NCBI GenBank assembly: GCA_913031395.1
Contig: CAJWDT010000009.1
Span: 1-36,395 of the forward strand
From: an uncultured Gammaproteobacteria bacterium
Lineage (GTDB): Bacteria; Pseudomonadota; Gammaproteobacteria; Magnimaribacterales; Magnimaribacteraceae
Reading direction: 5' to 3'
DNA length: 36,395 nucleotides
A program made the position numbers and the translations under genes. The notes under the pieces were generated by a model. It saw only the letters and a list, made by a program, of their open reading frames with translations, was not told where the DNA came from and searched no databases. Shown here piece by piece: positions 1 through 36,395 of the stretch. Every line of letters begins with the position of its first letter. Positions within the stretch are counted from its first letter, which is position 1.

Positions 1-52
1 CACCGACACAAGGATTTTCAGTCCTTTGCTCTACCGACTGAGCTATCTGGGC
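1..52 (-). tRNA. tRNA-Phe (GAA), 3' part outside the window
   Basis: Read on the minus strand from position 52, the sequence has the acceptor 5' strand GCCCAGA, a D-arm with the usual GCTCAG...GAGC pattern, and an anticodon stem-loop whose loop is CTGAAAA, giving anticodon GAA at window positions 17-19. T33 and the A-rich 3' side of the loop are as expected for tRNA-Phe. About 52 of 76 nucleotides are present; the T-arm and acceptor 3' strand lie before position 1. It follows yggX on the same strand with a 51-base gap, so it may be read from its own promoter or by read-through. Confidence 0.95.
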
Positions 53-67
53 AATGAAGGTGTTGCG

Positions 68-73
68 ATTGTA
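68..73 (-). promoter_or_regulatory. possible -10 box for tRNA-Phe
   Basis: On the minus strand the gap between yggX and the tRNA contains TACAAT followed by CGCAACA, placing a start site about 9 bases before the mature tRNA 5' end. No convincing -35 is visible; upstream is only a T-rich run. Assigned by position and -10 match only. Confidence 0.3.
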
Positions 74-103
74 TACAATTAATTGATTCTAAAAAAGTAA
101 GTT

Positions 104-373
104 TTAATCTACAGGTTTAAATCCTGTCGGTCGTGCATAATCTTTTCCTGAAAGAAATAAGTCCATTTGTTCGTTTAACCATTTCCTAGACTCTCTATCT
201 GCCAGATTAAGCTGTCCTTCATTGATAAGCATTTTTTGATGATCAAGCCACTCTTCCCAAGCTTGTTTAGATACATTATTAAATATTTCTTCACCTTTCT
301 CGCCTGGATAGGGAGCAGTACTCATCCCTTCAAGATCTTCTTTATATTTTTTACAAAAAACTATACGTGTCAT
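104..373 (-). CDS. yggX: YggX, probable Fe(2+)-trafficking protein
   Basis: A 89-residue cytoplasmic protein of the YggX family, linked in enterics to protecting Fe-S clusters from oxidative damage and to iron handling. It starts MTRIVFCKK and ends with the family's typical FLSG...ARPTGFKPVD tail; the N-terminal Cys of the VFC motif is present. An in-frame ATG 18 bases further upstream would lie inside mutY and add six residues absent from the family, so I use the ATG at 373. It begins one base after the mutY stop, the same mutY-yggX order as in E. coli; MutY is an Fe-S enzyme, so the pairing makes functional sense. Confidence 0.93.
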   Translation of the reverse strand: MTRIVFCKKYKEDLEGMSTAPYPGEKGEEIFNNVSKQAWEEWLDHQKMLINEGQLNLADRESRKWLNEQMDLFLSGKDYARPTGFKPVD

Positions 374-374
374 T

Positions 375-1406
375 TTATTTAATTCTTTCAAGAAATTTAG
401 AAACAGGTGCGGGTAAACCTATACCTGTTAATTCATCACTATTAAACCATGCCTTATTATTATCTAAGTTCTGAAAATCTTTATTAAGTTCTATTGAGAT
501 TGTATCAATATCTAACTTGTAATGAGTGAAAACATGTTGAGTTTTGATACCTTCCTCTAAAATTTTGTAGTCTTTAGGTAATTTTTCTTGATATCTCAGT
601 CTGGAGTTAGATTCCTCAAATCCTATAAAAGTCCAGAGCCCTTTCCAAACTCCTTTTGATTTTCTATTCTCCAGTAAAAGCTCACCATTTTTATTTTGTA
701 AGATAAGCCAATAAAGTTTTTTTATAGGTTTTGCTTTCTTGGGAGATTTATTAGGAAGAGTATTTTGAATATTTTCTTTATTTGCGAGGCATTTTCTCTT
801 GAGCGGACATTCAGGACAATTAGGATTTCTTCTCTTACAAATTAAAGACCCAACATCCATAATCGCCTGTGTATAGATATCGCATTCTTTATTAGGAAGA
901 TTATTTTCTGCTATTTTCCAGAGCTCAATAGATGTTTTGTTTAAATCTATAGGATCTTCTATCTTAAAATATCTTACGAGAACTCTCTTAGCATTCCCGT
1001 CTAGAATAGGTGCTTTGAGCTTAAAACCCAAAGAACGTATCGCTCCAGCGGTTGATTTCCCAATACCTGGAAGAGATTCTAGCTCTTCCAGACAACTAGG
1101 CATAGTTGAGCTAAATTCCTTTTGAATGATTTTGGCGGCTTTGAATAAATTCCTTCCTCTTGAATAATAGCCAAGTCCTGACCAGTAACTCAGCACTTCA
1201 TTTTCATTAGAATTTGCTAATGAGTCTATGTTAGGAAATTTACTCATGAATTTGAGGAAGTAAGGAATAACTGTTTGAACTTGAGTCTGTTGAAGCATTA
1301 CCTCTGATATCCAAACTTTGTAGGGATTAGTATCTATTTGCCATGGCAGATCTTTGCGGCCAGATTTCTTATGCCATCGTATGAGATTTGAACTTAAAAT
1401 AGACAT
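375..1406 (-). CDS. mutY: MutY, A/G-specific adenine DNA glycosylase
   Basis: Removes adenine mispaired with 8-oxoguanine in base-excision repair. In the 343-residue protein the catalytic Glu is E35 (WISEVMLQQTQ), the helix-hairpin-helix is LPGIGKSTAGAI (about 112-123), and the catalytic Asp is D136 (ILDGN). Four cysteines at 190, 197, 200 and 206 form the C-X6-C-X2-C-X5-C loop for a 4Fe-4S cluster. The C-terminal third corresponds to the NUDIX-like domain that reads 8-oxoG. The open frame extends 14 codons upstream, but family homology begins at MSILSSNLIRWH, so I choose 1406. It is divergent from hisB across 76 bases and heads a two-gene unit with yggX. Confidence 0.96.
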   Translation of the reverse strand: MSILSSNLIRWHKKSGRKDLPWQIDTNPYKVWISEVMLQQTQVQTVIPYFLKFMSKFPNIDSLANSNENEVLSYWSGLGYYSRGRNLFKAAKIIQKEFSSTMPSCLEELESLPGIGKSTAGAIRSLGFKLKAPILDGNAKRVLVRYFKIEDPIDLNKTSIELWKIAENNLPNKECDIYTQAIMDVGSLICKRRNPNCPECPLKRKCLANKENIQNTLPNKSPKKAKPIKKLYWLILQNKNGELLLENRKSKGVWKGLWTFIGFEESNSRLRYQEKLPKDYKILEEGIKTQHVFTHYKLDIDTISIELNKDFQNLDNNKAWFNSDELTGIGLPAPVSKFLERIK

Positions 1407-1454
1407 GGATATTAAGTTAATTGTACAAGTAATGAACAAGTTGAGCATATTAGC

Positions 1455-1460
1455 TATAAT
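1455..1460 (+). promoter_or_regulatory. -10 box of the hisBHAF promoter
   Basis: A perfect TATAAT lies 22 bases before the hisB ATG and is followed at once by GCGCGA, a GC-rich discriminator. The predicted start site is near 1467, giving a leader of about 16 bases, too short for a his-type peptide attenuator. The -35 is poor: with a 17-base spacer it would be ATGAAC at 1432-1437. Confidence 0.5.
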
Positions 1461-1482
1461 GCGCGACCCTTGAGAATTTTAT

Positions 1483-2070
1483 ATGAGAAAAGTTACTAAA
1501 AAACGAGATACTACGGAAACTCAAATAACGATTGACCTTAATTTAGACGGAACAGGTCAAACTGAGTTTGATACAGGATTACCATTTCTGGAGCATATGC
1601 TGGATCAAATTGGCCGACATGGCATGATAGATCTGAGCATTAAAGCCAAAGGAGATCTGCATATAGATGATCACCACACAATAGAAGATATCGGTATATC
1701 TTTGGGAGAGGCTTTAAATGAAGCTGTTGGGGACAAGAAAGGTATCAGGAGATATGGACATGCCTACATTCCTCTGGATGAAGCACTTTCAAGAGTTGTT
1801 CTAGATTTTTCTGGAAGACCTGGTCTTCATATGAATGTAAATTTTGTTAAAGAAGAAGTTGGAGGAATAGATGTAAATATGTTCGAACACTTCTTTCAGT
1901 CTTTATGTAATCACGCATTTTTGACACTGCATATAGAAAACCTCTCTGGAGAAAATGTTCACCATCAGATAGAAACAATTTTCAAAGCATTTGGTAGAGC
2001 GTTGAGAATGGCATTAGAGATAGACTCTAGGCAGGTAGACATTATTCCCTCGACGAAGGGAGCTTTGTAG
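1483..2070 (+). CDS. hisB: HisB, imidazoleglycerol-phosphate dehydratase
   Basis: Catalyses the dehydration of imidazoleglycerol phosphate in histidine synthesis. At 195 residues it is the monofunctional form, without the N-terminal histidinol-phosphatase fused in enterics. The two metal-binding signatures are visible: [11 protein letters not shown] (about 66-76) and [16 protein letters not shown] near the C-terminus, with an [12 protein letters not shown] motif near residue 36. It opens the plus-strand unit hisB-hisH-hisA-hisF with gaps of 11, 0 and 2 bases, the order seen in Pseudomonas-type gammaproteobacteria. The remaining his genes (hisG, hisD, hisC, hisI/E) are not in the window. Confidence 0.97.
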
Positions 2071-2081
2071 GTCTGCAAGAA

Positions 2082-2693
2082 ATGACACAAGTTGTTGTTA
2101 TTGACTATGGGATGGGAAATCTCCACTCGGTAAGCAAAGCGTTAGAGACTGTAGCTGATTCCGAAAAAATAATAATTTCTTCCGATCTGGGAGTTATAAA
2201 AGCATCAGATAAAATAGTCTTTCCCGGAGTAGGGGCTATAAAAGATTGCATGGCAGCTTTTTCAGAAGATCTTAAAGAAACAGTTCTAGAAGAGATTGGC
2301 AAAAAACCAACGTTAGCCATTTGTGTGGGTATGCAGATGCTTTTAGAGTCTAGCGAAGAGAATGAGGGCGTGAATGGGCTAAACATTCTTGATGGTAAAG
2401 TCACTAAAATAAAATCTTTAGATAAGATTAAAGTTCCTCATATGGGATGGAATAAAGTGAAATTCTTAAAAGATCACTTTCTATTTAAAAATATTCCTGA
2501 TTCTTCTTTTTTCTATTTTGTACATAGCTATTGCTGTTTATCTTCAGAGGATGCCTTAACTGAAACTGAGCATGGCGAAAATTTTATTTCATCTTTGGCA
2601 AAAGATAATATTTTTGCAGTTCAATTTCATCCTGAAAAAAGTCAGACTGTGGGCCTTGATTTATATAAGAACTTTTTAGACTGGAGTATTTAA
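2082..2693 (+). CDS. hisH: HisH, glutaminase subunit of imidazoleglycerol-phosphate synthase
   Basis: A class I glutamine amidotransferase that releases ammonia from glutamine and channels it to HisF. The nucleophile is C81 in AICVGMQ, an oxyanion strand is VFPGVGA (about 46-52), and the catalytic His-Glu pair is H183 and E185 in FHPEKS. Its 203 residues match the family. The stop codon abuts the hisA ATG with no gap, which suggests translational coupling. HisH and HisF form the heterodimer, both encoded in this unit. Confidence 0.97.
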   Translation: MTQVVVIDYGMGNLHSVSKALETVADSEKIIISSDLGVIKASDKIVFPGVGAIKDCMAAFSEDLKETVLEEIGKKPTLAICVGMQMLLESSEENEGVNGLNILDGKVTKIKSLDKIKVPHMGWNKVKFLKDHFLFKNIPDSSFFYFVHSYCCLSSEDALTETEHGENFISSLAKDNIFAVQFHPEKSQTVGLDLYKNFLDWSI

Positions 2694-3416
2694 ATGTTAG
2701 TTATACCAGCAATTGATCTTAAAGATGGCAAGTGTGTCAGATTAAGAGAAGGTAAGATGCATGAAGAGACTATTTTTTCAGAAGATCCCTTATCGATTGC
2801 CAGCTCATGGTTTGCGCAAGGAGCAGAGTTATTACATATCGTTGATCTGGACGGAGCTGTTCAAGGAAAACCTATAAATCATGAAATTGTCTTCAAGATA
2901 GCCTCACAATTTCCTGATAAAAGAATACAAATTGGAGGTGGAATCAGAAACTTCGATACAGCTCTGAACTATCTTGAGCAGGGTATAGAGCGAGTTATCA
3001 TGGGTACTTCTGCAGTAGAAGATCCAGATTTACTGAAAGATTTTTGTAAACGATATCCTGAAAGAGTTGTTCTGGGTATCGATGCTCTGAATGGAATTGT
3101 GAAAACTCAAGGTTGGCTAAAGGGATCAGAAGTAACACCTTCCGATTTAGTCAAAGATTTCGAAGGAGATTCTATAGCGGCTATTATTTTTACAGATATT
3201 TCTAAAGACGGAATGATGATTGGTCCAAATATTGCAGCTACATCTGATCTCGCAAGACAAACTGATATACCTGTTATTGCTTCGGGTGGAGTATCTTCTC
3301 TAGAACATATAAGTCAGCTGGTTAAAGAAAAAATAATTTCAGGCGTCATTTGCGGAAGAGCCTTGTATGAAAATTCATTCACTTATCAAGAAGCTATGAA
3401 GGCCTCAGAAACATAA
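2694..3416 (+). CDS. hisA: HisA, ProFAR isomerase
   Basis: A (beta/alpha)8-barrel isomerase that converts ProFAR to PRFAR, the substrate of HisFH. The general acid/base aspartates are D8 (PAIDLKDG) and D130 (GIDALNG), and phosphate-binding glycine loops appear as QIGGGIR (about 79-85) and VIASGGVSS near residue 198. Its 240 residues are the normal length. It sits between hisH and hisF, abutting the first and two bases from the second. Confidence 0.97.
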
Positions 3417-3418
3417 GC

Positions 3419-4186
3419 ATGTCTGTAGCTAAAAGAATTATCCCTTGCCTTGATGTAGACAAAGGGAGAGTTGTAAAAGGTGTTAACTTCTTAAATATAA
3501 GAGATGCAGGAGACCCTGTAGAGATTGCCAAGCGTTACGACAAAGAAGGTGCTGATGAAATAACCATGCTAGATATAACAGCTAGCCATGAAACCAGAGA
3601 CACTACCTATAAAACTGTTGAAAGTATAGCCAGTCAGGTTTTCATGCCCTTAACAGTTGGTGGTGGAGTTAGAACTATTGAGGATATAAAGAAGCTTTTA
3701 AGATCTGGAGCAGATAAGGTCAGCATAAATACTTCTGCTGTTGAGAACCCTGATTTTGTAAAAGAAGCGGCAGATAAATTTGGTTCTCAATGTATTGTTG
3801 TTGCTGTTGATGCGAAGTCATCAAATATTGATGAAGAATCTTGGGAGGTCGTAACATACGGTGGAAGAAATCGAACTGGTATAGATGTACTTGAGTGGAC
3901 TCAGCAAATAACCGAATACGGTGCTGGAGAAATACTTCTAACGAGCATGGATAGGGATGGAACTAAAGCAGGATTCGATAATAGTCTTGTTTCCAAGGTT
4001 TCGTCTGGAATATCAATACCAGTAATTGCTTCTGGCGGAGTTGGTAATCTTGATCATTTAATTGACGGTATTAAGATCGGCGGAGCAGAAGCTGTTCTTG
4101 CTGCAAGTATTTTTCATTTCTCAGAATTCTCTATAAAAGAAGCTAAGGAAGCCATGCGGGCCTCAGGAATTAATATAAGATTTTAG
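3419..4186 (+). CDS. hisF: HisF, cyclase subunit of imidazoleglycerol-phosphate synthase
   Basis: A barrel enzyme that uses ammonia from HisH to turn PRFAR into imidazoleglycerol phosphate and AICAR. D12 (PCLDVD) and D131 (AVDAK) are the catalytic aspartates; TVGGGVR (about 79-85) and VIASGGVG are the phosphate loops. The 255-residue length is normal. The last codons overlap the stop codon of the convergent phosphoglycerate mutase gene by four bases, so no terminator separates them. Confidence 0.97.
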
Positions 4187-4791
4187 ACAGTTCTTTGTAT
4201 TTTGCCTTCCGAACACACATACATGAGCGGATCACCAGTAGCTATTTCCAATTTAACTATTTCGTCTGGGCTAATGTCCTCGAGCTTCATCACAAGCGCT
4301 CTTAATGAGTTGCCATGAGCTGCAATTAAAATATTTTTACCTTTTATTACCTCGGGTAAGATTTTGGATTCAAAGTAGGGCAGTACTCTTTCAGCAGTAT
4401 TCTTTAAACTTTCACCTCCAGGTGGTGGGACATCAAATGATCTTCTCCAGATATGGACTTGTTCTTCTCCCCATTTCTTCCTAGCATCATCCTTATTTAA
4501 TCCTGCCAATTCACCGTAGTTTCTTTCGTTAAGGGATTGATCTTTAATTGTTGCTATATCAGTCTGATTCATTTGTTCAAGGATTAGGCGCCCAGTCTCC
4601 TGAGCTCTAAATAAGTCTGATGTGAACATAACATCAAATTTAATATTACTTTGCTGTAATTGGTTACCTGCTTGAATCGCTTCTTCAATACCTAGCTCAG
4701 TTAACTCTGGATCTTTCCATCCTGTAAACAAGTTCTTTTTGTTCCATTCGCTTTGGCCGTGCCTAACGAGTACTAAATTTGATTTCGTCAT
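4183..4791 (-). CDS. gpmA: GpmA, 2,3-bisphosphoglycerate-dependent phosphoglycerate mutase
   Basis: Interconverts 3- and 2-phosphoglycerate in glycolysis and gluconeogenesis. The phosphohistidine is H11 in [10 protein letters not shown], followed by the [13 protein letters not shown] substrate loop; E89 in NERNYGEL and H159 in AAHGNS complete the site. At 202 residues it is shorter than the roughly 250-residue E. coli enzyme and resembles the compact form found in many alphaproteobacteria. The long conserved motifs set it apart from other histidine phosphatases. It converges on hisF and is divergent from the rhodanese gene. Confidence 0.93.
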
Positions 4792-4829
4792 ATTATTAAA
4801 AGTTTTTTATATTTTAACTTAGTAATCTA

Positions 4830-4835
4830 TATAAT
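4830..4835 (+). promoter_or_regulatory. possible -10 box for the rhodanese gene
   Basis: TATAAT occurs 11 bases before the ATG at 4847, in the 55-base gap between two divergent genes. The predicted start site would leave almost no leader. With a 17-base spacer the -35 would be TTATAT, a weak match. Confidence 0.3.
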
Positions 4836-4846
4836 CCTGTCCGGAT

Positions 4847-5263
4847 ATGAATAAATTCTTAGAGTTTGTAGGCGACAATTTTTTAGCAGTCCTTGTCTTG
4901 TTGTCGCTTATAGTAATTCTAATTATCTACGAAAGAAGAAAAGGGGGTACAAAATTAGATACCTCAGAGATTACAAGACTCATCAATAAAAGCAATCCAT
5001 TGGTTTATGACTTAAGAAGTTCTGCTGAATACAATGCAGGTTCAATTGCGGGGGCCTTAAACGTTCAACCAAGTAATCTGGTTAAAGGAGATGCACTCTT
5101 CAAAGCTACCGAAGAAGATTGTCTAATACTGATTTGCGGAACTGGAACAAACTCATCGAAAGCAGCCGGTGATTTATTGAAACAAGGCTTTACGAATGTA
5201 AACGTTTTATCTGGCGGTATGGTGAATTGGGTTCAAAGCGGAATGCCTTTAGCAAAAAACTAA
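4847..5263 (+). CDS. membrane-anchored rhodanese-domain protein (YibN-like)
   Basis: A 138-residue protein with one hydrophobic segment at about residues 11-27, followed by a positively charged YERRKGG stretch, and a single rhodanese domain (about 38-135). The candidate persulfide cysteine is C97 in LICGTGTNSSKAA; the DLRSSAEYNAGSIAGALN stretch is the usual CH2A-type motif. The arrangement resembles E. coli YibN, for which no firm reaction is known; sulfur transfer at the inner membrane is an inference. Its stop codon directly abuts the stop of the convergent ntrC. Confidence 0.85.
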   Translation: MNKFLEFVGDNFLAVLVLLSLIVILIIYERRKGGTKLDTSEITRLINKSNPLVYDLRSSAEYNAGSIAGALNVQPSNLVKGDALFKATEEDCLILICGTGTNSSKAAGDLLKQGFTNVNVLSGGMVNWVQSGMPLAKN

Positions 5264-6643
5264 TTAGGTCTCTATACCTAACTCTTTAATTTTCCTTGTA
5301 AGAGTATTACGTCCCCATCCTAATAATTCTGCCGCTTCTTTCTTTCGTCCCATAGTCTTCTTTAGGGCAACTTTTATTATCGTTCTTTCAAATTCAGGTA
5401 TCGCTTCTTCTAATAAATTATCTTTACCTTTTGCAAGATAGTTCTCAGACCAAGACTGTAAGACTTTACTCCAGTCATTTAGATTTTCTACGTTCTCTAC
5501 TTTTAGATCATCAGGTAAATCTTCCAATTTAACTTCTCTCGTAGGAGACATAACTGTTAGCCATCGACAAGTATTTTCAAGCTGTCTCACATTTCCTGGC
5601 CAAGAGAGCGTCATGAAATACTCCTCTACTTCCGCAGAGAGATATTTTTTTTCTTGTTGTAGTTCGTCAGAAGATTTCTGAAAGAAATGTTTTGCCAGTG
5701 AAGGAATATCTTCTTTCCTTTCATTTAATTTTGGAAGGGAAAGCTTAATCACATTTAGTCTATGAAAGAGATCTTCCCTAAAACTGCCAGCTTTTACTAA
5801 GTCTTCTATATTTTGATGAGTAGCAGTAATGATCCGAACATCTACTTTAATGGGCTCTCTCCCACCCACTCTATAAAATTCACCATTTGATAGAACTCTC
5901 AATAGTCTCGTCTGGGTTTCAAGTTGCATATCTCCTATTTCATCAAGAAATAATGTGCCACCATCTGCCTGTTCAAACCGTCCTATACGTCTCTCATCGG
6001 CACCAGTGAATGCACCTTTTTCGTGACCAAATAATTCAGCCTCTAATAATTCTTTCGGAATATCTGCCATGTTAAGGGCTATAAAGGGCTTATCTTTCCT
6101 TGGACTATGCTGAAAAAGTGCTCTAGCAACTAACTCTTTACCAGTTCCGGATTCTCCAATAAGTAATACCGTTGAATTAGAGTTTGAAAGCTTGCCAATT
6201 GCTCTAAAAACTTCCTGCATAGCAGGGGCTTCACCGATAACTTCAGCTTGAGTATCGGTTGTCTCTTCTTTAATAAAATCTTCAGATGCTGTGGCTCTTT
6301 GAACCATAGATACTGCTTCATCTATATCAAAAGGTTTAGGGAGATATTCCCAAGCTCCATGTTCATATGATTCAACTGCACTATCAAGATCGGAATGAGC
6401 AGTCATAATAATTACCGGGATCTCTGGACGAAGCTCTTTAACTTTATCTAGAAGATCTATCCCGCTTGGTCCTGGCATTCTTATATCTGTTAGGATGAGT
6501 TGAGGATTTTCGGTTTCTAGTTTTTTAATTACTTTATTAGCAGAATCAAAAGTCTGTACATCCATTCCATTATCACCAAGCCCCTTTTCAAGAACCCAAC
6601 GGATAGACTCATCATCATCAACAACCCAAATATTTTTATCCAT
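5264..6643 (-). CDS. ntrC: NtrC, nitrogen response regulator, sigma-54 activator
   Basis: A 459-residue response regulator with three domains. The receiver has acidic residues D9-D11, phosphoacceptor D53 (LTDIRMPG) and K103 (LPKPFD). The AAA+ domain has Walker A GESGTGKE (163-170), the sigma-54-contacting GAFTGA loop (210-215) and Walker B TLFLDEIG (about 230-237). The C-terminal Fis-type helix-turn-helix is [17 protein letters not shown] (about 437-453). Length and order match enteric NtrC. It overlaps ntrB by eight bases and sits in a minus-strand unit behind glutamine synthetase. The intact GAFTGA loop implies that the organism has sigma-54, though rpoN is not in the window. Confidence 0.96.
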
Positions 6644-7730
6644 TTACAATCTTTAAGTCTAAATCTTTATTAGCATTTATGGGAATATTAATGAAAAATT
6701 CCGTTCTACTAGGTTTACTACTGAAATGTATATTCCCTTTGTGCTGAGAAATAATTCCTTGAGTTATAGAAAGACCTAATCCCGTGCCTTTCTCTTTCCC
6801 TGTGATCATAGGGAAAAAGATAGAATCTTTGATTTCTTCTTTAATTCCTGGACCATTGTCTATGACAGAGATTTTACAAACTGTTGAATTTTTCTCTCCA
6901 TCTATAATTTCACCATGGGAAATTCTAGTCACTATATTAATTTCAGGAGAAGAAGTTTCCGATTCTAATAAAGCATCTCTGGCATTTTTGGTTAAGTTTA
7001 GAATGCTATTCTCAATCAAGTAACTATCGATATATAACTCCGGAATACTTGGATCGAAGTCTTTAGTGATTTTTATTTTTCTATATCCAGATTCTTTGTC
7101 GATTAGGCTTAGAACATTTTCAATTGGGTAATGGATATTTTGATATTGAAAATCAGGTTTTTTATTAGGTCCAAGAATGTTATCGACAAGAGAGGTCAGT
7201 CTATCAGTCTGCTTAATTACTATATCAGTGTATTCTCGAAGTTCTTGATTATTCAATTTATTACTCAAAAGTTGAGCTGATCCTCTAATTCCACTTAGCG
7301 GGTTTTTAATCTCATGAGCTAATTGCCTAACAAAGTCTTGAGAAATTTGTTGATTCGTTTTCATTCTGTAACGTTCAATTAATTCAGATGAAGCCTCTTT
7401 GTTAATCACTTCTACTAAAAGGCTGTTTTCATCGTTATCACTTAGAGGGTGAACTATGTATGTACACAAGACTTTATGGCCTCTTTTGAGGTTTAAAATA
7501 GCATCTGTTTTGGTGAAACTTCTCTTTTGCTCTATTGACTCAATAAAGGCATCTACACTTTCAGGGACTTCAAAAAAAAGTTGGTCTATTTTTTGACCAA
7601 GCGAAGTTTTCTCTGTGGTATCTAATATTGTTAAGGCAGAAGAGTTGATGAATTTAATTCTTAGAGAGTTATCTAAAATTATAATTCCTGTATTGAGCTC
7701 AGAGAGTAGTGTTTGATTGAAATTACTCAC
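6636..7730 (-). CDS. ntrB: NtrB, nitrogen regulation sensor kinase/phosphatase
   Basis: A cytoplasmic 364-residue histidine kinase that phosphorylates or dephosphorylates NtrC according to PII state. It has an N-terminal PAS domain (about 5-110), the dimerisation H-box with H139 (QLAHEIKNPLSG), an N-box (NLTKNARDAL), and G-boxes (DNGPGI and GTGLGLSI) near the C-terminus. No membrane segment is present, as expected for NtrB. The start codon is GTG at 7730; the protein aligns from there with the short N-terminus of NtrB. A perfect hairpin ends seven bases before that GTG, so translation may be modulated. Confidence 0.95.
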   Translation of the reverse strand: MSNFNQTLLSELNTGIIILDNSLRIKFINSSALTILDTTEKTSLGQKIDQLFFEVPESVDAFIESIEQKRSFTKTDAILNLKRGHKVLCTYIVHPLSDNDENSLLVEVINKEASSELIERYRMKTNQQISQDFVRQLAHEIKNPLSGIRGSAQLLSNKLNNQELREYTDIVIKQTDRLTSLVDNILGPNKKPDFQYQNIHYPIENVLSLIDKESGYRKIKITKDFDPSIPELYIDSYLIENSILNLTKNARDALLESETSSPEINIVTRISHGEIIDGEKNSTVCKISVIDNGPGIKEEIKDSIFFPMITGKEKGTGLGLSITQGIISQHKGNIHFSSKPSRTEFFINIPINANKDLDLKIVNG

Positions 7731-7737
7731 AGTAGGT

Positions 7738-7760
7738 ATCCGGAGACTAAATCTCCGGAT
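7738..7760 (-). promoter_or_regulatory. 9-bp perfect hairpin between glnII and ntrB
   Basis: ATCCGGAGA (7738-7746) is mirrored by TCTCCGGAT (7752-7760) around a five-base loop. On the minus (coding) strand it lies between the glnII stop and the ntrB GTG and is followed by ACCTACT, not a T-run, so it is not a classic terminator. The GGAG/CCGGA segments that could act as ribosome-binding sequence for ntrB are in the stem. A role in lowering ntrB expression relative to glnII, or as an mRNA 3' end protector, is inferred. Confidence 0.6.
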
Positions 7761-7774
7761 AAATTACAAATTTA

Positions 7775-8746
7775 TTAAGAATTTAGAGTACCTACTATAT
7801 GAGCTATGATTTTATAGGGATCAGCATTGGAAGCTGGTCTTCTATCTTCTAGATAGCCATTCCAGTTGTGCTCTACGGTGTAGATTGGAATTCTAATACT
7901 TGCACCTCTATCACTTACTCCAAACGAGAACTGATCAATGCTTTGTGTTTCATGAAGGCCAGTTAGCCTCATTTCATTATCTGAACCATATAACGCTATA
8001 CCTTCTTTATGAACTGCTCCAAGTTTTTCACACATAGAAGTAAACATCTCTTCAGAACCAGCAGTTCTCATTTTCTCATTTGAGAAATTTGTATGCATCC
8101 CTGAGCCATTCCAATCACCTGACTTTGGTTTAGGATGAATGTTTACTGAAACACCAAATTCTTCAGCCACCTTATGCAGTAAGTATCTACTTACCCATAG
8201 GTCATCACCGGCTTTTATACCCTTGCCTAAACATTGATATTCCCACTGTCCTAAAGCTACTTCTGCATTTGTTCCAGTAAGCTCTATACCTGCATCTAAG
8301 CATGCATCTAAATGAGCATCACTAATTTCTCTTCCTACAACATTACTAGCACCGACAGCACAGTAGTATTCTCCTTGAGGTCTGCTAGGTGTTCCATCTT
8401 CCCATCCGAGAATCGTCCCATCTTTATCCGTTAAGAAATATTCTTGTTCAAATCCAAACCACCATTCGTCACTCACCACAGCTTCAGCAGCAGCTCTAGA
8501 ATTAGAAGGGTGCGTTTCATGTTCGCCAGTTTCAACTTGGCACATTACAAGAGAACCTTCATTTGTTGGGTTTTCATATTGTTCTACCGGCAATAATATA
8601 CAGTCAGAACTTCCACCTTCAGCTTGTTGAGTAGATGATCCATCAAAAGACCAGGCTGGTGGTTCCCCGTCTGTAACTTTAACTTTGCTTCTTAAATTGG
8701 CTTCTGGTTGATAACCATCTAGCCATATATATTCATATTTTGTCAT
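7775..8746 (-). CDS. glnII: type II glutamine synthetase (GSII)
   Basis: Makes glutamine from glutamate, ammonia and ATP. At 323 residues it is the short eukaryote-like GSII class, not the roughly 470-residue GSI (GlnA) usual in gammaproteobacteria. Diagnostic GSII motifs are WSFDGSSTQQAEG (about 32-44), the metal-binding GFEQEYF (98-104), NAEVALGQWEYQ (160-171), GSGMHTNFS (214-222), and a C-terminal RRPASNADPY. There is no GSI adenylylation-tyrosine region, so GlnE control should not apply. A strong GGAG lies seven bases before the ATG at 8746. It leads a unit with ntrB and ntrC, taking the usual glnA position. Control by NtrC is suggested by the palindrome at 8865-8881. Confidence 0.95.
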   Translation of the reverse strand: MTKYEYIWLDGYQPEANLRSKVKVTDGEPPAWSFDGSSTQQAEGGSSDCILLPVEQYENPTNEGSLVMCQVETGEHETHPSNSRAAAEAVVSDEWWFGFEQEYFLTDKDGTILGWEDGTPSRPQGEYYCAVGASNVVGREISDAHLDACLDAGIELTGTNAEVALGQWEYQCLGKGIKAGDDLWVSRYLLHKVAEEFGVSVNIHPKPKSGDWNGSGMHTNFSNEKMRTAGSEEMFTSMCEKLGAVHKEGIALYGSDNEMRLTGLHETQSIDQFSFGVSDRGASIRIPIYTVEHNWNGYLEDRRPASNADPYKIIAHIVGTLNS

Positions 8747-8864
8747 TTACTTTCTCCATTCATAATTAAAAGTGAGACGATATTATCACGCAAAAGCCAA
8801 AAAAAGAACATTTTTTGGGCAAAAAAATATGATTTATCTATTTGAAGTTCTATAAAGGTGCAAA

Positions 8865-8881
8865 TGCACTATTAAAGTGCA
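8865..8881. promoter_or_regulatory. NtrC-box-like palindrome upstream of glnII
   Basis: TGCACTATTAAAGTGCA is a perfect palindrome with six-base arms and a five-base centre, matching the known NtrC pattern TGCAC(C/T)-N5-(A/G)GTGCA. A further half-site GGTGCA lies at 8857-8862, giving three half-sites in 25 bases. It is 119-135 bases upstream of the glnII ATG, a typical enhancer distance, and overlaps the last two codons and stop of the DUF1249 gene. There is no T-run after it on either strand, so it is not a terminator. Confidence 0.65.
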
Positions 8882-9327
8882 TTTTTAAGAATACTTAAAC
8901 CATGCTTCTTTGTGTGGGTTAGAAATTCCTCCAAGAAAAAATTCCATTGAAATTTTTCATCTTTACTGAGCATACTTTTGTTAGGGTATTTATTTCTAAG
9001 CCAGAATTGTTTTTTCCCATTAAATTTTCTTACTTCAGCCATTTTTGCATCATGATAAATAAAGATCTCAATTTCAGTATCTTGAATTAATGAAAAAGAT
9101 TTAGATTTCTTTATCGCTATAATTGATGTGTGAGAAGAAAGTCTGCTACAGGAAATGTAGATGTCAGAACTCAAAGGACCTTCAGGAATAAGATAATGGA
9201 TCTGACTTTCAGCTTTATCAATTGGGAAGAAATTAACAAGTTTTTGATAGTTCCTTTCGTACAGACGAAGGAGTTGGTTGAGACCTCTCTGACTGTTTCT
9301 GCGCTTGATCGCCTTATTCTTTATCAT
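8872..9327 (-). CDS. DUF1249 (YqiB-like) protein
   Basis: A 151-residue cytoplasmic protein that I assign to DUF1249 from its C-terminal half: IFIYHDAKMAEV, then RNKYPNKSM and KDEKFQWNFFLEEFL resemble the YqiB segments YHDAMVAEV, YPNK and DEKHQINQFLADWL. The N-terminal NQLLRLYERNYQKLVNFFP also fits the YqiB start. The family has no established function. It overlaps the glycosylase gene upstream by 14 bases and ends inside the NtrC-box-like palindrome. It is the last member of the ubiA-led minus-strand chain, unless that chain reads through into glnII. Confidence 0.82.
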   Translation of the reverse strand: MIKNKAIKRRNSQRGLNQLLRLYERNYQKLVNFFPIDKAESQIHYLIPEGPLSSDIYISCSRLSSHTSIIAIKKSKSFSLIQDTEIEIFIYHDAKMAEVRKFNGKKQFWLRNKYPNKSMLSKDEKFQWNFFLEEFLTHTKKHGLSILKNAL

Positions 9328-9940
9328 AAGTAGACCACAATATTAACGCAGCTACGGTTCTATAGGGAGACCAAGGTTCTGACATTTTCTCTATTGTCAA
9401 ATAATCAGGTCTAGCTTCAAGATTCTTTAGCCTCTGAATGGCTACGATTAATCCCAGATCTGAGGCAGGCCATCCATCTAATCTTTTTAAGCATGCCATC
9501 AAGTAACATTGTGCTGTCCATTCTCCTATGCCTCGAACTTTAATTAATTCTTTTATCACTTCGGCATCTTCTTTTTTTGCAAGGCCATTGAGATCTAATT
9601 CTTTATTTTCAATCAAAGAAGCAATGCCACAACAGTAGTCAATCTTTTGTTTACTTAATCCGGCCTCTTTAAACTTTTCTATATCAGTTTGAAGGAATAC
9701 TTTAGGCTTAAAAGGTTTGACAAGAGCTTTAACTCTTCCAAAAATTGCATTCGCAGAAGCAACCGATAGTTGTTGTTCTACTATCAAGCCAATTAAACCC
9801 TCAAAGCCTTCTTTTTTATTAAAGGGGTTAATTTGATAATTCTTTTCTTCTAGAATTTTTTTGAATTGAGGTTCTTTTTCTGCAAGAAAAGCATAACCCT
9901 CTTGAAGAGTCTCTTTGTTGAGAACTTTAAATTCTTTCAT
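9314..9940 (-). CDS. AlkA/MAG-type DNA-3-methyladenine glycosylase
   Basis: A 208-residue HhH-GPD DNA glycosylase expected to excise alkylated purines. The helix-hairpin-helix is IKVRGIGEWTAQCYLM near residues 132-147, and the catalytic Asp is in the ASDLGL stretch about 18 residues later. The N-terminal part has GLIGLIVEQQLSVASANAI, the conserved helix of this family (IxxQQxS). It lacks the FeS cysteines of MutY/Nth and the N-terminal extra domain of E. coli AlkA, so it resembles the compact Mag-like form. It overlaps both neighbours by 14 bases, which implies co-transcription. Confidence 0.88.
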   Translation of the reverse strand: MKEFKVLNKETLQEGYAFLAEKEPQFKKILEEKNYQINPFNKKEGFEGLIGLIVEQQLSVASANAIFGRVKALVKPFKPKVFLQTDIEKFKEAGLSKQKIDYCCGIASLIENKELDLNGLAKKEDAEVIKELIKVRGIGEWTAQCYLMACLKRLDGWPASDLGLIVAIQRLKNLEARPDYLTIEKMSEPWSPYRTVAALILWSTYDKE

Positions 9941-11090
9941 ATAACTCTGACATTACTTCTTTTTTGAATGGAAGAAGCACCTTTCTGTCTTGGTTGTACT
10001 CAAGAATATGAGCCCTTTCTTTTTCTAAGAAGTCGTCAATAGCTTCTTTGAATCTTATATCCTTGATCCAATGAGCAGAATAAGTCTCTATGGGACAAAA
10101 GCCTCTCTTAATTTTATGCTCTCCTTGTACCCCGGGATCAAACGATTCAAGCCCATTCTCAATACAAAATTCTATACCTTGATAATAACAAGTTTCAAAA
10201 TGAAGAGAGTCGTATTCTTCTAAACAACCCCAATAGCGTCCATATAGCTTTTTATCATCATAAAAATTTAAAGCTCCAGCTACAAAATTTCCATTTTTAT
10301 TTTCTGCTAGCACCAGCATGATTGACTCAGGGATGACTTGAATAATTGTTTTGAAAAAATCAAAATTTAAATATCCTCTCATTCCTCTCTTTAGGTATGT
10401 AACTTGATAAAATTGATAGAATATTTCCATCATTTCAACTGTTATTTCGCTGCCTTTTATTCTAGATAAGGTAACGTCTTGTTGTAATATTTTACCTCGT
10501 TCTTTTTTTATATTCTTTCTTTGCCTTGAAGTCATATCTTCTAAGAACATATCAAAATTTCTGTAATTATTATTGAACCAGTGAAATGAATAACTGGTTC
10601 TTAAGCTAAAGTCTTCCTGTGAAAACTGATTAATTTCCTCTTTCTCTGCAAGTAAAATATGAACACTAGAGAACTTTTGATCTTCCGAGAGTTTTTTAAG
10701 CGATTCGCTAATTTTATTTACTATGACTTCTTTCTTGCTGTTATTGGAAAATAATATTCTTGGTCCTGTTGCAGGAGTAAATGGAATGGAACTAACTAGC
10801 TTAGGATAATATTCAAGTCCGTTTCGGTAATATGCGTCTGCCCAAGACCAATCAAATATAAATTCTCCTTGAGAATCTGTTTTTATGTATAAGGGCATTA
10901 CCGCAATAACTTTTTCTTTTTCAGTGACTATTGCGTGTAAAGGCTGCCAACCTTGATCTGAAGAAACGCATTTTGTAATTTCTAGACATTTTAAAAATTC
11001 ATATTTCAAGAATGGGTAAGCATTATTAAATGTACCATCCCAATCTTCTTTAGAAATATCTTCTATAGAATTTAAGAACTCTACCTTCAC
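9927..11090 (-). CDS. DUF482/COG3146 GNAT-like protein
   Basis: A 387-residue protein of the DUF482 family, related to FemAB/GNAT acyltransferases and often labelled peptidoglycan recognition or biosynthesis without proof. Recognisable parts are FLKYEFLKCLE near the N-terminus, FTPATGPR, the RQRKNIKKER basic segment, and the C-terminal GLESFDPGVQGEHKIKRGFCP typical of the family. The open frame runs 16 codons further upstream, but the GTG at 11090 has AGGAG seven bases before it and overlaps the ubiA stop as GTGA, so I choose it. It has no signal peptide or membrane span. Confidence 0.82.
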   Translation of the reverse strand: MKVEFLNSIEDISKEDWDGTFNNAYPFLKYEFLKCLEITKCVSSDQGWQPLHAIVTEKEKVIAVMPLYIKTDSQGEFIFDWSWADAYYRNGLEYYPKLVSSIPFTPATGPRILFSNNSKKEVIVNKISESLKKLSEDQKFSSVHILLAEKEEINQFSQEDFSLRTSYSFHWFNNNYRNFDMFLEDMTSRQRKNIKKERGKILQQDVTLSRIKGSEITVEMMEIFYQFYQVTYLKRGMRGYLNFDFFKTIIQVIPESIMLVLAENKNGNFVAGALNFYDDKKLYGRYWGCLEEYDSLHFETCYYQGIEFCIENGLESFDPGVQGEHKIKRGFCPIETYSAHWIKDIRFKEAIDDFLEKERAHILEYNQDRKVLLPFKKEVMSELYERI

Positions 11091-11947
11091 AAAGAAACTC
11101 CTGTTATGGAGCCAATTAAAATAGCTAATCCTAACCAATTATTATTTTTAAAGGCCTTAAGGCATTTTTCTGTGTCTTCTTCCTTAATCAGAAAAACTTG
11201 ATAGGTGGCTAAGAATAGGCCGATGGAAGCAAATAGATAAAAACTAATATGAAAATTTAACTGATAGGCAACTGCAAGAAGGATCAGCAAAGAAATAAGG
11301 TGGAATGAATAAAAAAAGAATATAACCTTATCTCCAAAAATAATGGCAGAAGAGTTTATTCCTATGCCAAGATCATCTGCTTTATCGCAAAGTGCGTAAG
11401 CTGTATCGTAGGCCAAAATCCAAAAAAAACACGAGGTAAATAGCAATAGGGCAATTCCTGTTACCTCATTTATCTCTGCAGAAGAGACCATAATAATGCC
11501 CCAAGAAAATGCTAACCCTAAGAATACCTGAGGTATTGAAAAAAACCTTTTGCTAAGTGGATAAATAGTAGCAAGCACTAATCCCACAAGTGACATATAG
11601 AAGGTAAGTAAATTCATCCAAAATAATAGAGTCGCTGAAATCGTTATCAAAACGAAAAATAATATTAATGCCTCTCTTTTACTTACTGCTCCGGTAACTA
11701 AGGGTCTATTTTTTGTTCTCGTAACAGAGACATCAAAGTCTTTATCGAAGTAATCATTTATTACACAACCTGCTGAACGCATTAAAAAAGTGCCTAAAAT
11801 AAATAGGAACATTAGAAACGGATCAGGATTGCCATTTGTTAATATAAAAAAAGAGGATAATGTTGGCCATAGTAATAAGGCAGTTCCTATTGGTTTATCT
11901 GCTCTCATGAGCTGAAATAAACTAAAAAATTTGCTTCTTTTTAACAT
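11087..11947 (-). CDS. ubiA: UbiA, 4-hydroxybenzoate polyprenyltransferase
   Basis: Integral membrane prenyltransferase that attaches the polyprenyl tail to 4-hydroxybenzoate in ubiquinone synthesis. In 286 residues it shows RADKPIGTALLLWPTL near the N-terminus, the first Asp-rich motif NDYFDKDFD (about 64-72) and the second YALCDKADD (about 184-192), with eight to nine hydrophobic segments between and after. It heads a tightly overlapping minus-strand chain and is divergent from the rubredoxin gene. No ubiC lies beside it. Confidence 0.94.
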   Translation of the reverse strand: MLKRSKFFSLFQLMRADKPIGTALLLWPTLSSFFILTNGNPDPFLMFLFILGTFLMRSAGCVINDYFDKDFDVSVTRTKNRPLVTGAVSKREALILFFVLITISATLLFWMNLLTFYMSLVGLVLATIYPLSKRFFSIPQVFLGLAFSWGIIMVSSAEINEVTGIALLLFTSCFFWILAYDTAYALCDKADDLGIGINSSAIIFGDKVIFFFYSFHLISLLILLAVAYQLNFHISFYLFASIGLFLATYQVFLIKEEDTEKCLKAFKNNNWLGLAILIGSITGVSL

Positions 11948-11990
11948 TGTTAATTATTACTTAGTGGGAAGAGTGATACTTTAGTCTAAG

Positions 11991-12019
11991 TTCAGAATAA
12001 AGTTGAGTTAGAATATATT
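11991..12019 (+). promoter_or_regulatory. possible promoter for the rubredoxin gene
   Basis: TTCAGA at 11991-11996 and TATATT at 12014-12019 are 17 bases apart and point toward the rubredoxin start at 12041. Both boxes are imperfect (four and five of six matches). Confidence 0.35.
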
Positions 12020-12040
12020 TTTTTGAATAAGGAGTATGCA

Positions 12041-12208
12041 TTGAAAAAGTGGGAGTGTATTGTTTGTGGGCTTATCTATGATGAAGAAGAGGGTTGGCCT
12101 GATGATGGTATTGAACCAGGTACTAAGTGGGAAGATGTTCCCGAGGACTGGATTTGTCCAGACTGTGGTGTTGGTAAGGAAGATTTTGAAATGGTAGAGA
12201 TAGATTAA
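12041..12208 (+). CDS. rubredoxin
   Basis: A 55-residue one-iron electron carrier. Two CxxC-type pairs, CIVCG near residues 6-9 and CPDCG near 39-42, supply the four cysteine ligands, and the aromatic/acidic pattern of [16 protein letters not shown] is typical. The frame is open to a TTG at 12023, but the TTG at 12041 follows AAGGAG with a six-base spacer and gives the normal rubredoxin length, so it is the likely start. A partner reductase or alkane hydroxylase is not in the window. The symporter gene begins three bases after the stop. Confidence 0.95.
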
Positions 12209-12211
12209 ATT

Positions 12212-13474
12212 ATGAGCCTTACTTCTAGAATTATTATGGCTATGGTTTTAGCCATGACAGGAGGAATATTTCTCAAGTTTATAAATGATTCTGGTTATCT
12301 AGGAGAAATTGGTCAATTAATTCTAATTACCTTTTTTACCGAAGGCCTGTTAGATGTAGTAGGGCAGATATTTATTGCCTCATTAAGACTTGTCATTGTC
12401 CCATTAGTTTTTTTCTCCCTTGTTTGTGGAGTTGTTTCTATATCTTCAACTTCAAGGATAGGATCAATAAGTGTAAAGACTTTATCTTTATATCTATTGA
12501 CCACTGCAATAGCCATTTCGATAGCTCTTTCTTTTGCTTTATTTTTTCAGCCGGGCATCGGAATAGATCTAGCCTTGCCTACGGCTTTTGAATCAACAGC
12601 AGCACCTTCTTTAAAAGAGGTTCTGATCAATATATTTCCAACAAATCCTATTGCCGCTATGGCAGAGGGTAATATGCTCCAAATCATTGTATTTTCTCTT
12701 CTTTTTGGAATTGCGCTAAAAAGCTTAGGTACAGCAGGAGACTCTCTAAAGAATTCTTTTGAAGTTATCAATAATGTAATATTGAGTCTTGTCAGAATGC
12801 TAATTGAGCTTGCTCCTTATGGCATATTTGCCCTGCTTTTTTCTCTTTTTGCAGTTCAAGGCTTTGGCATGATAGGAGATTTGGCCAAATACTTCTTTCT
12901 GCTTATTTTTGTTTTAATTTTTCATGCGTTTATCACTTACGGCAGCCTTCTATATCTTTTAACTCAGCTAAGCCCTTTTAAGTTTTTCATGAAAGTAAGG
13001 TCTTTAGCTGTCTTTGCTTTCAGTACTTCATCAAGCAGTGCAACAATGCCGATAACACTAGATACAGTTAAAAATAAACTCGGTGTCAATTCATCTGTTG
13101 GTTCTTTTACTGTTCCTTTGGGGGCTACGATAAATATGGATGGAACTGCAATTATGCAAGGTATAGCCACTGTATTTATATCTCAAGCTTATAATATAGA
13201 CCTTTCTATGGTTGACTATTTAATGGTCATACTCACCGCTACACTAGCTTCAATCGGAACAGCGGGAGTCCCTGGTGTTGGGTTAATTATGCTAGCTATG
13301 GTCCTAGAGCAAGTAGGCCTTCCCGTAGAAGGAATAGCTTTAATTATAGGCGTTGACAGGCTTCTTGATATGACAAGAACTGCAGTAAACGTGTGTGGTG
13401 ACGCTATGGTTTCTTGTGTTGTGGCAAAATCTGAAGATGAATTTGATTTAGAGACTTTTGATTCAAAAAATTAA
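12212..13474 (+). CDS. dicarboxylate/amino acid:cation symporter (DAACS family)
   Basis: A 420-residue inner-membrane transporter of the GltP/DctA family, taking up glutamate, aspartate or C4-dicarboxylates with H+ or Na+. The re-entrant serine-rich loop is FSTSSSSATMP (about 271-281), NMDGT is at 308-312, a GTAGVPGVG hairpin follows, and the substrate-binding DRLLDMTRTAVNVCGD helix is near the C-terminus. The Arg in DMTRT suggests an acidic substrate. Eight hydrophobic helices are present. The ATG at 12212 has only a weak purine-rich ribosome site and may be coupled to rubredoxin translation. Confidence 0.9.
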   Translation: MSLTSRIIMAMVLAMTGGIFLKFINDSGYLGEIGQLILITFFTEGLLDVVGQIFIASLRLVIVPLVFFSLVCGVVSISSTSRIGSISVKTLSLYLLTTAIAISIALSFALFFQPGIGIDLALPTAFESTAAPSLKEVLINIFPTNPIAAMAEGNMLQIIVFSLLFGIALKSLGTAGDSLKNSFEVINNVILSLVRMLIELAPYGIFALLFSLFAVQGFGMIGDLAKYFFLLIFVLIFHAFITYGSLLYLLTQLSPFKFFMKVRSLAVFAFSTSSSSATMPITLDTVKNKLGVNSSVGSFTVPLGATINMDGTAIMQGIATVFISQAYNIDLSMVDYLMVILTATLASIGTAGVPGVGLIMLAMVLEQVGLPVEGIALIIGVDRLLDMTRTAVNVCGDAMVSCVVAKSEDEFDLETFDSKN

Positions 13475-13499
13475 TATTTTAATTAAACGTCTATTCCGT

Positions 13500-13505
13500 T
13501 AGAAT
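13500..13505 (+). promoter_or_regulatory. possible -10 box for hppA
   Basis: TAGAAT followed by TTCGCGC lies 43 bases before the hppA ATG, in the 74-base gap after the symporter. The -10 plus GCGC pattern is like that of hisB and rpsU here. The -35 at a 17-base spacer is poor (TTTTAA). An alternative -10 is TATAAG at 13516-13521. Confidence 0.35.
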
Positions 13506-13548
13506 TTCGCGCTTATATAAGTAATTCCAGTATTTTTGAGGAGAAAAA

Positions 13549-15555
13549 ATGTTAGAAAGTTATCTTGCAATACCGCCACTATTAGGCGTATTGGGTTTAT
13601 TAGTTGCTTTAGGTATTTACATAGTTGTCACAAGATTTCCAGAAGGCGATGAAAAAGTAAAAAAAATAGGTGATCAAATTCATCTAGGTGCAATGACCTT
13701 TATGAAAACTGAGTATACATATCTCAGTATTTTCGCTCTTGTAGTCATAGTTTTAGTTTGGTTTTCTCTTGGCGAAGCAACAGCAATCGCGGTACTGGCC
13801 GGTGCACTGTCCTCCTCTATAGCAGGTTGGATAGGAATGTATTCAGCAACAAAAGCCAATGTTAGAACTGCAACTGCAGCACAACAATCAGGTGCAGAAT
13901 CAGCATTATCTGTTGCATTTTATGGCGGATCTATAATGGGTCTTTGTGTTGCATCTCTAGGTTTGATTGGTTTAGGTAGTATGTTCTATATTCTCAGCGG
14001 AGACGCTCATTCTATTGAAGGCTTTGCAATGGGTGCTTCTATCGTTGCTCTTTTCTCAAGAGTAGGTGGAGGTATCTATACTAAAAGTGCAGATGTAGGA
14101 GCTGATTTAGTTGGTAAACTTGAAGCCGGGATACCTGAAGATGATCCCAGAAATCCTGGAGTAATAGCTGACAATGTTGGGGACAATGTTGGGGATATAG
14201 CCGGAATGGGTTCAGATATTTTTGAATCATATTGTGGATCAATGGTAGCTTGTATTGCGATTGCATCAACTTACCTTATTACATCTGAATTTTCTCAAGC
14301 ACAAAAAGATGGCATGATGTTTCTTCCGCTTGCCCTAGCTTCTATAGGCTTAATTGCTTCAATTTTAGGAATTATAATTGTTAGATTATTCTCCAAGTCT
14401 TCACCTGCAAATGCTATGAGATGGGGAACAATGGGTGCACCTTTGATTTTTGTTATCGCTGCTTATTTCTTAACAAATGCTTTGGTTGGAGCTAATGGTT
14501 TAGATGTATGGCTTGCCGTTGTATGCGGCTCTGTTGGTGGTATAGCTATAGGCTTAATTACTGAATATTACACAGGCTCAACTCCTGTAGTTAAAATTGC
14601 GGAATCTGGCCAAACTGGCTCAGCAACTGTAATGATTACAGGTCTCTCTGTGGGCATGCAATCAGTTGTGCTACCTGTTGCTTGTATTATTGTGATTATT
14701 TATTTATCAACTGAACTTACAGGCCTGTATGGAGTTGGTATAGCAGCAGTTGGGATGTTATCAACTGTAGGTATTACCATGGCAATTGATGCTTATGGCC
14801 CTGTAGCTGACAATGCTGGCGGTATAGCAGAAATGGCAGGTATGCCCCCTGAAACTAGAGTTATTACTGATGAGCTTGATGAACAAGGCAATACTACTGC
14901 AGCTATAGGTAAAGGTTTTGCAATAGGAGCAGCTGCGTTGGCTGCACTTGCGATCATCTCAGCTTTTGTTTCTACTGTTTCCGCTAATAGGGTTGAGCCT
15001 TTAGAACTTCTTTTATCTGATCCGGTTGTTTTGATCGGAGTCTTTATTGGAGGAGCCATACCATTCCTAATAGCTTCAATAACTATGACAGCCGTTGGCG
15101 ATGCTGCTTTTGAAATGATTAATGAAATCAGAAGGCAGTTCAAAGAAATCCCTGGATTATTAGAAGGTACTGCTGAGCCAGACACTGAAAAATGTGTTGA
15201 TATCGCAACAGCTGCAGCACTTAAAAAAATGTTACTTCCTGGAATCATTGCTGTTTCTGCTCCCCCATTAGTGGGACTAGGGATAGGTGCTGAAGCCCTT
15301 GGAGGCATGCTAGCCGGAGGTCTTTTAGTCTGCGTGCTAATGGCACTCTTTATGGCAAATGCTGGTGGAGCTTGGGATAACGCTAAAAAATATATTGAGA
15401 AAGGTAACTTAGGTGGAAAGGGAACAGAAACTCATGCTGCCGCTGTAGTTGGAGATACTGTGGGAGATCCGTTCAAGGACACTTCAGGCCCTTCAATGAA
15501 TATCTTGATCAACGTAATGGCTATTGTTAGTTTAGTTATTGCACCACTTCTTTAG
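13549..15555 (+). CDS. hppA: HppA, membrane ion-pumping pyrophosphatase
   Basis: Couples pyrophosphate hydrolysis to H+ or Na+ pumping across the inner membrane. The 668-residue protein has about 16 hydrophobic helices, the substrate signature DVGADLVGK with downstream DNVGDNVGD (about 182-215), and the C-terminal [15 protein letters not shown] loop. At the K+-dependence site it reads [10 protein letters not shown] (447-456), with A451 and G454 where K+-independent enzymes have Lys and Thr, so it is probably K+-dependent. H+ versus Na+ use cannot be settled by eye. A strong GAGGAG lies five bases before the ATG. Its 3' end overlaps a convergent gene by 20 bases. Confidence 0.96.
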
Positions 15556-15994
15556 TATTTAAAGACTTTCTCATAGTCTTATGAGGTATGCCCGTATCAG
15601 ATTTATACGGGCCTAACTCTTCATAGCCAAGGTTTTTATAGAAAATTATCGCCTTTTCTCTAGCATTGAGAATAATAAATTCTGCTCCTTTTGAAGAAGC
15701 ATAATTCTCTAATTGAAATACAATTTCTGAGCCTATTCCTTTTCTTTTGAAATTATCATCAACTGCCATATAGCGTATTTGCGCTTCTACACTTGAATTG
15801 AAATGGACCCTTCCGGAGGCTATGACTTTATTTTGGTCATCAACTCCCATTAAGTGAAAACTTTCGTCTTCAATAGAATCTGCTAAAGACTCTTTAGACA
15901 TGCCTAAAGGCTTTCTGAGAACCTCCCAACGAAATAATAGGTAGGCTTCCCATTCTTGATTAGTTTCTGGAGATTTTAGTAAGTAATTAGGCAT
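15536..15994 (-). CDS. GNAT-family N-acetyltransferase
   Basis: A 152-residue single-domain GNAT protein. The acetyl-CoA loop is KRKGIGSE (about 93-100) after the IRYMAVDD strand, and the C-terminal part has [21 protein letters not shown], the usual strand-helix pair. The N-terminal [17 protein letters not shown] resembles ElaA/YitI-like acetyltransferases, but the substrate is unknown. Its last 20 bases run antisense to the hppA 3' end. Confidence 0.85.
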
Positions 15995-16023
15995 ATTTTA
16001 TATTTAGATTTTACAATGACTAT

Positions 16024-16746
16024 ATGGGGAAGCAGGATAATATCTATGAAGCCGGTAATTTAAGTGGTTTACCATTTACTTTCAATCAAGAAGTTGCAGA
16101 AGTTTTTGAGGATATGATTGATAGGTCTGTTCCAGGTTATAAGACGAGTTTGAATATCATTAGATATCTGAGCAAAAAATACTATCAAATTAATACAAAT
16201 TGTTACGATATTGGCTGTTCTCTTGGTGCATCAAGCGCTTCTATACTCGATGGTGCCAGCTCTCCCAAAGTCATAGCTATTGATAATTCTGAAGCAATGA
16301 TCGATGAATGCATGAGAAGGTTTAAATCCCAAATAGATTCAAAATTTATACAATTTAGGTCAGAAGATATCATGCAAAGTAAGCTTGAAAATGCTTCAGT
16401 TGTAGTCATTAATTATGTAATTCAGTTTTTGGATCTTGGACAAAGGGACGAACTTATTAAAAAGATTTACCACTCTTTAATTCCTGGAGGTATATTAATT
16501 TTATCTGAGAAAGTCCACTTTACTAATCGATTTGAAACAAATCGCATATACAAAACACATCATTCATTTAAGGCTTTGAATGGATATTCTGAGATGGAAA
16601 TTGCGGGAAAGAGAGACTCACTAGAAGGAGTCTTGATAACGGAAACGGAAAATGATCATCTCGAAAGAGCAATTAATTGTGGTTTTACTAGATCTGAAAA
16701 AATCCTTTCAAACCTTAACTTTAGAACATTTAAATTTATTAAATAA
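16024..16746 (+). CDS. cmoA: CmoA, carboxy-S-adenosylmethionine synthase
   Basis: Makes carboxy-SAM from SAM and prephenate for wobble-uridine modification. The 240-residue protein has FTFNQEVAEVFEDMIDRSVPGY near the N-terminus, the SAM-binding YDIGCSLGASS (about 61-71), AIDNSEAMI, and NGYSEMEIAGKRDSLEGV, all close to E. coli CmoA. It is followed one base later by cmoB, so the pathway pair is contiguous. Confidence 0.95.
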   Translation: MGKQDNIYEAGNLSGLPFTFNQEVAEVFEDMIDRSVPGYKTSLNIIRYLSKKYYQINTNCYDIGCSLGASSASILDGASSPKVIAIDNSEAMIDECMRRFKSQIDSKFIQFRSEDIMQSKLENASVVVINYVIQFLDLGQRDELIKKIYHSLIPGGILILSEKVHFTNRFETNRIYKTHHSFKALNGYSEMEIAGKRDSLEGVLITETENDHLERAINCGFTRSEKILSNLNFRTFKFIK

Positions 16747-16747
16747 A

Positions 16748-17671
16748 ATGTTTATTTCTAAAGAGATAGAAGAATTATCTATTGATTATTTATCTAAACC
16801 TTTTGGAGATAAGAAAGACAAAAGGGTAGAGCGATGGCTCGATCTATTAAATCAACTAAATACTCAAGCAGAGATAGTAAATCTTAAAGACGAAGTGAGG
16901 GTTGATCTCTCCACAATTGATATAGAAGAAATTGAATCAATATTTCTTGAATTTCTTCCCTGGCGAAAGGGACCTTTTCGCATTAATGATTTATTAATTG
17001 ACAGCGAGTGGAACTCAGATTTGAAGTGGAAACGATTACAAGCCTTGAAAGTTAATTTAAAAAATAAATCTATTCTTGATGTAGGGTCAGGAAATGGCTA
17101 TTACGCTTTTAGAATGTTAGGAATGGGAGCAAAGCAAGTTCTTTGCTTAGAACCAAATCTTGTGCATGTTTCTCAATTCACCGCGATAAACAAGCTCGTA
17201 GACTCAAAAAAAGTAAGAATGATTCCTGAGAGGCTGGAGTCTTCAGGCATAAAGCAAACTGAATTCGATTGTGTTTTTAGTATGGGTCTTTTGTATCATC
17301 AGAGAAACCCTCAAGAACATTTACAGAACCTAAAAGATTTCCTTAAGTCAGATGGCCAGATGATTATTGAGACAATTATCGCACCTGATTCTTATGGAAT
17401 AGCACTAGAGCCTGTCGATAGATACGCCTCTATGCCAAATGTTCATTTTGTTCATACTGATTTGGGTTGTAAATCAATGTTCGAAGATCTGAAATTAGAC
17501 CTAGTTTCAGAGTCTGACACTGTTCCGACAAGCCATCTTGAACAAAGGAAAACTAAGTGGATGCCATTTAAGTCATTTGAGTCTGCTCTTGATCAAGACA
17601 ACCAATCTTTAACAATAGAAGGTTATCCAGCACCTTCTAGAAAATTTTATCTACTAGAGCCTAAATTCTAA
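16748..17671 (+). CDS. cmoB: CmoB, tRNA U34 carboxymethyltransferase
   Basis: Transfers the carboxymethyl group of carboxy-SAM to 5-hydroxyuridine-34, giving cmo5U in tRNAs. The 307-residue protein has the Rossmann motif ILDVGSGNGYYAFRMLG, FSMGLLYHQRNPQEHL, DRYASMPNVHF and the C-terminal IEGYPAPSRK, all characteristic. The open frame extends upstream into cmoA, but homology begins at the ATG at 16748, one base past the cmoA stop. Its stop overlaps that of the convergent recG by four bases. Confidence 0.95.
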   Translation: MFISKEIEELSIDYLSKPFGDKKDKRVERWLDLLNQLNTQAEIVNLKDEVRVDLSTIDIEEIESIFLEFLPWRKGPFRINDLLIDSEWNSDLKWKRLQALKVNLKNKSILDVGSGNGYYAFRMLGMGAKQVLCLEPNLVHVSQFTAINKLVDSKKVRMIPERLESSGIKQTEFDCVFSMGLLYHQRNPQEHLQNLKDFLKSDGQMIIETIIAPDSYGIALEPVDRYASMPNVHFVHTDLGCKSMFEDLKLDLVSESDTVPTSHLEQRKTKWMPFKSFESALDQDNQSLTIEGYPAPSRKFYLLEPKF

Positions 17672-19752
17672 GAATCTGAGTAATCAATCCTATTCCCAAT
17701 CCACCTATCTACTATAACCTTAGCAAATTCAATTTCATTTTTACCCATCTCTAAAGCATCTTTTTGAGCATCTTCAAGTAATTCTGAGTCTCTTATAGGA
17801 TTGGCTATCTTTAAATCCATAAGACCCGACTGTCTGATGCCATAAATATCTCCAGCTCCCCGAAGTTCTAGATCTTTTTCAGCAATTTGAAATCCATCAT
17901 TAGTAGCTTCCATAGTTTTTATCCTTTCTTCTGCAAGAAGTGACAAGGGTTCTTTGTAAAGTAAGAGGCAATTAGAGTCGGTATTGGCTTTCCTTCCTAC
18001 TCTTCCACGCAATTGATGTAGTTGAGATAAGCCCAATCTTTCTGGATTCTCAATAATCATTAAAGTTGCCTCTGGAACATCAACACCTACTTCAATAACT
18101 GTTGTGCAAACTAAAAGTTGTAAATCACCCTTCCGAAACTGATCAATCACAGTATCCTTTTTTTCTTTTTTTAATCTACCATGAACTAGGCCTACTTTAA
18201 GCCTTGGAAGGGAAGTTGAGATCTCCTTATAAAGCTCTTCAGCGGATTGAGCTTCTAGTTCGTCAGAGTCTTCAATTAAAGTACAAACCCAATATGCTCT
18301 TTGGCCAGTTAGGCAAACTTCCTCTACTCGTTTGATAACCTTTTCTCGGAAAGAATCAGGTCTAGAAGATGTTTTGACCGGATTTCTTCCTGGAGGTAAC
18401 TCATCGATAACTGAAGTTTCTAATGAACCATAAACAGTCATTGCAAGTGTCCTGGGTATTGGAGTTGCAGTCATAATTAATTGATGCGGACTCTGATTTT
18501 CTAAGCCTCCTTTCTCTAACATCGAGAATCTTTGATGCACCCCAAATCTATGCTGTTCATCTATTACTGTTAAGCCTAAATTTTTAAACTCTACTCCTAG
18601 TTGAAAGATTGCATGTGTTCCGATAAGGATATCTATTTTTCCTTCAGCAAGATCTTTAATAAGTGTTTTTCTGTCTTTTGCTTTTGTAGAGCCTGTCAGT
18701 AACTGAGCATGAACACCCATACTCTGGAACCAACCCTTAAATGAACTAAAGTGCTGCTCTGCAAGAATTTCTGTAGGACACAGAAATGCTGTTTGCCAAC
18801 CATTTGATTTTGCATGAAGGGCTGCTAAAGCACCCACAAGAGTTTTACCTGACCCTACATCCCCTTGAAGCAATCTTCTCATTGGAGTCTTGGCTACTAA
18901 ATCATCTTTAATCTCTTCCCAAACTCTCAACTGTGCACCCGTTAAATTGAAAGGCAGCGAGTTAAGAAAATCTTTTTCATGTATTGATTCATCAGTCATT
19001 AACGGTCCAGTCCGTCCTTCAAGCTCGTTCTTTAAAATACCAGCACATAACATGTGAGCTATCAGTTCTTCTTTGATAAGATTTTTTTGAGCAGGATGTC
19101 TTCCTTCTATTAAATCAGTTAGATTTGTTTCCACCGGAGGTTTATGGAGAAATTGTAATGTTTTAAGAAGATTTCCAAATTCAGAATAATTTTGATTTTT
19201 GGACTCTTCTTGCAAGAGATTATTTTTTTCGCAGAATTCTAAGGAACTCTCAATTATCTTTTTTAACTTATTTTGTTGTAAACCAGAGGTTGTGGGGTAA
19301 ATAGGAGTTAGATTTTTTTCTATTTCAATTGCTTCATTTTTTTCAAATACTTGATACTGAGGATGAATCATTTGTTTGCCATTTGGTCCCGGTGTAATGG
19401 CGCCAAAACATCTAATCATTTTTCCCTCTTCGAGCGCTTTATGCTGGGCCATTGCAAAATTAAACATTCTCATTGTTAATTTACCTGTACCGTCATAGAT
19501 TTCTGAAAAAAGCATTCTTCTTCCCCTAAAAACTACTGTAGATTTCATAATCTCACCTTCAATGAGTACAGTATTCTGATAGTTAGCTTCGCTTATTGGT
19601 GTTATAAAGCTTCGGTCTTCATAACGAAATGGAAGATGAAAGGCTGCATCTGGGATTGTAAAGATTCCTAAGTTATTGAGTGAAGACGCTCCTTTGGGCC
19701 CCACACCTTTTAGGTTCTGAATTGAGTGAAGATCTTTTGATTCTTCAGTCAT
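17668..19752 (-). CDS. recG: RecG, ATP-dependent DNA helicase
   Basis: Remodels stalled forks and branched DNA. In 694 residues: an N-terminal OB-fold wedge domain (about 50-150), Walker A GDVGSGKT (297-304), the DEQHRFG motif II (about 398-404), TATPIPRTLAM motif III, the PPGRNPV linker, and motif VI QLRGRVGR. Length is normal. It is the last gene of the gmk-rpoZ-spoT-ridA-recG unit, six bases after ridA. Confidence 0.96.
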   Translation of the reverse strand: MTEESKDLHSIQNLKGVGPKGASSLNNLGIFTIPDAAFHLPFRYEDRSFITPISEANYQNTVLIEGEIMKSTVVFRGRRMLFSEIYDGTGKLTMRMFNFAMAQHKALEEGKMIRCFGAITPGPNGKQMIHPQYQVFEKNEAIEIEKNLTPIYPTTSGLQQNKLKKIIESSLEFCEKNNLLQEESKNQNYSEFGNLLKTLQFLHKPPVETNLTDLIEGRHPAQKNLIKEELIAHMLCAGILKNELEGRTGPLMTDESIHEKDFLNSLPFNLTGAQLRVWEEIKDDLVAKTPMRRLLQGDVGSGKTLVGALAALHAKSNGWQTAFLCPTEILAEQHFSSFKGWFQSMGVHAQLLTGSTKAKDRKTLIKDLAEGKIDILIGTHAIFQLGVEFKNLGLTVIDEQHRFGVHQRFSMLEKGGLENQSPHQLIMTATPIPRTLAMTVYGSLETSVIDELPPGRNPVKTSSRPDSFREKVIKRVEEVCLTGQRAYWVCTLIEDSDELEAQSAEELYKEISTSLPRLKVGLVHGRLKKEKKDTVIDQFRKGDLQLLVCTTVIEVGVDVPEATLMIIENPERLGLSQLHQLRGRVGRKANTDSNCLLLYKEPLSLLAEERIKTMEATNDGFQIAEKDLELRGAGDIYGIRQSGLMDLKIANPIRDSELLEDAQKDALEMGKNEIEFAKVIVDRWIGNRIDYSDS

Positions 19753-19758
19753 AAATTT

Positions 19759-20139
19759 CTATTTTGATTTAGATAAAATTGCTTCTACTTCTATTGAAGA
19801 GTCCAAAGGGAGTCTTGCAACTTGCAAGGCAGCTCTTGCAGGGAAGGGCTCGGTAAAAAGCTCTTTCATTATTTCATTGACTGAATTAAAGAGAGATAAA
19901 TCTTGAAGAGAGACATTCAACTTAACAATGTGATCTAAACTAAGTCCAGCTTCTTCGCAAAGTGCATTTACATTTTTAAAAACTTGTCGGATTTGGTTTT
20001 CATCCCCATCAACCAGCTTCATTGTTTCTGGATCTAGAGGTATTTGTCCGGACAAGAATATTAAATCTTGAGTCTCAATGCCTTGTGAGTATGGTCCAAT
20101 GGCTGCCGGAGCTTTATCAGTACTGATCTTTTTTTTCAT
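19759..20139 (-). CDS. ridA: RidA-family enamine/imine deaminase
   Basis: Hydrolyses reactive enamine/imine intermediates made by PLP enzymes. The 126-residue protein shows APAAIGPYSQG near the N-terminus, FLSGQIPLDPET (about 28-39), and PARAALQVARLP (about 98-109) with the substrate-binding Arg, then EVEAIL at the end. It lies between spoT (two-base gap) and recG (six-base gap), a place where E. coli has trmH. Confidence 0.93.
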   Translation of the reverse strand: MKKKISTDKAPAAIGPYSQGIETQDLIFLSGQIPLDPETMKLVDGDENQIRQVFKNVNALCEEAGLSLDHIVKLNVSLQDLSLFNSVNEIMKELFTEPFPARAALQVARLPLDSSIEVEAILSKSK

Positions 20140-20141
20140 AA

Positions 20142-22286
20142 TTAATGCATAGCTATTGCTTGTCTCATTTCTTGATCATGTATTCTAGTAACTGAGTCGA
20201 TACTTTTAAGGGTTCTTATTTTTCTTAGAATTTTAGATAAATGTAGTCTATCAGATACTTCAAGGTGTAAAACAAACTCATGCATCCCAGTACTAATTTC
20301 TGTTGTTTGGATGGAACTGATGTTAGTCTCTTGACCTGTAATTACTGAAGCTAGATTAGCCAGAAGTCCAGGTTCGTCTTTTGCTACAACCTTAATCTGC
20401 GCAGTGAAAGTTCTGCCCGACGGTTCCCCCCAATTTACAGGAAAACATTGCTGAGGATCTTCTCTTACAGAGAGGATATTTTTACATCTCTCCTGATGAA
20501 CAACCAGCCCACGTTCAGCTGTGAAATGACCAATCACAGAATCACCCGGGATAGGTTTGCAACAAGGAGCATAGTTAACAATGAGTCCTTCAGAGCCTGT
20601 TATTTCAAGTGGGACAATATTTTTTGATTCTATATTGTCTGTTTCTTTCAAGAAACCGATAAATTGTTGTGCAACTATATTTCCTACCCTTAGGCCGAGT
20701 CCAATTTCTTCAAGCAGTCTATTTAAACTTCTGACTCCAATATTATTTAGCACTCCCCTAAGCTCATCCTTATCTATATCTCTAAGTTTTATATTCATAT
20801 TGCCAAGAGATTGATCTAGCAATTTCTTACCAAATTTCCTAGCCTCAGATGTTTTTAAGTTGCTTAGATAATGACGAATACTATTTCTTGCTCTAGGTGT
20901 AACAGCAAAATTTAGCCAAGCTGGTGATGTTTGAGGTACTTTTTCAGTTAATATCTCAACAGTTTGTCCACTTTCTAAAGGTACACTTAAAGGCGCAAGT
21001 CTTCTGTTAATTCTGCAGGCTGCACAATGGTGACCAATATCGGTATGAACAGCATAAGCAAAATCTATGGCAGTGGACCCTCCTGACATTTCAATAACTT
21101 GTCCGCGTGGCGTGAAAACATATATTTCATCTGGAAAAATATCAGTTTTTACTGATTCGATGAATTCTTCTGTAGATTCATAGTTTTCTCTCATTTCCAT
21201 CAATCCAGCAACCCACTTTCTTGCTCTAATCTGAGGACTAGTATCAGATTGATTGCCAGACTTATAAAGCCAATGAGAAGCAATACCATTTTCTGCCATA
21301 TCATTCATTTCTTGGGTTTTAACTTGAACCTCTACAGGAAAGCCCCTTAGCCCAACAACACCTGTATGTAGTGACTGATATCCATTTGATTTAGGAATTG
21401 CTATATAGTCTTTAAATCTCCCTTCCACAGGCTTATAAAGATTATGAATATGACCCAAAGTCCTGTAACAGTTTTCAGGTGTATCTACTATTATTTTTAT
21501 TGCATATACGTCCATTATTTCTTCAAAAGATCTCTGTCTTTGTTTCATCTTTCTGTAAATACTATAAATGTGCTTCTCTCTTCCTTCGACTAAGGCAGGG
21601 ATTCCTTGATCTAGAAGTTTTTTACTGAGTTCTTTTTGAATCTTATCTAGAGTTTTTTTCTGACCTCCTCGATTTTTTTTAACCGCAGCAGTTAGTCTCT
21701 CAAAACGGGTAGGGTAGATTACTTTAAAGGCTAAATCTTCTAATTCACGATAGACATTATTCATACCTATTCTATGAGCAATTGGTGCATAAATTTCTAA
21801 CGTTTCTTTTGCTATCTTTACTTGCTTTTCTCTGCTTAAGTAAAGAAGAGTCCTCATATTGTGCAATCTATCAGCAAGCTTGACCACAATTACTCTTATA
21901 TCTCGAGACATAGCAAGAACCATTTTCTGTAGATTTTCTGCTTCTCCGGCAGTTCGACTCGATATAGATAGTTTATCGAGCTTGCTTACACCATCAACAA
22001 GATCCGCCACATCTTTATTAAATTTTTCTTCTATTACACTTTTTGGAATGCCTGTGTCTTCAATAACATCATGTAACATAGCCGCTGAGAGGCTATCTTC
22101 GTCCATTCTAAAAGAGCTAAGTATTGTTGCTACAGCAATAGGATGTGTGACATAAGGATCACCGCTCGATCTGAATTGGCCAGAATGAGCTTCGCAAGCA
22201 AATTGATAAGCTCTGTTAACTTGCTTAACTTTCTTCGGATCTAGATAATCCGAAAGCTTTTTAGATAAGACTCCAATAGATTCCAT
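20142..22286 (-). CDS. spoT: SpoT, bifunctional (p)ppGpp synthetase/hydrolase
   Basis: Controls (p)ppGpp levels. The HD hydrolase domain is intact (H72-D73 and E76-D77 in LHDVIED; FRSSGDPYVTHPI before it). The synthetase domain has GRFKDYIAIPKSNGYQSLHT, with the RFKD (RxKD) motif of bifunctional Rel/SpoT rather than the ExDD of RelA. A TGS domain follows (about 388-450: IYVFTPRGQVIEM) and an ACT domain ends the 714-residue protein. It follows rpoZ after 69 bases. It may be the only synthetase of the organism, but that needs the whole genome. Confidence 0.96.
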   Translation of the reverse strand: MESIGVLSKKLSDYLDPKKVKQVNRAYQFACEAHSGQFRSSGDPYVTHPIAVATILSSFRMDEDSLSAAMLHDVIEDTGIPKSVIEEKFNKDVADLVDGVSKLDKLSISSRTAGEAENLQKMVLAMSRDIRVIVVKLADRLHNMRTLLYLSREKQVKIAKETLEIYAPIAHRIGMNNVYRELEDLAFKVIYPTRFERLTAAVKKNRGGQKKTLDKIQKELSKKLLDQGIPALVEGREKHIYSIYRKMKQRQRSFEEIMDVYAIKIIVDTPENCYRTLGHIHNLYKPVEGRFKDYIAIPKSNGYQSLHTGVVGLRGFPVEVQVKTQEMNDMAENGIASHWLYKSGNQSDTSPQIRARKWVAGLMEMRENYESTEEFIESVKTDIFPDEIYVFTPRGQVIEMSGGSTAIDFAYAVHTDIGHHCAACRINRRLAPLSVPLESGQTVEILTEKVPQTSPAWLNFAVTPRARNSIRHYLSNLKTSEARKFGKKLLDQSLGNMNIKLRDIDKDELRGVLNNIGVRSLNRLLEEIGLGLRVGNIVAQQFIGFLKETDNIESKNIVPLEITGSEGLIVNYAPCCKPIPGDSVIGHFTAERGLVVHQERCKNILSVREDPQQCFPVNWGEPSGRTFTAQIKVVAKDEPGLLANLASVITGQETNISSIQTTEISTGMHEFVLHLEVSDRLHLSKILRKIRTLKSIDSVTRIHDQEMRQAIAMH

Positions 22287-22355
22287 AACAAAAATAAGAC
22301 AACAAAGATTAAGTATCTCTGTTTTCTAATGTTATTGCTATTTTTTTTAGATTTT

Positions 22356-22628
22356 TTAAGACTGCGGTAAGTCTTCAGCAGAAAGTTCGTCAGAGAATTC
22401 CTGTTCTAGATCAGCGATATCAACTTTCAGATCATTAATGTTTTCAACAGATACTGTTCCAGCTTCAATTTCTCTCAAAGCCATTACGGTAGGTTTATCA
22501 TCTTCCCAATCCAAAGTAGGGCGCCTGCCACCAGTAGCAAGCTGTCTAGCTCTTTTAGCAGCCAATATTATCAACTCATATCTTGTTGATACCTTTTCTA
22601 AACATTCTTCTACAGTAATTCTAGCCAT
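22356..22628 (-). CDS. rpoZ: RpoZ, RNA polymerase omega subunit
   Basis: A 90-residue omega subunit that helps assemble RNA polymerase and, with beta', forms a ppGpp site. It begins [13 protein letters not shown] and contains the family core [18 protein letters not shown] and ALREIEAG. The C-terminal tail is acidic and variable, as usual. It lies between gmk and spoT in the conserved gammaproteobacterial order. Confidence 0.96.
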
Positions 22629-22678
22629 TTTCTTATCAATTGGTTGTGAGGGTCAGCATTCTAAAGCAAACTCTTTGT

Positions 22679-23293
22679 TCAATCCAGCAATAGATTTAAA
22701 GACTTATCAACCACTCTACCTCTTTCTTCTGTTAAGCCTTCTTCAGTGAAAATAAATTTTTTTAAATCTTCTAGTGCTAGAGAGAAATTATCATTAACAA
22801 TGATTTGATCAAATTTCTTTCCTATCTCAACTTCTTTTTTTGCTTCTTTCAGTCTTTTTTTTATTTCCTCTTGAGAATCTTGAGCTCGTTTACTTAGTCT
22901 GGAAGATAAATCATCATAAGATGGAGGGATAATAAAAATTGTTCTGGTATCGGGAAAAGCTTCTTTCACTTGCAATGCCCCCTGGATATCAAGTTCCAAG
23001 ATCACATTTTCTTTGTTAGACAGAGAATTTAGAACCCATTCTCTCGGTGTGCCATAAAAATTACCAAAAACTTCTGCGTATTCTAAAAAATCGTCATTCT
23101 TAATCTTATCTTCAAATTCTTCTTTAGAAATGAAGAAATATGATACGTGATCTTTTTCCTCAGCCCTCTTTTCTCGTGTCGTGCATGAAATACCAAGTTT
23201 GGTTTTTTTTGCATTCTCGTCTTCTAAAGTAGCATTAATTAGGGATGTCTTGCCTGTGCCAGACGGTGCAGATATTACAAATAATTTGCCCAT
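22679..23293 (-). CDS. gmk: Gmk, guanylate kinase
   Basis: Phosphorylates GMP to GDP with ATP. The 204-residue protein starts with the P-loop region [13 protein letters not shown] (about 6-18), then the GMP-binding [19 protein letters not shown] and the [15 protein letters not shown] Walker B segment. It opens the gmk-rpoZ-spoT-ridA-recG unit and is divergent from pyrE across 59 AT-rich bases. Confidence 0.96.
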
Positions 23294-23352
23294 GATTAAA
23301 AAAAGTTTATTGTAGGTGAAATATATTTAAAATATTTAAGTTTTTATAATTT

Positions 23353-23982
23353 ATGCAAAAAAAAGAGGACATTTTCTTTGAGTTAGCTCTACAGTCTAAT
23401 TCATTATTACTTGGTGATTTCACCTTAAAATCTGGTAGAAGGAGTCCTTATTTTTTTAATATTGGTTCATTTTTTAATGAGGGTCATATCGGAAAACTTG
23501 CAGAGTTATATGCAGAAGTCATTCAGGATAATAAAATAGAATTTGACGTTATTTTTGGACCGGCATACAAAGGCATACCATTGGCTGCAGCTATTTCAGC
23601 CATCTTTAGTCTTAAGTATTCAGTATCAATTCCATTTGCATTTGATAGAAAAGAAGAGAAATCGCATGGAGAGGGAGGATCTATCGTAGGAGAGTTGAAA
23701 GATAAAAGAGTACTTGTAATTGATGATGTCCTTACTGCAGGAACAGCCCTTAAACAGTCTATATCAACTATAAATAATTATGGTGGTCAGGTAGTAGGTA
23801 GTCTAGTTGCCTTAGATAGAGAGGAAGTTTTAGAAGGTGTTTTAGCCAGAGATAAAATTATTCATGACTCCAATGTTGAAGTGATGTCGATTGCAAGAAT
23901 TTCTCAGTTGATAGATTTTTTCAATTTATCCAACAGAAAAGAAGAAGCAAATATAATAAAAAATTATCTTACAGGTCTTTAA
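23353..23982 (+). CDS. pyrE: PyrE, orotate phosphoribosyltransferase
   Basis: Joins orotate and PRPP to give OMP in pyrimidine synthesis. The PRPP-binding motif is VIDDVLTAGTA (about 122-132); FTLKSGRRSPYFFNIGSF near the N-terminus and FGPAYKGIPLA (about 68-78) are the substrate loops. The 209-residue length is normal. The stop overlaps the ribE start by one base (TAATG), so translation is probably coupled. There is no attenuator-like hairpin and poly-U upstream, unlike the E. coli rph-pyrE region. Confidence 0.95.
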   Translation: MQKKEDIFFELALQSNSLLLGDFTLKSGRRSPYFFNIGSFFNEGHIGKLAELYAEVIQDNKIEFDVIFGPAYKGIPLAAAISAIFSLKYSVSIPFAFDRKEEKSHGEGGSIVGELKDKRVLVIDDVLTAGTALKQSISTINNYGGQVVGSLVALDREEVLEGVLARDKIIHDSNVEVMSIARISQLIDFFNLSNRKEEANIIKNYLTGL

Positions 23983-24584
23983 TGTTTACAGGAATAGTAC
24001 AAGAAATAGGAGTTGTTTCTAAAAAGCAGGAAACAGACTCAGGAATTTGCCTAACTATAGATTGTTCAGAGACGTTTCTGGAGAAGTTGTCTATTGGAGC
24101 GAGTATTTCTGTTAATGGTGTATGTCTTACTGTGGTGGAGTTTACTGAAAATACTGTTGCTTTTGATGTTATTCCTGAGACTTTGAGAGTCACCAACTTG
24201 AATACAGTGTCTGAAAACTCACGTGTAAACCTTGAACGATCATTAAAGTTTGGAGATGAAGTTGGAGGTCATGTTTTATCAGGTCATATTTCTTGTACCG
24301 CGCCCTCAAGACTAATTGAATCAGATGATGAAGTTGAATTAATCTTATCCTGTCCAGATCAATGGATTAATTATATTTTCTATAAAGGATATGTTGCTAT
24401 TAATGGAGCGAGCCTTACTGTTGCAAGAAAAGAAAGCGACACTTTTTCAGTATTTCTCATACCCGAAACACTCAAGGCAACAAACTTGAATGAAATTCTA
24501 GATGGAGACTTATTGAATATCGAGGTTGATCAAACAACTTATGCTGCCGTCAAAGCTGCAGAAGCAAGATTCGCAGATAATTAG
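23982..24584 (+). CDS. ribE: RibE, riboflavin synthase alpha chain
   Basis: Dismutates two lumazines to riboflavin. The 200-residue protein is an internal repeat of two lumazine-binding domains: MFTGIVQEIG and SVNGVCLTVV in the first, GGHVLSGHIS and AINGASLTVA in the second. Both halves are complete. It follows pyrE with a one-base overlap and converges with yqeY, from which it is separated by 66 bases with no clear terminator. Confidence 0.95.
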   Translation: MFTGIVQEIGVVSKKQETDSGICLTIDCSETFLEKLSIGASISVNGVCLTVVEFTENTVAFDVIPETLRVTNLNTVSENSRVNLERSLKFGDEVGGHVLSGHISCTAPSRLIESDDEVELILSCPDQWINYIFYKGYVAINGASLTVARKESDTFSVFLIPETLKATNLNEILDGDLLNIEVDQTTYAAVKAAEARFADN

Positions 24585-24650
24585 TGTTACAAATTATTTA
24601 TTTGATCAAAATAGAGAAGTAAGAACAGAGAAGAGAAAAGGGTATTTACT

Positions 24651-25097
24651 CTAGAGATTCTCTTTTACAATTTTACTGACAATTCCCATATCAGCATTTC
24701 CTTTTATTTTTGACTTGAGTGCACCCATGACCTTACCCATATCTTGAGGCTCTTTTGCTTGTGTTTCAGAAATAGCTTCAAGAACAATTACCTTTATGGC
24801 TTCTTCGCTAAGTTGCTCTGGCAGGAAGTCTTGAAGAATTAATATTTCTTCATTTTCTTTATTTGCTAACTCACTTCTTCCTGCATCCAAGAACTGAGTC
24901 TTAGATTCTTTACGCTGTTTAATCATTCTTTGAAGAATTTTTATGGAGTCTTCATTGGTAATTTCTTCTCTGCGATCGATTTCTTCTTTTTTTAGCTCTG
25001 ATAGTGCCATACGAAGAGTTGAAGTTTTTTCCTTATTTCTTTCTCTCATAGCAGATTTGACTGCCTCTTCTACGAGATGTCTTATTGAATCTGACAC
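24651..25097 (-). CDS. yqeY: GatB/YqeY-domain protein
   Basis: A 148-residue YqeY-family protein, related to the C-terminal tRNA-binding domain of GatB; its own role is not firmly known. Typical pieces are STLRMALSELKKEEIDR, RMIKQRKES, LQDFLPEQLSEE and the C-terminal KEPQDMGKVMGALKSKIKG. The start codon is GTG at 25097. It follows rpsU by 11 bases. In many gammaproteobacteria dnaG comes next; here the next gene is the convergent ribE. Confidence 0.92.
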   Translation of the reverse strand: MSDSIRHLVEEAVKSAMRERNKEKTSTLRMALSELKKEEIDRREEITNEDSIKILQRMIKQRKESKTQFLDAGRSELANKENEEILILQDFLPEQLSEEAIKVIVLEAISETQAKEPQDMGKVMGALKSKIKGNADMGIVSKIVKENL

Positions 25098-25108
25098 AAG
25101 AATTTTGA

Positions 25109-25324
25109 TTAAAACCTAGGAGGTCTTCCTAAACGGTTTTTTCTTTGATTTTTTTGTTCTCTTTTAACTGCAGCAGCTTTTTTTCGTTTTAGAACGGAAG
25201 TTGGTTTTTCATAAAACTCCCTTTTTCTAACTTCAGGAATGATACCTGCTTTTTCACAGGCTCTTTTGAACTTCCTGAGTCCTACATCAAAAGATTCGTT
25301 TGGTCTTATTTTTATTGATGGCAT
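25109..25324 (-). CDS. rpsU: RpsU, 30S ribosomal protein S21
   Basis: A 71-residue basic protein of the small subunit. It starts [21 protein letters not shown], contains [18 protein letters not shown], and ends with an Arg/Lys-rich tail with RRPPRF-like residues (GRPPRF). An AAGGGA ribosome site precedes the ATG. It is divergent from tsaD, the standard arrangement around the macromolecular-synthesis operon. Confidence 0.97.
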
Positions 25325-25348
25325 AAATATCCCTTTCGGATGCGCAAT

Positions 25349-25354
25349 TCTATA
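25349..25354 (-). promoter_or_regulatory. -10 box of the rpsU promoter
   Basis: On the minus strand TATAGA, extended to TATAGAAT, is followed by TGCGC. The predicted start is near 25342, giving a leader of about 18 bases to rpsU. The -35 is not clear; ACTTTC is at the 17-base spacing. Confidence 0.45.
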
Positions 25355-25423
25355 GAAGCATTTTTAATTTGGAAAGTGTTTCTTTTTTTTTATTTTCAAC
25401 GAAAATAGCTATCTTGAAATGAT

Positions 25424-26434
25424 ATGAAAGTTCTAGGAATTGAAACCTCTTGTGATGAAACAGGTGTAGCTATCTTTGATACGGATAAGAACACGATTGT
25501 TTCAGAGCAATTATATAGTCAGGCAGCAAAACATGCTTTGTATGGAGGTGTCGTGCCTGAATTGGCTTCAAGAGATCATCTCAAGAAACTCATTCCCCTA
25601 ATAGAGTTAACAGTTCAAGAATCTGGCTACACTCTTAATGAAATAGATGGCATAGCTTATACAGCTGGTCCAGGACTCAGAGGACCTCTTTTAATTGGAG
25701 CTTCTACTGCAAAAGCTATTGCTCTCAGTCTAGGAAAACCCTCCGTAGGAGTGCATCACATGGAAGCACATCTTCTGATTAATCTTTTAGAAGATCCCGC
25801 TCCATCTTTTCCTTTCTTAACTTTACTGATTTCAGGAGGTCATTGTCTTCTCATCAACTCTCAATCTCTTGGTAGTTATCAAATAATCGGACAGACACTA
25901 GATGATGCAGTGGGGGAGGCATTTGATAAAGTTGCTAAGATCTTAGAGCTCGGTTACCCAGGAGGACCAAAAATTGAGGTTTTAGCAAAAGAAGGAGATT
26001 CATCTGCATTTAATTTTCCCAGACCAATGACAAATAAATCCAATCTAGATTTCAGCTTCAGTGGATTAAAGACAGCAGTTTATTATGAGTATAAAAAGTA
26101 TAAGAAAATTTCTAATAATCAAAAAGCTGACATAGCTGCTTCTTTTCAAGCTGCTGTTGCGGATACTTTATTGTTGAAAACCAGAAGCGCGCTTATAGAA
26201 ACTGATCTGAATGAATTGGTGATTGGAGGAGGTGTTGCCTCTAATAAATTTATTAGAGAAAGGCTAGTGACAGGCTTAAAAGAAACTAAAATTTTTTTCC
26301 CGCCAATTGAGAGATGCACTGATAATGGAGCAATGATTGCTTATGCAGGGAGTTTTTATCTAAAAGAGACGGAGCAAAATATGAGCCTTGATATTAAACC
26401 AAGATGGCCTTTATCAGAACTTAACCATGGATAA
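25424..26434 (+). CDS. tsaD: TsaD, tRNA N6-threonylcarbamoyladenosine transferase
   Basis: Transfers threonylcarbamoyl to A37 of ANN-decoding tRNAs together with TsaB and TsaE. The 336-residue protein begins GIETSCDETGVA, has the metal ligand motif HMEAH (about 111-115), TLLISGGHC (about 133-141), DDAVGEAFDK, FSGLKTA and GGGVASN. Length is normal. It overlaps folB by eight bases and forms a plus-strand unit tsaD-folB-folK. Confidence 0.96.
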   Translation: MKVLGIETSCDETGVAIFDTDKNTIVSEQLYSQAAKHALYGGVVPELASRDHLKKLIPLIELTVQESGYTLNEIDGIAYTAGPGLRGPLLIGASTAKAIALSLGKPSVGVHHMEAHLLINLLEDPAPSFPFLTLLISGGHCLLINSQSLGSYQIIGQTLDDAVGEAFDKVAKILELGYPGGPKIEVLAKEGDSSAFNFPRPMTNKSNLDFSFSGLKTAVYYEYKKYKKISNNQKADIAASFQAAVADTLLLKTRSALIETDLNELVIGGGVASNKFIRERLVTGLKETKIFFPPIERCTDNGAMIAYAGSFYLKETEQNMSLDIKPRWPLSELNHG

Positions 26435-26774
26435 AGTATTTATCAATAATTTAGCTGTTGAAGCAATCATAGGTATTTTCCAGTGGGAAAGAGAGGTTAG
26501 ACAGCTTATATCAATAGATATTGAAATGGATTTTGATAATAAACAGGCTGCTAAGTCTGACAATATAGAAGATGCACTCAATTATAAACTTGTAGGTAAG
26601 AGAATTACTGGCTACGTAAAAAATTCAAAATTTAAATTAGTTGAAGCTCTAGCAGAAAATATATCTAAGATAATACTAAAGGAATTTCCAGTGTCTAAGG
26701 TGAAAGTAACTTTATGCAAACCAGGTGCAATGAGGGGCTCAGATTCTGTAGGAATCTCGATTGTTAGACCTTGA
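26427..26774 (+). CDS. folB: FolB, dihydroneopterin aldolase
   Basis: Cleaves 7,8-dihydroneopterin in folate synthesis. The 115-residue protein has VEAIIGIFQWERE near the N-terminus with the conserved Glu, LVEALAENIS in the middle and the Lys-bearing LCKPGAMRGSDSVG loop near the C-terminus. The frame is open further upstream inside tsaD, but family homology starts at the ATG at 26427. It overlaps folK by four bases. Confidence 0.95.
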   Translation: MDKVFINNLAVEAIIGIFQWEREVRQLISIDIEMDFDNKQAAKSDNIEDALNYKLVGKRITGYVKNSKFKLVEALAENISKIILKEFPVSKVKVTLCKPGAMRGSDSVGISIVRP

Positions 26775-27217
26775 AGCAATTAGTCTTTATCAGTATCGGA
26801 AGTAATCTAGATGCTGAAAAAAATATGAATCTTGCCAAATATCATCTCGACCTCATTTTTGATGTTACTTATTCAGGTATATACAAAACACCAGCTGAAG
26901 GTTTTGTCGGTGGAGATTTTCTAAATAGAGTTTGTAAATTTGAAACTGAAGTTGATCCATATGAGATCCGCTTAATGCTAAAGAAAATCGAATATGATAT
27001 GGGTAGAACAAATGACCAGAAGGGCATGTCTAGTAGAGTAATAGATCTAGATCTTATCTTATATGGAGACTTAAAAATCAATGATCATGAGTTAGAAATC
27101 CCAAGTTCTGATATTGAAAATTATAAATTTGTTCTAGAACCTTTAGCTGAAATTGCACCTACCTCTATTCATCCAATCTTAAAAAAGTCTTATCTAGAAT
27201 TGCTAAATTTTTTATAA
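26771..27217 (+). CDS. folK: FolK, HPPK (hydroxymethyldihydropterin pyrophosphokinase)
   Basis: Transfers pyrophosphate from ATP to 6-hydroxymethyldihydropterin, the step after FolB. The 148-residue protein has ISIGSNLDAEKN (about 7-18), GIYKTPAEGF, FLNRVCKFET, and the signature SSRVIDLDLILYG. The start codon is TTG, overlapping the folB stop (TTGA). HPPK and FolB are adjacent separate proteins rather than a fusion. Confidence 0.94.
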   Translation: MKQLVFISIGSNLDAEKNMNLAKYHLDLIFDVTYSGIYKTPAEGFVGGDFLNRVCKFETEVDPYEIRLMLKKIEYDMGRTNDQKGMSSRVIDLDLILYGDLKINDHELEIPSSDIENYKFVLEPLAEIAPTSIHPILKKSYLELLNFL

Positions 27218-27266
27218 ACTTCTTTAATTTTTTTATTATTATCCAGAAGGGCATTATCCAATCTCC

Positions 27267-27296
27267 TTGAAAGGTATCTTGAAATACTTCTATATG
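27267..27296 (+). promoter_or_regulatory. possible promoter for the exported protein at 27336
   Basis: TTGAAA at 27267-27272 and TATATG at 27291-27296 are separated by 18 bases, in the 118-base gap after folK. The matches to sigma-70 are five and four of six. The leader to the ATG would be about 33 bases, with AAAGGA at 27325-27330. Confidence 0.42.
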
Positions 27297-27335
27297 TTGT
27301 TGTACGATCAATCTGTTAATCAACAAAGGAATACT

Positions 27336-28052
27336 ATGAAAAAATTAATTTTAATAATGCTTTCTACATTGGCTATATCTGTTTTTGCAGATGATCATGC
27401 GAGCGCAACAATGTCTACAGACGGAGCTTTTACTACTTTGCAGGTAGCATCTTCTGATATTGAAAAATATAGACAAACACTTATTGATAATCCTACAGCC
27501 TTTAAGGCTACAGGTGCTACAGCTGCGGGTATATGTGTTACCAACAGTGGCCATGATTATTTAGGACAAATGATGGTTTGGAGCGCATTCCCAAATGTAG
27601 CTGCCGCTTTATCAGGAAGTACAATGTATGACCCACAAAAAGCCCCTAGAAGTTTCGAGAGACTTAGGGAAGTTAAGTATGGTGTCACTTGGAAACCTAT
27701 CACACCATTTAGACTTGAACCAGGTTTTGAAAGAGTCCAAAGAATAAAAGTATCTAATGAAAATATGCAAAATTTTACAGCTGCAATTGATAGTCTAGAA
27801 AAAGCTATTCAAGATGCAGGTCATCCTAATTTTTACAATGGAGCATTTGTATTAATCGGTGGAGGTGATCGTGATGTAGGGACTGTGATAGTTCGTTCTA
27901 TAGTTCGAGATGCCAATGCTATGGGAATATTGTTTGATGATTTTTTTGCAGGCAATGCTTCTTGGGCAGATGAGTACCAAGCAGTTCTTTCTCTGGGAGA
28001 GGTTGTGTCGGATAACATGGAGATTTGTGAACAGCTTTATTTTGGAAGCTAA
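27336..28052 (+). CDS. exported protein of unrecognised family
   Basis: A 238-residue protein whose family I do not recognise. It starts MKKLILIMLSTLAISVFA followed by DDHASA, a typical signal peptide with cleavage near residue 18, so it is probably periplasmic. The frame is open 23 codons further upstream, but AAAGGA five bases before the ATG at 27336 and the signal peptide fix the start. The mature part looks like two related halves: each has a strand with an alternating hydrophobic pattern, a helix (DIEKYRQTLIDN and ENMQNFTAAIDSLEKAI), a glycine-rich turn, a strand (GQMMVWSAF and GTVIVRSIV) and an Ala-rich helix, like the dimeric alpha/beta-barrel fold. That similarity is inference. Two cysteines are visible (CVTN and MEICEQ). 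It has its own promoter-like boxes and a strong terminator. Confidence 0.8.
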   Translation: MKKLILIMLSTLAISVFADDHASATMSTDGAFTTLQVASSDIEKYRQTLIDNPTAFKATGATAAGICVTNSGHDYLGQMMVWSAFPNVAAALSGSTMYDPQKAPRSFERLREVKYGVTWKPITPFRLEPGFERVQRIKVSNENMQNFTAAIDSLEKAIQDAGHPNFYNGAFVLIGGGDRDVGTVIVRSIVRDANAMGILFDDFFAGNASWADEYQAVLSLGEVVSDNMEICEQLYFGS

Positions 28053-28064
28053 ATCTTAAATCTA

Positions 28065-28107
28065 AGTCTGGTTGTCTAAAACGATAGCCAGACTTTCCTC
28101 TTTTTTC
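28065..28107 (+). terminator. rho-independent terminator after the exported protein gene
   Basis: A 12-bp stem (28065-28076 with 28083-28094, including two G-T pairs) closes a six-base loop and is followed by TTCCTCTTTTTT. It lies 12 bases after the stop at 28052. On the minus strand the hairpin also follows the end of the convergent SnoaL-like gene, with a weaker T-rich tail, so it may act both ways. It is the clearest terminator in the window. Confidence 0.85.
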
Positions 28108-28140
28108 TTATTGAAATTAAGCAGTTCTGTTGCAAAAAGC

Positions 28141-28599
28141 TTATATCTGAGAGAAATGGGTATGGGTTATTCCCCATTTACCTTTTTCTTTAACCAGAAC
28201 TATTGTTGCATTGTTAAAAGCAGGAGGAGAAATTTCACCCTCTCCTGCTATAAAGTCAAAACGTCTAATAAAATGAGCCACTGCTACATTTCCAAATACT
28301 CTTACTTCTGGAGAAATAATTGTCTGCATAATTTTCCAATTCGGATCTCTTTTCAAAATCGCAGCTCTTCTTTCCTTTTGAATTGATAGGTTATCTTTCT
28401 GGTCAGGCCATTTTTCTGCTCCAGCGATCATCACTCTGTCATCTCTTATAAGAGCAGCTTGAGCATCTAAATCTCCCTCTAAAGAAGCCCATTCTTTTAT
28501 AAATCTAATGACTTCATCTTCTTCGGAGCTATAAACTGGAGTAGACGCGCTAAAAATAAGTACGGAAAGTATTAATAATTTTGTAAGCCTTTTGTTCAT
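28141..28599 (-). CDS. exported SnoaL/NTF2-like (DUF4440-type) protein
   Basis: A 152-residue protein with a signal peptide (MNKRLTKLLILSVLIFSAS, cleavage near residue 24, before SSEEDE). The mature part fits the NTF2-like cone fold of SnoaL/DUF4440 proteins: an initial helix (EVIRFIKEWASLEGDLDAQ), then AALIRDD, VRVFGNVAVAHFIRRF and a final VKEKGKWGITHTHFS strand pair. Substrate and role are unknown. AGGAG precedes the ATG by seven bases. It faces the exported protein at 27336 tail-to-tail. Confidence 0.8.
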   Translation of the reverse strand: MNKRLTKLLILSVLIFSASTPVYSSEEDEVIRFIKEWASLEGDLDAQAALIRDDRVMIAGAEKWPDQKDNLSIQKERRAAILKRDPNWKIMQTIISPEVRVFGNVAVAHFIRRFDFIAGEGEISPPAFNNATIVLVKEKGKWGITHTHFSQI

Positions 28600-28678
28600 A
28601 TTCTTTCTCCTTTAATTAATAGTCTTATGTTCTTTATACACTCTTTTGAAGAGATCTTTATTTATTTTATCTTGAGAT

Positions 28679-30259
28679 CTAAATCTTTTCACCAAGTGCT
28701 CTTGCTCGATCAGAAACTGATTCTTCATCAGCTTTAAGATTTTTCACGGCTAAGAATAGAGTTATTGTAGGAATTATTAAAATAAAAAGTATCAGTGCCA
28801 TAGAGGTTTGCATGGCATCGCCAGGAGCATAGCCTTGATATTCAAACATATCACTTATTCGACCAAGCGTATAAGGGCCAAGTGCTAGTCCAATCATACT
28901 TAGGGTGAGTATAAAGAAGGCACCTGCCATTGCCCTCATTCTTGGAAGAACTAGATTTGTGACTGTTGTAGCAGCGCAACCGACATAAACAGAGCTTCCG
29001 ATATGATATATAAAATTAAATACCAATGATGCATTTCTACTTTCTGAGTAGATCATCCCTAGACAGCCTAATGTAGTAATTAAAACGCCACCTACAAATA
29101 TGACGTAGAGTCTTCCGCCTGAATACTTATCCCTTAATTTATCTCCAAAATATCCACCGCCTATTACTCCAATAAAAGACCCAATTGCAGTAATTAAACC
29201 AATCATTGTGCCTATTTCAAGTGCAGTCATGCCATGATAATTAATATAGAAAGAAGGTGTAAACGCTGAATAGGCATAACCTACAAATGGTATACATGGA
29301 AAGGATATGAACGAGTAGATTATCGCCTTACTTCTAAACATTAAAGTAAATGCAACAATATCTCTCTTACTTAAACTTTGTATCCAAGTGCAGACTAAAT
29401 AAGTCCCTATGCCCCAAGCGACCCATTGCAGGAAATCATCAGTTAGTTTGTATAAAGAAAAACATAAAAGAAAAATTGTCGAGGCTATCAAAAAATTTAT
29501 GCCTAGGGACTTCAAAGTGTCTTTGTCTCCTAAAAGAGATAAAGGTGTAAGGCCTATAAACTCTTTAAAGGTATCCTTAAATGGCTCTTTACTAGGTTCT
29601 GTAATAATGCCTTCACTCATTCCTCTTATGGGTTCCTTAATGAAAGTAAAGGTAATCAATGAAAGTAAAATTCCTGGAAGCCCAACTCCCATAAAGGCAG
29701 CTTGCCAACCTTTAAGTCCAAAAGGTGCTTGGGTAGGGTCGGGGTAAGCAGAATTCCAAGTATCTAAAATCGCTCCACCTAAAAACAACCCAATGCCTGC
29801 TCCAAGATAAAGCCCGCTAGAATATATTGATAATACTGTTGCTCTGACTCTAGGAGAAAAGTAGTCAGAAAGAAGAGAATATGCAGAGGGTGTTGCGGTA
29901 GACTCACCGATACCTACACCAAATCTATAAATAGAAAGACTTAAAAAAGATTTTGCAGTACCTGACATAAAAGTCATCAAACTCCAAAAAGCTAATCCTA
30001 TACTTATGAGGTTTTTTCTATTCCATGAGTCTGCTAATTTCCCCATGGGTATACCAACTACTGAATAAAAGACACCAAAAGCTGTTCCAAATAAGAAGCC
30101 AATATCGCTATTGGAAATCCCAAGATCTGCCTTTATATCCTCGGCAAGGATGGATAGAATTTGTCTATCTACAAAGTTAAATATATAAACTAATACAAGA
30201 AGACTTAAGGCAACTTTAGCGTGATAGCCACCTACCTCAGAATTTTTCTCTTCTGACAA
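28679..30259 (-). CDS. Spinster-like MFS transporter
   Basis: A 526-residue inner-membrane transporter of the major facilitator superfamily. The first helix has VYIFNFVDRQILSIL and the helix 2-3 loop GIPMGKLADSWNRKN, followed by GVGIGESTATPSAYSLLSDYF, features of the Spinster-like group. About 12 helices are present plus two extra hydrophobic spans in the long central region (about 235-300). The start is TTG at 30259, with AAGGGG seven bases before. It follows the two MaoC genes after 26 bases, which suggests import or export of a lipid-like or acid substrate handled by them; the substrate is unknown. Confidence 0.88.
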   Translation of the reverse strand: MSEEKNSEVGGYHAKVALSLLVLVYIFNFVDRQILSILAEDIKADLGISNSDIGFLFGTAFGVFYSVVGIPMGKLADSWNRKNLISIGLAFWSLMTFMSGTAKSFLSLSIYRFGVGIGESTATPSAYSLLSDYFSPRVRATVLSIYSSGLYLGAGIGLFLGGAILDTWNSAYPDPTQAPFGLKGWQAAFMGVGLPGILLSLITFTFIKEPIRGMSEGIITEPSKEPFKDTFKEFIGLTPLSLLGDKDTLKSLGINFLIASTIFLLCFSLYKLTDDFLQWVAWGIGTYLVCTWIQSLSKRDIVAFTLMFRSKAIIYSFISFPCIPFVGYAYSAFTPSFYINYHGMTALEIGTMIGLITAIGSFIGVIGGGYFGDKLRDKYSGGRLYVIFVGGVLITTLGCLGMIYSESRNASLVFNFIYHIGSSVYVGCAATTVTNLVLPRMRAMAGAFFILTLSMIGLALGPYTLGRISDMFEYQGYAPGDAMQTSMALILFILIIPTITLFLAVKNLKADEESVSDRARALGEKI

Positions 30260-30285
30260 AACTTTTCCCCTTTATGATTAATTCT

Positions 30286-30708
30286 TTAAGATTCTATCTT
30301 GGCCGTCGCATTACCAGTGATAACAGATACATCATCTTGGTTAGTTGTTTCAATTAACAGATCAACAACCTTACCATCATCTTCTTGTCGAATTTCAATG
30401 ATAGTAGCTTTTCCAGTAAGAGTATCGCCAGGCCAAACTTGATTAGTAAATCTAACGCCATATTTCTTTAAAGCTCCATCACCAACATAATCCGTTAACA
30501 TAGTTCCTGTTAGCCCCATTGAAAGCATTCCATGCGCAAATACACTTGGGTAACCTGCTATTTGAGTAGTAAAGATTTCATCTGTATGAAGGGGATTGTA
30601 ATCTCCCGAGGCTCCAGCATATTGAACTATCTGAGTTCTTTTTAGATCTTCAACCAATACCGCAGAATGCGTATCACCGACATTTATTTCATTTTCTTTT
30701 AACATCAT
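30286..30708 (-). CDS. MaoC-type (R)-specific enoyl-CoA hydratase
   Basis: A 140-residue single hot-dog protein. The hydratase motif is ASGDYNPLHTDE with D36 and H41, followed by FAHGMLSMGL, all standard for MaoC hydratases that add water to trans-2-enoyl-CoA. Two ATGs are adjacent (30708 and 30705); the second has the better distance to the AGGAG. It follows the other MaoC-like gene by seven bases. The two may form a heteromer or act separately. Confidence 0.9.
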   Translation of the reverse strand: MMLKENEINVGDTHSAVLVEDLKRTQIVQYAGASGDYNPLHTDEIFTTQIAGYPSVFAHGMLSMGLTGTMLTDYVGDGALKKYGVRFTNQVWPGDTLTGKATIIEIRQEDDGKVVDLLIETTNQDDVSVITGNATAKIES

Positions 30709-30715
30709 TTTTCTC

Positions 30716-31219
30716 CTAACTATCTACAGCTCTTTCTGTCTGCACACCAACGCCAGTTGCGGTTATTACAAGTTCACCATTCTGATTCCTATATTCTGTA
30801 ACACTTTCACTAAATTTTAATTTTCCAGCTCGCTTGCTTTCTTTTTCCCAAGAATTTCCTGGTTTTGTTGTAGCAGTTAAAACGTCTCCTGCTTTTAATG
30901 GTATGTGATACTCAAAGTGTTGTTCTGCATGGAGTCCCATAGCAGCGCCCCCACCACCTCCACTTGAGTCTTTTGAAGGTTTAGATCCAGTTGCTTCTTT
31001 TCCTGAACCAAACCAACCTTCACCACCTATCTTTGGTCTTAGAAAGTAATCTGGATCGAATTGAGCACTTGATTGTGCAAAGGTAGGTGGAGCAATAATT
31101 CCACCTGAATCCGTCCCTTTTGCATACTCTTCATCATGATAAATTGGATTTGCATCTCCAACTGATCTTGCAAACATCATAATATGACTTGCTTCTACTA
31201 AAAATTTATCAATAGCCAT
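30716..31219 (-). CDS. MaoC-like (FAS1-type dehydratase N-terminal) hot-dog protein
   Basis: A 167-residue hot-dog protein of the MaoC_dehydrat_N type: MFARSVGDANPIYHDEEYA (D22 and H28) and IIAPPTFAQS near the N-terminus, LKAGDVLTATTKPGNSWE later. A glycine-rich insert with five glycines in a row (about residues 86-92) precedes HAEQHFEYH. Such proteins often pair with a second MaoC subunit, as in mycobacterial HadAB, and here the partner candidate is the next gene. AGGAG precedes the ATG. Substrate chain length cannot be told. Confidence 0.85.
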   Translation of the reverse strand: MAIDKFLVEASHIMMFARSVGDANPIYHDEEYAKGTDSGGIIAPPTFAQSSAQFDPDYFLRPKIGGEGWFGSGKEATGSKPSKDSSGGGGGAAMGLHAEQHFEYHIPLKAGDVLTATTKPGNSWEKESKRAGKLKFSESVTEYRNQNGELVITATGVGVQTERAVDS

Positions 31220-31227
31220 TTTTTCTC

Positions 31228-32292
31228 CTATAAAAAATTCTTTTTAACTAAATCCCAGGCTGTGTCTGAAAGATTCTTAACTCCAGCCGCTCTATCAGCA
31301 GCATTCTCATTTGCCGCTGTACCATCTCTAACTCTGCCTAATATACCTTGAAGAATACCTGCAAGTTTAAATAAGTTATAAGCAGTATATAGATCCCATT
31401 CTTCAGTGAGATCAATATTAATCTGTTCTGAATAAAGACTTACATATTCATCAATGACTGGAATACCTTTTTCCTGACAGTAAGCTTTATCTGCAAGTTT
31501 CGGATTCATTGTGTATTGAAGGCAATGATAATTAAAATCTGCGCAAGGATCTCCAAGTGTAGATAATTCCCAATCTAGAATTGCTATTACTCCAGGATCG
31601 TTTTTCCCCACCATGACATTACTCAGACTATAGTCTCCGTGAACTATGCCTGTCTTTTTTTCTGTTGGTAAATTTTTGGGTAACCAATCTATTAGATTAT
31701 TCATAGATGCAATAGTCTCTGTTTCTGAATCTATGTATTGTTTGGACCATCTAGCAACTTGCCTTCCGACATAGTTTCCAGGTTTTCCAAAGTTCTCCAG
31801 GCCTATTTCCATTGGATCTACAGAGTGTAATTTAGCCATAGAATCATTCATTGATTCATAAACTCCTTTAGCTTCCTCTTTATGGCTATCTTCCATTGCT
31901 GGATCCCAAAGCACTCTTCCGTCTTTGAATTCCATTATATAAAAAGCCGTGCCAATTACATCTTCGTCTTCACAAAGCGCATAACTTCTAGGAACAGGTA
32001 CATTGGTTTTATTGAGAGCAGTTATAACAGTATATTCTCTATCCACTGCATGAGCTGACTTAAGGAGTTTCCCGGGTGGCTTTCTTCTCAGTACATAAGA
32101 TTGATTTGGGCTAATAACCTTATAAGTTGGGTTAGATTGCCCACCTTTGAACTCTTCTATGGTTATGTCGCCTTCAAAGTCATCGACATTCTCATGCATA
32201 TATTCTTCAAGCTTAGAAGTATCAAATTGATGTCTATCTAAGACTTCCATTGTTCCAGTATTCTCGTCAGCGTCGTGTAGTTCGTTACTCAT
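31228..32292 (-). CDS. APH-fold phosphotransferase, ACAD10/11- or LvaA-like
   Basis: A 354-residue kinase-like protein. It has GGQSNPTYKV (about 50-59) as glycine loop, VLRRKPPG with the ATP-binding Lys/Arg region, the catalytic HGDYSLSNVMV (H218, D220, N225) and the metal-binding LDWELSTLGDP (D240). The RRKPPG and STLGDP features are typical of the group containing the kinase domain of human ACAD10/11 and bacterial LvaA, which phosphorylates 4-hydroxyacyl-CoA. Drug-resistance kinases of the same fold look different at these motifs. It is the first gene of a unit with two hydratases and an MFS transporter. Confidence 0.87.
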   Translation of the reverse strand: MSNELHDADENTGTMEVLDRHQFDTSKLEEYMHENVDDFEGDITIEEFKGGQSNPTYKVISPNQSYVLRRKPPGKLLKSAHAVDREYTVITALNKTNVPVPRSYALCEDEDVIGTAFYIMEFKDGRVLWDPAMEDSHKEEAKGVYESMNDSMAKLHSVDPMEIGLENFGKPGNYVGRQVARWSKQYIDSETETIASMNNLIDWLPKNLPTEKKTGIVHGDYSLSNVMVGKNDPGVIAILDWELSTLGDPCADFNYHCLQYTMNPKLADKAYCQEKGIPVIDEYVSLYSEQINIDLTEEWDLYTAYNLFKLAGILQGILGRVRDGTAANENAADRAAGVKNLSDTAWDLVKKNFL

Positions 32293-32323
32293 GATTTAAT
32301 AATAAGATAGATGTAAAAATGAT

Positions 32324-32346
32324 AAAAGAAAAAGTTAGGCCTAACT
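32324..32346 (-). terminator. possible weak terminator after the pteridine reductase gene
   Basis: On the minus strand AGTTAGGCCTAACT (32333-32346) can form a five-base stem with a GGCC loop and is followed by TTTTTCTTTTATC. It overlaps the stop codon of the reductase gene. The stem is short, so the call rests on the T-run and position at the boundary between two gene groups. Confidence 0.35.
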
Positions 32347-33072
32347 AATCGATCTTCCACCATCCACTTTGATTACTTGTCCGGTTATATATTCAGCATC
32401 AGATAAAAAAACTGCCAGAGAAGAAATATCTTTGGGATGTCCTATTCTTCCTAATGGAACTTTTGCTAACCTCGTTTTTTGTTGTTCTTCACTAAGATCT
32501 TCATCTTCAGGCCATAGTATGGCTCCAGGAGAAATAGCATTGACTCTTATTTCGGGAGCTAATTCTTTTGCTAAAGATTTAGTAATTCCTTCAAGTGCAG
32601 ATTTAGCACCCGAGTAAAGACTAAAGTTTTTTATTCCGCTGGGAGCTAATGTATCTGAGATATTAATAACACAACCTCCTTCTTTCTTAAGAAATGGCAA
32701 CAACGTTTGAGTTAAGAATAAAGGCATTGTTGCATTCGTTGCCATTAAATCATTCCATTCTTCAATCGATGCTCCTTCTATTGGAGTAGGGTAAAAGCTA
32801 GAAGCATTATTAATCAGCACTGCCAAATTATCTGTAATTTCAGAAACACCTTTTTTTAGATGCTTAACGGATTCAAGATCATTAAAGTCAGCCTGGAGAA
32901 TAAAACACGAGTCCTTTCTTATTTCATTCAATTCTTTTTGTATCTCTAGTGCTTGTGTGGAGGATGTATTGAAGTGAAAAATAATATTAAAGCCCTCTTC
33001 ATGAAAATGTTTACAAGTTGTTTTGCCAATTCTTTTAGCACCACCAGTTAAGAAAATAAATTTATTTGTCAT
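32341..33072 (-). CDS. pteridine reductase (FolM/PTR1-type SDR)
   Basis: A 243-residue short-chain dehydrogenase. The nucleotide loop is TGGAKRIG (about 9-16), with Arg where classic members have Gly, as in PTR1/FolM, which favours NADPH. LINNASSFYPTPI (about 86-98) is nearly diagnostic for bacterial pteridine reductases; the catalytic pair is Y153 and K157 in YSGAK. It probably reduces dihydromonapterin or dihydrobiopterin to the tetrahydro form. It follows cca by two bases. folB and folK lie about 5 kb away on the other strand. Confidence 0.88.
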   Translation of the reverse strand: MTNKFIFLTGGAKRIGKTTCKHFHEEGFNIIFHFNTSSTQALEIQKELNEIRKDSCFILQADFNDLESVKHLKKGVSEITDNLAVLINNASSFYPTPIEGASIEEWNDLMATNATMPLFLTQTLLPFLKKEGGCVINISDTLAPSGIKNFSLYSGAKSALEGITKSLAKELAPEIRVNAISPGAILWPEDEDLSEEQQKTRLAKVPLGRIGHPKDISSLAVFLSDAEYITGQVIKVDGGRSIS

Positions 33073-33074
33073 GT

Positions 33075-34136
33075 TTATTGAAGATATTTTTCTAAGACCT
33101 GCAATCTATCCTCTTGTAATTTTTTTGCAATCAATTTTCCATCTTTAAGAGAGGTTTCAGCATCAACATTATTTACTATGTCATAAATTTCTTTCCAATT
33201 TATTTTCATCACTTTCTCAGAATTATTAAAAAACACAGACGCTTCTAGAGCCCTAAAGAACCTTTTAGGCTTTCTGAGCAAGTCATTATGATGAATGATT
33301 TCAAGAATGGATTGTGCAGAAGGTTGGGTGCCTTTAAATTTAACTAATGATTCACAAATACTGGAGACCTCAATTATTTCTTTGGGTAAATTAAAAGCGG
33401 TATTTATTTCTTTCATATTTGTATTACCTGAAATAAGAATTGCCCATCTAATAGCGGTATCCTGAATATTTAAACTCGCACTTTCTAATGCCTTTAAATT
33501 CATAATCTTGAGAGTGCATATTTCGTTTAGGGCACCCACATCTTGAAGAACTGAAAAGAAAATTTCGGGACTTTTTGTTTTAAGAGCTTTGTAGGTCTCC
33601 ATCCAGATCCTTTCTTTACTTAGTGTTCTTATCTCTCCTGAAATAACAATACTTTTCATTAGATCAAGGGTTTCTTCTTCTATCTTGAAATCTAAGAACT
33701 TAAGCTTTGAAGCAAAACGAGCCACCCTTAATACTCTCAAAGGATCTTCAGCAAAAGCTCCAGAAACTTTCCTGAGAGTCTTATTTTCCAGGTCTTTAAT
33801 ACCGCTGTATGGATCAATTAGATCACCCTTTTCGTCTTGTGCAATTGCATTGATTGTGAGATCTCTTCTTAGCAAATCTTCTTCTAAAGTGACGGAATTG
33901 TCAGATTCAAATTCAAACGCTTTATGCCCTAGACCAGATTTCCTTTCTTTCCTAGCTAATGCATACTCCTCTTTACTGCTGGGATGTAAAAAAACTGGAA
34001 AATCTTTTCCTATTTTTTTATAACCTTTCTCTTGAAGATCTTCTTCTTTTGCCCCAACAACAACCCAGTCTTTCTCCAAGACTTCAATTCCTAATAGAGT
34101 ATCTCTTACTGCTCCGCCAACTAAATAAATTTTCAT
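33075..34136 (-). CDS. cca: Cca, CCA tRNA nucleotidyltransferase, short form
   Basis: Adds or repairs the 3' CCA of tRNAs. The head has [15 protein letters not shown] and, in the E. coli-like order, EKDWVVVG, then [33 protein letters not shown] and [13 protein letters not shown], as in class II enzymes. Two oddities: the first catalytic carboxylate (D21 in E. coli) is E21, and the protein is 353 residues and shows no HDLGK-type HD domain, unlike the roughly 410-residue E. coli enzyme with its phosphohydrolase part. It lies four bases after apaH. Confidence 0.93.
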
Positions 34137-34140
34137 ACAC

Positions 34141-34974
34141 TTAATTTAGCTTATCACAAGAGAAGAACTCATTATCTTCAAGCCTCATAGCAGTGAGTTT
34201 ATTTCCCCAAGCACATCCAGTATCTAATGCTGTGATATTCTTTTTATTGGTAAATCCATTTAATGCCGCCCAGTGTCCAAATAGTACATGAGTATGATCA
34301 TTAACAATTTTTAATTCATGCTCAAACCATGGTGTAAGATTTTTTGGTGCCTCTTCAATGCTACCTTTGTATTCGAGATTAAGAGAACCAGTTATATCGT
34401 AATATCGCATTCTAGTTAAGCAGTTCAAATTTAACCTTAGTTGGTCAATATTATTTTTACACTTTTTAGGGTGATTAGGATAATTTCCAAATACATCCTC
34501 TAAGAAACTATTGGGGTTTTGATTGAATAGCTTAGAGCTAAGTTCATTGGAATTATTTTCTAAATCTGCTTTGGTCCAAGTAGGTGGAATTCCCGCATGA
34601 GTCATGATGTACTCTTTCTCTTTACCCTCTGTTTCAATGCTTTCAATATAATGAAATGGAAGAGTCATCATCCAATTTTTTAAGGTTGAAAGTTTGGAAC
34701 TTTCTAGAACATCAATAAAAGTATCAGATTCACTAAGTTTTCTTTTGCCTTCAACAACTGCCAGTAAATGAATATCATGATTTCCTAGAACTATTTTACA
34801 ATTATCTTTTATAGAATGAAGATAGCTTAGACATTTTAATGATTCAGGACCTCTATTAACTAAATCTCCACATAACCATAAACAATCTCGATCCTCATTG
34901 AATTTAAAAGATAATAGAAGTTCCTGGAGCTCTTCATAGCAACCCTGCAAATCACCAATGGCATATGTCGACAT
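34141..34974 (-). CDS. apaH: ApaH, symmetrical diadenosine tetraphosphatase
   Basis: Hydrolyses Ap4A to two ADP. The 277-residue metallophosphatase begins [14 protein letters not shown] and has [11 protein letters not shown] (about 36-46) and [10 protein letters not shown] (about 63-72), plus THAGIPP and a FGHWAALNG segment near the end. Length is normal. It overlaps rsmA by one base. apaG, which sits between rsmA and apaH in E. coli, is absent here. Confidence 0.95.
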
Positions 34975-35738
34975 TAGGCTAGCATTTCAGCAATTTTTAC
35001 ATAATCCTTAACGGATAGATTTTCCGGTCTAGCTTTTGTATCAATATTAAGTTGGCTCAACTCATTCTCACTAAGAATTTTTTGAAGAGACTTTCCAATC
35101 ATTTTTCTTTTATGCATAAAGGCAATTCTAGTAACTTCTTGTAATTTATCAGTTATAGGGTCATCGAAACTTCTACCCTTAATCGGTTCAAATCTAATGA
35201 ATACGCTTTCAACCTTTGGTTGGGGTGAAAAACTTTCAGGTTCAATCAAGAAACAAAATTTTGGTTTTGTTAGGTATTGGGTAATTACCGAGATTCGCCC
35301 AAAGCTTTTTTTGTTATTTTCTGAAACTAATCTATCTCCAAATTCTTTTTGAAACATAAAATGCATATCTTTAAAAAAGGAGAGATTTTTAAAACTCCAG
35401 AGCATTATAGGTGTTGAAATATTGTAGGGCAGATTGCCTATAATCCTTAAATCTTTATCACCCATTTCATCAAGTTCAAAGTCAAGTATGCTTTTATTAT
35501 GTAGATGAAAATTACCATTATTCTGAAATTGAGAGAGTTTTTTTAGAAGCCCTCCATCAATCTCTACTGCATGAATTTCTCTTACTGTGTTGATTAGTCT
35601 TTCAGTGATAGCGCCTTTACCAGGGCCAATTTCTAGAAATTGATTAGTTAAGTCTGGATTAACATGCTTAATAATTTGATCTATAACCAAAGGATCAATT
35701 AGAAAATTTTGCCCTAAGCTCTTCTTCGCCTTAGGCAT
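34974..35738 (-). CDS. rsmA: RsmA (KsgA), 16S rRNA A1518/A1519 dimethyltransferase
   Basis: Dimethylates two adenines in helix 45 of 16S rRNA. The 254-residue protein begins with the KKSLGQNFL motif, has the SAM site FLEIGPGKGAITE (about 38-50), NLPYNIST (about 98-105) as catalytic motif IV, and a basic C-terminal region including MHKRKMI. It overlaps pdxA by eight bases and apaH by one. Confidence 0.96.
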   Translation of the reverse strand: MPKAKKSLGQNFLIDPLVIDQIIKHVNPDLTNQFLEIGPGKGAITERLINTVREIHAVEIDGGLLKKLSQFQNNGNFHLHNKSILDFELDEMGDKDLRIIGNLPYNISTPIMLWSFKNLSFFKDMHFMFQKEFGDRLVSENNKKSFGRISVITQYLTKPKFCFLIEPESFSPQPKVESVFIRFEPIKGRSFDDPITDKLQEVTRIAFMHKRKMIGKSLQKILSENELSQLNIDTKARPENLSVKDYVKIAEMLA

Positions 35739-36395
35739 GACTATTTAAAAGACTCATTGAGTAAGCCATTTTAGATGCTGTCAGGAGGCTCGTTTCGTCA
35801 GCAAGAATGCTTCCAGCCATATCATAGGCTGTACCATGATCTACCGATGTTCTGATAAATGGTAAGCCTAAGGTTATATTAACAATCTCTCCAAAGCTCA
35901 TAGTTTTTATAACTGGCAACCCTTGATCATGGAACATAGCTAGAAATGCATCGGCCTTTCTTTCTGAATTTTTTTCTACAAAAGCGGTATCTGCAGAAAG
36001 GGGTCCTATGATATTAATACCATTTTTCTTGAGAGATTGTATGGCAGGAAATATTATTTCTTTCTCTTCTTCTCCGATATATCCTCCATCGCCTGCATGG
36101 GGATTTAAACCCAAAACCTTTATCAAAGGATCTTGAATATTCCATTGATTTTGTAATGAATCACTCAAGATAGTGATGATTTGGATCAGTAAGTCATATG
36201 TTATAAATGAGGGCACTTCTCTAAGCGATATATGAGTTGAAGCCAGAGCGACCTTGATACTTTCATTTGCCAACATCATTACGACTTTATTAGTATCAGA
36301 TATTCTTGCTAATTCTTCGGTATGACCAGTAAAAGCTATACCCCCATCGTTTATTACTTTTTTGTTAATAGGGCATGTAACGATCGCATCAAATT
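35731..36395 (-). CDS. pdxA: PdxA, 4-hydroxythreonine-4-phosphate dehydrogenase (N-terminus outside window)
   Basis: Oxidises 4-phosphohydroxythreonine in pyridoxal phosphate synthesis. About 220 C-terminal residues are present; the frame stays open to the window edge, and residues before the internal Met at 36279 still match PdxA (TCPINK, GIAFTGHTEEL). Later motifs are LNPHAGDGGYIGEEE, MFHDQGLPVIK and GLPFIRTSVDHGTAYD, which hold the metal-binding His and Asp residues. It heads the visible part of the pdxA-rsmA-apaH-cca-reductase unit, as in E. coli pdxA-ksgA. Confidence 0.95.
   Translation of the reverse strand, partial: FDAIVTCPINKKVINDGGIAFTGHTEELARISDTNKVVMMLANESIKVALASTHISLREVPSFITYDLLIQIITILSDSLQNQWNIQDPLIKVLGLNPHAGDGGYIGEEEKEIIFPAIQSLKKNGINIIGPLSADTAFVEKNSERKADAFLAMFHDQGLPVIKTMSFGEIVNITLGLPFIRTSVDHGTAYDMAGSILADETSLLTASKMAYSMSLLNSHA

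Follow-up and report, generated by a model that had tools for sequence, protein, structure and literature searches.

A predicted exported tandem dimeric alpha/beta-barrel protein from an order that appears to be SAR86

Described relatives of the fold and the locus

In a dimeric alpha/beta (DABB) barrel, the two halves meet where the last strand of one runs alongside strand 2 of the other. The fold occurs in sulfur oxygenase reductase, chlorite dismutase/HemQ and HmoB, and members of the sulfur oxygenase reductase, chlorite dismutase/HemQ/DyP and HmoB/IsdG families hold haem or iron through conserved histidine ligands. To our knowledge, the best-known ABM-type enzymes of this kind use no metal. 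Solved two-domain ABM-like proteins include 5F9P, 3F44, 3MCS and PenE (9KDP), and a further solved structure, 2PGC, comes from an uncharacterised marine-metagenome protein, jcvi_pep_1096685590403.

Here we describe a gene (27336..28052, + strand) for a 238-residue, putatively exported protein with two tandem DABB halves. It lies in a 36,395-nucleotide stretch of DNA (the window), which is contig 9 of a 1.08 Mb genome that is 80.8% complete and holds a single copy of the gene. The gene is an open frame with homologues at 11 named loci and a dN/dS of ~0.05. A longer frame is possible from an upstream TTG at 27267; we took the ATG at 27336 because this start is conserved and has a ribosome site ahead of it. 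Purifying selection is strong, with a dN/dS of 0.054 and 0.056 against two orthologues of 89% identity and of 0.038 for the mature part alone against the first of these, although with a dS of ~1.1 in these comparisons the ratios are approximate.

The protein resembles each of the described systems in structure and departs from each in sequence. Solved 2PGC is its best fold match over both halves and shares a marine origin, but the two are only 10–15% identical, and neither the protein nor the profiles A2, A3 and A4 match 2PGC directly by sequence. The two-domain ABM-like proteins also match structurally over both halves, with Z of 13–15, yet identity is 4–11% with no sequence match, and the Pfam ABM family is absent from the 15 families matched at E ≤1 by any of 28 family rows. 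The haem and iron proteins share the DABB fold, whereas their conserved histidines lack a counterpart in the family studied here, a comparison that presumes the ligand to be histidine.

Searches of Pfam, NCBIfam, PHROGs and PDB sequences with the protein gave no significant match, and family profiles and rows likewise gave none in Pfam, NCBIfam or PDB, only scattered weak matches. The weak Pfam matches from 28 rows (FIST 0.0079, DUF1330 0.018, NIPSNAP 0.029 and others) and NCBIfam matches from 54 rows (TIGR01244 0.004 and others) were treated as chance because each came from one or two rows only; DUF1330 and NIPSNAP are DABB-type families, which fits the predicted fold. The top PDB sequence matches (E 0.05, 0.041 and 0.025) were dismissed as unrelated in kind. 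Thus, the initial annotation's description of a protein of unknown family, open to refutation by a clear match to a characterised one, holds for the libraries searched: the fold is known, but the family is absent from them. In the portions of the papers that it covered, a literature search found no description of the family (PMC11582366, PMC8371827), an absence that is not proof.

Fold, internal duplication and conserved residues

We modelled the protein with AlphaFold2 from 12 sequences, obtaining a pLDDT of 73 and pTM of 0.69 for the whole chain and a pLDDT of 80 and pTM of 0.77 for the mature chain alone. Confidence is moderate, the other 11 input sequences sharing 50–93% identity with the query over the mature chain. 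Both models show the order strand-helix-strand-strand-helix-strand twice, with some helices split in two. The N-terminal half spans residues 28–124 (27417..27707, + strand) and the C-terminal half residues 125–238 (27708..28049, + strand), each a beta-alpha-beta-beta-alpha-beta unit delimited by the model and by its profile match to the other.

The top solved match in all four structure comparisons was 2PGC, found by Foldseek at E 1e-10 with TM 0.74/0.76 and by VIA at Z 16.9, with an rmsd of 2.9 over 193 aligned residues and 11% identity. Foldseek then listed the putative monooxygenases 3F44 and 3MCS, the anthrone-oxidase-like 5F9P and coproheme decarboxylases. VIA followed with sulfur oxygenase reductase (Z ~15), 5F9P (14.8), CT0912 (14.7), 3F44 (14.7), PenE (14.0) and 3MCS (13.1), and lower down with HmoB (~11), coproheme decarboxylases (~10) and chlorite dismutases (~8.5). 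Ovorubin, a snail protein that carries a carotenoid, is found far down the structure lists (Z 7.8 and 8.1) and is a lead only. With two ferredoxin-like halves modelled in one chain, and with likeness to solved DABB proteins extending across both (Z 16.9 for 2PGC and 13–15 for several others), the protein would belong to the fused two-domain kind of DABB protein.

The duplication can also be seen in sequence profiles, evidence that is independent of structure prediction. We split the 54-row alignment A3 after residue 124 and aligned the halves as profiles with hhalign, which matched 78 columns in register with a score of 32.4, a probability of 77.7% and E 1.9e-5 for the single comparison. Among 100 controls, comprising 99 column scrambles and one reversal, the top score was 19.8. 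Rotated-profile controls scored up to 32.4, but were discounted as an invalid null because the aligned stretch survives intact in many rotations. By this profile comparison we judge the two halves homologous. The two similar halves and the duplicated dimeric alpha/beta barrel proposed earlier are therefore borne out by the profile match, the repeated order of elements in the model and the two-domain DABB neighbours; the predicted fold is repeated rather than single.

We examined residue conservation in 60 family sequences drawn from 52 loci, that of the window among them. Sequences were selected by profile at E 1e-5, and merging those ≥90% identical leaves 51. Seven residues are invariant in 60/60: Y45, G65, C67, R111, G177, G197 and C231. 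No catalytic set was recognised among these invariant residues.

Cys67 (codon 27534..27536, + strand) falls on strand 2 of the N half, modelled at residues 63–69, and Cys231 (codon 28026..28028, + strand) on strand 4, the last of the C half, modelled at residues 222–236. Past residue 22, every one of the 54 A3 rows contains two cysteines and no more. Because both residues are invariant and sit on strands that are adjacent in a closed DABB barrel, a Cys67–Cys231 disulfide that staples the barrel is likely, the pairing being predicted from strand topology and invariance. Histidine is not conserved at any position, occurring in at most 26 of the 60 sequences in any one column.

Gene signals, distribution and sister families

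The first 18 residues (27336..27389, + strand) read as a Sec signal peptide, MKKLILIMLSTLAISVFA followed by DD, with predicted cleavage between VFA and DD. In a crude count of features, 48 of the 54 family rows combine a Lys or Arg within the first eight residues with an apolar stretch of ten or more, in keeping with the signal peptide noted in the initial annotation.

The strong ribosome site, promoter-like boxes and best terminator of the window that had been assigned to this gene fared differently. The ribosome-binding site AAGGA (27326..27330, + strand), with a spacing of 5 to the ATG, was graded good, and most of the closest relatives carry a comparable sequence; among 41 window ORFs taken for genes, ten have a match of at least four bases, and this gene has five. 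Elsewhere in the window, a 668-residue membrane pyrophosphatase-like protein (13549-15555, + strand; identified by eye) has the five-base match AGGAG, a length that ties for second place across the 41 ORFs tested.

The candidate promoter TTGAAA-18-TACGAT (27279..27308, + strand) matches the consensus at 9 of 12 positions. The boxes exist and are partly conserved: of the five nearest relatives, four have an aligned CTTGAAT-like stretch, and two keep TACGAT exactly while the others differ from it at one or two positions. Taken alone, however, they do not rise above chance, as promoter-like matches are no commoner in the window than in shuffles (12 vs 14.3, 54 vs 59.8 and 40 vs 59.9), and the case for a promoter here is weak.

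An intrinsic-terminator-like hairpin lies 3' of the gene (28064..28095, + strand), with a 13-pair stem and −19 kcal/mol. Its stem is the longest among the window matches listed, the runner-up having 9 pairs, and its z is −6.7, with 0 of 200 shuffles doing as well; its description as the window's best terminator stands. Terminator-like matches are at chance over the whole window (12 vs 12.0 and 10 vs 10.8 expected) and above chance in 26000-29500 (6 vs 1.7 expected). By eye, a hairpin of other sequence follows the stop directly in L001, L003, L004 and L005, with a T-run that is not kept in all of them; the L002 alignment stopped at the gene end. Hairpins at the same place but of differing sequence in four relatives argue for terminator function, and we find the terminator convincing.

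Tail to tail with the gene, at 28141-28599 (− strand), is a SnoaL-like protein (Pfam SnoaL_3, 28.2 vs 22 bits) with a signal-peptide-like start; a homologue occupies the same place in L004 and is not among the ORFs listed for L001, L002, L003 and L005. Further off, at 16024-17671 (+ strand), two methyltransferase-like ORFs, judged by eye to be CmoA- and CmoB-like, share 95 bases read in different frames, and the true start of the second may lie further downstream.

Nine of the 11 named homologous loci are titled SAR86 and two Gammaproteobacteria, and from these titles the order that carries the family would be SAR86, a group of abundant ocean bacteria that have barely been cultured. Within the order, a single-protein search was positive in 65 of 151 genomes and a 28-row profile search in 80 of 203. 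Beyond it, two genomes of a class-level sample of 369 match, both from the SAR86 order, and in a phylum-level sample of 398 the one genome to match at E 0.001 is that of the window itself, with the runner-up at 0.08. These searches were of samples with a loose first filter, such that absence is not proof, and at the thresholds used neither sample held sequence relatives outside the order. Within the samples searched, then, the family is found by sequence only in the SAR86 order. A mobile origin was rejected, as neither 50,697 phage records nor 72,556 plasmid records held a match and no PHROG was hit.

Among the 52 loci, with gene names assigned by eye, the window copy and L001–L005 follow folB-folK-like genes, and other lineages have different gene contexts; because context differs between lineages, no pathway is implied. 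Homologues at L006–L010, L083 and L084, from two different families of the order, lie near pheT-, ihfA- and MerR-like genes (by eye). The two settings suggest either a gene that moved or two old copies. In seven loci (L086, L088, L089, L093, L094, L097 and L121), two or three family members stand side by side.

Two further exported families with duplicated halves occur at these loci: A6, of ~245 residues, in 20 of the 52, and A5 in 12. The halves of each are homologous to one another (E 7.5e-13 for A6 and 9.9e-15 for A5). A6 matches the given family at E 4.7e-11 with signal peptides included and, with these removed, at a probability of 89.6%, E 1.9e-6 and a score of 47.0, where 60 scrambles reached at most 21.9; the latter alignment pairs the given N half with the A6 C half. 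At the level of sequence profiles, A6 is clearly related to the given family. The same could not be concluded for A5, whose full-length match (probability 94%, E 1.3e-7) fell to a probability of 7% without signal peptides (E 0.0051, score 25.6 vs a maximum of 18.5 in 60 scrambles). The given C half matches either A5 half in register at E ~1e-3, and by these comparisons the kinship of A5 is unproven.

Of 202 genomes of the order, 135 carry A6; a class-level sample of 175 genomes held a single positive, which also belongs to the order. The window's own genome (80.8% complete) has no A5 match, and its only match to A6, 31 positions long, lies at the given gene's own signal peptide. L109, L115 and L116 each hold four or five A5 proteins around one member of the given family. 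After residue 22, A5 has four cysteines in 24 of 24 rows, and A6 has two in 12 rows and none in 9; cysteine numbers are thus even throughout the given family, A5 and A6, as disulfides would give.

Through A6 there are also faint links to described families. A6 aligns weakly by sequence with 2PGC (E 0.029, positions 67–210 of the 236-position profile), covering parts of both halves. To see whether 2PGC might itself come from SAR86, a 144-residue piece of it was searched against 202 genomes of the order and gave no match, in a run without a positive control. DUF6854 (PF21614) matches 6 of 21 A6 rows at E ≤0.1, and one of nine rescanned A6 members passes the Pfam cut-off (30.9 vs 27 bits); in contrast, DUF6854 is listed for none of 28 rows of the given family, which we do not assign to it. 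One A6 row matches Pfam ABM at E 0.067.

Possible roles of the family

The DABB fold is shared by enzymes, haem proteins, carriers and proteins without an assigned role, and therefore does not by itself settle function. Taking the evidence together, we consider it fairly probable that the protein is a periplasmic, metal-free, disulfide-stapled fused DABB barrel that binds, and perhaps oxidises, a small hydrophobic molecule. The Sec signal would export it to the periplasm, where the two ferredoxin-like halves of one chain would form a single closed barrel, stapled by the predicted disulfide at the point where the last strand meets strand 2 of the other half. The cavity may then bind a small hydrophobic or aromatic molecule without metal, the protein acting either as a binding protein or as a cofactor-free oxygenase like the antibiotic-biosynthesis-monooxygenase-type enzymes. 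We hold this anatomy with high confidence; for the ligand-binding role we see an even chance, with carrier and enzyme weighing roughly equally in our analysis.

The reading that competes most with this one, though rather unlikely in our estimate, is that of a purely structural or protein-binding envelope protein, a ligand-free barrel whose paralogues are interaction partners. Tandem, diverging paralogues and the lack of an identified catalytic set would suit changing partners, but the strong purifying selection on the given copy and the invariant Y45 and R111 suggest a shared site. A haem- or iron-dependent periplasmic DABB protein, of the chlorite dismutase/HemQ/DyP, HmoB or sulfur oxygenase reductase kind, seems very unlikely to us. 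Such proteins do rank high in the structural lists, from sulfur oxygenase reductase down to the chlorite dismutases, but at identities of 5–12%, and those families use histidine ligands where the given family conserves no histidine. Hence, of the small hydrophobic or haem-like ligand first proposed, the hydrophobic part remains in our preferred reading and we disfavour a haem-like ligand bound through histidine. Finally, the absolute conservation of Cys67 and Cys231 could reflect a redox-active pair in periplasmic thiol chemistry instead of a structural staple. This we regard as highly improbable: the two cysteines are 164 residues apart with no CXXC motif, and A6 has its cysteines elsewhere or none while A5 has four, which looks like stapling that arose lineage by lineage.

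We conclude that this is a lineage-specific, conserved and locally multiplied exported family that is probably useful at the cell envelope. What is new is its restriction by sequence to SAR86 within the searches made, its invariant cysteine pair and the two further exported, duplicated families at related loci. Hypothetical annotation frequently covers upwards of 40% of genes in the genomes of one paper, by its own account (PMC8371827). With a fold, a probable staple and sister families, what were unnamed genes become a set for expression, ligand tests and metaproteome look-up. More speculatively, and with considerable doubt, SAR86 may have evolved its own periplasmic set of stapled double-barrel binding proteins or cofactor-free oxygenases (A3, A6 and perhaps A5), often encoded by neighbouring genes and capturing or oxidising hydrophobic compounds, for instance lipids, pigments or the products of their breakdown. 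If true, this would be a ligand-handling system, unseen by the annotation libraries searched, in a highly abundant group of ocean bacteria.
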